This document shows positions 1-64,000 of a stretch of 64,000 nucleotides of DNA, piece after piece. Under the pieces are notes generated by a model. The model was not told the DNA's origin. It searched no databases and worked only from the letters and a program-made list of their open reading frames with translations. Source of the DNA: Truepera sp. bin119 (GTDB lineage Bacteria; Deinococcota; Deinococci; Deinococcales; Trueperaceae); NCBI GenBank assembly GCA_002239005.1, contig MPNL01000004.1:1-64000 (forward strand), given 5' to 3'. The position numbers and the translations under genes are program-made. The first letter of the stretch is position 1, and each line of letters starts with the position of its first letter.

Positions 1-197
1 GACGAACGGATTGGTGGAGCGCGGTCCTGGCTGAGTTCTTCCGGATCAAGCTAGCCGAGACCTGCTATGAGAGCGTCGATCTGCTCCCAGCCGATCTCGA
101 TACCTGGCTCCACCACTACAACTCTGAACGACCCCATCTCGGTTACCGAAACCAAGGTCGCAGGCCCATGGAAACTATCAAGCTGTTTGGTGGCTAA
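1..197 (+). pseudogene. 3' end of an integrase-core (DDE) transposase, frame-disrupted
   Basis: The last 58 codons (from about base 21, TAA at 195-197) read like the C-terminal end of an rve-type transposase of the IS3/IS481 kind, with HHYNSERPHLGYRNQGR near the end. The TNGLVER motif that should precede it lies in another frame at bases 2-22, so at least one indel separates the two parts, and a few residues seem missing between them. The gene begins left of the window, so its length is unknown. No terminal inverted repeat is visible downstream before pcm. Confidence 0.7.
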
Positions 198-255
198 GAA
201 GGTTAAGAGGACAATTCATGAACGAGTTCGACTATAGGGCTAAAGTGGAGGGAAG

Positions 256-996
256 ATGCGCACTCCGAATCGTCATACGTCGTTCGCCCGACGCCTCCTC
301 ACCCTCCTATCCTTCATCGTCTCCTCGCTCCCGCTCCTCGCCAACCAACCAGCCGAGGACGCATTTATCGGGGAACGTGAGCGCATGGTCGAGCGGACCA
401 TCGTTGCCCGAGGAGTGGAGGATGAGGGAGTGCTGGCGGCCATGCGCGCGGTACTGCGACACGAGTTCGTGCCTGTCGCGGCTCGCGCTCAGGCTTACGG
501 CGATTTTCCGCTGCCGATCGGCTTTGGCCAGACTATCTCGCAACCCTTCATCGTGGCGCTGATGACCGAGGCGGCCGCTGTTACCCCTAACGACCATGTG
601 CTTGAGGTCGGTACCGGCTCCGGTTACCAGGCTGCAGTGCTGGCAGAGTTGGTGGAGCGGGTCGACAGCATCGAGATCATTGGGGCGCTGGCCGAGCGCG
701 CCCGTAACGATCTAGAGCGGCTCGGCTACGACAATGTCACCGTTCACCACGGCGACGGCTACTTCGGACTGGAACAGGAAGCCCCCTTCGACGCCATCTT
801 AGTCACCGCCGCACCCGACCACATCCCGCAACCGCTGGTCCGGCAACTCAAGGTCGGCGGCCGCATGGTGATCCCGGTCGGCCCGGTAGGAAGCTATCAG
901 ACGCTCTGGCGACTGGTGCGGGTAAGTGAAGAGCAGGTTCAACTAGAAAACCTAGGGGGGGTGCGATTCGTGCCGTTTATACGCGATACCCGTTAA
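256..996 (+). CDS. pcm: Protein-L-isoaspartate O-methyltransferase, exported form
   Basis: This is a 246-residue PCMT-family enzyme, which uses S-adenosylmethionine to methylate isoaspartyl residues of damaged proteins and so starts their repair. The family motif QTISQPF is at residues 92-98 and the SAM-binding loop VLEVGTGSGY at 115-124, followed by FDAILVTAAPDHIP. Residues 11-30 are a hydrophobic stretch after basic residues, so the protein is probably exported or membrane-anchored, which some family members are. The ATG has a GGAGGGA ribosome site three bases upstream. Its 3' end overlaps by 20 bases with the convergent gene on the other strand. Confidence 0.93.
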   Translation: MRTPNRHTSFARRLLTLLSFIVSSLPLLANQPAEDAFIGERERMVERTIVARGVEDEGVLAAMRAVLRHEFVPVAARAQAYGDFPLPIGFGQTISQPFIVALMTEAAAVTPNDHVLEVGTGSGYQAAVLAELVERVDSIEIIGALAERARNDLERLGYDNVTVHHGDGYFGLEQEAPFDAILVTAAPDHIPQPLVRQLKVGGRMVIPVGPVGSYQTLWRLVRVSEEQVQLENLGGVRFVPFIRDTR

Positions 997-3385
997 GGTC
1001 GCGCCGCGGCAGCGCCAAGTAGGCTAGAGCATAGGCGCCAGCGCCCAGCCACAGCACCACAGTAAAGCCCCAAGTGATGGCCAGCATCACCGCCAGCACC
1101 GCACTCACCACTGAAAAGCAGCCGTTGACAGCCCACACCCAAGGCACCAGTGTTGGGGCAGTCTTCTCAAGCCGCGCTAGCCCCGCGGGGAAGGGAATCC
1201 CCATGAGGAACCCGAGCGGCGCCAGCGCCAGCATGGCCAGCACCCAGCGCGGGCCCTCGGGCAGAGCCAACGCCGCCGGCGAAAGGGCTCTGATGGCCAC
1301 CGGGGCCACCACAATCAACACCACCAGCAGCAGCAACGCGGTCCGGGCCGGCAGCCACCGGGCTACAAGGCTACCCAATCCCGAAAACACCAACACCGCG
1401 AACAGCACTGCCGCCAGCGCAGTGACCGGGTGGCCTAACACCAGGATGAAGCGTTGGGCTAGTGGTATCTCCACCAGCAGGAAAGCCAGCCCCAAACAGG
1501 AGAAGTAGAGGAAGGCACGTGCCCGCAGGAGCCTAGGGGGCTCGGTCCGCTTCCGGACTCCACGGGCCAGCCCCGCCAGCAGTAGTGGGCCCAGGATGAA
1601 GGTGGCCGAGGCAAGCATCACCAGGATGAGAAGCGCCACCAGCACCAGGAAGCCGCTGCCCCCAAAGGGCTGCCAAGTTCGGCCCAGATTAGCCAGTACC
1701 TCCGGCGTCTGTGCCCAGCGGAAGTAGTGGTAGAAGAAGGGACGGTCGTCACGGACGGGCCGAATGTCGAAGCGGGCGGCAGTGTAGGCGGAACTTGGGT
1801 CGCGAAGCACAGCGTCAAGCTGGGCATGATAGCTCGCCTCAGGCAACACCTGGAAGCGGTTGAGATCGGCCTTGGTGATCCCCGGAAACATCACCGCGTC
1901 GTAAGCCCGCTCCTCTAGGAACGATCTCAGGATACCGATCTCCTCGGACTCGAAGGGGCGTTCGGCGGCCACCACCGTCAGGGTGCGGAGGGTGCGGAAG
2001 GCGAGCAGGTGCTCGGTGGGTTCGCGACCGCTTGCGGAGAGCGCCTCGGCTAGGGTGGCAAATAGCCTGACCCCCTCGCTAGGCGGCGTCTGCAGCCAAC
2101 GACTAGCCAGCAGCAGCCCCCCAGGCTCGAGTAGCTGCAGGTAGTCACGGAAGGCCTCCACAGTGTAGCTATAGCTCTCGGTGAGGCCATAGGCGCCCGA
2201 CATCACCGGTCGATGCGGATCGCTCAGGGCCACCACCACCAACCCGTACCTGCCAGCCTCGCTCCGGCGGGCGAAGACCCGCCCCGACCGCAGTGCCAGC
2301 TCGAGCCGGGGGTGATGGTAGAGGCCTCCTGTGAAGGTGTCGTAGCGGTCCCGGACCACCTCCAGCACCAGTCGGCGATCATCGACCGCAGTCACATATT
2401 CGGCGCCAGCCGCCAACGCCATAAGCACCTCTAGGCCGGTGCCAGGCTGGAGCACCAGGGTCCGGGCACCCGGTCGCAGTCGGTAGGCCAACCCGCTGGG
2501 GACGGCGTCGGCTAGCTGCGCTGCCTCGGGAGCGACGGGCGGTAATGCGGTGATCGGCATGAGGCCATCGCCGTCGATCAGTAGCGCGGCCTGAGGGGGC
2601 GGCCCCAACGGAGACAGCAGGCTTAGCCCGGGGAGCACATGCACTGTTTGGGTCTCGACCACGTCCACTCGGATAGTGGCGTCCGCGTCACTGAAGGTGT
2701 GAACTGCGTCGGGTGCTCGCAGCAGCACCGGCAACGCCTTGTAGGGAGAGAGCCGCTGTGCTAGGATGCTCGGCCGCCAGACCAGCAGGCCTGACGTGAC
2801 CAGGGTCACCAGCACCAGCGCCGTGACAAGCACCGGGACGCGACGACCGACGGACGCTTCGAATCCCAGCCCCGCCACTAGGCCCAGCAGAGTGGCCACA
2901 AGCAGCGCCCCCACCCCGCCAAGACCGTCCAGCGCCGCTAAGCTGACGGCACAACCCAGCCCGGAGCCGATCAGGTTGGCCCCGTAGACCCGGTGAGAGC
3001 GATCCTCGCGGCCGGCGGCCATCAATGCCCCACCTATCAGCAGTCCGCTGAACAGAAACGGCACCGCCGCCGCCAAAAAGTAGAGCGCCAGGAAGAAAGG
3101 CTGGCGCCGGTCCCAGGCAACGCTGAACGAGTCGAAGGGGAGAGCATTGATAAGCAGGTAGGCGCCCAAGATACTGACCGAAAAGCCTAGGCTGCTCCAC
3201 GCCGGGCGCAGTGGCCGTGGCCACAGACTCAGCAGGCTACCGCTGGCACCTGCTCCCAGCAACGCCAAGCTGACCGCCATGAAGGCGAAGTGGTAGAACT
3301 GCTGCACTGCGAAGAGCCGTAGCAGTGCCAACTCGAGCAGCAGCGACGCCGCCGAGATCAAGGCGATGGCGGCGTAGTAGACCAT
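977..3385 (-). CDS. Polytopic membrane protein with spermidine-synthase-like domain
   Basis: The 802-residue protein has about six hydrophobic segments in residues 1-210, a soluble central part, and another block of membrane segments from about 590 to 795. The soluble part contains a Rossmann-type nucleotide loop (LVLQPGTGLEVLMALAAG, about residue 310) and an acidic VTAVDDRR strand, as in the spermidine synthase/SAM-methyltransferase fold. This architecture is seen in bacterial membrane proteins annotated as spermidine synthase-like. I cannot tell whether it transfers aminopropyl groups, and polyamine synthesis should not be assumed. It stands alone, convergent with pcm and divergent from the cupin gene. 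Confidence 0.75.
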   Translation of the reverse strand: MVYYAAIALISAASLLLELALLRLFAVQQFYHFAFMAVSLALLGAGASGSLLSLWPRPLRPAWSSLGFSVSILGAYLLINALPFDSFSVAWDRRQPFFLALYFLAAAVPFLFSGLLIGGALMAAGREDRSHRVYGANLIGSGLGCAVSLAALDGLGGVGALLVATLLGLVAGLGFEASVGRRVPVLVTALVLVTLVTSGLLVWRPSILAQRLSPYKALPVLLRAPDAVHTFSDADATIRVDVVETQTVHVLPGLSLLSPLGPPPQAALLIDGDGLMPITALPPVAPEAAQLADAVPSGLAYRLRPGARTLVLQPGTGLEVLMALAAGAEYVTAVDDRRLVLEVVRDRYDTFTGGLYHHPRLELALRSGRVFARRSEAGRYGLVVVALSDPHRPVMSGAYGLTESYSYTVEAFRDYLQLLEPGGLLLASRWLQTPPSEGVRLFATLAEALSASGREPTEHLLAFRTLRTLTVVAAERPFESEEIGILRSFLEERAYDAVMFPGITKADLNRFQVLPEASYHAQLDAVLRDPSSAYTAARFDIRPVRDDRPFFYHYFRWAQTPEVLANLGRTWQPFGGSGFLVLVALLILVMLASATFILGPLLLAGLARGVRKRTEPPRLLRARAFLYFSCLGLAFLLVEIPLAQRFILVLGHPVTALAAVLFAVLVFSGLGSLVARWLPARTALLLLVVLIVVAPVAIRALSPAALALPEGPRWVLAMLALAPLGFLMGIPFPAGLARLEKTAPTLVPWVWAVNGCFSVVSAVLAVMLAITWGFTVVLWLGAGAYALAYLALPRRDLNGYRV

Positions 3386-3516
3386 AACCCCCCCAGAGTA
3401 ACGCTACCGTCGCTGCCATAGGGAGCGCCCTCACCGCGACTGCAAGTGGTGTGACGGGGAATATTCAGCTGCAGATACAAGAAAATCCTTCAAGGCGAGG
3501 CAGAGTGGGTTCGGGC

Positions 3517-3522
3517 TATTCT
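3517..3522 (+). promoter_or_regulatory. -10 box for a leaderless cupin transcript
   Basis: TATTCT lies seven bases before the ATG at 3530 and there is no purine-rich ribosome site, so transcription would begin at or next to the start codon. I do not see a good -35 box. Confidence 0.45.
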
Positions 3523-3529
3523 CTGTAGC

Positions 3530-3850
3530 ATGGAAATCGCTACGCTGAACGCCCTCCGAAAATTCGACGATCTCAAGATGCAGAAGGTTCCGATCTTCAC
3601 CTCGGATCGGCTCTACTATGACCTGTACTGTCTACTTCCTGGACAGTTCCAGAGGGTCCATAGCCATACCGATCAGGACAAGATCTATCTCGTCCTCGAG
3701 GGGGAGCCGACATTTGAGATCGGCTCCGAGCGAGAACAACTCGTTGAGGGGCGAGCAGTCATCGCCCGCGCGGGGGTCACCCATGGCGTCCGCAACGAAA
3801 CTGATCAAAGGATCGTCCTACTCGTAACGATGGCACCGAGGCCAGAATGA
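3530..3850 (+). CDS. Small cupin-domain protein
   Basis: The 106-residue protein is one cupin barrel. The first cupin motif is visible as PGQFQRVHSHTDQDKIYLVL (about residues 37-56), with the metal-binding His pair HSH, and the second as AGVTHGVRNETD near residue 85. Such proteins bind a metal or a small ligand; the substrate cannot be read from the sequence. It is the first gene of a compact run (cupin, mce, vanZ-like, proC). Its stop codon overlaps the ATG of the epimerase gene by four bases, which suggests coupled translation. Confidence 0.85.
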   Translation: MEIATLNALRKFDDLKMQKVPIFTSDRLYYDLYCLLPGQFQRVHSHTDQDKIYLVLEGEPTFEIGSEREQLVEGRAVIARAGVTHGVRNETDQRIVLLVTMAPRPE

Positions 3851-4263
3851 TCACTGACCTCGCCGGCCTCCCCTTCGACCATCTCGGGGTCGCGGTGGTC
3901 GATCTCGATGAGGCCTCCGAACCCTACGAACTCCTGGGGCTCGAGCAGGTCGGCACAGATGAGACTGTCGAGGAACAGCGGGTGAAGGTCCGGATGTTCC
4001 AAGCGGGAACCGGGCTAGTCGAACTCCTCGAATCGACTGACCCCACCGGACCGATTGCCAAATTCCTTCAGCGGCGCGGCCCCGGCGTGCATCACATCGC
4101 CTTCAGAGTGATCAGCCTGGAGCGGGAGATCGACCGCCTCACCCACGCCGGGGCACGCTTCGCTCTCGCTGAGCCGCACCCGGGTCGGGGCGGGAGCAGG
4201 GTGACCTTCCTCCACCCCCATTGGGCAGGGGGCGTGCTGATCGAACTCGTCGAGCATGGCTGA
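3847..4263 (+). CDS. mce: Methylmalonyl-CoA epimerase
   Basis: This 138-residue protein belongs to the VOC (glyoxalase fold) family. The two half-motifs DHLGVAVVDLDEA (residue 11 on) and VHHIAFRVISLEREI (about 80 on) supply the metal-binding histidines, with a glutamate in the last strand LIELVEHG. The enzyme interconverts the two methylmalonyl-CoA epimers so that the mutase can make succinyl-CoA from propionyl-CoA. The mutase is not in this window. The ATG overlaps the preceding stop by four bases, and the 3' end overlaps the next gene by eight. Confidence 0.88.
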   Translation: MITDLAGLPFDHLGVAVVDLDEASEPYELLGLEQVGTDETVEEQRVKVRMFQAGTGLVELLESTDPTGPIAKFLQRRGPGVHHIAFRVISLEREIDRLTHAGARFALAEPHPGRGGSRVTFLHPHWAGGVLIELVEHG

Positions 4264-4624
4264 TTTGCAGCGCAGGTCGCTCCGAGCCGCAGCGGCTTTG
4301 CTATGGGCTGGGCTCATCTTTCTCTCCTCGGCTCAGCCAGCTCAGCCAGTGCGATCCTGGTGGCTCGACCTCCCCTTTGTCGACAAGGTGGTGCACGCGG
4401 TGGTATTTGGGGTGCTGGGGGCCCTGCTCCACCTAGCGACAGCCAAACCATGGCTGAGCATCTTTCTCACCTCCCTCTACGGCGTCACCGACGAGTGGCA
4501 TCAGATGTCAACCGTGGGCCGGGAAGCCGACCCCTGGGACTGGGCCGCCGACACCGTCGGCGCGATCCTCGCTGTAGGAATTCTGACTCGGAACCGCATC
4601 CCTCACGGGGAGCGGGTACAATAA
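4256..4624 (+). CDS. VanZ-like membrane protein
   Basis: The 122-residue protein has three to four hydrophobic segments and the VanZ-family signatures DKVVHAVVFGVLG (about residue 42) and DEWHQMSTVGREADPWDW (about 80), ending in an ADTVGA helix. The family is named for a teicoplanin-resistance accessory protein, but most members have no known role, so resistance is not implied. Its start lies within the epimerase gene, so it is probably translated from the same message. Confidence 0.82.
   Translation: MADLQRRSLRAAAALLWAGLIFLSSAQPAQPVRSWWLDLPFVDKVVHAVVFGVLGALLHLATAKPWLSIFLTSLYGVTDEWHQMSTVGREADPWDWAADTVGAILAVGILTRNRIPHGERVQ
4617..4622 (+). promoter_or_regulatory. -10 box before proC
   Basis: TACAAT sits seven bases before the GTG start of proC, inside the end of the VanZ-like gene. 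This spacing fits a leaderless transcript that would give proC its own promoter within the run. No convincing -35 box is present. Confidence 0.4.
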
Positions 4625-4629
4625 GCACC

Positions 4630-5415
4630 GTGAAATTTGCTCTGGTCGGCGCTGGCAAGATGGGAGGGGCCATTCTCACGGGGGCTCTGCGGGCTGAAGT
4701 GCTGACCCCTGAGGGGGTCGGCATCTACCACCCGAACCCCGAACGCCGAGCGGCCTTGAGCGAGAAGTTCGGGGTCGCCGGGCTCGACGACGACGCCATC
4801 CACCATGCGGAACAGATCCTGATCGCGATCAAGCCCCAGTCGTTTGAACGGGTCGCACCGCTGATCGCAACACGCAATGCAGTGTTCATCTCTATCATGG
4901 CGGGGTTCTCTGCAGAGGGCCTGGCCCGACGCCTCGGAAGCCGGAGGGTACTCCGGGCCATGCCCAACCTCGGGTCGCGCATCGGTCTCAGTGCTACGGC
5001 GATCACATCGCTGCCCGAGGCCAGCGGTGCGGACTTGGCAATGGCCTCACGTCTGTTTGCGGCGGTCGGGACCGTGTACCAGATTCCTGAGATGCTATTC
5101 AACGCCTTTACCGGCCTAGCTGGGTCCGGGCCAGCTTTCACCGCCGCCGTCGCCGAGGCAATGGCCGACGGTGGGGTACGGGTCGGGTTTAGCCGAGAGG
5201 TGGCGAAGGACCTCGTGCGTCAGGTCCTCCTTGCAACCGCCCACCTGCTCGAGAGCGATGGACCCAGTGGGATAAAGGATATGGTCTCCTCCCCCGGGGG
5301 AACAGCTATCGCGGGGATCAAGGCCCTCGAGCAACACCGGTTGAGGTACGCTCTTATCGACGCCATCGAGCAAGCCACCAACAGGGCCGAGCAGCTCAGT
5401 GAGATCGAAGAATAG
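4630..5415 (+). CDS. proC: Pyrroline-5-carboxylate reductase
   Basis: The 261-residue enzyme carries out the last step of proline synthesis, reducing pyrroline-5-carboxylate with NAD(P)H. The Rossmann loop ALVGAGKMGGAI begins at residue 4, and the family motifs LAGSGPAF and VSSPGGTAIAG are present. I chose the GTG at 4630 because the Rossmann fold starts directly after it; a longer open frame from 4303 would run through the VanZ-like gene. One oddity: the usual RAMPNTPA segment reads RAMPNLGSRIG, so residues near the active site differ from the family norm. Confidence 0.92.
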   Translation: MKFALVGAGKMGGAILTGALRAEVLTPEGVGIYHPNPERRAALSEKFGVAGLDDDAIHHAEQILIAIKPQSFERVAPLIATRNAVFISIMAGFSAEGLARRLGSRRVLRAMPNLGSRIGLSATAITSLPEASGADLAMASRLFAAVGTVYQIPEMLFNAFTGLAGSGPAFTAAVAEAMADGGVRVGFSREVAKDLVRQVLLATAHLLESDGPSGIKDMVSSPGGTAIAGIKALEQHRLRYALIDAIEQATNRAEQLSEIEE

Positions 5416-5533
5416 GGCACCACCCTGCTCACCTCATCAAGTACCGGAGCGTCCAGCGAGTGAGTGTGGCCGACACTGCCGATCGAATTGCACCGATGAA
5501 GCTACGTTGGGCGCCCCATACCATCTCTGCAGC

Positions 5534-6789
<1,256 letters not shown>

Positions 6790-7019
6790 GGCGGATGCGG
6801 ACCCTCCTGCGGTCACAGCCCCTCGCCGACGCTACCTCCTCTCCTCCCTGTGCCGAACCCCTTCGTGTATCTGAGTTCCTGAGGCGAGTGGAGCATATAC
6901 ACATTAATGCCATCCTCACGATGTCTCTACCGAATGGACGGCGGCATGCGGCTGGATTTTGACCCTGTTCTGGTGTTCCTGAAAACCTGCTGACTCGCCC
7001 CGGATCAGTCCTCGCCCGA

Positions 7020-7207
7020 CGCCTCGGCGGGCCCCTCAAGGACAAACCTGTAGAGCAGACCGACAAGACCACCCCACCCGCTACCGGCCCAAGCCAGTAG
7101 AGCCACACCTTGCCCATGAAGGCAGCCCCCGCATAGGTAGCGGGACCGAGGTGCCGAGCAGGGTTCGCGGCCCCGCCGGTCAGAGGCCCACTTGGGAAAT
7201 CCTCCAC
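7020..7207 (-). pseudogene. C-terminal fragment of an aquaporin/glycerol channel
   Basis: On the minus strand the frame reads GPLTGGAANPARHLGPATYA followed by a stretch ending GKVWLYWLGPVAGGVV. This is the second NPA half-helix plus the last membrane helix of the MIP (aquaporin) family, where GGxxNPARxxGPA is conserved. The first NPA half and all other helices are missing, and the frame runs on into unrelated sequence, so this is a remnant. Which solute the original channel carried cannot be told. Confidence 0.7.
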
Positions 7208-7604
7208 TTACTGTTCACTCCCAGCGGGTCCGGATACACCGTGTAATGTCGCGGTGGCCAACCTGTCCAACCTTACGGCCGGCTTGCCTGACTGCCTGCG
7301 GGTGGTGGCCGAACACCTCGAGCGGGAGGCCGCCGGCTAAGGATTGTCCGGCCCATCGCCAAGATCAGGGGCCATCTTGAAGTAGTGGATGACATGCACA
7401 ACCAGATCAGCCGAATGCGCTCGCCTGCAGCAACTTGCCGGGGAGGAGTACCTTCCCGACACCTTCCTGACCGCTCACCGACAAACTCCTCTGTCAGCCA
7501 AGTGCCACCTCCGCCCCAAAGGATAGGGACTTCGTGAGAACTGTTGCGAGTCCGATAGCCTGGGTGAAACTGGCCGTATGTCGGTTTCTGATGAGGCGGG
7601 TTGC

Positions 7605-7625
7605 CACCCGAAGAGTCCGTCTTTG
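7605..7625 (+). repeat. 21-nt hairpin repeat, solitary copy
   Basis: CACCCGAAGAGTCCGTCTTTG is 21 bases long only when its first base is counted; from 7606 it reads ACCCGAAGAGTCCGTCTTTG. It matches the repeat family of the transposase genes at 17 and 31 kb, here outside any recognisable gene. Confidence 0.6.
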
Positions 7626-7730
7626 AAGCTCGTGCAACAGAAAGTATCCAGAAATCCTCTCGGTATGACTCATGAAACAGACTCTTAGAAACTCCCCTGA
7701 TCTCATCCGTGAGGTATGCTTCTTCCTGCT

Positions 7731-8165
7731 ATGGCCGAGGAGCCCGCCCCCTCTTTCATTGTTGCGGTCGCAGCCGCGATCTTCCGCGATGGAAAGGTGT
7801 TAGCCATGCGCCGATCGCTTGACAAGGATGCAGGGCCGGGCCTATGGGAGACCCTCTCCGGCCGAATCAACGAGGGCGAGGAACCGCTCGCCGCCGCCCA
7901 CCGCGAGATCTTCGAGGAGACAGGGCTCGAAGTCCAGGTCGACCCCAGGCCTGTTACTGCCTACGCTGCAAACCGATTGGGTCGCCCGATGATCGTGATT
8001 CTCTACCGGGGCGAGCACGCAGGCGGCGAAGTGCGGATGAGTGAGGAGCACGACAGCCACGAATGGTTGACCCCAGAGGCGTTCTCCACTCGCACCAGCC
8101 TATCCACCCTCGCAGACGCCGTCACCCAAGCGGCTGCCACACCCCCATACCGGAGCGATGACTGA
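7731..8165 (+). CDS. NUDIX hydrolase
   Basis: The 144-residue protein has a complete Nudix box, GRINEGEEPLAAAHREIFEE followed by TGL (about residues 46-68), so it should cleave a nucleoside-diphosphate-linked compound with Mg2+. The substrate cannot be told from sequence. I chose the ATG at 7731 because a TATGCT box (7715-7720) lies ten bases upstream; an ATG at 7716 would lie inside that box. No flanking gene hints at a pathway. Confidence 0.85.
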   Translation: MAEEPAPSFIVAVAAAIFRDGKVLAMRRSLDKDAGPGLWETLSGRINEGEEPLAAAHREIFEETGLEVQVDPRPVTAYAANRLGRPMIVILYRGEHAGGEVRMSEEHDSHEWLTPEAFSTRTSLSTLADAVTQAAATPPYRSDD

Positions 8166-8321
8166 GGCGATGAGAGAGCGAGAGTCGGGTCGCATCGATC
8201 TGATCTCCCCGTACGCCGGATGGTGGGGCTAGGGCTCCTTTCCCGCGGCTATACGGCTATACCCCGTTCGACAGTGCACCGATGCTCGCTCACGGACCTC
8301 TCCCGAACATAGGGGGCATAG

Positions 8322-8615
8322 ACACCATGGCTCGAGGCAGCGCCTAGGTCAAGGTCTACACGCTCGGGCACCCCCAACCTGGACATCACAAACATCACCG
8401 TCCACCTGCCGGGAGCGATAGAGATCTTCAACGGCTGGATGAGAAAAGATAGGGTCTGGCTCATCGACGGGACCGAGATCTTGCATAGCCTCCCCATCAG
8501 CCGCCTCGACAAAGTCCTCACCTTCAAGCGAGAACTCGGCCACAGCAAAGATGAGGCCCGCATCGCCTGTTGGAAGGGCACCTCAGCAGTTGACACCTGT
8601 CCATCCCCCTGCTAG
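8322..8615 (+). pseudogene. Nucleotidyltransferase-like fragment
   Basis: The frame from 8322 to the TAG at 8613 reads GTPNLDITNITVHLPGAIEI and later PISRLDKVLTFKRELGHSKD. This order (a partner of an xDLDI-type strand, then an L-x-LxxLxxxKRxxGRxKD helix) is typical of the C-terminal half of small MNT/DUF-type nucleotidyltransferases found in toxin-antitoxin pairs. The N-terminal GGxA motif is missing and the frame is closed upstream by a stop at 8319, so I call it a remnant. The family assignment is tentative. Confidence 0.45.
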
Positions 8616-8618
8616 GAT
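8590..8618 (+). promoter_or_regulatory. Promoter of the aspS leader
   Basis: A consensus -35 box TTGACA (8590-8595), 17 bases, and a -10 box TAGGAT (8613-8618). Transcription should start near 8625, a few bases before the leader-peptide ATG at 8630. Confidence 0.7.
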
Positions 8619-8629
8619 GCGGCCCAACC

Positions 8630-8701
8630 ATGGCCCCTTGTCCCCTCTCGCCTCTCGTCTGCGGCGTGGACAATTCCGATCCGAGGTGGCTCGGGGTGTA
8701 G
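8630..8701 (+). CDS. Attenuator leader peptide of aspS
   Basis: A 23-codon open frame, ATG at 8630 and TAG at 8699-8701, encodes a peptide ending VDNSDPRWLGV. The codons GAC, AAT, TCC, GAT at 8669-8680 would make ribosomes pause when charged tRNA-Asp or tRNA-Asn is scarce. That matches the product of the downstream gene, an AspRS of a type that often serves both tRNAs. The frame begins about five bases from the predicted transcription start, so translation would be nearly leaderless; there is no good ribosome site. It is too short for statistical gene calling, so the evidence is its position inside the attenuator. Confidence 0.6.
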   Translation: MAPCPLSPLVCGVDNSDPRWLGV

Positions 8702-8751
8702 ACGTCGAATCGTACACACATGCAACCCCGAGGTTTCCTCTCGGGGTTTTT
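8681..8751 (+). promoter_or_regulatory. Transcription attenuator with four alternative RNA segments
   Basis: Segment 1 CCGAG (8681-8685) can pair with segment 2 CTCGG (8690-8694). Segment 2, CTCGGGG (8690-8696), can instead pair with segment 3 CCCCGAG (8726-8732). Segment 3 pairs with segment 4 CTCGGGG (8740-8746) in a terminator hairpin followed by a T run. The leader peptide ends on segment 2. A ribosome stalled at its Asp/Asn codons would cover segment 1 and leave 2 to pair with 3, giving read-through. A ribosome at the stop codon would cover segment 2 and allow termination. I see no T-box consensus. Confidence 0.65.
8724..8751 (+). terminator. Intrinsic terminator in the aspS leader
   Basis: Stem AACCCCGAG (8724-8732) and CTCGGGGTT (8740-8748) with a seven-base loop, running into five T residues. 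It ends 16 bases before the aspS start codon, so it is regulatory rather than the end of an upstream gene. Confidence 0.75.
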
Positions 8752-8766
8752 CCTTGAGGAGTCGAT

Positions 8767-10124
8767 ATGCTGGTCATCAGTCCTTCGCGAACGCTCGTAT
8801 CTGAACTGTCGGCACTGGTCGGTGAAACAGTAGTCCTGCGAGGCTGGGTCCACAATCGCCGCGACCTAGGGGGCATCCAATTCCTTCTGCTGCGGGATCG
8901 ATCGGGCGCGGTCCAGTGCGTGTTCGAGAACACCCCTATTCCGCTATTCGAAAGCTGCGTGGAGGTCCACGGCGCTGTCGTCGAGAATGCTAAGGCACCG
9001 GGCGGCCTCGAGGTGCACGGACAGACTCTCAATATCATCACTGCTGCAACCAACCCCCCCCCCATCAAGACCGCCAAGCAGGAGGGGCCCCCCAATCCCC
9101 CCACCCCCCTTAGGCATGCCCCCCCCCCCCCAGCGAGATCGCCAAGGAGGAGGGGCACGCCAATCCCGACACGCTGCTTGAGTATCGCCACGTCTCGCTA
9201 CGTGGGCTCAAGGCCCAAGCGATCCTGAAAACCCAGGCAGAACTGGTCAGGACCTTCCGCGAGTACCTCGACGGCGCCGGCTTCACAGAGATCTTCACCC
9301 CCAAGCTTGTGGCGGCCGGTGCCGAAGGGGGCGCCAACCTGTTCGAGGTCGACTACTATGGTAAGCGCGCCTACCTAGCCCAGTCTCCCCAGCTCTACAA
9401 GCAGATTATGGTGGGCGTATACGAGCGGGTCTATGAGGTCGCCCCGGTCTATCGCGCCGAACTCTCCCACACCAGCCGCCATCTCGCTGAATACCTATCG
9501 CTCGATGTCGAGATGGGCTTCATCGAGGATGATGGCGACCTAATGACCCTTGGAGAGACCCTCCTAAAACACATGATGGCTCAGGTGGCCGAGCGCTGTG
9601 CCCTGCAGCTAAAGCGATTGGGGGCCGAGGTTCCCAACCCCGACGTGGACTTCCCCCGCATTCCCCTGCTCGAAGCTAGGGAACTGGTTGCCAAGCGGTA
9701 CGGCCACAATACGGGTGGGAAGGACCTCGACCCCGAGGCTGAGCGGCTGCTAGGCCGCTGGGCTCAGGAGGAGCACGATAGCGACTTCGTGTTTGTCACC
9801 CACTATCCGCAGGCGGCGCGGCCCTTTTACACCTACCCCACCCCGGACGGTCTCACTCGGGGCCTAGACCTCATCTTCCGGGGCGTCGAGATCGCTTCGG
9901 GGGGGCAGCGCATTCACGAATACGCCACACTAGTAGATGAACTCCTCAAGCGGGCAATGGAACCTGATGACTTCCGCGGCTACCTCGAGGTGTTCAGGCA
10001 CGGCATGCCCCCTCACGGCGGTTTCGCCATCGGCACAGAGCGGCTCACCGCGCTCCTTCTAGGCATCCCTAATGTCCGTTTCACACGGGCGTTCCCGCGT
10101 GACGGCAGTCGCTTGCAACCTTGA
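8767..10124 (+). CDS. aspS: Aspartyl-tRNA synthetase, archaeal type (frame broken by a garbled duplicate)
   Basis: The N-terminal part (to about 9060) is the OB-fold anticodon-binding domain, with [20 protein letters not shown]. The C-terminal part (from about 9135, in another frame) is the class II catalytic core, with motif 2 [20 protein letters not shown] and motif 3 [20 protein letters not shown]. The compact form without a bacterial insertion domain is the archaeal-type AspRS, often non-discriminating, which would also make Asp-tRNA-Asn for transamidation. At 9050-9183 a C-rich segment is followed by a clean copy of the same sequence 68 bases later, which breaks the frame; I think this is an assembly error. 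GAGGAG precedes the ATG. Confidence 0.88.
9050..9183 (+). repeat. Garbled tandem duplicate inside aspS
   Basis: GCCAAGCAGGAGGGG at 9073 and GCCAAGGAGGAGGGG at 9141 are 68 bases apart. The first copy has many bases replaced by C (runs up to about 14), while the second encodes the expected protein. Confidence 0.75.
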
Positions 10125-10677
10125 CAACCCCTGCGTTGTCGATGGTAGAGGCATAGCTATAGCCTCAGCAAGATAAGTCTCAATCGACACCGAATGCGAG
10201 CAGGCTTGCCTCGAAGACCGGTATGGGGAGGCATCTTCTTAAGATTTAAACCTTAGTTTCAGTAAAGTCACCAGTAAGAGTAGGCCAAGAGCCTATCCGA
10301 GCACCTCAAGAGCGGTGAGGAAACCTCAAAAGGGAAGGACAAGCGATCGACAGCAAGGACTCTCCTGCACCCCTCGGAGGAGAACCTTATCGGCAGAGGT
10401 AAGTGAGACAGCAAGAATCCAAAGACCGGCCAACTGGGGCTTGGCGAGAACGGACAGTCAGCGAGGTATTGGTGGTGGCCCGTCGTGGCTGGCGAAACCC
10501 CACAGCATTCGGGTCAGGTAGAGCGGGAACTTGGCGTTCATTCGACTCTCCTGCAGCCAAGCCATATTCTACTCAGCCTAGTGGTTCCCGGATAGGATCT
10601 TAACCACTAGAGACGACTCCTAATCATCGATGTGAGAGGGAGATCAAGGGTGCGGGGACGGGTGCAGAGTAGCCTCG
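10125..10677. other. Intergenic region, nothing recognised
   Basis: About 550 bases between convergent aspS and murA. I find no gene, tRNA or known RNA motif. Base composition is less GC-rich than the flanks around 10235-10275. Confidence 0.5.
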
Positions 10678-11970
10678 TCAGGCCTTCAGCGACAGGGTGG
10701 CACCCAGCGTGGCCAGCTTCCGCTCGAGATCTTGATAGCCCCGTTCTAGGTGCTCGATGCCAGCGATAGCACTCGTACCGGTTGCGGCCAGCGCGGCAAT
10801 AACGAGGGCACCGCCTGCCCGTAGATCAGTCACATGGGCCTCTCCTCCGGAGAGGGGACCACCGCCAATGCGGAAGTCGGCGAGGTCGCTTTCCCAAGTC
10901 AGGCGAGCTCCAAGGCGAGCAAGTTCGGGCAAGTAGGCGGTCCTTTGAGGGAACACTCTGTCCACGATCCGGCTCTCCCCCGGCACAGTGGCCAAGAAGG
11001 CTGCCATCTGCGGGTGAAGGTCGGTGGGGAAGCCGGGGTACGGTTCAGCGGTGACGAAAAGGGGAGAGAGAGCTCGCGAGCGCGCATCCATCTCCAGGGT
11101 TCCAGGGGCCACCAACTTGACGGAGGCGCCAGCCCTCCACAACTGGTCAACGACAGGGGCTAAGTGGGTGGGTTCGACTCCGTGGAGAGTCACCCGCCCG
11201 CGAGTAGCGGCGGCAGCTAGCAGGTAGGTGCCAGCCTCCATCCGGTCAGGTATCACGTTGTACTCTCCCCCAGAGAGAGCGCCGACACCACACACGGTGA
11301 TAGTGTCCCCAGTTACGAAGATCCTGGCCCCGAGTTGATTTAAGAAATCGACCAGGGCCAACACCTCAGGTTCGGTCGAGGCGTTCTCAAGCACCACCTC
11401 GGTCGCGTTCAGAGTGGCGGCCATTATGGCGTTCCGGGTCCCCCCTACGGTACGAATCTGGAATCGCACCCGGCCCGCCAGCGGCTGGCGGTAGGCAGCG
11501 GTCACCGAGCCCTCGATCTCAGTAACGTGAACTCCAATCGCGCGCATCGCCCTTATGTGCTGGTCGATGGGGCGCGGACCGAGTCGGCAGCCGCCCGGGA
11601 AGGTGAGTTCAGCCTCGCCCTCGCGCCCGAGGATCGGCCCTAGCAACTCGAACGATGCGCGCATGCGGAGCACGAGGGCCGGGGGTGGAAAGACAGACAC
11701 CAGTTCAGGGGTGTGGAGCGTGAGCGAGGAGGGTCCGGTCCAGCTCCAGCGAGTGCCAAGATGTTCAAGGATCGCGAGGAGCACCTCGACGTCGACGATC
11801 CTCGGGACCCGATGAAGGGTCACGGGGTCCCGTGCCAGGAGACTAGCAGCGAGGAGAGGCAGGGCAGCGTTCTTGGCTCCCGAAACCTCTACTTCACCTG
11901 CAAGGGGAATGCCACCCTGGATGAGTAGGGCGTGGCCTGAGCGGGTGGTGCCGGACAGCGGTGGGGTCAT
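10678..11970 (-). CDS. murA: UDP-N-acetylglucosamine 1-carboxyvinyltransferase
   Basis: MurA adds enolpyruvate from PEP to UDP-GlcNAc, the first committed step of peptidoglycan synthesis. The N-terminal substrate motif VSGAKNAALPLLAASLL and the active-site loop with the nucleophilic cysteine, PGGCRLGPRPIDQHI (about residue 120), are intact, as is IPDRMEAGTYL. I chose the ATG at 11970 (about 430 residues) because AAGGGGAAGAGG precedes it by seven bases. A GTG at 12006 would add 12 residues and also has an AAGGGGAGGTGG site. The two sites lie in a short near-repeat of AATATCTTAAGGGGA-type sequence, so both starts are possible. Confidence 0.93.
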   Translation of the reverse strand: MTPPLSGTTRSGHALLIQGGIPLAGEVEVSGAKNAALPLLAASLLARDPVTLHRVPRIVDVEVLLAILEHLGTRWSWTGPSSLTLHTPELVSVFPPPALVLRMRASFELLGPILGREGEAELTFPGGCRLGPRPIDQHIRAMRAIGVHVTEIEGSVTAAYRQPLAGRVRFQIRTVGGTRNAIMAATLNATEVVLENASTEPEVLALVDFLNQLGARIFVTGDTITVCGVGALSGGEYNVIPDRMEAGTYLLAAAATRGRVTLHGVEPTHLAPVVDQLWRAGASVKLVAPGTLEMDARSRALSPLFVTAEPYPGFPTDLHPQMAAFLATVPGESRIVDRVFPQRTAYLPELARLGARLTWESDLADFRIGGGPLSGGEAHVTDLRAGGALVIAALAATGTSAIAGIEHLERGYQDLERKLATLGATLSLKA

Positions 11971-12293
11971 GAAGTATCCTCTTCCCCTTAAGATATCAAT
12001 ATCCACCTCCCCTTAAGATATTAGGTAGCTTACACATATTACACAAACAAGGCCGACATGGATCCGCAATCCAGGGAGGACTGAACGGCACGCACAGCGT
12101 AGGCACCCACCCCCACGCTGCGGATGGCACAGGGAGTGGGGACAAGGCCCTGAGCAGCATGTTGATCGAGAATTACTCCCCCTACCCCGTCGAGCCGTAC
12201 CCGCCTAAGAACTCTGGGAGAATCGGTGGGACCGCACGCAGGCTCATGCGCCAGCGAACCCAGCCCTGTCGGCGTGGTCGCCTCAGCCCAGGA

Positions 12294-12962
12294 TTAGTCC
12301 GATGCTGCAGGGCGTCCTATGAACAGAGGTGTTACCCGTTCCCCCTTAAGGACGACATGGTGTTCTCGGCACCGCGGTTCATAGCTCTCCGAAGCACCGA
12401 CGAGAATCACCGGGTCGTCGATGTGTGCGGGCTGTCCCTGGATGAGCCGCTGGGTGCGAGTGGCTGCTCTCCCACAATAGCAGATGGCGGTCAGCTTTAT
12501 CACCACCTCGGCCCGGGCGAGCAGGTCCGGCATCGATCCAAAAGGTTCGCCTCGGAAGTCCAGGTCGAGACCAGCCACAATCATCCGCTTGCCTTCGTCC
12601 GCGAGCTTCAGAGCGAGTGAGGTAAGTCTTTTACCGACAAATTGCCCCTCGTCCACCGCGATCACCTGGGTATCCCGCTTAAGGGTGGCCTCAATCTCTT
12701 CCACGCTCTGAACCGGATGTGCCTCGAGTGTGTGCCCGCTGTGTGAGGCGATGGCGACGGCATCGTAGCGGTCATCAACGACGGGTTTGAACACCTGCAC
12801 CCGCTGCTTTGCGATAAGGGCACGGGCGACGCGCCGAATGAGTTCTTCGGATTTCCCAGAGAACATCGGTCCTGTGATGACCTCGAGCCAACCTCCGCCG
12901 AATGCGTAGAAGGGCATGGACAATGGTACCAGAGGAACTGGGTGCTCATTGGGCACCGCCAC
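12294..12962 (-). CDS. tdk: Thymidine kinase, type II
   Basis: The P-loop [18 protein letters not shown] (about residue 28 on) and the catalytic segment [11 protein letters not shown] show a type II thymidine kinase, which phosphorylates thymidine for dTTP salvage. The zinc-binding lasso is present: [13 protein letters not shown] and, later, EPRCREHH. From the GTG at 12962 the protein has 222 residues. An ATG at 12917 would give 207, closer to the family norm, since homologues start a few residues before the first strand. Neither start has a strong ribosome site. Confidence 0.92.
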
Positions 12963-13025
12963 CGACCCGACTCAGCCTAACACTTCCCTACCGGTCAGTG
13001 ACGAGTCGCGCGGGGTAGTGGGTGA

Positions 13026-13048
13026 GCACCTCCCCGCCAGGGAGGTGC
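13026..13048. other. Perfect 9-bp hairpin between tdk and hslV
   Basis: GCACCTCCC (13026-13034) and GGGAGGTGC (13040-13048) flank a five-base loop. No T run follows on either strand, so a terminator is uncertain; it lies between two divergent genes and could be an operator. Confidence 0.4.
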
Positions 13049-13198
13049 AGTTCAGGAGTCAGAAACGCCCCCCCACAGAAAAGGGGACCCCGGAAGCGGC
13101 GACTCAGCACGGCGTTGACCTACTCAAATCTGACATGTCTCCCATCTAGAATTCTGACTGGCTTTCCTCTCGGTCACCCCTGATATGCTTGCTGCCAT

Positions 13199-13750
13199 AT
13201 GACCCGAATGCACGGCACTACCATCGTCGCTGTCCACAGGGACGGCGTGTCCGCTCTCGCCGGAGATGGGCAAGTCACGCTGGGCGACCAGATCGTCAAG
13301 AGGGGGGCGGTAAAGGTCCGTACCCTGATGGATGGCCGGGTCCTAGCGGGGTTCGCCGGCGCTGTGAGTGACGCCTTCACTCTCATGGACAAGTTCGAAG
13401 GACACCTGAACTCGACCCGGGGCAACCTGACCCGTGCTGCGGTCGAGACCGTCAAAGAGTGGCGCACCGACAGGGTGCTCCGAAACCTCGAGGCCTTGCT
13501 GATTGTCGCCGACGAGGAGCAGATCCTGACCCTTTCTGGGGTCGGCGACGTGGTTGCACCCGACGAGCCGGTCGCAGGCATCGGATCTGGTGGTGGCTAT
13601 GCCCAAGCTGCTGCGTCCGCACTGCTACGCCACAGCGACCTCCCAGCCGACGAGATCGCCCGAGAAGCGATCTACATCGCCGCCGACATCGATCTCTACA
13701 CCAGCGGCACCGCCACCGTGCTAACCTCGTCACCCAGGGAATCCGCATGA
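13199..13750 (+). CDS. hslV: HslV peptidase subunit of the HslUV protease
   Basis: This 183-residue subunit forms the proteolytic double ring of HslUV (ClpQY) in the cytoplasm. The mature N-terminus is the catalytic threonine in HGTTIVAVHRDG, followed by GDGQVTLGDQIVK; the terminal residues before the Thr are removed. The C-terminal part has the family motif GSGGGYAQAAASALL. The ATG at 13199 follows a TATGCT box (13184-13189) by nine bases, with no ribosome site, which suggests a leaderless message; an ATG at 13208 is the alternative. The stop overlaps the hslU start by four bases. Confidence 0.94.
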   Translation: MTRMHGTTIVAVHRDGVSALAGDGQVTLGDQIVKRGAVKVRTLMDGRVLAGFAGAVSDAFTLMDKFEGHLNSTRGNLTRAAVETVKEWRTDRVLRNLEALLIVADEEQILTLSGVGDVVAPDEPVAGIGSGGGYAQAAASALLRHSDLPADEIAREAIYIAADIDLYTSGTATVLTSSPRESA

Positions 13751-15057
13751 CTTCCGAGGCCATTGTCCGAGCTGCTGCAGGCCTTACCCCCCTGCAAATC
13801 GTTGCAGAGTTGGACAAGCACATCATCGGGCAGTACAAGGCAAAGCGCTCGGTCGCCGTGGCCCTGCGCAACCACTACCGGAGGCGCCAGCTACCGGAAG
13901 AGCTACAGGTCGAGATTACGCCTAAGAACATCCTCATGATCGGGCCCACTGGCGTCGGCAAGACCGAGATCGCCCGGCGGCTAGCGAAGCTTGCCAAGGC
14001 TCCCTTCGTTAAGGTCGAGGCCACCAAATTCACCGAGGTAGGGTATGTCGGTCGTGACGTCGAATCCATCGTGCGAGACCTGATACAGGCTGCCTATGTG
14101 ATGGTCGAGAGCGAGAAGAAAGAGGAGGTCAGGGAGCGAGCCGTTGCGGCAGCCGAAGCGAGGCTGCTGGACGTCCTGCTCCCGGGCGGCACCCAGGAGG
14201 GGCGAGAGAAGATGCGAGCGCTCCTCGCGGCAGGCAAGCTCGACGCCCGCCAGATAGAAATCGAGGTCAACGACGAACGTCCCCAAGCCTCTATGATGAT
14301 CCCCGGCATGGAGGAGGTGGGCCTCAATCTGCAAGACATGCTCTCAAGCGTGATGCCCAAGCGAAGAGTGCAGCGCAAAGTATCTGTGGCCGAGGCGCGC
14401 AAAGCCCTCGAGAGCGAAGAGGCCAGCAACCTCATCGATCACGACGAGGTGAGTCGGGAAGCGGTGTACCGGGCCGAGAATCAGGGGCTGGTGTTCCTCG
14501 ACGAGATCGACAAGATCGCTTCCGACGATAGCCGTAGCGGCTCGGACGTCAGCGGCGAGGGGGTGCAGCGCGACCTGCTGCCCATTGTCGAGGGAACGCA
14601 GGTGAACACACGTTACGGTCAGGTGAGGACCGACCACGTTCTCTTCATCGCCGCTGGCGCCTTCAGCACAGCCAAACCGTCCGACCTGATCCCGGAGCTT
14701 CAGGGACGCTTCCCCATCCGGGTGGAACTCGAGGAGTTGATGGCTGCCGACTTTCAGCGGATCCTCACTCAGCCCAAGCACTCGCTGACCCGGCAGTACA
14801 CCGAGCTGCTACAGGTGGACGGCACCGAACTCAGGTTCGAGGAGTCCGGTGTGGTCGCGGTCGCCAAGTACGCCGAGAAGGTCAATCAAGAGATTGAAAA
14901 CATCGGTGCCCGGAGGCTCCACACCGTCCTTGAGACCGTTCTCGAGGATGTAAGCTTTGGCACCGATCTCGGCCCTGTGGTCATCGACGGTGCCTACGTC
15001 AAGGCCAAGATCGCATCCATTGTGGAGGACGAGGACCTGTCGAAGTATATCCTCTGA
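13747..15057 (+). CDS. hslU: HslU ATPase subunit of the HslUV protease
   Basis: The 436-residue AAA+ ATPase unfolds substrates and feeds them to HslV. The Walker A motif is MIGPTGVGKTEIARRLAKLA (about residue 60), the pore loop is in the KFTEVGYVGRDVES segment, Walker B is LVFLDEIDKIAS, and sensor 2 lies in GARRLHTVLE near the C-terminus. The C-terminal tail DLSKYIL is the piece that docks in HslV. The intermediate domain is shorter than in E. coli HslU. I chose the ATG at 13747, coupled to the hslV stop, over a longer open frame that starts inside hslV. Confidence 0.96.
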   Translation: MTSEAIVRAAAGLTPLQIVAELDKHIIGQYKAKRSVAVALRNHYRRRQLPEELQVEITPKNILMIGPTGVGKTEIARRLAKLAKAPFVKVEATKFTEVGYVGRDVESIVRDLIQAAYVMVESEKKEEVRERAVAAAEARLLDVLLPGGTQEGREKMRALLAAGKLDARQIEIEVNDERPQASMMIPGMEEVGLNLQDMLSSVMPKRRVQRKVSVAEARKALESEEASNLIDHDEVSREAVYRAENQGLVFLDEIDKIASDDSRSGSDVSGEGVQRDLLPIVEGTQVNTRYGQVRTDHVLFIAAGAFSTAKPSDLIPELQGRFPIRVELEELMAADFQRILTQPKHSLTRQYTELLQVDGTELRFEESGVVAVAKYAEKVNQEIENIGARRLHTVLETVLEDVSFGTDLGPVVIDGAYVKAKIASIVEDEDLSKYIL

Positions 15058-15063
15058 ACCTCA

Positions 15064-15086
15064 TCCAGGGAGAGGAACTCTCTGGA
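15064..15086. terminator. Weak bidirectional hairpin between hslU and the LysM gene
   Basis: TCCA and TGGA enclose GAGAG, a GAA loop and CTCTC, with a two-base bulge. It lies between convergent genes but has no T run, so the terminator call is tentative. Confidence 0.35.
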
Positions 15087-15108
15087 TACAGCGAGGCCGA
15101 GGCAGCTA

Positions 15109-16500
15109 TTAGGGCACGATGAGCACTATGTTAGGGTAGATCAGATCGGGATTGTCTCCTATGAGGAAGCTGTTCGCCGCAGCGATGTCCGGCCAGCGGT
15201 TACCATCCCGGTAGAAGAAGAATGCGATTGAGGAGAGTGAGTCGAACGGCTGCACGGTGTAGATCCCTCGGGCACCAGTAAGCCGGGCAACCTCTTTCTG
15301 GGCCTCCTCTAGGGCTGCACGGGTGGCCTCGAGTTGCTGGCGCTGGGCGTCGCTCAGGTCACCGAGTTGCACCGATTCCTCAAGAAGGGCCTGATATTGG
15401 GCTGCTAGGTCGCTGGCGAGCGCCTGCGCCTCTCCGAGTTCACCTGTCGCCCGCTCCAACTGCTCGGAGAGCGACCCGTTCTGGTCCACAAGCTGACCGA
15501 ACTGAAGCAGAAGGGCGCCGCGCTCCTCTGAAACCTGCATAAGTGAAGCCTCCAACTCCGCATATCGAGTGGCCGCCGCAGCTACCTCCCCTTCCAATGT
15601 CGTCACTCGGCTCAGCAAGGTGTCCCGTTCAGCCTCCACACCAGCCAGTGTCTCAGCAGCTACTTCGCTAGATGACATCAACTCCTCTTGGAGTGCTTCC
15701 CGTTCAGCCTCCGCACCAGCCAGCGTCTCATTGGCCTCGGAAAGTGAAGCCTCCAAACCCACAGCGATCATCTCCACCTCCCGCAGCCGGCCCTGGGAGA
15801 GGCTCAGTTCAACTTCCAGGGCTGCCTGCCGGTCAGTCAACTCCACCACGCGGGTCTCAAGCGCTTCGACCTCTTCAGTTGTGGCTCGGGCGGCCGTGCT
15901 ACGGACCGACATCAACTCCTCTTGGAGTGCTTCCCGTTCAGCCTCCGCACCAGCCAGCGTCTCATTGGCCTCGGAAAGTGAAGCCTCCAAACCCACAGCG
16001 GAGGCACGTACCCGTGCTAGTTCAACACGGAGGGTGCTTGCTTGGTTAAGTAGTCTCTGCCGGGCCGCTTCCGCAGCTATAAGGTCCGCGAGCAGGGCCT
16101 CCTTTTGGAGGATCGACTCGGCAAGCTGACTCTCGACCTCGGATACGACCCGCGCCTCGACACTCGCGGACGCCTCGCGGGCCACCCTTAGCTCCTCAAC
16201 CAGGGCACCTCTCTCAGAAACGAGGATCTCGGACTCAGCCTCTAGCTCGACCAGCCGGGCACCCGCAGCAGCAGCCCGCTCCTCGGCCTCCTCACGCTCC
16301 AAGGCCAGCGTTCCGAGCTGGTCCTCGAGTGTCGAAATCCGGCCCTGAGCATCTTCGAGGTCATCCTGGAGGTTTTCTACCTGGGTCTCCAGTGCAACCC
16401 TTTGGGCCTCGAGATCCTGTACTGCCCGGTTCGGTCCACAGGCAATCAGAAATGACGCAAGGGAGACCAAGGCTGCAACGGACAGAATTCTCCTAGGCAT
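15109..16500 (-). CDS. Coiled-coil lipoprotein with C-terminal LysM domain
   Basis: The 463-residue protein starts with a signal peptide and lipobox (SFLIAC, Cys 21), so it should be a membrane-anchored lipoprotein. Residues about 27-405 are an almost unbroken, Glu/Ala/Leu-rich coiled coil. Residues about 415-463 (IYTVQPFDSLSSIAFFFYRD, then NPDLIYPNIVLIVP) form a LysM module, which binds peptidoglycan or other GlcNAc polymers. The layout suggests a spacer that links the membrane to the wall. A 93-base stretch is repeated exactly inside the coil. No functional partner is adjacent. Confidence 0.85.
   Translation of the reverse strand: MPRRILSVAALVSLASFLIACGPNRAVQDLEAQRVALETQVENLQDDLEDAQGRISTLEDQLGTLALEREEAEERAAAAGARLVELEAESEILVSERGALVEELRVAREASASVEARVVSEVESQLAESILQKEALLADLIAAEAARQRLLNQASTLRVELARVRASAVGLEASLSEANETLAGAEAEREALQEELMSVRSTAARATTEEVEALETRVVELTDRQAALEVELSLSQGRLREVEMIAVGLEASLSEANETLAGAEAEREALQEELMSSSEVAAETLAGVEAERDTLLSRVTTLEGEVAAAATRYAELEASLMQVSEERGALLLQFGQLVDQNGSLSEQLERATGELGEAQALASDLAAQYQALLEESVQLGDLSDAQRQQLEATRAALEEAQKEVARLTGARGIYTVQPFDSLSSIAFFFYRDGNRWPDIAAANSFLIGDNPDLIYPNIVLIVP
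15674..15766 (-). repeat. 93-bp direct repeat in the LysM gene, copy 1
   Basis: Identical to 15908-16000, spaced 234 bases (78 codons) and in frame. It encodes the coil segment with SLSEANETLAGAEAEREALQ. Confidence 0.9.
15908..16000 (-). repeat. 93-bp direct repeat in the LysM gene, copy 2
   Basis: Second identical copy. Exact nucleotide identity points to a recent internal duplication or gene conversion, since synonymous changes are absent. Confidence 0.9.
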
Positions 16501-16663
16501 TTGATGCGCCTCCTCATCGACAGCATGGCTCGATTCCCACCCAGCAAGCTAGTATAGCCCAGACATCAATCTGAACCCATTCAGGACCTCTTCCCAGGGC
16601 CTCTATCGCCTGCTAGCTGTCCTGGCGTTCCGGTACCACACCTGATCGCTGGTAGCATGGGAT

Positions 16664-17047
16664 ATGCCCCTCCTCGCACAGATGCCCGCCCAACTCGCAC
16701 TGGCCGTGCGGTCCTCGCTCGAAAGGGGAGAGTCCGTGCTGTTCGCCACCCTCCTCGGGAGTAGGCGGGCGCTCGTTCTCACATCGAAGAGAGTTCTCGT
16801 GACCCACCGCGGCTGGCGAGGGGCGCATGTGAAAGCCATCCCGTACGCCCAAGTCGACTATGTACTCGACCGGCGCCACTCGCTCGAGCTATTTGCCAAC
16901 CGGGCTGCGACGCGGCAGGTCCTGCCGGTGCCAGCGGAGCACTTCGACCGTGTACGCGAGCTACTCCGTGCGCACGTGGATAGGGTAACGGAGCCAACCT
17001 CCTGGATCTACCGGATGGTCGATGCCTTCCGAGATTCGCGACACTAG
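16664..17047 (+). CDS. Putative bacterial PH-domain protein
   Basis: The 127-residue protein resembles the short bacterial PH-like (YokE/bPH) domain. It has a leading helix, then strands with the pattern RRALVLTSKRVLVTHRG followed by IPYAQVDYVLDRR, which is where these proteins alternate strands and a turn. There is no signal peptide or membrane segment. The role of such proteins is largely unknown. A TAGCAT box (16653-16658) lies five bases before the ATG, consistent with a leaderless transcript. The IS1-like element inserted about 50 bases downstream of its stop. Confidence 0.6.
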   Translation: MPLLAQMPAQLALAVRSSLERGESVLFATLLGSRRALVLTSKRVLVTHRGWRGAHVKAIPYAQVDYVLDRRHSLELFANRAATRQVLPVPAEHFDRVRELLRAHVDRVTEPTSWIYRMVDAFRDSRH

Positions 17048-17098
17048 ATCGATTTAGTCTCAGCAGACGATTCACTATCAGCAGAAACCCCTCCAACC

Positions 17099-17106
17099 CG
17101 ACGGCG
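17099..17106 (+). repeat. Target site duplication, left
   Basis: CGACGGCG directly before the left inverted repeat, identical to 18476-18483. Confidence 0.85.
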
Positions 17107-17131
17107 GGTCGTAACGTGAGATTATCTCTGC
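17107..17131 (+). repeat. Left terminal inverted repeat of the IS1-like element
   Basis: Twenty-five bases that pair perfectly with 18451-18475; the next base outside the match differs. Confidence 0.9.
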
Positions 17132-17266
17132 TCCCCAAAGGAGGGAGGCCAGTCCTGGTGCATCCTGCACCATGTGAAAAAAACAAACCGACCTCCAATA
17201 GCAAGTCTAGCCTGCACCAATCATGAGTGCCCCAGCTACGGCCGGGCAGGTCAAGGCAACCTCAGA

Positions 17267-17287
17267 GAAGGACGGGTTCGCTGGACC
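17267..17287 (-). repeat. 21-nt hairpin repeat, IS1 copy 1
   Basis: Reverse orientation; stem bases GGT/ACC around loop CCAGCGA. Read through as EGRVRWT. Confidence 0.75.
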
Positions 17288-17416
17288 CGCAAGAGCTACG
17301 GACCGGACCGGATCCGTTACTTACGCTGCCGGAGCTGTGCAGGAGAGTTCAGCGAACGTAAGAACACCCCTTTGTGGAACAGCAAGATCGGTGAAAGCAA
17401 GGCCTGTGCCATTGCT

Positions 17417-17437
17417 GATCCAGCGAATCCGTCCTTG
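17417..17437 (+). repeat. 21-nt hairpin repeat, IS1 copy 2
   Basis: Consensus copy: GAT, loop CCAGCGA, ATC, then CGTCCTTG. Read through as DPANPSL. Confidence 0.85.
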
Positions 17438-17536
17438 CAACTCGCCGAAGGTACTTCGGTGAGGGGAACAGCTCGGCTCACAGGCATCACCCCAGAGGCG
17501 ATCCGGCGACTGGCTTCACGGTTAGGAGTGCACGCC

Positions 17537-17557
17537 GATCCAGCGAATCCGTCCTTG
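17537..17557 (+). repeat. 21-nt hairpin repeat, IS1 copy 3
   Basis: Identical to copy 2 and read in the same frame as DPANPSL. Confidence 0.85.
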
Positions 17558-17728
17558 CGGTTCCACGACCAGCGGGTCCAACAGCTGGCCAGCACCAGCT
17601 TGCAGGCCGATGAACGCTGGGGCTTCGCTGGCAGTAAGCGCGAGCAACTCTGGCAGGCTGAAGTGATCGATCCGGCAACCAGGCTGGTGGTGGCCTTTGC
17701 CACTGGGGTGAGGGACGAACAGCTAGTC

Positions 17729-17749
17729 GGATCCAGCGAATCCGTCCTT
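17729..17749 (+). repeat. 21-nt hairpin repeat, IS1 copy 4
   Basis: Same core as copy 2 but shifted by one base relative to the reading frame, so it is read as GSSESVL. Confidence 0.85.
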
Positions 17750-17786
17750 CAGGTCCTGCAGGACGCTGTTTCTCGCCAAGATCGGA

Positions 17787-17807
17787 CAAGGACGGCTTCG
17801 TTGGAGC
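17787..17807 (-). repeat. 21-nt hairpin repeat, IS1 copy 5
   Basis: Reverse orientation; stem GCT/AGC, loop CCAACGA. Flanks (AACCCGAA and TCCGATCTTG in the reverse strand) look like a second, split copy around it, as at 31617. Confidence 0.65.
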
Positions 17808-17874
17808 TTCGGGTTTCCTATCCCCAGGGAATGGTGCTGTTCAGCGATGGTGAGCCGAGCTATAAGCGACTCTA

Positions 17875-17895
17875 AAACCGGACTCTTCGGGTCCG
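17875..17895 (-). repeat. 21-nt hairpin repeat, IS1 copy 6 (degenerate tail)
   Basis: Reverse orientation; perfect 5-bp stem CGGAC/GTCCG (17879-17883, 17891-17895) around a loop reading CCGAAGA. The tail reads TAAAAC instead of CAAGGA and contributes the stop codon. Confidence 0.6.
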
Positions 17896-18144
17896 CCCCA
17901 TACTCGGCCACCCCTACCGGCCTGCCCGGCAGGGATCGAGAGGCCGGTTCCCCAAGGTACGCTACCGTCTCGGCAGGCGTCAGGCACAGGTAATGGTCCG
18001 CAAGACCAGGCAGGGAGGGCGCCTCGTTGGGGTCGAGGCTCAGATTGCCCATGGAAGTAGTAAGCGCCTAGCCAGGGAGCTCTCTCGGCTGGGCTTCTCG
18101 CAGGCCAACACCAGCACCATCGAACGGCGCAATGGTACGGCACG

Positions 18145-18165
18145 GACCCGTAGAGTCCGTCCTTG
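18145..18165 (+). repeat. 21-nt hairpin repeat, IS1 copy 7
   Basis: Stem GAC/GTC, loop CCGTAGA, tail CGTCCTTG. Read through in the third frame as TRRVRPW. Confidence 0.75.
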
Positions 18166-18214
18166 GATGGACGCGACAAGTGCAAGAAAGACGTTGGCCT
18201 TTGCCAAGACTACT

Positions 18215-18235
18215 GATCCAGCGAATCCGTCCTTG
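18215..18235 (+). repeat. 21-nt hairpin repeat, IS1 copy 8
   Basis: Identical to copies 2 and 3, read as DPANPSL. ACT occurs on both sides, possibly a 3-bp target duplication. Confidence 0.85.
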
Positions 18236-18403
18236 ACTAAGAGGGTTCTGGGAGCTTGGGGGGTGCTGATCTACAACTGGGCCCGGGAGTGTAGATCGCT
18301 CAAGCGGCCACTACCCCAACCGAAGGGCCGGCAGCTATATGAGAGACGCTCTCCGGCGATGGCTGCGGGGCTAACTGATCGGATTTGGAGTATTCGAGAG
18401 TTG

Positions 18404-18424
18404 CAAGGACGGATTCGCTGGATC
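18404..18424 (-). repeat. 21-nt hairpin repeat, IS1 copy 9
   Basis: Exact reverse complement of copy 2, read through as QGRIRWI, close to the end of the transposase frame. Confidence 0.85.
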
Positions 18425-18450
18425 CGGTCACCTACTTATCCGGGCGGGGG

Positions 18451-18475
18451 GCAGAGATAATCTCACGTTACGACC
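18451..18475 (-). repeat. Right terminal inverted repeat of the IS1-like element
   Basis: Perfect 25-bp inverse match to 17107-17131. Confidence 0.9.
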
Positions 18476-18483
18476 CGACGGCG
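18476..18483 (+). repeat. Target site duplication, right
   Basis: CGACGGCG, identical to 17099-17106. Confidence 0.85.
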
Positions 18484-19003
18484 GCCACTCTGCCTGCATC
18501 GAACTGTCCGACAAGCTAGTGGTACATCTCCAGCACCGCCGGATGGTCCCCGCGGCGCAGCCGAGGTTCTGTCAAACGAGGAGCACGACTCTGGCCCAGC
18601 GGCATCTCGAGCGGTCGGAAAGGCACCTAAGAACTCGCTGGGGCTGTCGATTAGGGAATACTCCCTGCGATCAACTGTTTTTGAAGTACCTCCCTACGGA
18701 GCGCTGCCCACGAACTACCCCGCATGGCAGGGTCACGTCGGAAGGTTAAGACCAGGGGGTGTTGAAACAAAGAGTTCAGGCCGGAGCCAGCAACCTTAGT
18801 CCGAGGCGCCCACGGGCACAGCCCACAGACGCGAGGGCGAAAGTCCGCCAACGTTGGCAACCTCGAGGCGAAAGGTAAGGGCAAGTACCAGGGTCTAGGG
18901 CTATGGGAAGCGTAGCCAGTACTTTGGGCAGTTCGGTCGACGCGCCAACCCCATGGCATCAGCGGCAACACCTTTGAGCAGGCGCACGCCGGGGTGACCG
19001 TTA
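18484..19003. other. Intergenic region between the IS and iolB
   Basis: No gene recognised in 520 bases. The part from about 18740 to 18930 is purine-rich on the plus strand and contains a self-complementary GCCAACGTTGGC (18847-18858), which could be an operator or part of an RNA, but I match it to no known family. Confidence 0.4.
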
Positions 19004-19864
19004 TCAGCCCGTCTCGATGTCGTGCCCGACCGGCAGACGCAGGAGACCTCGACCCCAATTGCCCTTGATCCAGGCGTGATCGGGATCGTCCACTGGTGGC
19101 GTGGAGCGACCCTCGTCCTGCAATTCACCCGCTAAGTAGTTGAGAAAGTAGACCCTCGATCCCGGAGCGGCGGCCACGGGGTGGAATCCTTGGGTGACCA
19201 GCACTAGGTCGCCATCGCGGACCGCGAACAACTCGTCGAAGGAGCCATCGCGCGAATGGTTCCGGTGGAAGGCGAAACCTGCCTCAGGCTCAATCCGGAA
19301 GTAGTAGACCTCCTCGAGGTAGCTGGAGCCGTGGCTGCCGTCGTGGCAATGGGGGGGCCAACCCGACCAAGCACCTCCCGGGACGTAGACTTCGAACAGG
19401 ATTAGCCGCTCGGCGGGCAGTGGGTGGGCTAAGAGGTGGTTGACCTGACGGCGGGCGGGTCCCCCTCCCCGTATCTCGACCTTCATCTCATCGGGCTGGA
19501 ACAGGCGGACCGGGTAGCGCCCTTCAGCAGGGGCACCGCCGATCGCATACTCGAAGTCAGTGGACGCCGATAGGGCGATCTCACTACCCGGCGGTGCATA
19601 CAGGATCGATGTCCGCCCTTCGAAAACGTCGGCGCGGAGGAGTGCAAACCTCTCCCCTGCTACCGTCGCGGTAGCGCTTCCGGTCAGCGGCACTAGGGCT
19701 ACCTCATCGGTGCCTGTCTCTTCACTCGACGATTCGCCCGCCTGCAGGGCCACCATCTTGAAGCGCAAGTAGTCCCAACCGGCGGACTCCGGGGTGACCT
19801 CCAGCCTAGTCCCAGGGCCGGGCCTCGATTGCTGAAGATGATCCACTCGCCTCTCCTCTCTCAT
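19004..19864 (-). CDS. iolB: 5-deoxy-glucuronate isomerase
   Basis: The 286-residue protein belongs to the KduI/IolB cupin family. IolB isomerises 5-deoxy-glucuronate to 2-deoxy-5-keto-gluconate in myo-inositol breakdown. The metal-site segment PPHCHDGSHG with EEVYYFRIE (about residues 169-190) and the later VTQGFHPVAAAPG are characteristic. It is the only inositol gene on the minus strand here, divergent from the importer and the rest of the pathway, so the 500-bp gap between them probably holds promoters for both directions. Length is typical. Confidence 0.9.
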   Translation of the reverse strand: MREERRVDHLQQSRPGPGTRLEVTPESAGWDYLRFKMVALQAGESSSEETGTDEVALVPLTGSATATVAGERFALLRADVFEGRTSILYAPPGSEIALSASTDFEYAIGGAPAEGRYPVRLFQPDEMKVEIRGGGPARRQVNHLLAHPLPAERLILFEVYVPGGAWSGWPPHCHDGSHGSSYLEEVYYFRIEPEAGFAFHRNHSRDGSFDELFAVRDGDLVLVTQGFHPVAAAPGSRVYFLNYLAGELQDEGRSTPPVDDPDHAWIKGNWGRGLLRLPVGHDIETG

Positions 19865-20365
19865 TCAAGGCACCTGAGCCCTACGAAATACCGAGACCCT
19901 CGGCGCTGGTAGGCACGGCGTCGGTCCAGCCCGGTCCGGTTACGAACTCGGTTATGCTCACCGCCCCCAATGGAATCCTAGTCGACATTGGAGAGGTGAT
20001 CAAGCATCACCTCTGGCGAGCGATATGACTCTGAAGCCCGCGTCAGTTCCGACAGGGTGGTGGACCCCAGCGACACAGCCTACGCGGCCCCAGACTATCG
20101 CCAAAACTAAGCTATTGCGCAACTCCGCATCCCATTTATCACACTTTAGAGCTAACAACGGTTTGACAGCGTGGGAGGGGGTCACGTACGATTTCTGGAA
20201 ACGCCAGCAAGCAAACACACCCTCATTAAACGCTTATTCGACTTTTAGGCGGAGGCAAAGACTCTGGAGGGAGGTGACGAGCGAAACAATTCGGCACGAG
20301 CTAGCTGGCTCTGTACAACATGTCAGCCGCACCGTAATATCCCATACATCAGGAAAGGGAAGTGT
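19865..20365. other. Divergent regulatory gap of the inositol locus
   Basis: Five hundred bases between iolB and the importer. It is lower in GC from 20090 to 20340 and carries the promoter candidates listed separately. A short open frame across it has no recognisable motif. Confidence 0.5.
20163..20192 (+). promoter_or_regulatory. Promoter candidate of the inositol importer operon
   Basis: TTGACA (20163-20168), 18 bases, TACGAT (20187-20192). A second, weaker pair lies nearer the gene: TGTACA (20312-20317), 17 bases, TAATAT (20335-20340). Confidence 0.55.
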
Positions 20366-21310
20366 ATGAAGAGACTACTCCTAGCTGTCCTCAGCTTCAC
20401 TGTCGTGATCGGCCTGTTCGGCCCTACCTTCGCCCAGACCGCACGTGAAGACATCCGCGTGGTGGTGGTCGTTCATGGTGCCGCCGCCGACCCCTTCTGG
20501 TCGGTCGTCAAGAATGCCACAGACCAGGCTGCTACTGATCTCGGGGTGCAACTCGAGTACCGCGCTCCCGACACCTTCGACATGCCACTGATGGCCCAGC
20601 TGATCGACGCCGCTGTGGCCTCCGGTCCCGATGCCCTGATCGTCTCGATCCCCGACGCTACCGCACTCGGCAGTGCCATTGAGGGTGCCGTCGAGGCAGG
20701 TATCCCGGTCTTTTCGATCAACTCCGGTAGCGACGTGTTCCAGGAACTCGGTGTGCTGCGCCACATCGGCCAGACCGAGTACGAAGCGGGCCTCGGCGGA
20801 GGGCGCAGGATGGCGGCTGCTGGCGGTACCAAGGGCCTGTGCATCAATCAAGAGGTCGGCAATGTGGCGCTCGACCTCCGGTGCGAAGGCTTCTCTGATG
20901 GCCTAGGCGGCAACGTCGAGGTGCTCGCCGTGTCGACCGACCCCATCGAGGTCCAGAACGCTGTGATAGCCGCCCTGCGCGACGACAGCATCGACGCCGT
21001 GCTCACCCTCGGCCCCGTCGGCGGCATCCCCACCCTCGAAGCGCTGCGCGAAAGCGGCAAGGCCGGCAACATCCTGTTCGGCACCTTCGACTTGGCCCCC
21101 GACCTCCTCCAGGGCGCCATCGACGGCGAGGTCAGCTTCCTCATCGATCAGCAGCAGTACCTGCAGGGCTACTTAAGCGTGATGACGGCTGTGAACTTCG
21201 TACAGTACGGCCTGCTGCCGGGCAACGAGGTGATCCTCACCGGCCCCGGCTTCGTGACGCCTGAAAACGCTGAGCAGGTCATCTCACTCAGCGCCCAGGG
21301 CATCCGCTAG
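20366..21310 (+). CDS. Sugar/inositol ABC importer, periplasmic binding protein
   Basis: The 314-residue protein starts with a signal peptide (KRLLLAVLSFTVVIGLFG, cleavage after TFAQ) and has the Peripla_BP_4 fold of ribose- and inositol-binding proteins: VVVVHGAAADPFWSVVKNAT at the start, then GPDALIVSIPDATAL and IPVFSINSGSD. Its place at the head of the inositol cluster, before a matching permease and ATPase, suggests that it binds myo-inositol or a related polyol; the ligand itself is inferred. AGGAAAGGGAAG precedes the ATG. A stable hairpin follows the stop. Confidence 0.88.
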   Translation: MKRLLLAVLSFTVVIGLFGPTFAQTAREDIRVVVVVHGAAADPFWSVVKNATDQAATDLGVQLEYRAPDTFDMPLMAQLIDAAVASGPDALIVSIPDATALGSAIEGAVEAGIPVFSINSGSDVFQELGVLRHIGQTEYEAGLGGGRRMAAAGGTKGLCINQEVGNVALDLRCEGFSDGLGGNVEVLAVSTDPIEVQNAVIAALRDDSIDAVLTLGPVGGIPTLEALRESGKAGNILFGTFDLAPDLLQGAIDGEVSFLIDQQQYLQGYLSVMTAVNFVQYGLLPGNEVILTGPGFVTPENAEQVISLSAQGIR

Positions 21311-21327
21311 CTTCCGTCGTTCACAAG

Positions 21328-21370
21328 GTCAGGCAGGAGTCGACCGCTGTGTCGCCGACCCCTGCCTGAC
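21328..21370 (+). promoter_or_regulatory. Hairpin between binding protein and permease genes
   Basis: GTCAGGCAGG (21328-21337) pairs perfectly with CCTGCCTGAC (21361-21370). Hairpins at this place in importer operons often protect the upstream message or end part of the transcripts, giving more binding protein than permease. Confidence 0.6.
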
Positions 21371-21413
21371 TTGAGTTGAGGGGCGCACGAGGCAGGAATG
21401 AGGGAGATACACC

Positions 21414-22490
21414 TTGGCAACCCAGTCTCAGAGACAAGATGAACGCCTTCAGCAGATCAGCCTGTGGAAACTCCTGCTAGGTCGTCCAGAATTCGGCGCC
21501 ATCGCTGGCGCCGTCCTTGTCTTCCTTTTCTTCACCATCGTGGCGGGCAACAAGGGTTTCCTAAACAGCATAGGGATTCGCACTTGGCTCGAGGTCTCGG
21601 CGCAACTCGGTATCCTAGGAATCGGCGCCACCATGCTTATGATCGGCGGCGAGTTCGACCTCTCCGTCGGCTCAATGATCGCTGCGTCAGGGATGCTCTT
21701 CCTCTTGCCGATCGTGCAATACGGATGGCCGGTCTGGATCGCCTTCATCATCGCTATCGGCTTCGCTATCCTGATGGGCTACATCAATGGTAGCCTGGTT
21801 AACCGCACCGGACTCCCCTCGTTCATCGTCACGCTCGCCTTCCTGTTTATCCTGCGCGGGGGCACCCTCGGCTTCACCCGCGAAATCACCAACTCCACCC
21901 AGGTCTCGGTCCGCTCCTTCATCGGCCAGATCGAGGGGGTCACCACCGGCTCCCAGGCCCGCGAGGTGATCCAGAACGCCTTCCCCGGCCAGCTATTCAG
22001 CTTTGAACTCTTCGGACTACCGGCGTCGATCTTCTGGTGGATCGCAATTGCCCTGCTGGCCAGTTGGATCCTACTCCGGACTCGCTTCGGCAACTGGGTC
22101 TTCGCTATCGGCGGCAACCCTGAGGCGGCACGCAACGCCGGGGTCCCAGTCAACAGAGTGCGCATCATTCTGTTCATGGGCACTGCAGTCTGCGCCACCA
22201 TCCTGGCAATGTTGCAGATCTTCGACCTCGGCTCAGCCGATGTGTCCCGAGGCAATCTCAAGGAGTTCGAGGCGATCATCGTGGCAGTGATCGGCGGGAC
22301 CCTGCTCACCGGCGGCTACGGCTCTGCCATTGGGGCAGTATTCGGGGCGCTCATCTTCGGCATGACCTCGCAGGGCATCTTCATCGCCCGCTGGAACACC
22401 GACTGGTTCCGGGTCTTCCTCGGGGGCCTGCTCCTAATAGCAGTGATCTTCAACAACTTTATCCGCAAGCGGGCAACGGAGGCGAAGTAG
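21414..22490 (+). CDS. Sugar/inositol ABC importer, permease
   Basis: The 358-residue membrane protein has about nine to ten hydrophobic helices and belongs to the RbsC-like family. Typical segments are [20 protein letters not shown] and, in the cytoplasmic loop that contacts the ATPase, [19 protein letters not shown]. It should form the membrane channel of the importer. The start is a TTG at 21414 with AGGGAG a few bases upstream. Its stop is one base before the ATPase ATG. Confidence 0.9.
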
Positions 22491-22491
22491 C

Positions 22492-23397
22492 ATGGCACCC
22501 CAGGTCGAACTAAGAGACATTGTCAAGACCTTCGGCTCGGTCATAGCCTTAAACGGCGTCACCATGAGTGTCGGCGCCGGTGAGGTGATGTGTCTGCTGG
22601 GCGACAACGGCGCTGGCAAATCGACCCTGATCAAGACGCTTTCAGGGGTGCACAAGCCGACCAGCGGCGAGATGTTCATAGAGGGCCGGGCCGTCACCCT
22701 AAATAGCCCCCGCGACGCCCAGCGGCACGGCATCGCCACCGTGCACCAACACCTCGCTATCGAACCGCTGATGAGCGTAACCCGTAACTTCTTCCTGGGC
22801 CGCGAGCCCATCAAGGGGTGGGGACCCTTCCAGCGCTTCGACTTCGATTTCGGCAACCGGACCGCGATCTCCGAGATGGGCAAGATGGGGATTGATATCC
22901 GCGATCCCAATCAGGCCGTCGGAACCATGTCGGGTGGTGAGCGGCAGTGTGTGGCGATCTCTCGCGCCGTCTACTTCGGTGCCAAGATCCTGATCCTCGA
23001 CGAGCCGACAGCGGCGCTCGGGGTCAAACAGGCCGGGGTAGTGCTGCGCTATATCGCTCAGGCGCGCTCCCAGGGGCTGAGTGTCATCTTCATCACCCAC
23101 AACGTGCACCACGCCTATCCGGTTGGCGACAAATTCACCATCCTCAAGCGTGGGCGCTCCTACGGCACCTTTGCGAAGACGGAGGTGAGCCGTGAAGAGG
23201 TCCTCGGCATGATGGCCGGCACCGAAGAACTCGACCAGCTCGAGTCCGAACTCGAGGAGTTCGCGCGCTCGGATGAGGAGGCGGCGACAGAGGCGGTCTC
23301 GAACTACCAGGCCAGCGCCGTCGCCGAGCACGCGCTGGCCGACGAACTGCATAAGGAGAGAGGCAGGCTCAAGGGCGATTCCCAAGAGGAGGGGTAG
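22492..23397 (+). CDS. Sugar/inositol ABC importer, ATP-binding protein
   Basis: The 301-residue protein has one nucleotide-binding domain: Walker [15 protein letters not shown] (about residue 35), Q-loop HQHLAIEP, signature [14 protein letters not shown], Walker [13 protein letters not shown], and the switch histidine in FITHN. RbsA-type importers usually have two fused domains; this is the shorter, single-domain form found in some ribose/inositol-type systems, so it should act as a dimer. A charged C-terminal tail of about 60 residues follows. The gene is directly followed by a 16-bp tandem repeat. Confidence 0.9.
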
Positions 23398-23425
23398 TCA
23401 AGAGGAGGGGTAGTCAAGAGGAGGG
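23384..23425 (+). repeat. 16-bp tandem repeat at the end of the ATPase gene
   Basis: AAGAGGAGGGGTAGTC occurs at 23384 and 23400, with a partial third copy from 23416. The first unit contains the stop codon of the ATPase gene; the units resemble repeated ribosome-binding sites. Confidence 0.85.
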
Positions 23426-23433
23426 TGTAGAGC

Positions 23434-23724
23434 GTGAGGTTGTTCGTCACCGGGGGGAGCAGGTTGGTAGGGGGCAACCTCATCCGGCTCGCCGCGAGGG
23501 AGGGAGCGGAGATCTTCGCAGCCCTCCACCGCCGCAGCCTGCCCCCCCACCTCTCCGTCACCTCGGCCCGGACCGACCTAGCCGACCGCGAGGCCACCCA
23601 AGCAGCCGTTCGGGCCTTCCGACCCGACCTTCGAGATGGCTGGGAGGTCTCTAGAGTGTTTGGCACAACCCTTCTCCTGGTCGCGATGGTGCGCCGGGTC
23701 GGGGTAGAGGCGATAAGCCGTTGA
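23434..23724 (+). pseudogene. Fragment of an NAD-dependent epimerase/reductase (SDR)
   Basis: The 96-codon frame starts like an extended SDR or dTDP-4-dehydrorhamnose reductase (RLFVTGGSRLVGGNLIRLAA, then TDLADREATQAAVRAFRPD). It jumps directly to GTTLLLVAMVRRVGVEAIS, which in the family lies after about 30 more residues (the N-x-x-GTxxLLxAA helix). The rest of the protein, with the catalytic YxxxK, is absent. I read it as a gene with internal and terminal deletions between importer and dehydrogenase genes. Confidence 0.6.
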
Positions 23725-24746
23725 GCCCGCCTGCGCCCCTAACTGTGGCCCTGGTCGGGGCCGGCCGCATGGCCAAGATTCGTGCCCAGGCACTTAGCTA
23801 CGTCGACTCCATTACCATAGCGACCATCTGCGACACCGAGTTCGCGTCCGCTACGAGGCTCGCGAGCGACTTCGGAACCGCAGCCACCACCGACCTCGGA
23901 GCCATCTTGGCCGACCCGGTGGTCGATGCGGTGATCCTCACGACGCCGACCCCCACCCACGCCCGGCTGATCTGCCGCACCGCCGAGGCCGGCAAACATA
24001 TCTTCGTTGAGAAGCCTATAGCCGGTGACATGGAGGGTGCCCGGCAGGCGGTCGATGCGGTAGAGGATGCCGGGGTGCAGTGCCAGGTCGGTTTCCAGCG
24101 CCGCTTCGATCCGGCCCAGCTTAAGGCCAAGCACAAGATTGAGGCTGGCGAACTCGGCCGAATTGAGGGGTTCCGCGCCGTGAGCCGCGACGCCTACCTA
24201 CCCACGGTCGAATTCTTAAGGGGCAGTGGGGGGCTGATGCTCGACCTAGGCATCCACGACCTCGATTGTGCCCGGTTCCTGGTTGGCGAGGTCTACGAGG
24301 TCAGCTGCATAGGTGCGGTCCACGCGCTACCGGAACTCAAAGAGTATGGGCTCTTCGACAGCGCGGTGGCGATCCTCCGCTTCAGCAACGGCGCCCTGGG
24401 TACACTCGAGGCGGGTCTATGCACCGGTTTCGGCTACGAGGCCCGCACCGAGGTCCTAGGGGAGCGGGGAAAGCTCCGCTTTGAGGTCGACAGCCGCACC
24501 CCGCTAAGGCACTACACCACCGAGGGGGTCAGCTTCACCCCGCTGATGAATTTCGGGGAGCGCTATCACGAAGCCTATACGGCCGAGATCCGCGCCTTCG
24601 GGGAGCATCTTCAAGATGGGAAGCCGGTCTCTCCCGACGCTCGCGACAGCCTGGAGAGCCTATGCTTGGCGCTGGCTGCTCAACGGTCTTTGGAGAGAGG
24701 AACCCCCGTGACAGTAAGTGAGATTAGAGACGAGGTGACGACGTGA
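23721..24746 (+). CDS. iolG: Inositol 2-dehydrogenase (Gfo/Idh/MocA family)
   Basis: The 341-residue NAD-dependent dehydrogenase has the Rossmann loop ALVGAGRMAKIRAQ near the N-terminus, the family motif FVEKPI (about residue 95) and the catalytic segment LDLGIHDLDCARFL with its Asp and His. In this cluster it should oxidise myo-inositol to scyllo-inosose, the first catabolic step; closely related enzymes act on scyllo- or chiro-inositol, so the exact substrate is inferred. The start may be the TTG at 23721 or the GTG about seven codons later. The stop overlaps the iolD start by four bases. Confidence 0.85.
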   Translation: MSPPAPLTVALVGAGRMAKIRAQALSYVDSITIATICDTEFASATRLASDFGTAATTDLGAILADPVVDAVILTTPTPTHARLICRTAEAGKHIFVEKPIAGDMEGARQAVDAVEDAGVQCQVGFQRRFDPAQLKAKHKIEAGELGRIEGFRAVSRDAYLPTVEFLRGSGGLMLDLGIHDLDCARFLVGEVYEVSCIGAVHALPELKEYGLFDSAVAILRFSNGALGTLEAGLCTGFGYEARTEVLGERGKLRFEVDSRTPLRHYTTEGVSFTPLMNFGERYHEAYTAEIRAFGEHLQDGKPVSPDARDSLESLCLALAAQRSLERGTPVTVSEIRDEVTT

Positions 24747-26635
24747 GGACGCGACGATTGACCGTCGGTCAGGCCCTGGTGCACTTCTTGGCCAGGCAGT
24801 TTAGTGAACTCGACGGTCACCGGGAAAGGCTGATCAGCGGAGTCTGGGGCATCATGGGCCACGGGAACGTGGCCGGACTCGGCCAGGCGCTGCAGGAGTA
24901 CGGCCAACTCCTCGAGCTCCCCTTCTTCCGACCGCAAAACGAGCAGGCTCAGGTTCATGTAGCCGTGGCCTATGCCCGGCATATGAACCGACTCTCGACA
25001 ATGGCCTGCACCGCGTCAGTGGGGCCCGGATCGAGCAACATGGTAACCGGGGCGGCGCTCGCGACGATCAATCGCTTACCGGTTCTGCTCCTTCCCTCAG
25101 ACTACTTTGCCAACCGCATCCCCGACCCGGTCTTACAGCAGGTCGAGCATCCGACGGAGCACGACCTATCGATCAACGACATCTTCCGGCCAGTCAGCCG
25201 ATTCTTCACCCGGATAAGCCGCCCAGAGCAGCTCCTGCACGCCCTGCCCGAAGCGATGCGGGTGCTAACCGACCCAGCCGAAACCGGGGCCGTCACTCTA
25301 TCGCTCCCCGAAGATGTTCAGGCCGAGGCATTTGACTGGCCCGAGACCCTGTTCAACGAGCGCAGTTGGCGGGTCCGCCGCCCCCCTCCCGAACGCGAGC
25401 TTATCGCGCAGGCCACAGAGCTCTTGCGCACCGCGCAGAATCCCCTGATCGTAGCTGGCGGGGGCGTTAAGTACAGCCAAGCGGGGGCAGCCTTGGCAGC
25501 GTTCGCTCTACGCTTCGGCCTGCCTGTCGGCGAGACGCAGGCCGGCAAGGGAGCGATCCCCTGGGATCACCCTATGAACCTCGGTGCCCTCGGCGCTAGC
25601 GGGGGAACTGCGGCCAATTCACAGGCGGAGAGGTCCGACCTGGTGCTGGCGGTCGGAACCCGACTCGGCGATTTTGTCACCGGCTCGAAGACCACCTTCT
25701 CACCGGAGACGAAGATCGTCGGACTCAATGTGAACGCTACCGACGCCCACAAGCTGTTCGCGCTACCGATCGTCGCAGATGCCCGCCTCGGCCTCGAGGC
25801 CTTGGACGTCGCTCTACGGGAGGCGGGGCACGCCGGCACCGGGGAGGCCTTCCGTGCCCACGTAAAGAAGGACAAGGCCGAGTGGGAGGGCATCGTCGAT
25901 GAGATCGTTGCACTTAAGGACCCCAATGACCTCGCCCAGAGCGAGGTCATTGGCATAGCCAACGAGATCTTCGGCGGCGACGCGACCATGATCTGTGCAG
26001 CTGGCAGCATGCCAGGCGACCTAGTCAAGCTCTGGAGACCCAGCGACGACCGTGCCTACCATGTCGAATACGGCTACTCCTGCATGGGCTACGAGATCCC
26101 AGCGGGGATCGGTGTGAAGCTGGCCGAGCCGGAGCGCAGAGTGGTGGTCATGATCGGCGACGGCAGCTACCTGATGATGAACAGTGAGATCGTGACCGCT
26201 GTGGCCGAGGGGATCGACATGACGGTGGTCTTAGTGGACAACCACGGCTTCCAGAGCATCCACGGGCTACAGCGGAGCATAGGCACCCCCCACTTCGGGC
26301 TGGAGCTCAGACACCGCAATGCAGAGACCGGCCAGCTCGATGGGAGCTACCTAGCTGTCGACCTTGCCGCCCACGCCGCCGCCATGGGAGCCCGCGCTAG
26401 CTACGCCCGAACGGCGGGCGACCTGCGAACAGCCCTGAAGAGCGCCCGCGACCGACCCGGAGTCGATGTGGTCGTCGCGGAGGTGAATCCTGAGAAGCGG
26501 GTCGGCGGCTACGCCTTCGGCGGCTGGTGGGATGTTCCTGTCGCCGAGGTCACCGGCCAGCAGAGTGTGCGCAACGCCTACAGCGAATACGTTGAACACA
26601 GGAAGAGGCAGGTGCTCTTTAAGGGCGGCAACTAG
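24743..26635 (+). CDS. iolD: 3D-(3,5/4)-trihydroxycyclohexane-1,2-dione hydrolase
   Basis: The 630-residue protein is a thiamine-diphosphate enzyme of the acetolactate-synthase superfamily that opens the inositol-derived ring. N-terminal (GVWGIMGHGNVAGLGQAL), middle (LIVAGGGVKYSQAG) and C-terminal domains are all present. The ThDP/Mg2+ motif is VVMIGDGSYLMMNSE followed by VVLVDNHGFQ. IolD length is typical. It starts with a GTG that overlaps the iolG stop, so the two are likely translated together. This is one of the most specific inositol-catabolism markers in the window. Confidence 0.94.
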   Translation: MRTRRLTVGQALVHFLARQFSELDGHRERLISGVWGIMGHGNVAGLGQALQEYGQLLELPFFRPQNEQAQVHVAVAYARHMNRLSTMACTASVGPGSSNMVTGAALATINRLPVLLLPSDYFANRIPDPVLQQVEHPTEHDLSINDIFRPVSRFFTRISRPEQLLHALPEAMRVLTDPAETGAVTLSLPEDVQAEAFDWPETLFNERSWRVRRPPPERELIAQATELLRTAQNPLIVAGGGVKYSQAGAALAAFALRFGLPVGETQAGKGAIPWDHPMNLGALGASGGTAANSQAERSDLVLAVGTRLGDFVTGSKTTFSPETKIVGLNVNATDAHKLFALPIVADARLGLEALDVALREAGHAGTGEAFRAHVKKDKAEWEGIVDEIVALKDPNDLAQSEVIGIANEIFGGDATMICAAGSMPGDLVKLWRPSDDRAYHVEYGYSCMGYEIPAGIGVKLAEPERRVVVMIGDGSYLMMNSEIVTAVAEGIDMTVVLVDNHGFQSIHGLQRSIGTPHFGLELRHRNAETGQLDGSYLAVDLAAHAAAMGARASYARTAGDLRTALKSARDRPGVDVVVAEVNPEKRVGGYAFGGWWDVPVAEVTGQQSVRNAYSEYVEHRKRQVLFKGGN

Positions 26636-26653
26636 AGGTGGTGGGGACCCTCC

Positions 26654-27535
26654 ATGACCCCTTCGCTTGGCTTCGCGCTACTCGGTGCGGGCCGCAGCAG
26701 CACCAACCACGCTCAGCACCTCTGCGGCGAGATCGCTAACGCCCACCTCGTGGCCGTGATCAATGCCCTCCCGGAAGGGTCGCCTGCCCCACCCCGCTTC
26801 ACAGCGAACAGATCCGGGCCGCAGCGGCTGCTGGGAAGGCGGGCGATCTTTTGCGAGAAACCGGTCGCCCTCGACCTCGCTGAGACCAGGGCGACCTTAG
26901 CCGCCGTGGCCGAAGCCGGAGTCCCCTTCCAGATCGGCTTTTACCACCGCTATGAACTCGATCGAGCCGAGATGTTCCGCAGTCAGTCCTTCGACCCAGA
27001 ATTGCCAACGGAGGTCTATGTGGCGGTCCCGGGCGGCATCCACCTCGATCCGGCCATCCACGACACCGACACTGCCCGTTTCGTGATGGGTGAGGTCGAG
27101 CAGGTCAGCGCGCCGGGCCGGGCGCTGATAGCACCCTTCTTGGAGCGCTACAGCGACATCGACACCAGCATCCTCACCCTACGAGTTCGCCTCGGGCGCC
27201 ATCGGAGTGATCCAGAGTAGCCGCCGCACCAGCTACGGTCACGACATCCGGCTAGAGGTACTCTGCGAAAGGGCTAAGGTGGTGAGTGAGGAGGAGCGTG
27301 CCACCAGGGTGTGGTGTTACAGCAAGTAGGGGATAGGCGGAGACTACATCCAGAATTTCCAGGAGCGCTTCCGTCCCACTTACCTTGCCGAGCTTCAGGC
27401 CTTCACCGACGCTGTGCAGGGGGCGTCGACCCCAGTCCCGTCCCTACCGATGCGGTAGAATCGCTGCGCATCGCCCTGGCGGCGCGGTGTAGCCTCAAGG
27501 AGAGACGACCCGTAGCCGTAGCGGAGGTGAGATGA
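26654..27535 (+). pseudogene. Second Gfo/Idh/MocA dehydrogenase, decayed
   Basis: Parts of an IolG-like protein are spread over different frames: ALLGAGRSSTNHAQHL and IFCEKPVALDLAETRATLA (from 26654), IHLDPAIHDTDTARFVMGE (about 27040), a continuation SGAIGVIQSSRRTSYGHD in another frame after about 27185, an in-frame TAG near 27327, and a last shift near 27445 before AVESLRIALAARCSLKERRP. About 40 residues between the Rossmann start and the EKP motif are also missing. The gene was probably an inositol-type dehydrogenase of this cluster that is no longer used. Confidence 0.8.
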
Positions 27536-28425
27536 GGCTTGCGAACGCACCCTGCTCCTGGGGAACTATCGAAAACACCGGGGGCAAGCGGATCGGCTAC
27601 CGGCAGATGCTAGACGAACTCGTCGCCACCGGCTACTCAGGGACCGAACTCGGCGACTGGGGCTTCATGCCGACCGACCCCACTAGGCTGGCCGATGAGC
27701 TTAACTCGCGCAGCTTGGAGCTTATCGGCTCGTGGGTTACGGTGCGACTCTATGATGAGGAGTATCACCGAGAGGGGGTGGAGCGGGCCGTACGGACCGC
27801 CCGGCTACTGGCCAGCGTCACCAACGAGACGCCCACTATCGTTATCGGACCCGATCATGGCTCTGTGCCCCTCCGCCACAAGAATACCGGCCGCATCAGG
27901 GCCGAGCACCGACTAGATGACGCCGGCTGGGAAGTCTATACGCGCGGTGCTGAACGGGTTGCGGCAGCGGTGTGGGAGCGCACTGGGCTCTCCTCCGCCT
28001 TCCATCCCCACGGCTCGACCTACGTCGAGACGCCCGCAGAGATCGACACCTTTCTGTCCCGCACCGACCCCGAGCTAGTGGGACTCTGCTACGACACCGG
28101 TCACTTCGCCTTGGGCGGTGGCGACCCGGTCGAGGGGCTCTACCGCTACGCCGACCGCATCCGGCTAGTGCACTTTAAGGACTTCGATCCCGCCGTAGTG
28201 GAGCGGGCCAAAAGAGAGAATCTAAACTATACCGAGATGATCGGTGCGGGCCTATTCAGCGAACTCGGCCGCGGCAGGGTAGACTTCATAGCAACCCTTA
28301 AGGCGCTAAGAGCGATCGGTTACGACGGCTGGATCACGGTCGAACAGGACATCCTGCCCGGGATGGGCGAACCCAGAGCCAGCGCACAGCGGAATCGCGA
28401 CTACCTTCGCAGAATCGGCCTCTAA
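27532..28425 (+). CDS. iolE: Inosose dehydratase-like sugar isomerase/epimerase
   Basis: The 297-residue TIM-barrel protein begins MRLANAPCSWGTIEN, as IolE proteins do, and has the metal-binding segments LCYDTGHFALGG (about residue 185), RLVHFKDFDP (about 212) and ITVEQDI (about 267). IolE dehydrates 2-keto-myo-inositol to the diketone that IolD hydrolyses. The ATG overlaps the end of the decayed dehydrogenase by four bases, a trace of former coupled translation. Confidence 0.87.
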   Translation: MRLANAPCSWGTIENTGGKRIGYRQMLDELVATGYSGTELGDWGFMPTDPTRLADELNSRSLELIGSWVTVRLYDEEYHREGVERAVRTARLLASVTNETPTIVIGPDHGSVPLRHKNTGRIRAEHRLDDAGWEVYTRGAERVAAAVWERTGLSSAFHPHGSTYVETPAEIDTFLSRTDPELVGLCYDTGHFALGGGDPVEGLYRYADRIRLVHFKDFDPAVVERAKRENLNYTEMIGAGLFSELGRGRVDFIATLKALRAIGYDGWITVEQDILPGMGEPRASAQRNRDYLRRIGL

Positions 28426-28491
28426 AGCTTGACCTTCGGGAGGCTGCAAGGGGTAGATAGTAAGGTGACAAGAGGTCCCAAGGAGGTCTTA

Positions 28492-29979
28492 ATGAGCGTA
28501 ACGGCAAACAAGGAGACACTGCTCAACTACATCTCTGGCCAGTGGCACCGTTCTACGGCCGCCGAGCAGTTAGAGGTCCACAACCCCGCCACCGCCGAGG
28601 TGATCGCCTCGGTGCCGCTGTCGAGTCGAGCCGAGGTCGACCGGGCGGTCCAAGCCGCCCTCGCAGCCTTCCCTGGGTGGCGTAACACCCCCGTCGTCGA
28701 TCGGGTACAGCCGCTATTTCGGCTCAAGGTGCTCCTTGAGGACAATATCGAGGAGCTCGCCCGGACCATCACTATGGAGGCCGGAAAGACCTATCAGGAA
28801 TCGATCGGCGAGATGCGGCGTGGAATTGAGAATGTCGAGGTCGCCTGCGGCATGCCGAGTCTGATCCAAGGCTACAACAACGAGGATATTGCCCGTGGGA
28901 TCGACGAACAGATGATCCGCCAACCGCTCGGGGTGGTCGCAGCCATCACGCCGTTCAACTTCCCCGGTATGATCCCGCTCTGGTTCCTCCCCTATGCTAC
29001 CGCCAGCGGCAATTGCTTTATCCTCAAACCCAGCGAGAAGGTCCCGCTGACCACCCAACTCCTCTACCGTCTCCTCGAACAGGCGGGCCTCCCTAGTGGG
29101 GTGGTCGGCCTCGTAAACGGGGGCAAGGAGACCGTCGACAGCCTCCTAGAGCACCCCGGGGTGCGCGCTATCTCGTTCGTCGGCTCGACCCCGGTGGCGA
29201 AGTATGTCTACCGCAACGCCACGGCCAACGGCAAGCGGGCACAGTGCCAAGGGGGTGCTAAGAATCCGGCGGTCGTCCTCCCCAATGCCGACATGGAGAT
29301 GTCGACCCAGATCTTGGCGGACAGCGCCTTCGGCTGTGCCGGGCAACGCTGCCTCGCCACCTCGGTAGCCATCACCGTGGGCGAGGCTCACGACGAGTTC
29401 AGAGCGCGGATCGTGGCCGACGCTACTGAGCGCAAGGTGGGTTACGGTCTTGATGAGGGGGTGGCGATGGGACCGGTCATCACTGACGAGAGCCGGAACC
29501 GGATCGAGGGCCTCGTCGACAAGGGGGTCTCCGAGGGTGCCCGGCTGCTTGTCGACGGCCGAGGGCGAGAGGTCGATGGCTTCCGCAACGGCTACTTCGT
29601 CCACCCCACCGTGCTCGAGGAGGTCGACCCTAGGGGCGAGATCGCCAAGACCGAGATCTTCGGCCCGGTCCTAAGCATGATGCGCGCCGAGACGATCGAC
29701 GACGCCATCGAGTTGGTGAACGGCCGTGCCTTCGGCAACCAGGCCTGCCTGTTTACGAACTCCGGGTCCGCCGCGCGCCAGTTCCGGCACCGGGTGCGGG
29801 CTGGCAATATCGGCATCAACCTCGGGGTGGCCGCCCCGATGGCCTTCTTTCCCTTCAGCGGCTGGAACGAGAGCTTCTTCGGCGACCTCCATGCCCAGGG
29901 CCGCCACGGTGTAGAGTTCTATACTGAGACCAAGGTGGTGGTCGAGCGCTGGCCGAAAGAGTGGGCCCGAACCTTCTAA
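28492..29979 (+). CDS. mmsA: Methylmalonate-semialdehyde dehydrogenase (acylating)
   Basis: The 495-residue aldehyde dehydrogenase carries the CoA-acylating MMSDH features: [33 protein letters not shown] and the nucleophilic cysteine in [10 protein letters not shown]. In inositol loci (where it is called iolA) it converts malonate semialdehyde to acetyl-CoA; it can also serve valine breakdown. I chose the ATG at 28492, preceded by AAGGAGG with a seven-base gap, not a TTG at 28429. Confidence 0.93.
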
Positions 29980-30005
29980 ACTCCTTATGAGTCACTCGCG
30001 AATCG

Positions 30006-31037
30006 GTGAGAGTCGTGCCTGACGAGACCGCCACCTTCGACCTCATCACTATGGGTCGTTCCTCAATCGACCTCTACTCGAACGACCTGGGCGCCCCGTT
30101 CGAAGAGATTACCAGCTTCGCGGCCTACGTCGGCGGCAGTCCCACCAACATCGCGGTGGGCTGCCGCCGACTCGGACTCGAGGTGGCTCTACTGACCGCC
30201 GTCGGCGACGACAAGGTGGGCGACTTTATCCTGCACTTCCTCAAAGCGGAGGGGGTCGACACCCGCTTCATCCCGCGCAAGCCGGGCACTCGCTCGAGCG
30301 CGGTGATCCTCGGCATCGAAGAGGAGCGCTTTCCGCTCGTCTACTACCGAGAGAACGCCGCCGATATCCAGTTCGACATAGGCGACCTGCTAGCGGTGCC
30401 GATCGCCGACGCCCGCGCGCTCGAGGTCTCCGGTACCGGTCTCTGTCGCGAGCCGAACCGGAGCGCCACCCTCCTCGCAACCGAGCGGGCCCAGGCGGCG
30501 GGGCGAACCGTCTTTCTCGACCTGGACTTCCGCGCCGACCAGTGGGACGACCCGCGCGCCTTCGGCGTGAACGTGCGGGCCATCCTGCCCCAGGTGAATG
30601 TGGCGATCGGCACCGAAGAGGAGTTCAATGCAGCGATGCTGCGCCGCGCAGAGGATATAGTCATCCGCGACCAGCAGATCAGTGCCCCCGAGATCCACGG
30701 TGATCTCGAGGCGAACATCGGGGCGATCCTAAGCCTCAATAATGGTCCCGAGGTGCTCGTCGTCAAGCGCGGCTCCGAGGGTGCCACAATTCACCTGCGT
30801 TCGGGCGAGGTGATCAGGGTACCCGGCTTCCCCGTCGAGACCCTAAACATCTTGGGCGCCGGTGATGCCTTCGCAAGTGGTCTGATCTTCGGCCGCCTCT
30901 CCGGCTGGGACTGGTACCGGTCCGGGCGGATGGGCAACGCCTGCGGAGCCATCGTAGTGACCCGTCACGGCTGCGCCAATTTTATGGGTTACCTCGATGA
31001 GGTGCTCGAGTTCGTCGAGTCGCGGGGCGGCTTCTAA
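30006..31037 (+). CDS. iolC: 5-dehydro-2-deoxygluconokinase
   Basis: The 343-residue PfkB-family sugar kinase phosphorylates 2-deoxy-5-keto-gluconate in the inositol pathway. It has the substrate motif YVGGSPTNIAVGCRRLG (about residue 41) and the catalytic PfkB signature ILGAGDAFASGLIFG (about 282). IolC in some bacteria is fused to an aldolase-like domain (DUF2090); here the protein stops after the kinase. It starts with a GTG and is the last gene of the inositol run, followed by a decayed IS. Confidence 0.92.
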   Translation: MRVVPDETATFDLITMGRSSIDLYSNDLGAPFEEITSFAAYVGGSPTNIAVGCRRLGLEVALLTAVGDDKVGDFILHFLKAEGVDTRFIPRKPGTRSSAVILGIEEERFPLVYYRENAADIQFDIGDLLAVPIADARALEVSGTGLCREPNRSATLLATERAQAAGRTVFLDLDFRADQWDDPRAFGVNVRAILPQVNVAIGTEEEFNAAMLRRAEDIVIRDQQISAPEIHGDLEANIGAILSLNNGPEVLVVKRGSEGATIHLRSGEVIRVPGFPVETLNILGAGDAFASGLIFGRLSGWDWYRSGRMGNACGAIVVTRHGCANFMGYLDEVLEFVESRGGF

Positions 31038-31227
31038 AGCCACCAATGGTTTGAGGTCCGGCCCATAAAGAATTACGTCGTTTGCTACTTGATCTGCGGA
31101 TAAAGGAAAGGGGATGGTGGGTCTTCATGAATCCCCATCCCCGGTACCAGTATAGGCCAGAAGAGCTGTTCCTCACAGTATTTCGTCTACCTAGGCAACT
31201 GGCCCAAACCCTACCAGAGCCTACTAC

Positions 31228-31248
31228 CAAGGACGGACTCTCTGGATC
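31228..31248 (-). repeat. 21-nt hairpin repeat, second IS copy 1
   Basis: Reverse orientation, CAAGGACGGACTCTCTGGAT plus C; the stem pair is partly mismatched. Confidence 0.75.
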
Positions 31249-31283
31249 AGCAACCTGCCCAGAAGGCGAGCTAAAGCGAACTT

Positions 31284-31304
31284 CAAGGACGGATTCGACT
31301 GAAT
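31284..31304 (-). repeat. 21-nt hairpin repeat, second IS copy 2 (diverged)
   Basis: Reverse orientation; CAAGGACGGATTCG is intact, while the other end reads ACTGAAT instead of CTGGATC. Confidence 0.6.
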
Positions 31305-31391
31305 GCCGAGCGGCTACTGTCCAAGCTCGCTCTATCGGTACTACCAGCTAACCGGACCCAGCTGATCAACAGCAAACCACTGCCGGTAGCG

Positions 31392-31412
31392 AACCCGAAG
31401 AGTCCGTCCTTG
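31392..31412 (+). repeat. 21-nt hairpin repeat, second IS copy 3
   Basis: Loop CCGAAGA and tail CGTCCTTG. It lies exactly in frame between SKPLPVA and GKRSSW and is read as NPKSPSL, matching the DPANPSL of the IS1 copies. Confidence 0.8.
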
Positions 31413-31568
31413 GGCAAACGCTCTTCCTGGTCGAAGTTTCCAGAGGCCACGAAGGGGTTTGGCATCATGGGGATGGTATTCGGCTTCAAACTACATACCT
31501 TGACCAACCTTGAGGGACTGTTTGAGAGCTGGGCCTTCGCAGCGGCGAATCATAACCGATCTGACCCG

Positions 31569-31587
31569 GACCCAACGAGTCCGCTTG
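31569..31587 (+). repeat. 21-nt hairpin repeat, second IS copy 4 (19 nt)
   Basis: Perfect stem CGGAC/GTCCG (from 31567) around loop CCAACGA; two bases of the tail are lost. Confidence 0.7.
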
Positions 31588-31608
31588 TGAGCCCGTACGT
31601 ACCCTCCA

Positions 31609-31648
31609 GACCCGAAGCTCCGACGAAGCCGCCCTTGTCCGTCTTCGA
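31609..31648 (+). repeat. Nested pair of 21-nt repeats
   Basis: A full inner copy (31617-31637; stem GCT/AGC, loop CCGACGA, tail CGCCCTTG) sits between GACCCGAA and TCCGTCTTCG, the two halves of another copy. The same nested arrangement appears at 17787-17807. Confidence 0.6.
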
Positions 31649-31718
31649 GGGACCCCGCCCTTAGCTGGCTCGAGAACTGACTGACCCGAAGCAAGAACGG
31701 CCAAAGACAAACTCTACG

Positions 31719-31749
31719 GGCCCAACGAAGCCTTCTTATCCGTCCTTAG
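31719..31749 (+). repeat. 21-nt hairpin repeat, interrupted copy
   Basis: GGCCCAACGAAGCC is separated by seven bases from CCGTCCTTA, so this is a copy with a small insertion or a nested remnant. Confidence 0.5.
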
Positions 31750-31801
31750 GGGATAAGGCCTATATCGGTATAGGCGTGCCGACACCGAAGCGATCGAACA
31801 T

Positions 31802-31822
31802 GACCCGGAGAGTCCGTCCTTA
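31802..31822 (+). repeat. 21-nt hairpin repeat, second IS copy
   Basis: Stem GAC/GTC, loop CCGGAGA, tail CGTCCTTA. Confidence 0.75.
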
Positions 31823-31907
31823 GCGAACCGGTATCGAGTATCAGTACTCTGGTGAGGTCACTGACCCTTCATGCAGTTCAGGCAAAGACGTTTCTGTCGC
31901 TCACCCG

Positions 31908-31960
31908 GACCCGGAGTCCCAGCGAAGCCCTAAAGGCTCTACGGGTCTTGTCCGTCCTTG
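31908..31960 (+). repeat. Nested 21-nt repeats, larger compound
   Basis: GACCCGGAG and TCCGTCCTTG, the halves of one copy like that at 31802, enclose about 34 bases which themselves contain CCAGCGAAGCCC and GGGTCTTG, halves of a second copy. Confidence 0.55.
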
Positions 31961-31980
31961 AGTCCGACTTTGGAACTGGT

Positions 31981-32345
31981 GAACCTCAAGATTGCAACCT
32001 TCAACCTGCTCCATTCGAGGGCGCTATTCGGGTGGCGAACGGGGTAATTCCCTTCAATATGATACTATAAGTTCAGGAACCAGCGATGTCCATCGTCCTC
32101 CCAAATTGCCCCCCAGAGGCGGTTCCGATCGGAACCAGACGCTTCGCTGTCCTGATCTCGGATGACACGTTCATCTACTTTTCCAACCTCGTTCCGCTTG
32201 ACAGTCACCCTGCCGATGACCGGGTGGGCACCGAAGCGGTCTTCCCGGGAACCGAGCTGCGAATGACCTACGAAATCGCCGGAGACCCGGAATCCACGCA
32301 AACGGCGTCAACCCAAATTAACAGAGGACAGGAAGCCTGAATCTA
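31981..32345. other. Region between the decayed IS and the Dps remnant
   Basis: About 365 bases with one short open frame (32086-32340, plus strand) that has no motif I recognise. I do not call it a gene. Confidence 0.35.
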
Positions 32346-34885
<2,540 letters not shown>

Positions 34886-35098
34886 TCTCAGGGGTAAGGT
34901 TTTCAAGGGGCCGTGTTGACGACCTTCTCCACGCGCGTGTAAGCAGTTTCCTTACGAAACATTTGGGCGGCCCTCTCCGGCTCCTCCAGAAGGGGCATTC
35001 CGGGTAGACCGGCCCATCGCAGCCGATGCCTTCCTCGTGGGGACAGCCGATGATCCGTTCGGGCATCACCACGCTCAGTGTCTGACCCGAAATGAATT

Positions 35099-35176
35099 GA
35101 GTGATTTCAGTCCGTATGTTGTGCCTCCGTGTTTGTTCCGCACAAGACACTGAAGCACAACCCTCTGAAATCACTC
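35099..35176. repeat. 12-bp inverted repeat, 54 bases apart
   Basis: GAGTGATTTCAG and its exact inverse. It could be the ends of a small deleted element or a regulatory site; no gene lies between the arms. Confidence 0.5.
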
Positions 35177-35839
35177 GACCGAACCATGAACGCAATTATT
35201 AGGTCAAGCTCTCCCAGATGGCCGGCATGCATGCACCCTCCGCCTACGTTCCGGGCCGACGACGAGGATAGTCGGCCTCCTAATCATGACCGGAGACGAT
35301 AGCTTCCTGACCACCTCCTAGCCCACGATCTGGTGCACCGGGGACAGCCCCCATAGGGAGGTGTGGGGGCACGTGGCCCGTGCCCAATGCGCAGTAGCGC
35401 CACCAGCCAGGAGGGCAAGGTGTCTTCTACACACCTCGCCGCGCTACCACGCCACCGAAGGTCTGCCCACCCTGAGCTGCACCGTGGTCCTGTTCCGGGT
35501 CCCCCGTGGCCGAGTCAGCCGAGTGGGCCGGGTTACCAACGGCCCCTAGACGAAAGTTTCGAAGCCGGGGCCGAGCCTCTCCCAAGTTAGCCCCTACTCC
35601 ATGCCGTGATTGGCCTCCAGATAAGGGGGGTCAAAATCGATGGGAAGCGTACGCTCAACCAGGGCAAGACTCGATCCGACTGGGCCGCCGTGGTCGATCG
35701 CTTAAACTACCTCATCCTCTCCGGAGGGGCACAGTGTCGCGGAACTGATAAGGAGGACTAAAGCGCGACGATAGAGGTCCAGAGTCGGCCCCCTGCGTGG
35801 ACACAGAACACGCTAAGGGCAGCCTGTGGCCCAAGCGAG

Positions 35840-35845
35840 TATAAT
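35840..35845 (+). promoter_or_regulatory. -10 box of the iron(III)-type ABC operon
   Basis: TATAAT, 50 bases before the binding-protein ATG. I see no consensus -35 box and no obvious Fur-like inverted repeat. Confidence 0.5.
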
Positions 35846-35895
35846 GCCTTACGTTCGTACGCGCAATTACCGTTCAACCTTTGGGAGGTGTGTAC

Positions 35896-36909
35896 ATGAG
35901 ACGCGTACTGGTTTTCCTTCTAGCTGCCCTGGCATTTAGTGGCGGCCAAGCCTTAGCACAGACGGTCGCTGTGCTGTGCAGTCCCGCCTTGGCCTGGTGC
36001 GAGCAGCTCGCCCCGACCTTCAAGACAGCCACCGGGGTTGACCTCGAGTTCATCCGGCTTAGCTCGAGCGAATCACTGGCACGGCTCCGGGCCGAAGCCG
36101 CTAACCCGACATTCGATGTCTGGTTCGGTGGCACGGGCGACCCGCACCTAGTTGCCTTCAACGAGGGTATTACCGAGTTCTACAAGCCGACCCTCTGGGA
36201 CGATCTGCTGCCGAGCCTGACCCGATCCGTGGGCGAGACCTACACGCCGCTCTACACCGGTGCCATCGGCTTCGTCGTAAACGAGGGGGTCCTGAACGAG
36301 ATCGGTGCCCCGGTCCCGACCTGCTGGACCGACCTGACCGATCCAGCCTACCGCGGCCTGCTGGCCATGCCGAACCCGAATACATCGGGGACCGCCTATA
36401 CCGTCATTGCCACCCTAGTCCAACTGTTCGGCGAGGAGACAGCCTTCGAGATGCTGGCCGACATCCACCAGAACGTAGCCCACTACACTCGCTCCGGCGG
36501 TGCCGTGGGCCTGCTCGCCGGTCGGGGCGATGTGGGCGTGGCCATCCAGTTCCTGCACGACGGCGTAGCCTACATCAAGCAGGGTTTCCCCGTCACCAAC
36601 TACGCCCCATGCGAGGGCACCGGCTTCGAGATCGGCGGCATCAGCCTGGTCTCCGGCGCGCCCAGCCGCGACGCGGCGATCGCCTTCATCGAGTGGGCCC
36701 TCACCCCTGAAGCGCAGAGCATCGCCGCGAGCCGGGGCGAATCGTTCCAGGTACAGTCGAACAGCAACACCCCGGTGGACCCGGACTCGCCCGACCTGTC
36801 GGCGCTGAAGCTCATCGACTACGACTTCGCCACCTTCGGAAGCCCCGAGGTACGGGACCGCCTCGTCGGCAAGTGGACCACAGAGGTCTTCCCGGTCCCG
36901 CGTCGTTGA
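35896..36909 (+). CDS. Iron(III)-type ABC importer, periplasmic binding protein
   Basis: The 337-residue protein starts with a signal peptide (RRVLVFLLAALAFSGGQALA) and has the extracellular solute-binding fold of FbpA/AfuA proteins: VAVLCSPALAWCEQLAPTF, then NPTFDVWFGGTGDPHL and MPNPNTSGTAYTVIATLVQL. FbpA iron ligands are not evident, and related proteins bind 2-aminoethylphosphonate or putrescine, so ferric iron is a guess from the family. The ATG at 35896 has GGGAGG eight bases upstream; an in-frame TTG at 35881 lacks this. The importer genes follow directly. Confidence 0.85.
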   Translation: MRRVLVFLLAALAFSGGQALAQTVAVLCSPALAWCEQLAPTFKTATGVDLEFIRLSSSESLARLRAEAANPTFDVWFGGTGDPHLVAFNEGITEFYKPTLWDDLLPSLTRSVGETYTPLYTGAIGFVVNEGVLNEIGAPVPTCWTDLTDPAYRGLLAMPNPNTSGTAYTVIATLVQLFGEETAFEMLADIHQNVAHYTRSGGAVGLLAGRGDVGVAIQFLHDGVAYIKQGFPVTNYAPCEGTGFEIGGISLVSGAPSRDAAIAFIEWALTPEAQSIAASRGESFQVQSNSNTPVDPDSPDLSALKLIDYDFATFGSPEVRDRLVGKWTTEVFPVPRR

Positions 36910-36939
36910 TCCAGGCCACGACCCGGTAGGAGCCCTCCG

Positions 36940-39141
36940 TTGGCCTCCACCTCCGCTGCGCGCCCGGCGGCCAGCCCGGCTTGGATCCCGGCTGGCCTAG
37001 CTGCCGTCGCCTTCCTAGCCCTGCCCTTCGGCAGGCCCGGTCGCCCCTTCCTCACCTTCGATCCGGCACTCCGTCCCTATCAACTTGGCAGCGTCTGGGT
37101 ATGGTTAGTGTTGGCCCTCGCAATAGCAGCTCTGGTCATCAGCTTACTGCCGCTGAAGATATCCCGGCGGGGCGAATTCCTAGCCCTCACCGGACTCCTC
37201 GGCGTCGCCTCTGGGGTCGGCTGGCTGATCTCAAGCTCCACCCCCTTCGGCCTCGGAGCACTCGCGTCGCTGCTGCTGCTCCTGGTCGTAGCCGGGTACG
37301 GCCTGAGCGAGTCCGGTCGCATCCAGAGCGACGCCTTCGTGGCGACGAGCATCCTGCTGGTTGGGGCCTTCATCCTCCTGTTCATCGTCTTCCCCCTCTT
37401 CACCGTGCTCAAGACAGCGGTGGTTGTCGACGGGAGTCTCACCCTCGGGAAGGTCGGGGTGACGCTCACCAGCCCGCTATTCCTATTCGCCGAGAATCCG
37501 TTTACCGAGCGGAGTGAGGTCGCCCTGATGGTGTACTTCGCCATGGGGGGAGCGGTGCTGGGGCTAGCCTGGAGCCTGGTACGACGGGGCCGAGCGGTCC
37601 ATATCCTCTTCGGCACGGGAGCTGGCGCCGCTGCCGGGTTCTTGATCGGGCTGATGATCTTCGGCCGCGGGGCGTTCCCGACCAGTCTGCTGGTAGCCCT
37701 GATCGTAGCTACGGTCTCGACCCTCAGCGGGCTCGCTTTCGCGCTGTTGGGGCAACGCAGTCGGTTCGGACCGATCCGGCACTCGCTCAGCGCGGTAAGC
37801 CTGCTGCCCATCATTACCCCGCCTTTCATCCTCGCCTTCGCAATGATCTTCATCTTCGGGCGGCGGGGGCTACTCAGCTACCAGATCCTCGGGATTTCCA
37901 GCAACGCCATCTTCGGCATCCCCGGTGTGGCACTGGCCCAGATCCTCGCTTTCACCCCCATCGCCTACCTCGTTATCCGGGGCTCGGTCGCCTCGCTCGA
38001 CCCCGCCCTCGAGGAGGCCTCGCAGACGCTGGGGGCAGACCGTTGGACGCTATTCCGGAGTGTCACCTGGCCGCTGCTGCGCCCTGGCCTAGCCAACGCC
38101 TTCCTGCTCACGACCATCGAGTCGTTCGCCGACTTCGGCAACCCGCTGATCCTCGGAGGGGACCGAGGTTACCTGGCGACCGAAGTCTTCTCCGCGTTCG
38201 CCGCCCGCTACGACCCGAACGAGGCGGCCGTCTACGGTTCGGTCTTGCTGGCGCTGGTCCTGATCGTGTTCTTCGCCCAGCGCTGGTGGCTGGGGCGGAG
38301 CTCGTTCGTGACCGTGACCGGCAAGCCCTCGGGGGGCAGCTTAGCACCGCTGCCGCGCCTCCTCGAGGCGATCCTGCTGGCGCTCTTCATCCTGTGGAGC
38401 CTAGTGGTCTTGGCGCTCTACATCTCGATCCTCTACGGCTCGTTCGTGCAGCTATGGGGGATCAACAACACGCTCACGCTCAAGAACTACCGCGACTTCT
38501 TGAATGCCGGTTGGCCTGTGTTTCTGGATACGGCCCGGATCGCCGCCATCAGCGCGATTCCAGCAGCCCTGCTCGGCTTCCTCATCGCCTACCTGGTGGT
38601 TCGGCAGCGCTTCTTCGGCCGCACCTTCGTGGAGTTCGGCTCAATGCTGTCGTTCGCCACCCCAGGAACGGTCATGGGGGTGGCCTACATCCTGGCGTTT
38701 AACACCGGGCCCTGGCTGCTGACCGCCAGCGGAGTCATCATCGCCATCGCCTTCGTGTTCCGCAACATGCCGGTGGCGATCCGCGGAGGGGTGGCGGGCT
38801 TGGCCCAGATTGACGAGAGCCTCGAGGAGGCCTCCACCACCCTGAGGGCCAGCTCGAGCGTAACGCTGCGCCGCATCCTCCTTCCGCTGCTGATCATCCC
38901 GCTGATCGGCGGGCTGATCTTCGCCTTCGTGCGGGCCATGACCGCCATCAGCCAAGTCATCTTCCTGGTCAGCCCGGGCAATATGCTGGCCACAGTTCTG
39001 CTCCTCGGTTGGGTGGAGCAGGGACAGCTCGGCCGGGCAGCAGCCATGGGCAGCGTACTAATAATCAGCATGCTCGTTACCATCCTGCTGCTCTTACTCA
39101 TCACCCGTAATCGTGCGGGAACCGTCGGGGTACAGACGTGA
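36940..39141 (+). CDS. Iron(III)-type ABC importer, double permease
   Basis: The 733-residue membrane protein is a fused permease of the FbpB type. It has two BPD_transp_1 halves, each with an EAA loop: LDPALEEASQTLGADRWTLF (about residue 350) and IDESLEEASTTLRASSSVTL (about 625). About four extra helices precede the first half. The start is a TTG after TAGGAG. Its stop overlaps the ATPase start by four bases. Together with its neighbours it forms a complete importer. Confidence 0.9.
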   Translation: MASTSAARPAASPAWIPAGLAAVAFLALPFGRPGRPFLTFDPALRPYQLGSVWVWLVLALAIAALVISLLPLKISRRGEFLALTGLLGVASGVGWLISSSTPFGLGALASLLLLLVVAGYGLSESGRIQSDAFVATSILLVGAFILLFIVFPLFTVLKTAVVVDGSLTLGKVGVTLTSPLFLFAENPFTERSEVALMVYFAMGGAVLGLAWSLVRRGRAVHILFGTGAGAAAGFLIGLMIFGRGAFPTSLLVALIVATVSTLSGLAFALLGQRSRFGPIRHSLSAVSLLPIITPPFILAFAMIFIFGRRGLLSYQILGISSNAIFGIPGVALAQILAFTPIAYLVIRGSVASLDPALEEASQTLGADRWTLFRSVTWPLLRPGLANAFLLTTIESFADFGNPLILGGDRGYLATEVFSAFAARYDPNEAAVYGSVLLALVLIVFFAQRWWLGRSSFVTVTGKPSGGSLAPLPRLLEAILLALFILWSLVVLALYISILYGSFVQLWGINNTLTLKNYRDFLNAGWPVFLDTARIAAISAIPAALLGFLIAYLVVRQRFFGRTFVEFGSMLSFATPGTVMGVAYILAFNTGPWLLTASGVIIAIAFVFRNMPVAIRGGVAGLAQIDESLEEASTTLRASSSVTLRRILLPLLIIPLIGGLIFAFVRAMTAISQVIFLVSPGNMLATVLLLGWVEQGQLGRAAAMGSVLIISMLVTILLLLLITRNRAGTVGVQT

Positions 39142-40251
39142 GCAAGGTCGCCCCCATCCACCTCGAATCGGTCAGCAAACGCTTCGGCGACATCGTCGCT
39201 GTCGAGCACATCGATCTCGACGTGACGCCTGGAATCCTGCTAACTCTGCTCGGCCCCTCCGGTTGTGGCAAGACAACGATGTTGCGCATAATCGCTGGGC
39301 TGGAGCGAGCCAGCGAGGGCCGTATCCTCATCGATGGGGAGGACGTGACCCGCCTGCCGGCGAACGCACGCGACGTCACCATGGTGTTCCAGAACTATGC
39401 ACTCTTCCCACACATGAATGTCTTCGCCAATGTCGGCTACGGCCTCCGAGTCGCGCGGCGTCCGAGCAAGGAGGTGCGGCGGAGGACCCTCGAAGCGCTG
39501 GCTCTGGTAGGGCTCGAGGGGCTCGAGGGGCGCGCCACCAACGCCCTCTCCGGCGGCCAGCAGCAGCGGGTGGGGCCGGGAGGGGCGCGCCCCCACCGCC
39601 CCCCCGGGCGGCCGGCGCCGGGGGGTGGCGCGGGCGGGGGCGCTGGTCATGCGCCCCAAGGTGCTGCTCTTCGACGAGCCGCTCTCCAATCTGGACGCCA
39701 AGTTGCGGCACCGGGTGCGCGAGGAGATCCGCGACCTGCAAAGGCGACTCAACATCACCAGCGTATATGTGACCCACGATCAGGAAGAGGCGCTGGCCAT
39801 CAGCGACGAGATCGTAGTGATGAACAAGGGTCGTATAGAACAGCGCGGCACTCCGGTCGAACTCTACACGCAGCCCAATAATCGCTTCGTGGCCGACTTC
39901 ATCGGTTCAGCCAGCTTCCTGCCCGGGAGGTTCGACGGCGACGTAACGTCGGTCATGGACTACCACTTTCCGTTCAAGCAAGAGATCGCCCCAGGCAATG
40001 TCACCGTCATGATACGTCCAGAAGCGGTCGAGTTGGCCCCGAATGGAGCGGGCCTCGAGGCCCTTGTGGTAAGCAACTCCTACCTCGGGGCCTTCACCGA
40101 TCTCGTGTTCAGCACCGCAGTGGGCGACCTCCAGGCCACGATCCCGGGTGAGGGTCTCGTCGCGATAGAGCGCGGTGACAGCGTCCACCTCCAATTCAAG
40201 CCTGCAGGCGTTCGCCTGCTCCCCAGAGACGACTCGACAGATCTAAGTTAG
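39138..40251 (+). CDS. Iron(III)-type ABC importer, ATP-binding protein (frame broken by a garbled duplicate)
   Basis: The N-terminal part has Walker [21 protein letters not shown], the Q-loop [13 protein letters not shown] and the signature LSGGQQQRV. From about 39625 another frame continues with [20 protein letters not shown] (Walker B) and [14 protein letters not shown] (switch His), and ends with a TOBE-type domain. Between them (39550-39650) the sequence is a G/C-rich bad copy followed 55 bases later by a better one, which shifts the frame. If that is an assembly error, the gene is intact and about 350 residues long, the usual FbpC size. Confidence 0.88.
39550..39655 (+). repeat. Garbled tandem duplicate inside the ABC ATPase gene
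   Basis: GGCGGCCAG at 39552 and GGCGGCCGG at 39607 start two versions of the same signature-motif sequence 55 bases apart, both with excess G or C. Confidence 0.65.
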
Positions 40252-40266
40252 GGAAAGGGAGGTTCC

Positions 40267-40737
40267 ATGAAAAAGATCGTTCTTGCACTGCTGGGGCTGG
40301 CCACACTCGGTCTTGCCGCCGGCGCCCTAGGGCAGGTGACCACCGCCGAGGTTCTCGGGGTCGAGACAACCGCCGCTGCGTCACCGGACGGCTCGGGTTC
40401 GCTCCGCGACAACAGCGTGGGCGAGGTGACTATCGTCGTCCGTGCCCTCGACGCAAATGGCAACCCCGTTGCCGGTGCACAGGTCTCCTGGAGCGTTCAG
40501 AACCGCACCGAGAATGTCATGTACGTTGTCGGCACAAGCGCATCGATGGACGCCCTGTCCATCGCAACCTATAGTTCGGCCCAGGTCGCTGTGGACGGCG
40601 GGGTTACCGACGCCGACGGCAAAGCCCACCTCGTGGTCGACTCGCCCACCCCCGGCGACGCACGGGTGTTCGTCACGGTCGGCGGGGTCGACGGCAAGAC
40701 CTATCGCGGCCGCGACATGAGGGTTGTCTGGTTCTAG
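40267..40737 (+). CDS. Secreted protein with bacterial Ig-like domain
   Basis: The 156-residue protein has a signal peptide (KKIVLALLGLATLGLAAGA, cleavage after ALGQ) and one Ig-like domain of the Big_1 (invasin) type. Typical are VTIVVRALDANGNPVAGAQV and a second half with TDADGKAHLVVDSPTPGDAR. Such domains are structural and appear in adhesins and surface proteins, but a single short one can also bind ligands. It follows the importer by 15 bases and may belong to the same operon; a link to the transported substrate is only suggested by position. Confidence 0.7.
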   Translation: MKKIVLALLGLATLGLAAGALGQVTTAEVLGVETTAAASPDGSGSLRDNSVGEVTIVVRALDANGNPVAGAQVSWSVQNRTENVMYVVGTSASMDALSIATYSSAQVAVDGGVTDADGKAHLVVDSPTPGDARVFVTVGGVDGKTYRGRDMRVVWF

Positions 40738-40971
40738 CAGGACCGTCCCCGTCCGGCAAAGGCAGGTCGCGCGGCGCCTCGCACTCCACCCCTCTGTGTC
40801 TAGGAGTCTGTCATGATGGCTGAGACCAAGGGGACAGCGACGAAGAGGGCGGATGGGCACCCTCACAATCCAGCGTGTGGGAGAGGGTGACGGGTTCGGG
40901 AGCAGCGCACATGGTTAAATGGACCAGACGGTGCCCACCGTTCACCATTCCTTAGACCCAGGAGAAGAAGC

Positions 40972-42318
40972 ATGGCAGCTACTGCACTCGACCGCGCCAC
41001 CCTCCTCGCGCACGACCGGGCCCTGATCCACCCCCTGCAACACCCGGCCGCGCACGAAGATCCGCTGATCATCGATTCCGGCGAGGGGGTCTGGATAAAG
41101 GCCATAGATGGCAGGCGCTACCTCGATGGCCTAGCTGGCCTCTGGAACGTCAATATCGGCTACGGGCGACTCGAACTAGCCGACGCCGCCCACGCCCAGA
41201 TGGCGAAGCTGGCCTATACCAACAACTACGCCGGGGTGAGCAACCCGCCTGCAATCGAACTGGCGCACCTGCTGGCCGGCTACGCTTACCACGGGCTCAA
41301 CACCACCTTCTTCACCGCCGGCGGGGCCGAGTCCAACGAGAGCGCGTTCAAAACCGCCCGCTACTATTGGAAGCGGCTCGGCAAGCCTGAGAAGTACAAG
41401 GTGATCGCCCGCGAGGAGGCTTATCACGGGCTGACGCTGGCAGCGATGAGCGCCACCGGCATAAGCAGGTTCTGGCCGATGTTCGAACCCCGGGTGCCCG
41501 GCTTCCTCCACGCAGCCGCCCCGAACCCTTATCGCTTCGGCGGCGAGTTCGCCGCTGGCGAGAGTGTTGGAGAGGCTGCGGCGCGCTCCGTCGAAGAGAT
41601 GATCCTCCGGGAAGGAGCGGAGACAGTGGCTGCGGTGATCGCCGAACCGGTCCAGGGCAGCGGCGGAGTCATCGTCCCCCCCGAGGACTACTTCCCTCGC
41701 CTACGGGAGATCTGTAATCGACACGAGGTGCTACTCATCGCTGATGAGGTGATCACCGGTTTCGGCCGGACTGGGGCCCGTTTCGCCCTCGACCGTTGGG
41801 GCGTGACGCCGGATATCCTCTCGTTCGCCAAGGGGGTGACCAGCGGCTATCTCCCCTTAGGCGGGATCCAGATCTCCGACGCCATCCGCGAGGTCATCGA
41901 AGGTGCCGAGCCCGCGCAGGCCTGGTTGCACGGCTACACCTATTCGGGCCACGCCACCTCGTGCGCCGTGGCCCTGGCGAACCTCGAAATCATGGAGCGT
42001 GAGGGCCTGCCGGCACGCTCTGCCACAATGGGTGAACGCCTTCGACTGGGGCTCGAGGACCTAACGACACGCTTTCCCGAGGCCGACAACGTCCGCGGGC
42101 TTGGGCTCCTGTGCGGAATCGAGTTCGTCAAGGATCGGGAGAGTCGCGAACCGGACCCGGAGCTGTGCGCTCGGATCCAGCAGGGCTGTCGCGAACGGGG
42201 GCTCCTGATCCGGAACATCGGAGCAACTCTCGCCTTCTCGCCCCCCCTAGTCATCTCATCCGAAGAGGTAGACCACCTAGTTGGGGTGGTCGGCGAGAGC
42301 ATAGAGGCTGCCCGGTAG
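40972..42318 (+). CDS. Class III aminotransferase
   Basis: The 448-residue PLP enzyme belongs to the omega-aminotransferase branch (beta-alanine/putrescine/taurine-pyruvate type). Visible are TTFFTAGGAESNESAFKTAR (PLP phosphate region), VAAVIAEPVQGSGGVIVPP, LLIADEVITGFGRTG with the PLP Asp, and the Schiff-base Lys in ILSFAKGVTSGYLPLGG. The amino donor cannot be told. AGGAGAAG precedes the ATG. It stands in its own transcript downstream of the ABC genes; if the importer takes up a diamine or amino-phosphonate, this enzyme could use it, but this is speculation. Confidence 0.9.
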   Translation: MAATALDRATLLAHDRALIHPLQHPAAHEDPLIIDSGEGVWIKAIDGRRYLDGLAGLWNVNIGYGRLELADAAHAQMAKLAYTNNYAGVSNPPAIELAHLLAGYAYHGLNTTFFTAGGAESNESAFKTARYYWKRLGKPEKYKVIAREEAYHGLTLAAMSATGISRFWPMFEPRVPGFLHAAAPNPYRFGGEFAAGESVGEAAARSVEEMILREGAETVAAVIAEPVQGSGGVIVPPEDYFPRLREICNRHEVLLIADEVITGFGRTGARFALDRWGVTPDILSFAKGVTSGYLPLGGIQISDAIREVIEGAEPAQAWLHGYTYSGHATSCAVALANLEIMEREGLPARSATMGERLRLGLEDLTTRFPEADNVRGLGLLCGIEFVKDRESREPDPELCARIQQGCRERGLLIRNIGATLAFSPPLVISSEEVDHLVGVVGESIEAAR

Positions 42319-43335
42319 CGATGGCTGTTGGCATCACTTGCCACAGTGGCAACCTTCGCAATGGTGCCAGCGGATTGCGGTGCCCCGACCACGGAGCCGG
42401 CTGGCTCCGTTCAAGACCCCCCAGCCACGCATCAACTCCCAATCACCCCTCAACCACCCACCGGTACCGCTCCCTGTATCGAAACCGCCGATACACGGTT
42501 GTATCTCGGTGGCTGAGTTCGAGTCCAGGCGAGACGAGATCGCCTAGGAGCACCTGAAGACCGTGAATTCCAGAACCAGCCAGGGCTGAAAGTGATCAAG
42601 GCCCACTAGGCCCATGCAGCCCTTGAAGTCATCTACGGGAGCGGCACCAAACCGGGCGACGGCGTCACCATCGGGGTCAGAGAGATTCGGGGGTCGATCT
42701 CGACCATCACGAACTAGCCTGTGCAAAGATCAAAATTACTCCTTCAGGGAGTGCCGGACGAGGCCGCATACGACCTCACCTCTTCACATGGCACTCAGGT
42801 CACGAGCATCATCGCCGCGCAGCCCAACGGGTGGCGTTTCCTCGGTGTCACCTGGGGTGCCGACCAGCTTCATACGACTGGGAACAGGCCGATAAGACGG
42901 TCCTGGCGAGCGGTGTCTATATCGTGAACGCGTAGGGGGCACTGTCCAGGTTGCTAGGCAGATCCCTCGCCCCGTATCCATAGCGGCTCCGGTGCCAGCG
43001 CAGAAGCCGATCGACCGCCCCCACCTAAAGGTCGAAGAGGGGCTTGGCAGGACTGAAGCAACACCCCTCCCCGGGACGGTAAGGGTCGTAGACCCGGACC
43101 CCGGTCCTGCGCTGGGCAGGTGGGTGTGCCAGACTGGACTTCTGCGCTCTGAGAGGAGAACGATCAGCTTCGGCGCGGTATCGTCCATGCCCCTAGCGGA
43201 TAGGGCTGTCCGGGCTGAGACGCAGGCTGCAACCGAGTCCTACCAGAAAGATGCTGACTTCAGAGAGGAGAGCACCGAGTCCAAATATCTGTCCACCGCG
43301 GCACCTCGGGGTTCGTGGAGACCCGGACAGCGGAC
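42319..43335. other. Gene-poor region with a subtilase remnant
   Basis: About one kilobase between the aminotransferase and mqnA. Apart from the protease fragment listed separately, no gene is recognised. Confidence 0.5.
42590..42935 (+). pseudogene. Subtilisin-like (S8) protease fragment
   Basis: Pieces in several frames match the first half of a subtilase. AALEVIYGSGTKPGDGVTIG (about 42615-42675) precedes the place of the catalytic Asp, where D-x-G-V-D-L-D-H-H can be read after a shift. SSHGTQVTSIIAAQPNGWRF (about 42782-42840) is the catalytic His block, and DWEQADKTVLASGVYIVNA in another frame follows. The Ser block is absent. The gene is clearly dead. Confidence 0.65.
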
Positions 43336-44163
43336 TCACAACTCCCAGAAGCTGACCCGTTCTGGGTCAAACCCGGGAAGGGCGAGCTTCCCAAAGGTGG
43401 TGAGGCCGTCCCGGTCAGGAGGCTCCAAGTAGTAGCGGAAATTCCCGAGGTAGCGCCGCATCAAGGAGGGGGAGAGTCCGTGTCGTTCGGCCTCAACTGC
43501 GGCGACCTCGACTAGGTGGCTCAGGCCTGCCTCGCGAGCCTCTCTGAGCCTCGCCACGAGCAGCGGGGAGGGGGGAACAGCCGCCTTCGACGCCCACAGG
43601 GCGAAGGTGAAGGGGAGCTGCGTGAAGGTGTACCAAGCGGCACCGAGGTCGGTAACCAAGGGTCGCCGACCCAGAAACTCGCGCCGGGCCACCCCCTCGA
43701 GCAGGGCCGCGTCGCCTATGAGCAGGGCCGCATCGTGATCGGAGAGCATCTGCTCGAGGTCGGGGAGCGCCGGCTGGAGATCGGCGTAGATTCCGTCGGC
43801 CTCGAGCAAGACCTTAAGGAGTTCAGCGCCGGTGGCCGACTCGGTGGTCAGAGCGACGGAGGCCCCCTGCAGTTCGCTCCAGGGCCGCCAGTGGAAGAGC
43901 ATCACGCTGTAGACCGGACCCAGGGTGGAGACGGAGAAGTCGGGGAGTGCCCGGAGTCGACCGCAGTTCCGCAAGAACTCGATCGAGGAGATGAGGGTGA
44001 GGTCGATCTCGCCAGCGAGGAGCATCTGGGTCAGTTCGGTAGGCACTCCGGGAACGACCAAGATCCCCTCCCCCGACTCCAGTCCCCAGTGGAGGGGCGC
44101 TACGTTTGAGTAGCAGACCTGACCGAGCCGTTCTACTCGCTGGGTGCTGTCCCGGGGATTCAC
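43336..44163 (-). CDS. mqnA: Chorismate dehydratase of the futalosine pathway
   Basis: The 275-residue protein belongs to the MqnA family, which turns chorismate into 3-enolpyruvyl-benzoate, the first step of menaquinone synthesis by the futalosine route. It begins with the typical RLGQVCYSNVAPLHWGLE, followed by VPTELTQMLLAGEIDLTLIS and ALLIGDAALL. The next gene on this strand (upstream) is mqnE, the following enzyme of the pathway, with a gap of 28 bases, so the two are likely cotranscribed. Confidence 0.9.
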   Translation of the reverse strand: MNPRDSTQRVERLGQVCYSNVAPLHWGLESGEGILVVPGVPTELTQMLLAGEIDLTLISSIEFLRNCGRLRALPDFSVSTLGPVYSVMLFHWRPWSELQGASVALTTESATGAELLKVLLEADGIYADLQPALPDLEQMLSDHDAALLIGDAALLEGVARREFLGRRPLVTDLGAAWYTFTQLPFTFALWASKAAVPPSPLLVARLREAREAGLSHLVEVAAVEAERHGLSPSLMRRYLGNFRYYLEPPDRDGLTTFGKLALPGFDPERVSFWEL

Positions 44164-44191
44164 AGGCGGCGTCCGACGATAGGATCGCAGG

Positions 44192-45367
<1,176 letters not shown>

Positions 45368-45382
45368 GCCTTCCGCAACCCC

Positions 45383-46141
45383 TCAAACTTCGAAGAAGAT
45401 CTCGACCTCTTCGGGGCTCCGGGAGTAGCCCGCGAGGGACCCAGTGGCCATACCCCCGCCCCTGATTGCGAGCTCGACTACCCGCTGGTTAAAGGGGTAG
45501 ATCTCGGCGCTGGCAAGGTACTGGTCGATCGGCATCCAGCGGACATCGTGGATCTCAGGATCTACATCCTCAATCTCCAAGGTCAGCGGAGCGAGCCGGC
45601 AGACAAAGTAAAGGTTGGAACTGCCAAATAAGTTGATATGCCAGTGCCTGACACAGATCACCGCTTCGAAGCGGGAGCGCACCCCGGTCTCTTCGAATAC
45701 CTCCCGCTCGACTGCGCTGCAGATATTCTCCCCCGGGTCGACGTAACCGCCCGGGAGTTTGTAGCGGTTGGGGCTGGCCCGGTCCGCCGCCTCCCAGACC
45801 ACTAGCAACTCCCGATGATCATTCAGCACCACCCCGCCAGCACCCACCGTATGGGTGACGGAGGGCACGAACACCGGCTCCGGCGTAAGCGAACAGAGCA
45901 AGGTGAGCTCACGGGTAGTGCTGTGGTGGAACAGGAAACCCGCGTCGACCGCCACCGGGATGAGCGGGGAGCGGTCGATGGGAAGCTCTAACAGCACGGA
46001 GCGGTACCCCGCAGCCCGCCAGGCCGACAAGCTCTCTTTGAGACCTAAGCCGAAGGTTAAGGGATCCGCTGGCAGCGCCGAAGCGTCGGGGAGAACCGTG
46101 CCGTGGCAATTGACCCGGTAGCTGAACACCTGCAACTCCAC
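45383..46141 (-). CDS. NUDIX hydrolase with N-terminal pre-NUDIX domain
   Basis: The 252-residue protein has a complete Nudix box in its second half (GGYVDPGENICSAVEREVFE followed by ETGV, about residues 130-153). The first 95 residues (LKESLSAWRAAGYRSVLLEL, then FLFHHSTTRELTLL) resemble the pre-Nudix domain of NUDT6/plant NUDX2-8-type proteins, which has an acetyltransferase-like fold. This two-domain layout is well known in eukaryotes and less usual in bacteria. The substrate is unknown (ADP-ribose, NADH and related compounds are used by the eukaryotic relatives). Confidence 0.8.
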   Translation of the reverse strand: MELQVFSYRVNCHGTVLPDASALPADPLTFGLGLKESLSAWRAAGYRSVLLELPIDRSPLIPVAVDAGFLFHHSTTRELTLLCSLTPEPVFVPSVTHTVGAGGVVLNDHRELLVVWEAADRASPNRYKLPGGYVDPGENICSAVEREVFEETGVRSRFEAVICVRHWHINLFGSSNLYFVCRLAPLTLEIEDVDPEIHDVRWMPIDQYLASAEIYPFNQRVVELAIRGGGMATGSLAGYSRSPEEVEIFFEV

Positions 46142-46148
46142 AAGCGAC

Positions 46149-47528
46149 CTAGAGATGGAGGGACCGACCGTCGACCGCGAGGGCAGCCTCCTTGACGGCC
46201 TCAGCGAGGGTGGGGTGAGCGTGAACGCTGCGGGCTATATCCTCGGCAGAGGCACCAAACTCGATGGCCACCACCGCCTCGGCGATAAGGTCGCTGGCGC
46301 CAGCACCGATAATATGCACGCCGAGGATCCGATCGGTCTCTGCGTGGGCGAGGATCTTGACCTTCCCCTCTACCACACCCTCGGTGCGGGCCCTGCCGTT
46401 GGCGCTAAATGGGAAGCTGCCCTTCCGGTAGGGCACCCCCTCCTCCTTGAGCTGCTCCTCTGTCTGACCAACAGCAGCGATCTCGGGCTCGGTGTAGACG
46501 ATACCCGGAATGGCAGCATAGTTGACTCTTCCCACCCCGGTCTTAAGCCACTCGGCGAGGGCCACCCCCTCCTCCTCGGCCTTGTGCGCCAGCATCGGCC
46601 CGCGGACCACGTCGCCGATGGCGTAGATACCGGGGACCGAGGTGCGGAAGCGCTCGTCCACCTCGATCTGGCCCCGCTCACCCACCGCCACGCCGAGCCT
46701 CCCGAGGCCCAAGCCATCGGTATTGGGAAGGCGGCCAACGGCCAAGAGGAGACGATCGCAGGTGATCTTGTCCGCACCTTCGACCTCGACACTTACCCGA
46801 TTACCAGAGGTGCTGGCCCCGGTAATCCGCGCTCCCAGGTGAAATTCGAGGCCCTGCTTCCTAAAGGCCTTCAGGGCCTCACCAGCAATCTCGGCATCCA
46901 TACCGGGGAGGATGCGCTCTAAGTACTCGAGCACCGTAACCCGGGCACCTAAGCGGTGCCAGACGAGTCCGAGCTCAAGCCCGATGTAGCCGGCCCCGAT
47001 AACCGCTAAGTGCTCGGGCACCTCCGAAAAGGCGAGGGCCTCGCTTGAGGTGACAATACGGTCGCCATCGGGCTCGATTCCGGACAGTGGGGCGACCCTC
47101 GAACCTGTCGCGATCACGGTGTGCTCCGCCTCGACCGTGGTCTCGCTGTCGCGGATCACCACCCGACCGGGAGCTACGATCTCGGCGCTACCCTGGTAGC
47201 AGGTCACCCCGTTCTTCTTTAACAGGAAGGTGACGCCGTCGCTGTTCGCCTTCACCACCCTGTCCTTCCGCACCATCATGGCCCCGAGGTCGAGTTCGAG
47301 GCCACCGACACCGATACCGTGTTCACCCAAGTCCTCGCGGGCCTCGCGGAAGCGCTCGCTCGACACCAGTAGCGCCTTACTAGGGATGCAACCCACCCTC
47401 ACGCAGGTGCCGCCCAAGGCCTCCTCTCTCTCGATGCAGGCCACATCGAAGCCGAGCTGCGCAGCTCGGATGGCGGCCACGTACCCGCCGGGGCCGGCGC
47501 CGATGATGACGACGTCGTGTCTAGGCAT
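46149..47528 (-). CDS. lpdA: Dihydrolipoyl dehydrogenase (E3)
   Basis: The 459-residue flavoprotein reoxidises the lipoyl groups of 2-oxoacid dehydrogenases with NAD+. The FAD loop VVIIGAGPGGYVAAIRA, the redox disulfide GGTCVRVGCIPSKALL (Cys about 41 and 46), the NAD loop VIGAGYIGLELGLVWHRLG and the C-terminal His-Glu pair VHAHPTLAEA are intact. I chose the ATG at 47528, which has GGAGGAG six bases before it; the frame is open for 35 codons further upstream but no conserved sequence lies there. It follows the E1 and E2 genes of the oxoglutarate complex on the same strand. Confidence 0.95.
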   Translation of the reverse strand: MPRHDVVIIGAGPGGYVAAIRAAQLGFDVACIEREEALGGTCVRVGCIPSKALLVSSERFREAREDLGEHGIGVGGLELDLGAMMVRKDRVVKANSDGVTFLLKKNGVTCYQGSAEIVAPGRVVIRDSETTVEAEHTVIATGSRVAPLSGIEPDGDRIVTSSEALAFSEVPEHLAVIGAGYIGLELGLVWHRLGARVTVLEYLERILPGMDAEIAGEALKAFRKQGLEFHLGARITGASTSGNRVSVEVEGADKITCDRLLLAVGRLPNTDGLGLGRLGVAVGERGQIEVDERFRTSVPGIYAIGDVVRGPMLAHKAEEEGVALAEWLKTGVGRVNYAAIPGIVYTEPEIAAVGQTEEQLKEEGVPYRKGSFPFSANGRARTEGVVEGKVKILAHAETDRILGVHIIGAGASDLIAEAVVAIEFGASAEDIARSVHAHPTLAEAVKEAALAVDGRSLHL

Positions 47529-48159
47529 AGCTCCTCCGTGGGCAATCTTAACGTCTGAGGTGCACCGTGAAGTGCCTCCCCGACTCAGGACGTAGGGCAA
47601 CCGAGACACCGGCACCGACAGACACAGGGGCACCCAAAGTAGTAACAGTCATCAGAGACCCTTAGAAGGGCACATTACCCCTCACCATAGCGCCCACCAC
47701 CCAATCCCCGTACGGCGCTCGCCCTCAAGGCTCAGATCGCGCGACTCTGCAACCTCGAAGCCCCACTCAGACAGCCCACCCCAGGGGTAAACGGAGCCTC
47801 TCCACCGAGACCGGAGAGGCAGTAGCCGAACTCTGCTGCCAAACGGCCCTCCGCTCCCTGGCTGAACTGGCAAGCGCTCGCCGGACCGACCCATAGCTGC
47901 CTGCCCAGTCCTCCTCTCCATAGGCGAGCAGCAGGCTGAAGAGTAGCCCTGTCTCTAGCCCCAGGGTCGGCGCCAACGCCCCATACTTCGTCTGGTGTAG
48001 AAACGTTTCCCCTCGACCCTCGAGATCAGGGCACCGAGCATAAAGCGTGGGGTATCTGGAGCGTAGGAGGGGCCAGTTCGGTCGCCGACACGGTCCGGGA
48101 GGCAACTTTGGGCCGCAGTAGGACCCTCCCCAATCTCCAACCTGACGGTACCTGCGACC
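47529..48159. other. Gap between lpdA and the E2 gene
   Basis: About 630 bases. Open frames on the minus strand (for example 47767-48105) have no motif I recognise. The gap splits what is usually a tight E1-E2-E3 operon, so it may hold the remains of an inserted gene. Confidence 0.4.
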
Positions 48160-49326
48160 TCAGACCTCGAGCAGCATCCTGGCTGGTGCCTCGACAGCCT
48201 CCTTAATACGCCTCAAGAAGGCGACCGCCTCGCGCCCATCCACGATTCGATGGTCGTAGCTAAGAGCCACATACATCATAGGCCGGATCACGACCTGGCC
48301 ATCCATCGCCACAGGACGCTCCTGGATCGCATGCATACCGAGGACTCCGGACTGGGGCGGGTTGACGATCGGGGTGGACAAAAGCGAGCCGAACACCCCA
48401 CCGTTACTGATAGTGAAGGTCCCTCCCTGCAGTTCATCCGGCTCGATCTTGTGCTCCTGGGCCCGTCGCCCGAAGTCCGCAATGGCCCCTTCGACCTCGG
48501 CGAAACTGAGCCGCTCCGCATTTCGGATCACGGGGACGATCAGACCCCGTGGAGTGGAGACGGCCACCCCGATGTCGTAGTAGTTCTTGTAAACGATATC
48601 GGTGCTGCGGATCTCCGCATTGATGGCCGGGATCGTCTTGAGAGCGTCGATCACAGCCTTGACAAAAAAGGACATGAAGCCTAGGCGGACGCCGTAGCGC
48701 TTCTCGAAGCTATCCCGGTACGCCTTGCGCAGCTCGATTACGCCGCTCATGTCGATCTCGCTAAAGGTGGTAAGGAGCGCGGCCCGCTGCTGCGCCTCGA
48801 CCAAACGCTCGGCGATGCGGCGCCGCAGCGGACTCATCGGCACCGCCTCCTCCTCGCGTTCGCCGAAATCGAGTCCCAGGGAGGGAGTCCCCTCCGTGGC
48901 GTGACCCGAGCTAGACGGGGAGCTGGCCTGCCCGCCCAAGTGCCGCTGCACATCCTCTTTGAGGAGGCGGCCGCCAGGGCCAGAGCTGGGAACATCAGAG
49001 GCGTCGAGCCGATGTTCGTCGAGCAACCTCCGTGCCGCAGGCATCACCTGGACCTCCTCGGCTGCCACCGCTTCGGAGGCGGGGGGGGAACCCTCTTGCA
49101 AGAGAGCGATCACCTCGCCGACCGCAGCCGACTCCCCCTCCCTCTTCAGCACCTTGCTGAGCATGCCCGACACGGTGGCGGAGATCTCAAGGGTAGCCTT
49201 GTCGGTCTCGATCTCGACGAGCGGCTCGTCCTTGACCACAGGATCGCCCTCCCGCTTGAGCCAGTTCCCGATAAAGACCTCGGTGACCGATTCGCCCACA
49301 GAGGGGACCTCTAGTTCAACAGACAT
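48160..49326 (-). CDS. sucB: Dihydrolipoyl succinyltransferase (E2) of 2-oxoglutarate dehydrogenase
   Basis: The 388-residue E2 has one N-terminal lipoyl domain (lipoyl Lys 43 in [11 protein letters not shown]), a peripheral-subunit-binding segment (about 93-127, [14 protein letters not shown]) and the acyltransferase core ending in [18 protein letters not shown] with the catalytic His and Asp. The [14 protein letters not shown] start is typical of the succinyltransferase. It transfers succinyl groups to CoA in the citric acid cycle. The gene follows the E1 gene by about 40 bases on the same strand. Confidence 0.94.
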
Positions 49327-49365
49327 GCCCGCTCCCTCACCTTCCAGATCGCTCGACCACCCCTC

Positions 49366-49455
49366 TCACACCGCCCCCCCCCCACAGGCCCGCCCCCCCC
49401 CCTCACCTCCCGGACCCCCCCACCCCCCCCCCCACCCCGCCCCCCCCCCGAAGGC
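49366..49455. other. C-homopolymer-rich stretch at the sucA end
   Basis: Ninety bases with at least five runs of eight or more C. It replaces the expected sucA stop codon region and resembles the bad copies in aspS, katG and the ABC ATPase gene. Confidence 0.65.
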
Positions 49456-52227
49456 CGCGCGCACGAGCTCGGCCTGCTCAAGCCTGTGGCTGCTCCCCGA
49501 CCCGGTCGCAGGGCTGGCCGACCTAGGCCTCGTGACCCCCTGGAACGGGTGCCCCAGTAGCTCATCACCCCAGCGCAGACGCAGGTGGCCCCAAGCCCCC
49601 ATGTTGCGAGGCTCCTCCTGCACCCAAGTGACCGGGACCCCCTCGCCGTAGGGAGCGAGCGCCCGTTCAAGCTCCGCGTCGGCCAGAGGGTAGAGCTGCT
49701 CGAGCCGGAGGAGAGCGACATCGCTCCGCAACTTCTCCTCGCGTTCGGCTAGCAGTTCGTAGTATATCTTGCCACTGCACAAGAGGATCTGCTCGACCCC
49801 CTGCGGATCCAATGCGTCGCCCAGAATACGCTGGAAGCGCCCCGACCTGGTAACGGAGTCGAGTTGGGAGAGCGCACGGGGATGCCGCAGCAGGCTCTTC
49901 GGGGTCATCACCACAAGCGGCTTACGGTAGGCCCTTAGTATCTGGCGCCTGAGCAGATGGAATATCTGCGCCGGGGTGGTAGGGTTGACGACCTGCATGT
50001 TGTCCCTGGCGCAGAGTTGCAGGAAGCGCTCGACCCTAGCGCTGGAGTGCTCGGGTCCCTGCCCTTCAAAACCATGCGGCAGGAGTAGCACCAAGCCCGA
50101 GAGGCGGTTCCACTTATCCTCGGCGCTGGCAACGAACTGGTCGATGATCACCTGGGCGGCGTTGTGGAAGTCGCCGAACTGAGACTCCCACACCACCAAG
50201 CTGTCGGGCATGTCGAGGCTATAGCCGTACTCGAATCCGAGCACGCCTGCCTCCGACAGCGGGCTGTTATGAATCTCGAAGGGTGACTGCCCGGCGGCGA
50301 GGTGCTGCAGCGGAATGTGGCGACCCCCCCCTGCGATGTCGTGCAGGACAGCATGTCGGTGGCTGAAGGTGCCCCGCTCGCTGTCCTGGCCGGTCAGTCT
50401 GACCCGGACTCCCTCGGTGAGGAGTGAGGCAAAGGCCAAGGCCTCACCGGCCGCCCAATCGAGGGGTCGTTCGCCCCGCGCCATCTCCGCCCTTGTGGCA
50501 AGCAGGCGCTGGAGCTTGGGGTGGGGCTGGAACCCCTCTGGGATCCGGGTCAGCACCTCCAGCAGTTCGGACGCCCGTTCGGGCGAGATGGACGTGTCGA
50601 CCTCGGGAATCTCTGCGTCCGCCTGGGCCCGGAAGGAGTCCCAGATCCCTTCGAAGGCCGAATAGTGCGGCTCGAACTCGCCACTCCGGGCCACGGACAG
50701 CTCTTGCTCGAGGTGCTCCCGGCGAGCTTCGGCGATTCCATCGGCCTCACCCCGCGAGATGCCACCGAGGGTCAGAAGCCGCTCGAGGTAGCCCTCCAGA
50801 ACCGTAGGGCGCAGCCTGATGTTCTCGTACAGGGTCGGCTGGGTAAAGGCCGGTTCATCCCCCTCATTGTGGCCGCGGCGGCGGTAGCAGAACATGTCGA
50901 CCACCACGTCGCGCCGGAACTCTGCGAGGAAGTCCATCGCCAACTCGATCACTTGGGCCACGGCCTCCGGGTCCTCACCGTTGACATGGAAGATAGGGCT
51001 CTGGAGCATCTTGGCGATGTCGCTGGCATAGGTGGTGCTCTGCCCCTGCTCCGGCCCGGTGGTGAAACCGATCTGGTTATTGAGGATGATATGCAGCGCG
51101 CCACCGATGAAGTAGCCCTCGAGGCCGCTCAGGTTCAGCGTCTCCTGAACCACCCCCTCACCGATGAACGAAGCGTCACCGTGGATCAAGACCGCCATGC
51201 CCGCACGCCGAGACAAGTCTTCGGAACGGTCCTGCTTGGCCCGGACCCTTCCTAGGACCACCGGGTTAACAAACTCGAGGTGGGAGGGATTAAACGACAG
51301 AGAGAGGTGGACCCTCTCACCGCCGGAGGTGATCCAGTCATGAGAGTAGCCCAAGTGGTACTTGACATCCCAGCGACCACGTTTGCCCTCGGCGTCGAGA
51401 TCTTCGAACTCGTGAAAGATGGTGCGGGGACTCTTGTCCATGATGTTGGCTAAGACGTTGAGGCGCCCCCGATGGGCCATGCCCAGAACGATCTCCCGCT
51501 TGCCCTGCGTGCCGGCCTTCTCAATCACTAGGTCGAGGAGTGGGATCAGACTCTCGCCCCCCTCGAGCGAGAAGCTCTTGGTGCCGGTGTACTTCTTCTG
51601 GATAAACTCCTCGAAGATCACGGCGTCGGTGAGTCTGGTAAGGATGCGGAGCTGGGTCTCTCGGGGGAGTGCGAGCCGGTTCCGACTCCGCTCCATCCTC
51701 CCCTGTAGCCACTGGCGGACCGCGAGGTCGTCGATATGCATGAACTGCACCCCGATGCTGCGACAGTAGGTGGTCTTAAGCCCCTCAATCACCTCGCCCA
51801 GGGTCCGTGCCCCCGGGAGGTTACTCTCCAGCACCTCGAGGTCCATATCGGCGGGGGTGAAGCCGTAGCCCGCCGGGTCGAGTTCCGGGATCTCGATCGT
51901 AGGCTGTGCCAGGGGGTTCAGGTCGGCGACGCGGTGGCCGCGCACGCGGTAGTTGCGGATCAGCTTGTCCAAGCGGTGCTGAATCTGCGCGACCTCGTCG
52001 CTGGAGCGCTCGGGCCGACCGTTGACCCCCTCCCGCCCCCCGCGGAACAGGCTCAGCGGCACGAAACTCGGCCCCCGGGAGGGACGGGCCCGACCGTTCG
52101 GCGGCTCGTGATCGAAAAAGGCACGCCACCACAAAGGAATGCTGGCGGGATCGTCGAGGTAAGAGAGATAGATCTCCTCAACATATGCGAGGCTTGAGCT
52201 ATTCAGGGTAGGATCGGTTCTGTTCAT
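49366..52227 (-). CDS. sucA: 2-oxoglutarate dehydrogenase E1 (3' end garbled)
   Basis: The E1 subunit decarboxylates 2-oxoglutarate with thiamine diphosphate and passes the succinyl group to E2. The N-terminal segment SLAYVEEIYLSYLDDPASIP, the active-site stretch IVLGMAHRGRLNVLANIMDK, the ThDP loop VLIHGDASFIGEGVVQETLN and the C-terminal VTWVQEEPRNMGAWGHLRLR are intact. The last residues should be close to AELVRAAFG; after this (49366-49450) the sequence is mostly C runs and reads as a Gly-rich tail, so the annotated end is unreliable. The start is the ATG at 52227. Confidence 0.94.
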   Translation of the reverse strand: MNRTDPTLNSSSLAYVEEIYLSYLDDPASIPLWWRAFFDHEPPNGRARPSRGPSFVPLSLFRGGREGVNGRPERSSDEVAQIQHRLDKLIRNYRVRGHRVADLNPLAQPTIEIPELDPAGYGFTPADMDLEVLESNLPGARTLGEVIEGLKTTYCRSIGVQFMHIDDLAVRQWLQGRMERSRNRLALPRETQLRILTRLTDAVIFEEFIQKKYTGTKSFSLEGGESLIPLLDLVIEKAGTQGKREIVLGMAHRGRLNVLANIMDKSPRTIFHEFEDLDAEGKRGRWDVKYHLGYSHDWITSGGERVHLSLSFNPSHLEFVNPVVLGRVRAKQDRSEDLSRRAGMAVLIHGDASFIGEGVVQETLNLSGLEGYFIGGALHIILNNQIGFTTGPEQGQSTTYASDIAKMLQSPIFHVNGEDPEAVAQVIELAMDFLAEFRRDVVVDMFCYRRRGHNEGDEPAFTQPTLYENIRLRPTVLEGYLERLLTLGGISRGEADGIAEARREHLEQELSVARSGEFEPHYSAFEGIWDSFRAQADAEIPEVDTSISPERASELLEVLTRIPEGFQPHPKLQRLLATRAEMARGERPLDWAAGEALAFASLLTEGVRVRLTGQDSERGTFSHRHAVLHDIAGGGRHIPLQHLAAGQSPFEIHNSPLSEAGVLGFEYGYSLDMPDSLVVWESQFGDFHNAAQVIIDQFVASAEDKWNRLSGLVLLLPHGFEGQGPEHSSARVERFLQLCARDNMQVVNPTTPAQIFHLLRRQILRAYRKPLVVMTPKSLLRHPRALSQLDSVTRSGRFQRILGDALDPQGVEQILLCSGKIYYELLAEREEKLRSDVALLRLEQLYPLADAELERALAPYGEGVPVTWVQEEPRNMGAWGHLRLRWGDELLGHPFQGVTRPRSASPATGSGSSHRLEQAELVRAAFGGGAGWGGGWGGPGGEGGGRACGGGAV

Positions 52228-52459
52228 GCCATACCGCCTGCCGTACTCGCCCCACCTTCACCCGCTAGCCGACAGATGTGGGGAGGTAGCCCCAGCTAGT
52301 GTATCAGGAGCGCGGGTCGCATGCCTGCGAACGACCGTTGTAAAATGCAGGAGCCCCTCCACCCACCGACTGACCACCTTCGCAGGATCAAGTCGACTGG
52401 GTCAGGCGCGACCAAGACCCTCCTTGTGCCCGCGCTCTGGGCAGGTCGGTTGTTGTCAG

Positions 52460-52486
52460 TTGACAGGCTGTGCAGCTGGATAAAAC
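52460..52486 (+). promoter_or_regulatory. Promoter candidate of the signalling operon
   Basis: TTGACA (52460-52465) and TAAAAC (52481-52486) with 15 bases between, shorter than ideal. It lies about 35 bases before the first start codon. Confidence 0.45.
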
Positions 52487-52519
52487 AGGTGACGAGTTCG
52501 CATGATGCGGGAGGAGACA

Positions 52520-53689
52520 ATGATGCAAGCGAGTTACAAGATCCTCGTCGTTGACGATGAGCCCGATCTTGAACGGCTGGTGCTGCAACGCATGCGTCGC
52601 GAGATCCGCTCCGGTCGATTCAATTTCGTCTTCGCCCACAACGGGGTCGAGGCCTTAGAACTCCTGAACGAAGACCGGAGCATCGATATGGTGCTCTCGG
52701 ACATCAACATGCCCCAGATGGACGGTCTCACACTGCTCGAGCAGATCCCGTCGGTCGACCCTAATGTCCGCTCCGTGATCATTTCGGCCTATGGGGATAT
52801 GCAGAATATCCGCACAGCGATGAACCGGGGCGCCTTCGACTTCATCACCAAACCTATCGACTTCCAGGACCTGCGGGTCACCATCGACCGGACCCTGGAT
52901 CACCTTGTCATGTGGCGCGAGGCCCTCGAATCCCGGGACAAGCTGGTCGCATTGCAAAACGAACTCGACTTGGCCAGCAAGATGCAGCAGTCGATCTTGC
53001 CGACCGAGTTCCCGGAGAGCCCCAATCACCAGATATTCGCACATATGGAACCTGCCCGGGACGTGGGCGGCGACTTCTTCGACATTGTGCCACTTACCGA
53101 AGGTCGACTCGGCTTGGTGATCGCCGATGTCTCCGGCAAGGGCGTCCCTGCCGCCCTGTTCATGATGTCCAGCCGCACCCTGATCAAGGGTGCGGCCATC
53201 GGCGTGCTCGATCCCGCCAAGGTGCTGTGGGAGGTCAACACTCTACTCCATGAGGACAATGAAGCCTCCATGTTCGTCACCGTCATCTACGCGGTCTTCG
53301 ATCCGGTGAGCGGGGAGTTCACCTATGCCAATGGGGGGCATAACCCCCCGCTGATTGTCCATGCCGACGGCAGCTCGACCCTGCTCTCTCCGCCCGGCGG
53401 ACTCGTCCTCGGCATGATGCCCGATATCGCCTACCAAACCGACTCCGTGACCCTCTCCCCCGGCGACGTCTGCGTGCTCTACACCGACGGCGTCACAGAG
53501 GCCGAGAATGACAGGGGCGAACAGTTCGGAGTCGAGCGCCTGCAAGAGATCTTTGTGGGGTCACCTCCAAGAGATGCCCGGGAAGCCAACGAGGCGATCT
53601 TCCAGACCGTAAGAGCCTTCGCAGCCGACGCCCCCCAATTCGACGACATCACTTGCCTGACACTCTACCGCAACGGGGCGAATAGGTGA
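52520..53689 (+). CDS. Response regulator with PP2C/SpoIIE-type phosphatase (RsbU-like)
   Basis: The protein of about 390 residues has an N-terminal receiver domain (VVDDEPDLERLV; phospho-acceptor Asp in MVLSDINMPQMDG, about residue 58; Lys in FITKPIDF) and a C-terminal PP2C-type phosphatase of the SpoIIE/RsbU kind (ARDVGGDFFDIVPL, VIADVSGKGVPAALFM, YANGGHNPPLI, QFDDITCLTLYR, with metal-binding Asp residues). Its role is to dephosphorylate a STAS anti-anti-sigma protein when the receiver is phosphorylated. Of several ATGs, that at 52520 has GGGAGGAG just upstream. Its stop overlaps the next gene by four bases. Confidence 0.93.
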   Translation: MMQASYKILVVDDEPDLERLVLQRMRREIRSGRFNFVFAHNGVEALELLNEDRSIDMVLSDINMPQMDGLTLLEQIPSVDPNVRSVIISAYGDMQNIRTAMNRGAFDFITKPIDFQDLRVTIDRTLDHLVMWREALESRDKLVALQNELDLASKMQQSILPTEFPESPNHQIFAHMEPARDVGGDFFDIVPLTEGRLGLVIADVSGKGVPAALFMMSSRTLIKGAAIGVLDPAKVLWEVNTLLHEDNEASMFVTVIYAVFDPVSGEFTYANGGHNPPLIVHADGSSTLLSPPGGLVLGMMPDIAYQTDSVTLSPGDVCVLYTDGVTEAENDRGEQFGVERLQEIFVGSPPRDAREANEAIFQTVRAFAADAPQFDDITCLTLYRNGANR

Positions 53690-54114
53690 GCGCGAAACGG
53701 TCTCTACATATCGAAGCGAAGTGCAATCCCGATGAGGTCCGGCGCGCCGCCGAGATCGCAGAGGATTTCGCACAGGGGGAAGATTGGCCTCTCAAGGTGG
53801 TTTTCCAGGTCAAGCTCGCCCTCGAAGAGGTGATGATGAATGTCGTCAGCTATGCCCACGAGGATGGCGACAACCACCAGATCGATCTCGATCTGGTCTC
53901 GGACGCGGAGGCGCTCACCATCGAGATCAGCGACGACGGCCAACCCTTCGACCCGTTGACCGACGCCCCCTCACCCGATCTGCAGGCGTCGCTCGAGGAT
54001 CGCCACGTGGGCGGGCTCGGCGTCCATCTGGTGCGCACGATGATGGACGAGGTGCACTACCGGCGGGAGCGAGGCAGGAACCTCCTGACCCTGGTGAAGC
54101 TGAGGGACGGATGA
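53686..54114 (+). CDS. RsbW-like anti-sigma factor / serine kinase
   Basis: The 142-residue GHKL ATPase has the N-box ALEEVMMNVVSYAHEDGD (about residue 45), the G1 box IEISDDGQPFDPL and the G2-like GGLGVHLVRTMMDE. This is the RsbW/SpoIIAB set-up, where the protein phosphorylates a STAS protein and can bind a sigma factor or other partner. The GTG start overlaps the phosphatase stop by four bases, and its stop overlaps the next ATG by four, so translation is coupled on both sides. No sigma gene lies in the window. Confidence 0.9.
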   Translation: MSAKRSLHIEAKCNPDEVRRAAEIAEDFAQGEDWPLKVVFQVKLALEEVMMNVVSYAHEDGDNHQIDLDLVSDAEALTIEISDDGQPFDPLTDAPSPDLQASLEDRHVGGLGVHLVRTMMDEVHYRRERGRNLLTLVKLRDG

Positions 54115-55304
54115 GACGAACTCTACGCCTATACGCAGCCCTGCTGCTCACCACAACTATCTCCCTCTGCGCAGCCACTCCGGAACCCGCAGAAGAGGCT
54201 GGGGTCCCCGGTCAGCGCTTCCTCTTCGGCCAGTCCGCCGCCTTCACCGGGCCCGCCCAGGACCTGGGCCAGAATATGCGGCTCGGGATCGAAGCGGCAT
54301 TCCAAGAGGTGAACGAGAGGGGCGGAGTCCACGGAAGACGGCTCGAGCTACTCTCCCTCGACGATGCCTACGAACCGGAGGCTGCCATCGCCAACACCCT
54401 GGAACTGGTGGCGAACGAAGAGATTCTTGCCCTGATCGGTGCCGTCGGCACGCCGACCTCGCGCGCAGTCACTCCTATCGCTGCGGACGCCAGCGTCCCC
54501 TATATCGCCCCCTTCACCGGCGCTGAGTTCCTGCGAGCCGCGGTGCAGCAAAACGTGATCAACCTGCGCGCCTCCTACTTCCAGGAGACCGAGGAGATGG
54601 TCGCTCGCCTGACCCAAGACCTCGGCATCGATCGCATCGCAGTGATGTACCAGGACGACTCTTTCGGCCAAGCTGGTTACCAAGGGGTCCTCCGAGCTCT
54701 CGATCGGCGCAACCTAGAGCTTGTGGCTATTGGAGTGTATCCGCGCAACACCACGGCCGTGAAAACGGCCTTGCTCGACCTGCGTAGAGGGGGTCCCGAG
54801 GCAGTGATCCTGATCGGGGCTTATCAACCAGTTGCAACTCTGATCGCCTGGGGGCGGCACATAGGGTTCAATCCCGTCTTCATGACGATCTCATTCGTCG
54901 GCAGCAACGCACTGGCCAGGGAACTCGGATCTGACGGTGTGGGGGTCTTTGTCACTCAGGTGGTGCCCTTCCCGATGGGCGATACCCCCCCGGTCACGGT
55001 CGCCTATCGCCGGGCGCTCGCAGCCCACGCCCCCGACGCGTCGCCGGGCTTTGTCTCCTTCGAAGGCTATCTGGCTGGTCGCCTGGCTATCACCGCGCTG
55101 GAACACTGTGGCCAGGAGGTCGATCGAACCTGCTTTCTCGACAACCTGCGCCGCGTCGGCACCATCGACCTCGACGGGTTCACCCTGAACTACGGCCCAA
55201 GGGACAATCAGGGCTCGGACACCGTCTTCCTCACCGTCATCGGTAGCGACGGACGCTACCATCCGATCACCACTCTCCACGATATAGTAGTAGTGCAGCC
55301 GTGA
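54111..55304 (+). CDS. Periplasmic branched-chain-amino-acid-type binding protein
   Basis: The 397-residue protein has a hydrophobic leader (YAALLLTTTISLCAAT; possibly a lipoprotein, but the lipobox is imperfect) and the Peripla_BP_6 fold: FGQSAAFTGPAQDLGQNMRL, GVHGRRLELLSLDDAYEP and VIAMYQDDSFGQAG-type strands (the actual text is RIAVMYQDDSFGQAGYQG). No permease or ATPase gene is near, while the next gene is a membrane histidine kinase. I therefore infer that it senses a ligand for the kinase, as TorT does for TorS, and does not take part in transport. Both ends overlap neighbours by four bases. Confidence 0.87.
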   Translation: MRRTLRLYAALLLTTTISLCAATPEPAEEAGVPGQRFLFGQSAAFTGPAQDLGQNMRLGIEAAFQEVNERGGVHGRRLELLSLDDAYEPEAAIANTLELVANEEILALIGAVGTPTSRAVTPIAADASVPYIAPFTGAEFLRAAVQQNVINLRASYFQETEEMVARLTQDLGIDRIAVMYQDDSFGQAGYQGVLRALDRRNLELVAIGVYPRNTTAVKTALLDLRRGGPEAVILIGAYQPVATLIAWGRHIGFNPVFMTISFVGSNALARELGSDGVGVFVTQVVPFPMGDTPPVTVAYRRALAAHAPDASPGFVSFEGYLAGRLAITALEHCGQEVDRTCFLDNLRRVGTIDLDGFTLNYGPRDNQGSDTVFLTVIGSDGRYHPITTLHDIVVVQP

Positions 55305-57532
55305 CCGCACTGCTAAAGCGCACGCTCGCGAGTCGCCGCCGCATCTCGACACAGCTCTACCTGGGAGTCGGCAGCGCTGTTGTGCTTACCATCACTGCCA
55401 GCCTGGTAGGCTGGTTCTCCTTTAATCGGGTAAGTGGCGCCCAGAGACAACTGAACGAGGAGAGTGTTCCGGGGATGGCAGCCGCTTTCGAGGTCGCGCG
55501 GCAGAGTGGTGCTCTGGTCGCTGCCGCTCCGCGCCTAGTGGCCGCCACAACGCCAGAGGAGTTTGATCGAATCGCCGCCGGCGTCGACCAGGCGAGCGAT
55601 GCCTTTGGGGTGCAGTTAGAGGCCCTGGGGCAGCAAGGCGGCGATGAGGAACGCTTCAACCGTATCAGCGTCCAAGGCAGGGCCCTGATTGCGAACATCA
55701 AGACCATTGAGGACTTGGTTGAAGAGCGCTTCACACTGCACGACCGCCTCGAGGCACTACGCGCCGAGCTTGAAGCGTTGCAGAGCAGGCTGATCGTCAA
55801 CCTGGCTCCAGCAATCGACGACCAGTTCTTCTATCTGGTAACCGGCTACCGGAATCTCGGCGAGGCCCCAGCCTCCCCCGAGCAGCACCTGTCGGAAGCG
55901 GAGGTCAACCGCTACCGCTACCTGGCCGATTTACAGGCGGACGCCACGATTGCAATCCAGCTTCTGGCGAGTTCATTCGTCCTCTCGGACATCCCTCTCT
56001 TAGAGCCGCAGCGGGAGCGCTTCGAAGCCACAGTCAGCAGGATCAAGGAGAACCTATCGATCCTCGGAATGGCTTCTCGGCGCAACGAGGAGGCCCTGGG
56101 CTTTACTAAGCTGTTCGAACTGGGTCTCGGTGTCCAGCGACCCCAGTCGCTCCAACCACTGTTTGGAAGGAACTTCTCTCGACTGGAAGAGCTCGGGGGA
56201 TTCAATCTACGTGAGCAGGAACTTGAGATTGCTACACGCCAGCAAGAGCTGCTCGCCAGCAATAACGAACTCGCCATTGAGCTTGCAACCGAAGCCGAAG
56301 GCATAGTGAGTGCAGCGCGCACGAACGCTCAAGAAGCCATGCTCTCCTCCGCTCAGGTAATTTTTGCCGGGCGCAGCCTTCTGCTCGCACTGACCGCGCT
56401 CAGTATCGTCGGGGCGGCCCTGATCTCGTGGCTGCTCGTAGGTCGCGTACTGCTAAGGCGCCTCGAGCAACTATCAAGCCGGATGCGACGCATGGCCAGC
56501 GGCGACCTAGAGGAGAAAGTCGAGATGGGCGGGAGCGATGAGGTTGCAGATATGGCGGCCGCTCTCGAGATCTTTCGCCGTAACGCGCTGGAAGTTCAGC
56601 GCCTGAACCTGGTGGAGAAGCTAGCCGAGGAGCTTAAGGGCAAGAACGATCAACTCGAAGATGCGCTGGCCAACTTGCACCGGGCACAGGATCAGATCGT
56701 CATGAGCCAGAAACTGGCGGCGCTCGGTGAACTCACCGCAGGCGTAGCCCACGAGATTCGGAACCCCCTTAACTTCATAAAGAATTTCTCGGAGGTCTCA
56801 GAGGAACTGTTGGAAGAGCTTATTGAGGAGTTGGAGGAGACCCTCAGCGAAGGAGAGGGTGCGGCGGACGAAGACCGGCAAGACCTGATCCGTGAGATCA
56901 GCGACGACCTTACCGGCAACCTCAAGAGCATTCGCGAACACGGCGAGCGCGCCAACAAGATCGTACATCACATGCTGATGATGGGCCGCGGCTCGAGCGA
57001 GAAGCAGCCGACAGACATCAACGCCCTGCTTAACGAACACACCCTGCTCGCCTATCATAGTGCCCGGGCAACAGATCCAGATTTCAACCTCAACATCGAG
57101 CAGGACTTCGATCCGGAGGTGGGAGAACTCAACGTCGTCTCCCAGGAGATGGGGCGCGTTTTCCTGAACATGGTCGGCAACGCCTGTCACGCTACCGACG
57201 AGAAGCGGCGCGCCCTCAAAGACACGCGGGACAGCTCGCCCTACCTACCCACCCTGCTGCTCACCACCCGACGCACGCCAGATGTGATCGAGGTCCGCAT
57301 ACGCGACAACGGGAGCGGTATACCGCCCCATATCATCGAAGAGATCTTCAACCCATTCTTCACGACCAAGGCGACGGATCGGGGCACCGGGCTCGGCCTT
57401 TCGCTCTCCCACGACATCGTGCGCGAGCACGGGGGAAACATACGGGTCGAGTCTGAACTTGGCGAATTCACGGAGATGATCATCGCATTGCCCACCGAGT
57501 CAGGAACCAAGCTGGCAGAAGACGAAACCTAG
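55301..57532 (+). CDS. Membrane histidine kinase with TorS-like sensor region
   Basis: The 743-residue protein has a first membrane helix at about 20-40, a long, helical periplasmic part (about 45-350, rich in E, Q, R, L as in TorS), a second helix at about 360-385, a HAMP domain (RRLEQLSSRMRRMASGDLEE) and a coiled coil. The phospho-acceptor His is in LTAGVAHEIRNPLNFIKNFS (about residue 480), and the ATPase motifs are NMVGNACHATDE, RIRDNGSGIPPHI and GTGLGLSLSHDIVREHGG. No receiver is fused; its likely partner is the receiver domain of the phosphatase at the start of the operon. The GTG start overlaps the binding-protein stop by four bases. Confidence 0.92.
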   Translation: MTALLKRTLASRRRISTQLYLGVGSAVVLTITASLVGWFSFNRVSGAQRQLNEESVPGMAAAFEVARQSGALVAAAPRLVAATTPEEFDRIAAGVDQASDAFGVQLEALGQQGGDEERFNRISVQGRALIANIKTIEDLVEERFTLHDRLEALRAELEALQSRLIVNLAPAIDDQFFYLVTGYRNLGEAPASPEQHLSEAEVNRYRYLADLQADATIAIQLLASSFVLSDIPLLEPQRERFEATVSRIKENLSILGMASRRNEEALGFTKLFELGLGVQRPQSLQPLFGRNFSRLEELGGFNLREQELEIATRQQELLASNNELAIELATEAEGIVSAARTNAQEAMLSSAQVIFAGRSLLLALTALSIVGAALISWLLVGRVLLRRLEQLSSRMRRMASGDLEEKVEMGGSDEVADMAAALEIFRRNALEVQRLNLVEKLAEELKGKNDQLEDALANLHRAQDQIVMSQKLAALGELTAGVAHEIRNPLNFIKNFSEVSEELLEELIEELEETLSEGEGAADEDRQDLIREISDDLTGNLKSIREHGERANKIVHHMLMMGRGSSEKQPTDINALLNEHTLLAYHSARATDPDFNLNIEQDFDPEVGELNVVSQEMGRVFLNMVGNACHATDEKRRALKDTRDSSPYLPTLLLTTRRTPDVIEVRIRDNGSGIPPHIIEEIFNPFFTTKATDRGTGLGLSLSHDIVREHGGNIRVESELGEFTEMIIALPTESGTKLAEDET

Positions 57533-57605
57533 GAACTCCACTGGCCCAGGGTGAGCAAAAAACCTTCACAGGCTGTTCATGGCGTACGCTGCCAGACGCT
57601 ACGCC

Positions 57606-58256
57606 TTAGTGCATCGGCCACATGGCGACAGCGAGAGAAGATTCGATGTCCCACACCGCCTTTGAGACCTCCCGGCCGATCAAGTCCATCCTCCGGATCT
57701 GCTTGATGCGTTGGGCAACACCCTTCAACTCCCGATTGGAGAGTAGGTGCTTGAAGATACTGCAGGTATCGGAGAGGGAGATGAGGACGATATCGCGCAG
57801 ATCCGGGATCTCATCGCTGAGCAGGACCCCCATGATCCGCAGCTTTACCTCCCGGACAGTCTGGTCATCGATGATCGGATAGCGCCGCGTCTGGAACACC
57901 CACAGGAACCGGTCATCCTCCTGGCGCAGAATGCCCCGCTCGAGGAGACGAGCGAGGGAGCGTTCACGAATATCGACGGTATGGGGGACCGTCTGCTCGA
58001 GCCAGTAGCGGGCGTCGTGTACCTCCGCCGATTGCACGATACGGGCAAGTGTCGGATCGAGCAGGTCGTCCTCGAGCGGAGTCGAGTCGATCACGAAGAG
58101 CCGTTCCTGATCGGTATCGATTCGGTTCTCCAAGGCCAAATCCATCAGGACCGCGCCGGCAAGCGCGTACTTGAGCGACGTTATGGGTACGTCAGCAAAC
58201 GTTCTGCCCTTGTCATCGAGCAGAAGTAGCATGATCTCTTCTGCAAATCTCAGCAT
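57606..58256 (-). CDS. GPP34/GOLPH3-family protein
   Basis: The protein of about 216 residues matches the GPP34 family: MLRFAEEIMLLLLDDKGRTF at the start, then YALAGAVLMDLALENRID, FVIDSTPLEDDLLDPTLARI and a C-terminal VSKAVWDIESSLAVAM-like helix. Eukaryotic members bind phosphatidylinositol-4-phosphate on Golgi membranes; the bacterial role is unknown. I chose the ATG at 58256 with GGGAG nine bases before it; a longer frame starts at 58292. It converges with the kinase operon and lies 440 bases from the STAS gene on the same strand. Confidence 0.85.
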   Translation of the reverse strand: MLRFAEEIMLLLLDDKGRTFADVPITSLKYALAGAVLMDLALENRIDTDQERLFVIDSTPLEDDLLDPTLARIVQSAEVHDARYWLEQTVPHTVDIRERSLARLLERGILRQEDDRFLWVFQTRRYPIIDDQTVREVKLRIMGVLLSDEIPDLRDIVLISLSDTCSIFKHLLSNRELKGVAQRIKQIRRMDLIGREVSKAVWDIESSLAVAMWPMH

Positions 58257-58695
58257 ACGCGTAGTCTCCCGGTCCGGGGGCACGATTGCCAAAGTGCATC
58301 ATGGGCCGCCATGGGATGAAGTCGAACTCGGCTACCCCGACCCGCTTCACCTAGGCGGAGCATTGCGAATTGCGCGACAGGAACGGCCTCGGCGGCCCGC
58401 TGGAGACCTTCTTTCTTGGCGAGTCGATCGGACTGCGCGCGCTTGAGGAACGTTAGCGATCTGCATAGCGGGATAAGGGCGATAGAGATGCCTTTGGAAA
58501 GAGGGTTTATCCACCTCAAAGTGCTTAAACTCAAGAGGTGTCGCATATGGATCTACTCTCCCTGTCGGGACTCAGAACTCGAAATACACCTTAGACCCTT
58601 ACCCACAGCTGACGTCAATACTGATCCGACCTCACTACAGTTACGACCATGCTCCATAATCGCGGGCCCAGTCACCAGAGGACAAACGGATCCCT
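58257..58695. other. Gap between the GPP34 and STAS genes
   Basis: About 440 bases with no recognised gene. It should hold the promoter of the GPP34 gene on the minus strand. Confidence 0.4.
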
Positions 58696-59031
58696 CTAGC
58701 CGCTGAGCGAGGCGAGCGCCTCCGCCCGGGAGACATAGACCTGGATGATCTTGTCAAATCCAGCGATCTCAACGACCTCCCTGATCGGATCCGGAAGCGA
58801 GCAGAGCGCAAACTTCGCATCCCGCTTCCAGAGGTCCTTGGCGGTCAGCAGGATGACTCGCAGGCCTGCACTGCTGATATATGCGAGATCCTCAAGGTCC
58901 ATGATCACGGCGTGACTGCTTTCGCCGATCGCAGATTTCACCGCATCCTCGAACTCACGGGCATTAGCGCCATCGATGCGCCCCTCCACCTTGGTGATCA
59001 GCGTCCCGTTTTCCTGCTCAATCTTTACCAT
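58696..59031 (-). CDS. STAS-domain anti-sigma factor antagonist (RsbV-like)
   Basis: The 111-residue protein is one STAS domain. The phosphorylatable serine lies in MDLEDLAYISSAGLRVILLT (about residues 44-63), the usual DxxxxxISSAGLR motif. Such proteins bind an RsbW-like kinase when unphosphorylated and free its partner. The RsbW-like kinase and an RsbU-like phosphatase are coded 5 kb away, so this is the likely substrate of both. AGGAGG lies 10 bases before the ATG. Confidence 0.92.
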   Translation of the reverse strand: MVKIEQENGTLITKVEGRIDGANAREFEDAVKSAIGESSHAVIMDLEDLAYISSAGLRVILLTAKDLWKRDAKFALCSLPDPIREVVEIAGFDKIIQVYVSRAEALASLSG

Positions 59032-59428
59032 AAGACCCTGCCTCCTGACAGTTGCGACCCACTTGGGCCATCAGACTCCCACTTGCCCAAACAGTAACCC
59101 GAACTAGCGTGTTTCATGATACCCTATATTTACCTCACCCAATGCCACCCACAGCCAAGGTTCCGCAGAGACCATAAAGCCCCGGTACGGAAGTTCCATG
59201 AAGGCTTCAGTACCGAATACCGACTCGCTCCGCAATCCAGTATACCGGACCGCCCCGACGCAGAAACTGACAGGACCTACCGCACCCACGTAGAGACTTT
59301 TGTTCCCAGTCCTCATCGGTTCCAACCCGACCGCCCGAACGGGCCGATATCAACTGGCGTCATAAGCACGTTCCAATTCACGCCCCTAAGCTGTTCAGGA
59401 ATAGGGATCGAGAGGAGACTATCCATCA
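59032..59428. other. Intergenic region, nothing recognised
   Basis: About 400 bases upstream of the STAS gene and downstream of the GlnB pseudogene. No gene or RNA motif is seen. Confidence 0.4.
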
Positions 59429-59768
59429 TCATAGCAGGAGCCAGAGAACTGCCTCATCAGTCTCGCGGGTATGGGCACTCAACACGTCGCAGACGAAGAC
59501 CTTTCCGTCGCCAGGGCGATCTGGTGCCGGCCACCTCGAGGATGGTATCCAGCACCCTCTCGACCATGCTGTCCGCCACCACCACCTCGACCTGCACCAT
59601 ATGAAGGCGACCCTGTACGCTGCATCGCGATGGATCTCGGCATAAACCCAGCTGCCGGTCGAAGCTCTTGACTTCACTAGCGGTAAGGTCCGTGACGCCG
59701 ATGTCCCCTAACGCTTCGTGTACGGAGGCCAGTCTATGAGGTCTGATCACCGCCTTGACCAGCCTCAT
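59429..59768 (-). pseudogene. glnB: Frameshifted P-II nitrogen regulator
   Basis: Starting at the ATG at 59768 (minus strand) the frame reads MRLVKAVIRPHRLASVHEAL then GDIGVTDLTASEVKSFDRQLG, a clear P-II N-terminus. In another frame AEIHRDAAYRVAF follows, where the T-loop should be; then VEVVVADSMVERVLDTILEV is back in the first frame; and PGDGKVFVCDVLSAHTRETD EAVL completes it in the second frame. At least three indels are needed. The usual RGAEY T-loop with its uridylylation Tyr is damaged (RDAAY). No amtB or glnA gene is adjacent. Confidence 0.8.
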
Positions 59769-59904
59769 CAGCTTATAACTCTCCCCTACACTCGGAACAT
59801 AGATCGTAGCCCCGTTTCCGAGGGGTGGGTGCAACGCGGGGAGGTCTCGGGGGGTGGCGGTCCTGTCCCGCCCTAGCGAAGCCAAGTCATGGTATGGAAA
59901 GACC

Positions 59905-60882
59905 ATGACCGTCTCCCTAAACAACCTCCACCTAGCGGCAGCCCGCATTGAGAGCGCCGCCATCTGGACACCGCTGGTGCGCTTGCCCTTGGAGGGCGAG
60001 GTCTATGCCAAACCGGAGAGCCTGCAACGCACAGGCTCGTTCAAGTTCCGCGGCGCTTACAATTTCCTGGCCGCGCTCCCGCCCGAGGTACGCGCCCGGG
60101 GCGTGGTCGCCCACTCGAGCGGGAACCATGCCCAAGCGGTGGCGCGCGCGGCCCGGATCTTCGGTGTCCCCGCCACCTTAGTCATTCCGGAAGGAGCACC
60201 CGAGGTGAAGGTGCGCAAGACTACCGAGCAGGGGGGGGAGATCCTGCGCTGCAAGAACACCCGTCGAGACCGTGCCCGGGTAGCTGCGGAGGTGGTTGCA
60301 GCCACCGGGCGGACCCTGATCCCTCCCTTTGATCATCCCCTGATCGTCGCCGGGCAGGGCACCGCCGGCCTCGAGATCGCCGAAGACCTGCCCGGAGTCG
60401 CCAACGCCATAGTCTGTGTCGGAGGGGGTGGCCTCATAGCGGGCGTCGCCACCGCTCTTGCCCTGACCCGTCCGGGCGTCCGGGTGATCGGAGTGGAGCC
60501 GGAACTAGCCGCAGACGCAGCCGAATCGTTTGAGCGGGGCGAGTTGGTCGAGTGGCCGGCCGAGGCCGTGACCCGCACCCTGGCCGACGGGGTCCGAACC
60601 CAACGGGTCGGGGAGCTCAACTTCGAAATCATAAGGGGGTTTGTGGACCGGTTCGTGACGGTGAGTGAGGCCGCCATCCGCGAGGCAACAGCGTGGTACG
60701 CCCTCGAGGCTGGGCTGGCGGTCGAACCGACCGGGGCACTCACCTTAGCGGGCTACTGGGCCCTGCGATCAGCCGACGGAGGGTCCCCGGCGCTAAAGCC
60801 GGGGCCCACGGTCCTGCTTATTAGCGGAGGCAACATCGACCCGACCCTGCTGGCCGAAATCGTCCACCCTCCCCCGGAGTAG
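59905..60882 (+). CDS. PLP-dependent threonine/serine dehydratase
   Basis: The 325-residue enzyme is a fold-type II PLP protein of the threonine/serine dehydratase and serine racemase group. The PLP lysine is in RTGSFKFRGAYNFLA (about residue 48), the next-to-substrate loop is AHSSGNHAQAVA, and the phosphate-binding glycine loop is VCVGGGGLIAGVA. There is no C-terminal ACT regulatory domain, so this is the short, catabolic-type form; threo-3-hydroxyaspartate ammonia-lyases look similar. I chose the ATG at 59905, which has GGAAAG upstream, over one 17 codons earlier. Confidence 0.87.
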   Translation: MTVSLNNLHLAAARIESAAIWTPLVRLPLEGEVYAKPESLQRTGSFKFRGAYNFLAALPPEVRARGVVAHSSGNHAQAVARAARIFGVPATLVIPEGAPEVKVRKTTEQGGEILRCKNTRRDRARVAAEVVAATGRTLIPPFDHPLIVAGQGTAGLEIAEDLPGVANAIVCVGGGGLIAGVATALALTRPGVRVIGVEPELAADAAESFERGELVEWPAEAVTRTLADGVRTQRVGELNFEIIRGFVDRFVTVSEAAIREATAWYALEAGLAVEPTGALTLAGYWALRSADGGSPALKPGPTVLLISGGNIDPTLLAEIVHPPPE

Positions 60883-60891
60883 GATAGGCCC

Positions 60892-61080
60892 GTGTCGCCG
60901 CTAGTAGTCATGATACTCCTCCTCTATGGGCTACTGGTCACCTTCGGCCTGACCCTGTGGGCGGCTCTGACGCTGAACCGCCCCCCCGCACAAGAGTGCA
61001 GTGAGGCCGACGCTGAGCCGCCCGAAGCCCCCAGGAACAGGGGCCGCGTCGCTAGAGGAGACTCGCCCTCTAGAAGCTAG
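60892..61080 (+). CDS. Small membrane protein
   Basis: A 62-residue frame with a GTG start, one strong hydrophobic helix (LVVMILLLYGLLVTFGLTLW, residues 4-23) and a charged Pro/Glu/Arg-rich tail. It begins nine bases after the dehydratase stop and ends 34 bases before the histidine kinase gene. The function is unknown. It is short, but the helix and tight spacing make it a plausible gene. Confidence 0.5.
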   Translation: MSPLVVMILLLYGLLVTFGLTLWAALTLNRPPAQECSEADAEPPEAPRNRGRVARGDSPSRS

Positions 61081-61102
61081 ACCACCCGAGGATCGTCGGC
61101 AC

Positions 61103-61108
61103 TACAAT
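61103..61108 (+). promoter_or_regulatory. -10 box of the NarL-type two-component pair
   Basis: TACAAT lies six bases before the GTG at 61115 and no ribosome site is present, which fits a leaderless transcript. Confidence 0.45.
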
Positions 61109-61114
61109 GGCGTA

Positions 61115-62257
61115 GTGGACATAACCACCCGCCTGACCCGACTCGCCACACTCAACGCCATCGGCGAGGTTCTTAACCGCGAAGCCGACTTTTCGAGCGC
61201 CGTCAGGCCCACCCTCATCCGACTGATCGAACTCGTCGACCTCACCGCCGGCTGGGTATTCCAGACCAATGTATCGAAGGGGGACAGCCACCAAGGTAGC
61301 TTCTCTCTCGCCGCCTACAGCGGGTTGCCCCCCGCCCTCATGCGCGACGATCTCGAGCCGTTATGTAAGGGGGGGTGCGAGTGCCAGTCTATGCTTAAGG
61401 GGGGCGAACTCGAGCGCGGTGTCAACATGGTGACTTGCAGCCGCTTGGCGAGCGCCATAGGCGATAAGGGGGGGCTCGAAATCCACGCCAGCGTTCCCCT
61501 GCTGGGGCGGTCGGGACCGGTGGGCATCCTCAACCTGACCGCCCCCGGCGACACCCGTTTCGACGACGAGACCTTAAGCTTCCTAAACGTGGTCGGAAAG
61601 CAGGTCGGCATCGCCTTTGAGCGGAGCCGGCTCCAGGAAGAACGGACCGAGGAGGCCCGCTACGCTGCGGTCCTCGAGGAGCGGCAGCGCATCGCCCAGG
61701 AGATGCACGACCAGGTCGCGCAGCTCCTCTTCGCAGCCGACCTCTCGCTCGAGGTAGCGCGCAGCCGGGGCGACGACGAGACCCGTGAACGGTCGCTCTC
61801 TAATGCCAGCGAGAGCGTAAGGAGCGCCCTGCTAGAACTCCGCGCCCTGGTCGAGGTGCTACGACCGGCCGAGCTCTCGGGCGGCCTCCACCCGGCCCTA
61901 ACCCGACTCGCCGACCGGACGAGTGGTAGCGTCGGCGTCCACTTAGATGCCGAGGAACTCGACCTCTCCCCCAGCCACAGCGACGCCCTCTACCGGATCG
62001 CCCAAGAGGCCTTGCACAACGCCCTCCGGCACGCAAGAGCCCAAAACATCTGGCTGCGGCTGCGCCGGATGAGGGGTCGACTGGAACTCCGGGTTGAGGA
62101 CGATGGTCGCGGCCTGCCTGTCGGGCTCAAGAGCGTAGGCCTAGGTATCGACAGGATGCGGGCACACGCCGAAAATATAGGTGGGAGCTTCCAGATCAAG
62201 ACGCGCGACGCCGGAGGCGCCCTGGTCCTGATAGAGGTACCGTGGCCTTCCAGCTAA
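61115..62257 (+). CDS. GAF-domain histidine kinase, NarL-partner type
   Basis: The 380-residue cytoplasmic kinase has a GAF domain (about 20-180), a HisKA_3 dimer domain with the phospho-acceptor His in LEERQRIAQEMHDQVAQLLF (about residue 198) and a GHKL ATPase ending (IAQEALHNALRHARAQNIWL, VEDDGRGLPVG, GLGIDRMRAHAENIGG). The GAF domain carries a cysteine group, CKGGCECQSML and, 24 residues on, TCSRL, that could bind a metal or iron-sulphur cluster. I chose the GTG at 61115 because of the TACAAT box; the frame is open back to 61001 but there overlaps the small membrane protein gene. Confidence 0.87.
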   Translation: MDITTRLTRLATLNAIGEVLNREADFSSAVRPTLIRLIELVDLTAGWVFQTNVSKGDSHQGSFSLAAYSGLPPALMRDDLEPLCKGGCECQSMLKGGELERGVNMVTCSRLASAIGDKGGLEIHASVPLLGRSGPVGILNLTAPGDTRFDDETLSFLNVVGKQVGIAFERSRLQEERTEEARYAAVLEERQRIAQEMHDQVAQLLFAADLSLEVARSRGDDETRERSLSNASESVRSALLELRALVEVLRPAELSGGLHPALTRLADRTSGSVGVHLDAEELDLSPSHSDALYRIAQEALHNALRHARAQNIWLRLRRMRGRLELRVEDDGRGLPVGLKSVGLGIDRMRAHAENIGGSFQIKTRDAGGALVLIEVPWPSS

Positions 62258-62853
62258 TGATCGTCGACGACCACCCCGTCGTCCGCGAGGGCCTCAAGGC
62301 CTTCCTCGACCTTCAGGACGATCTTAAGGTGATCGCCGAGGCCGGCAGCTTGACCGAGATCCTCCCGAACATGCCTAGTGAACTCGACCTCGTCGTGCTC
62401 GACCTCAAGCTCTCAGATGGGAACGCGCTGGGCATCATCCCCGAACTGCTCGCACACCCCGCGCAGCCGCGGGTGCTTATCCTCACAAGCTTCCTAGACG
62501 AGCACTCGGTCCGCGAGGCCATGCGCCGCGGCGCCTCCGGCTACCTGTTAAAGCATGCGGGCCCCAGCGCCTTAGTCGACAAGATCAGGGCGGCCCTGCG
62601 GGGAGAGGTACCACTCGACCCCGGGGCGGTTCGACTCCTCGTCAGCCCCGAGAACGACCCGCTCGCAGAGCTGACCCCCCGCGAGCGCGAGGTGCTCGGG
62701 CTTATCGCCCAGGGGATGAGCAACAAACGCATCGCCCGTGCCCTGGGTATCGCAGAAAAGACGGTGAAGACCCACGCAGGCAATCTGTTTGCCAAGCTGG
62801 GCGTCGCCGACCGGGTGCAGGCGGCTCTCCTCGCCAAGGAGCGCGGTCTGTAA
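62242..62853 (+). CDS. NarL/FixJ-family response regulator
   Basis: The 203-residue regulator has a receiver domain (MIVDDHPVVREGLKAFLD; phospho-acceptor Asp in DLVVLDLKLSDGNA, about residue 53) and a LuxR-type helix-turn-helix (LTPREREVLGLIAQGMSNKR, then IAEKTVKTHAGNLFAKLGV). It should bind DNA when phosphorylated by the kinase coded just upstream, whose gene it overlaps by 16 bases. The start is a GTG. The target genes are unknown. Confidence 0.93.
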   Translation: MAFQLMIVDDHPVVREGLKAFLDLQDDLKVIAEAGSLTEILPNMPSELDLVVLDLKLSDGNALGIIPELLAHPAQPRVLILTSFLDEHSVREAMRRGASGYLLKHAGPSALVDKIRAALRGEVPLDPGAVRLLVSPENDPLAELTPREREVLGLIAQGMSNKRIARALGIAEKTVKTHAGNLFAKLGVADRVQAALLAKERGL

Positions 62854-62916
62854 GCCCTCCCCTGGGGGCCAGGTAGGTCGTGCACCCCACCACCCTCCCG
62901 CTGGGACTCACCGATC

Positions 62917-64000
62917 ATGACCAGGCGTAGGAAGCCCCTCCGAAAGAGATCTGTCCCGCCCCGGGGCGGGAACCCCTTAGCCCGACCCTTTGTCGGCGTC
63001 GACGGTTCGAGCCTCGCCTTCTTGCGTATCGGTTTCGGGCTGGTGATGCACTGGGAGGTGTGGCGCTACCTCAGCCACAACTGGATCCGTGAGTACTATA
63101 TCTGGCCAACGTTCAATTTCCCCTACCCCCTCTTCGAATGGGTCACCCCCCGGCCGGGACAGGGCATGTTCGTCCACTTCGCCCTGCTGGGGGTGCTGTC
63201 GCTACTTATCGCCCTCGGCCTCTGCTACCGGGTCAGCATGGCACTCTTCTTCGTCGCCATCACCTACGTCTTCTTGCTTGATGAAACCAACTACCTTAAC
63301 CACCTCCACCTGATCTGCATCCTGAGCTTCATCTTCGTGCCGGCCCACCGGCGCTTCTCCCTAGACCGCCTCATTACAGGTAGGGCGTGGCCCCGGACGG
63401 TGCCGCCCTGGTCGCTCCGGCTCATCGGCGGCCAGCTGGGAATCGCGCATTTCTTCGGCGGCGTGGCGAAGCCGAACATCGACTGGCTCTCAGGAAGGTC
63501 GTTGGCTGTAGGGGGGTTCGCCGAGCCCGCAAAGCTACCTCTCATCGGCCCGCTCTTCGGCGAGGGGTGGACATTTCATCGCCCATAGCGGCCTCCTGCT
63601 CGACCTCTTCATCGTTCCATTCCTGCTCCGGCGCCGGACCCGGGGGATCGCCTTCGCCCTCATCACGACCTTCCACCTGCTCAACGCCTACTGGTTCGAT
63701 ATCGGGATCTTCCCCTGGTTCATGATCCTCGCACCATCTTCGCCCCTCGCCGCCTGGCTCCCGTTGCACTTGGCGGTCCCGCTGCGGCACTACCTCACCC
63801 CCAGCATCGTGCACCGGAGTGAGGAGGGACACCGTTTCACCTGGCATATGAAGCCGAGGGGCAAAGAGGCCGAGGTTCGCTTCTTCGCCTTCGACCCGAA
63901 GACTCAGGAGAGCTGGAGCACCAACCAGCTCCTCTTCCTCACCAGCAGGCAGATCCAGAAAATGTCGAGCCGACCCTATATGATCCGGCAGCTCGCACGC
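62917..64000 (+). pseudogene. HTTM (gamma-carboxylase-like) membrane protein, frameshifted, cut by window end
   Basis: The first frame (to the TAG near 63588) has the HTTM start VDGSSLAFLRIGFGLVMHWE, the membrane segment DETNYLNHLHLICILSFIFV and GGQLGIAHFFGGVAKPNIDW. Near 63565-63575 a one-base shift is needed, after which FIAHSGLLLDLFIVPFLL, TFHLLNAYWFDIGIFPWFMI and the soluble part TWHMKPRGKEAEVRFFAFDP continue to the window edge. The family is related to vitamin-K-dependent gamma-carboxylase, with unknown bacterial function. Since everything else is intact, the shift could be a sequencing error. Confidence 0.8.

Follow-up and report, generated by a model that had tools for sequence, protein, structure and literature searches.

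A 19-nt hairpin dispersed through a 3.21-Mb draft genome (91 contigs, 96.8% complete, 3.0% contamination) is among the smallest mobile DNA pieces known: each insertion swaps 19 nt for one host base, a net gain of exactly 18 nt or six codons. We consider it very likely that the family is a lineage-specific, non-autonomous, very small mobile palindrome that is exchanged 19 for 1, dispersed, self-nesting, and retained in intact genes. A preliminary description of one window (the whole stretch of DNA analysed, 64,000 nucleotides, positions 1-64000 of its contig) had proposed a small palindromic mobile element in coding sequence, and this is borne out by genome-wide dispersal, 46 sites with empty counterparts, the exact 18-nt gain, nesting, and in-frame insertions in cellular genes. 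Mobility is read from the filled and empty copies of one genome, not from movement directly seen.

Units in an IS1-Like Element

The window contains an IS1-like element (Table 1), of which the genome has dozens of copies, some full and some partial. Its transposase has a weak Pfam match to DDE_Tnp_IS1 (E 9e-4, below the curated cut-off); relatives were not found in the contigs of ~85,000 species genomes, and an Rfam search of the IS region gave no match. The nine 21-base repeats described in this element, in both orientations, were all recovered, but a tenth unit had been missed and the mobile unit proved to be 19 nt. This tenth unit encloses the 17787 copy, which divides its minus strand into AACCCGAAG and GTCCGATCTTG; removing the inner unit restores the outer one. 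Seven of the nine copies match GATCCAGCGAATCCGTCCTTG with up to 3 mismatches, and 100 dinucleotide shuffles of the window gave no match. As reported before, all three forward phases are used and the transposase frame (17174-18460) stays open through all copies but one, the sole break being a TAA at 17873-17875 inside that copy. A second, unrelated IS of the DDE_Tnp_1 type (window 31127-31822) is also studded with units, one of them nested.

Table 1. Units and their host elements in the window, with occupancy of the same site in other IS copies.
Feature	Position	Strand	With flanking host bases	Description
IS1-like IS	17098..18484	+		Hosts units; 39-bp inverted repeats 17098-17136 and 18446-18484, 92% complementary
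19-nt unit	17268..17286	-	17267-17287	GGT/ACC stem; 16 other copies occupied, 1-2 empty
19-nt unit	17418..17436	+	17417-17437	GAT/ATC stem; occupied in 6/6 comparable copies, none empty
19-nt unit	17538..17556	+	17537-17557	GAT/ATC stem; 4 copies occupied, 5 empty
19-nt unit	17731..17749	+	17730-17750	GAT/ATC stem; 3 copies occupied, 5 empty
Outer unit	17778..17814	-	17777-17815	AAC..GTC stem, tail CGATCTT; split by inner unit 17788-17806; 6 empty copies with one host base, window copy 37 bases (two units)
Inner 19-nt unit	17788..17806	-	17787-17807	GCT/AGC subfamily, nested in outer unit
19-nt unit	17874..17892	-	17873-17893	Changed tail CGGTTTT (21-mer tail CGGTTTTA); with host T at 17873 gives in-frame TAA; 5 occupied copies, 1 near-empty (2 bases), 1 double
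19-nt unit	18146..18164	+	18145-18165	GAC/GTC stem, CCGTAGA loop (contains TAG); 1 occupied, 3 empty, 1 double and 1 triple copy, lengths 1/19/37/55 bases
19-nt unit	18216..18234	+	18215-18235	GAT/ATC stem; occupied/empty 2/2 (direct count), 3/4 (site cluster)
19-nt unit	18405..18423	-	18404-18424	GAT/ATC stem; 19 occupied, 3 double, 1 partly deleted and 2 empty copies
Unit	31229..31247	-		Second IS, DDE transposase remnant about 31127-31802; two empty copies
Unit	31393..31411	+		Second IS (DDE remnant); empty copies L136, L066, L140
GCT-subfamily unit	31618..31636	+		Nested in outer GACCCGAAG/GTCCGTCTTCG unit
Unit	31803..31821	+		GAC/GTC stem, CCGGAGA loop
Unit	7606..7624	+		CAC/GTC; outside any IS1-like copy; empty counterpart in L078

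Across the IS copies, the interval between the host flanks of the window sites is 1, 19, 37, or 55 bases. The preliminary description allowed that related IS copies might all carry the same 21-mers at the same sites; instead the sites are occupied in some copies and empty in others. We give next to no credence to the view that the units belong to the IS1-like element as conserved parts, either protein-coding or structural, and were amplified along with it. Sites 17268 and 18405 are indeed filled in most IS copies, and about a third of the catalogued units lie inside IS1-like copies, but the sites are polymorphic, and the same 19-nt unit occurs in several unrelated IS types and in cellular genes, in both orientations and all phases; the empty sites and the units outside the IS already refute it.

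Borders and Target of the Unit

Comparison with copies lacking the repeat had been suggested as the way to exact insertion borders; these were obtained, and they place the mobile unit at 19 nt rather than the 21 first assumed. Multi-copy IS elements and one hsdM paralogue supplied the filled and empty versions. The gap is exactly one host base in 315 filled/empty pairs from 46 independent sites, mostly 80-100% identical in the flanks, where single mismatches may be later mutations and some "empty" copies may have lost a unit instead of never having received one; all come from one draft genome, so assembly or strain mixing could blur some pairs, yet units lie on contigs of 126-236 kb. We took the first and last base of the 21-mer (n1 and n3) as host, with n2 as the host base between them. 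The n1 base is the same in filled and empty versions at 42/46 sites (shuffled sites: mean 30.2, maximum 36), including 8/8 sites where it is not G, and n3 is the same at 45/46 (mean 29.6, maximum 38), including 13/13 where it is not G. Agreement at n2 is no better than in shuffled sites (27 vs 29.8; 1/13 where not A). Because the second base of the 21-mer agrees no better than chance and has its pairing partner within the unit, at position 12, it belongs to the unit, which is thus 19 nt long and replaces a single host base, for a gain of 18. Neither n1 nor n3 is doubled and the host base between them disappears; target-site duplication is absent, and flanking DNA beyond the unit is not carried along into new sites.

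The general form of the unit is x Y CC NNN GA R x' CC GTCCTT, in which x pairs with x' and Y with R. The base x is often identical to the lost host base (A), and for such A-type units an 18-nt insertion after A is indistinguishable from a 19-for-1 swap, which thus rests on the C-, G-, and non-A-target cases. The target reads GAG at 17 of the 46 sites, n1 and n3 each being G at 31, and T is never found at the lost base n2 or at n3. Of the 34 non-nested sites, 24 have C at -2, where the background is 28%, and 16 have G at -3. We concluded that the preferred target is (G)CN-G-A-G, and it is used in both orientations and all three codon phases.

Hairpin Structure and Stop Codons

When the stem letters were left out of the selection of units, positions 2-12 formed a Watson-Crick pair in 128 of 161 flank-distinct sites (83.5 expected) and positions 3-11 in 127 (66.9 expected), while pairing of position 1, the host base, departs less from expectation (111 vs 94.4). 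Stem covariation exceeded all 500 shuffles (0/500) and all slid versions, so that the compensated stem variation noticed in the window holds for the family. The supposition that the host's 5' arm serves as template for the 3' stem arm was dropped: position 1 is host and shows no covariation with position 13, and position 2 belongs to the unit. Choosing units by stem and tail alone gave 118 sites in which the loop has C4 and A10 at its ends. The loop CC..GA is kept as a non-pairing C.A, for which the opposite strand reads G.T/U, and this minus strand forms a triloop on a 7-bp stem (-7.1 and -9.0 kcal/mol as RNA); the plus strand folds more weakly (-4.0 and -5.9 kcal/mol). Stability of the whole hairpin is modest (z -1 to -2.3). 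From folding and the G.T/U wobble, its sole basis, we infer that the minus strand, 5'-AAGGAC plus hairpin, would be the working form. The minus strand of the GAT type, AAGGACGGATTCGCTGGATC, shares GCTGGATC and AAGG with the 3' end of bacterial 16S rRNA, which may be chance; these letters are absent from the other subfamilies. Loop-length classes in multiples of three were not found, the 7-nt loop being nearly fixed.

The main consensus has no stop codon in any of the six frames, as stated in the preliminary description, but the variant with the CCGTAGA loop, present at 18145, contains TAG. Stop-free sequences make up 49 of the 58 distinct 19-mers, and composition shuffles of the main variants are stop-free 14-32% of the time. 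The unit had also been read as adapted to coding sequence. This gains little from the present data: stop-freeness is not statistically striking, and the frame is kept because the net gain is 18 nt, a by-product that is not by itself evidence of adaptation.

Abundance and Distribution

A genome-wide search with the first consensus (GATCCAGCGAATCCGTCCTTG) gave 156 matches at up to 3 mismatches, and the general pattern allowing other stems and loops gave 195 at up to 1 mismatch; the controls (a reversed pattern for the first) gave 0 in both cases. The GAC/GTC type alone has 117 matches in the genome at up to 2 mismatches. The unit is therefore found at far more than the two loci to which it might have been limited. 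In 766 kb of sequence taken around copies we recorded 341 units, which occupy 217 distinct sites (the reversed control gave 18); both counts are lower bounds for the whole genome.

Elsewhere, 110 other genomes of the order yielded scattered imperfect single matches, not above control; one tight pattern run against ~85,000 species genomes found 24 contigs with one match each in unrelated taxa (chance estimate about 15), and the unit pattern had one match in IMG/VR. Judged from these sequence searches, the hairpin family looks confined to this lineage. The host probably belongs to Deinococcota, as the dihydrolipoyl dehydrogenase encoded in the window finds its best PDB match in Thermus thermophilus 2eq7.

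Nesting of Subfamilies

The subfamilies differ in where they nest. Units with the GCT/AGC stem sit at the GAG within a GAC/GTC unit in 11 of 13 sites, and GGT-stem units with a GAA-type loop lie inside GCT-type units in four of six, while the main GAT type is nested in 0/36; the null model for nesting often retained the unit itself, hence solely this contrast between subfamilies is used. At several nested sites the outer unit is empty in other IS copies.

Two repeated contexts were observed besides. A composite of nested units, RTRSKNVLYGPNEV(V/A)LVRP, recurs in frame in an IS481 transposase (L061, about 960-1020) and upstream of a peptidase M3 gene (L130, about 5085-5140). The context ..cacccctacca[unit]gagatgcgtaccaga.. 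is found at least 15 times (L031, L035, L039, L041, L042, L052, L054, L066, L069, L073, L077, L078, L083, and L084) and is probably a small transposon of its own.

Units in Genes

Units were found in transposases of the IS1-like, IS3, IS481, IS66, Mutator, and other DDE types, and in cellular genes encoding type I restriction-modification HsdM, an ImmA/IrrE-type peptidase, DnaX, two type ISP restriction enzymes, an exo/endonuclease-phosphatase, and a TAXI-type (NMT1_3) receptor. Two hsdM copies read RETRRVRPWGEPSE; a 93% identical paralogue reads KESGEPSE without the insert, which is likewise absent from hsdM of other genomes, where the sequence is KETHERDESAPP-like. A second hsdM insertion consists of an 18-nt unit and a 27-nt longer-loop relative, GACCCGAGCGAAGCGAGAGTCCGTTCC (L126, about 5053-5118, minus strand; also L134 and L203), the relative again being a multiple of three in length. 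An orthologue of the ImmA-like gene, 52% identical, lacks exactly six residues at the insert. In dnaX the unit lies in a linker that is too variable to prove an empty site. Alignment of a type ISP enzyme with a PDB entry gives no sign that the mid-protein unit (2 mismatches) is an insertion, and extra length appears only between two aligned domains, near the C-terminal units. The hsdM and ImmA-like genes that carry in-frame units are otherwise intact. The cellular inserts are located where orthologues vary in length, or in linkers, and such positions, known from sequence comparison, fit inserts that would be translated and tolerated.

In two diverged IS481-type transposases (L061:1317-1337 and L081:4861-4881) a unit interrupts the catalytic SDNG motif at the same codon, parting D from NG; one frame is otherwise open and the second copy has stops, so at least one is decayed. 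The shared site may reflect independent insertion at a favoured target, or it may reflect shared descent.

The preliminary description had offered skipping at the RNA or translation level as one reading of the units. Post-transcriptional removal or ribosome skipping, as in byp elements, would leave the host proteins unchanged, and the IS481-type pair could be taken as an argument for it, translation of a unit inside SDNG being expected to do harm. But the stops in the second copy are what one sees in dead elements, one window copy itself creates an in-frame stop, and the location of the cellular inserts in length-variable stretches or linkers fits simple translation. Moreover, the unit is stop-free in most frames and adds whole codons, which makes skipping unneeded. 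No positive evidence for skipping was obtained, and we regard it as highly improbable.

How the Unit May Move

We searched the genome for a candidate mover. The profile of Y1 (RAYT-type) transposases, PF01797, had no match in this 97% complete draft, where absence is not final, and matched in five control genomes; PF04986, the profile used for Y2 transposases, had no match here or in the control genomes, and this negative carries no weight. A DDE transposase acting in its usual mode is unlikely because there are no duplications. The sole RVT_1 match in the genome is a truncated reverse transcriptase of the group II intron type (L145, C22:313-747), and it was rejected as mover, being a single fragment with no unit near.

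In the mechanism we propose, a single minus strand, 5'-AAGGAC-GGATTC-NNN-GGATC-3', would be the active form; it would fold into a triloop hairpin that has a fixed G.U/G.T wobble, and the host base at the junction would complete the basal pair. A candidate factor acting in trans, not recognisable as a Y1 transposase, would insert or copy the single-stranded hairpin; within genes, the six extra residues would simply be translated and tolerated in loops and linkers. We advance only tentatively, as somewhat less than an even chance, the full proposal that a dedicated factor inserts or copies a single-stranded hairpin of 19 nt, RNA or DNA, 19 for 1 at (G)CNGAG, with six codons per event and subfamilies specialised for insertion into one another, and that this is a new mode of DNA spread. 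If the dedicated-factor reading is true, the subfamilies would be hyperparasites of a hyperparasite of insertion sequences.

A serious rival, though in our judgement a rather unlikely one, is that no dedicated enzyme takes part and that the unit spreads during replication or repair by template switching or by gene conversion over tiny homologies: a nascent strand whose last base is the host base would jump to a hairpin copy elsewhere, copy 19 nt, and return one base on. This accounts for the one-base replacement without duplication, and it agrees with the failure to find a Y1 transposase, with the G that donors and targets often share on both sides (31/46 at n1 and 31/46 at n3), and with nesting inside copies, where homology is at hand. 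Against it, the borders are identical to the base also at non-G sites (8/8 and 13/13), flank outside the unit is not co-copied, and the subfamily-specific targets and the preference for C at -2 look like recognition.

Comparison With Known Systems

The small hairpin with a one-sided unpaired tail, in which CGTC is present, might be taken for a GTAG- or CGTC-superfamily REP mobilised by a RAYT or other HUH transposase, the more so as some REPs are known within ORFs (PMC3733652). In CGTC REPs the stem measures 8-9 bp and the loop 4-5 nt, and a terminal tag and a CCA tail are present; they are mainly intergenic, form head-to-head dimers, and lack a known transposase (Di Nocera et al., 2013, PMC3733652). 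None of these structural traits, nor the intergenic bias or dimers, is found here by alignment, folds, and empty-site borders; the units end in neither a GTAG nor a CGTC tag, their stem and loop lengths are unlike both superfamilies, and PF01797, which is expected for GTAG REPs and REPINs, had no match in the 97% complete draft. We therefore judge the REP reading improbable.

Rickettsia palindromic elements (RPE; Ogata et al., 2000) are likewise palindromic selfish repeats in frame inside conserved protein genes, here hsdM and the ImmA-like gene, and their insert in gmk is translated and tolerated (PMC2229807). They differ in being palindromes of 105-146 bp with terminal inverted repeats, whereas the present unit has 19 nt, resides mostly in IS, and makes a fixed one-base replacement. 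The byp elements of yeast mitochondria, also short palindromic inserts scattered through coding genes, are transcribed and bypassed by the ribosome (cited in PMC6649704); here, judged from sequence alone, there is no sign of bypass. The units share with MITEs that they are non-autonomous, dispersed, and structured, but they have no IS-shared terminal inverted repeats and no target-site duplication, and they measure between a tenth and a fifth of what is usual for a MITE.

Little is understood about very small mobile repeats, whose borders and mode of movement are as a rule unclear for want of empty sites. The closest parallel is to the SDR1-8 repeats of Nostoc and relatives (Elhai et al., 2008, Genome Res. 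18:1484, cited in PMC3116915), which are reportedly very small mobile hairpins of about 21-27 nt in high copy, and we know of no enzyme for these cyanobacterial SDRs. Both groups have units of about 20 nt (here 19, or 21 with host bases), a compensated hairpin, high copy number in one lineage (here 217 sites in 766 kb), nesting in themselves and in minitransposons, and no known mover enzyme. The present units differ in sequence and phylum, in base-exact borders (19 for 1, net 18) taken from filled/empty pairs, in their in-frame insertions in coding genes including intact cellular ones, and in the ordered nesting of subfamilies. By these described features, and with no claim of sequence kinship, the 19-nt units may be filed with the very small mobile repeats as SDR-like. 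One genome with 46 filled/empty sites and a base-exact rule makes models of their movement testable, and a whole-codon element of this kind keeps supplying IS transposases, restriction-modification genes, and other genes with in-frame insertions of six residues.
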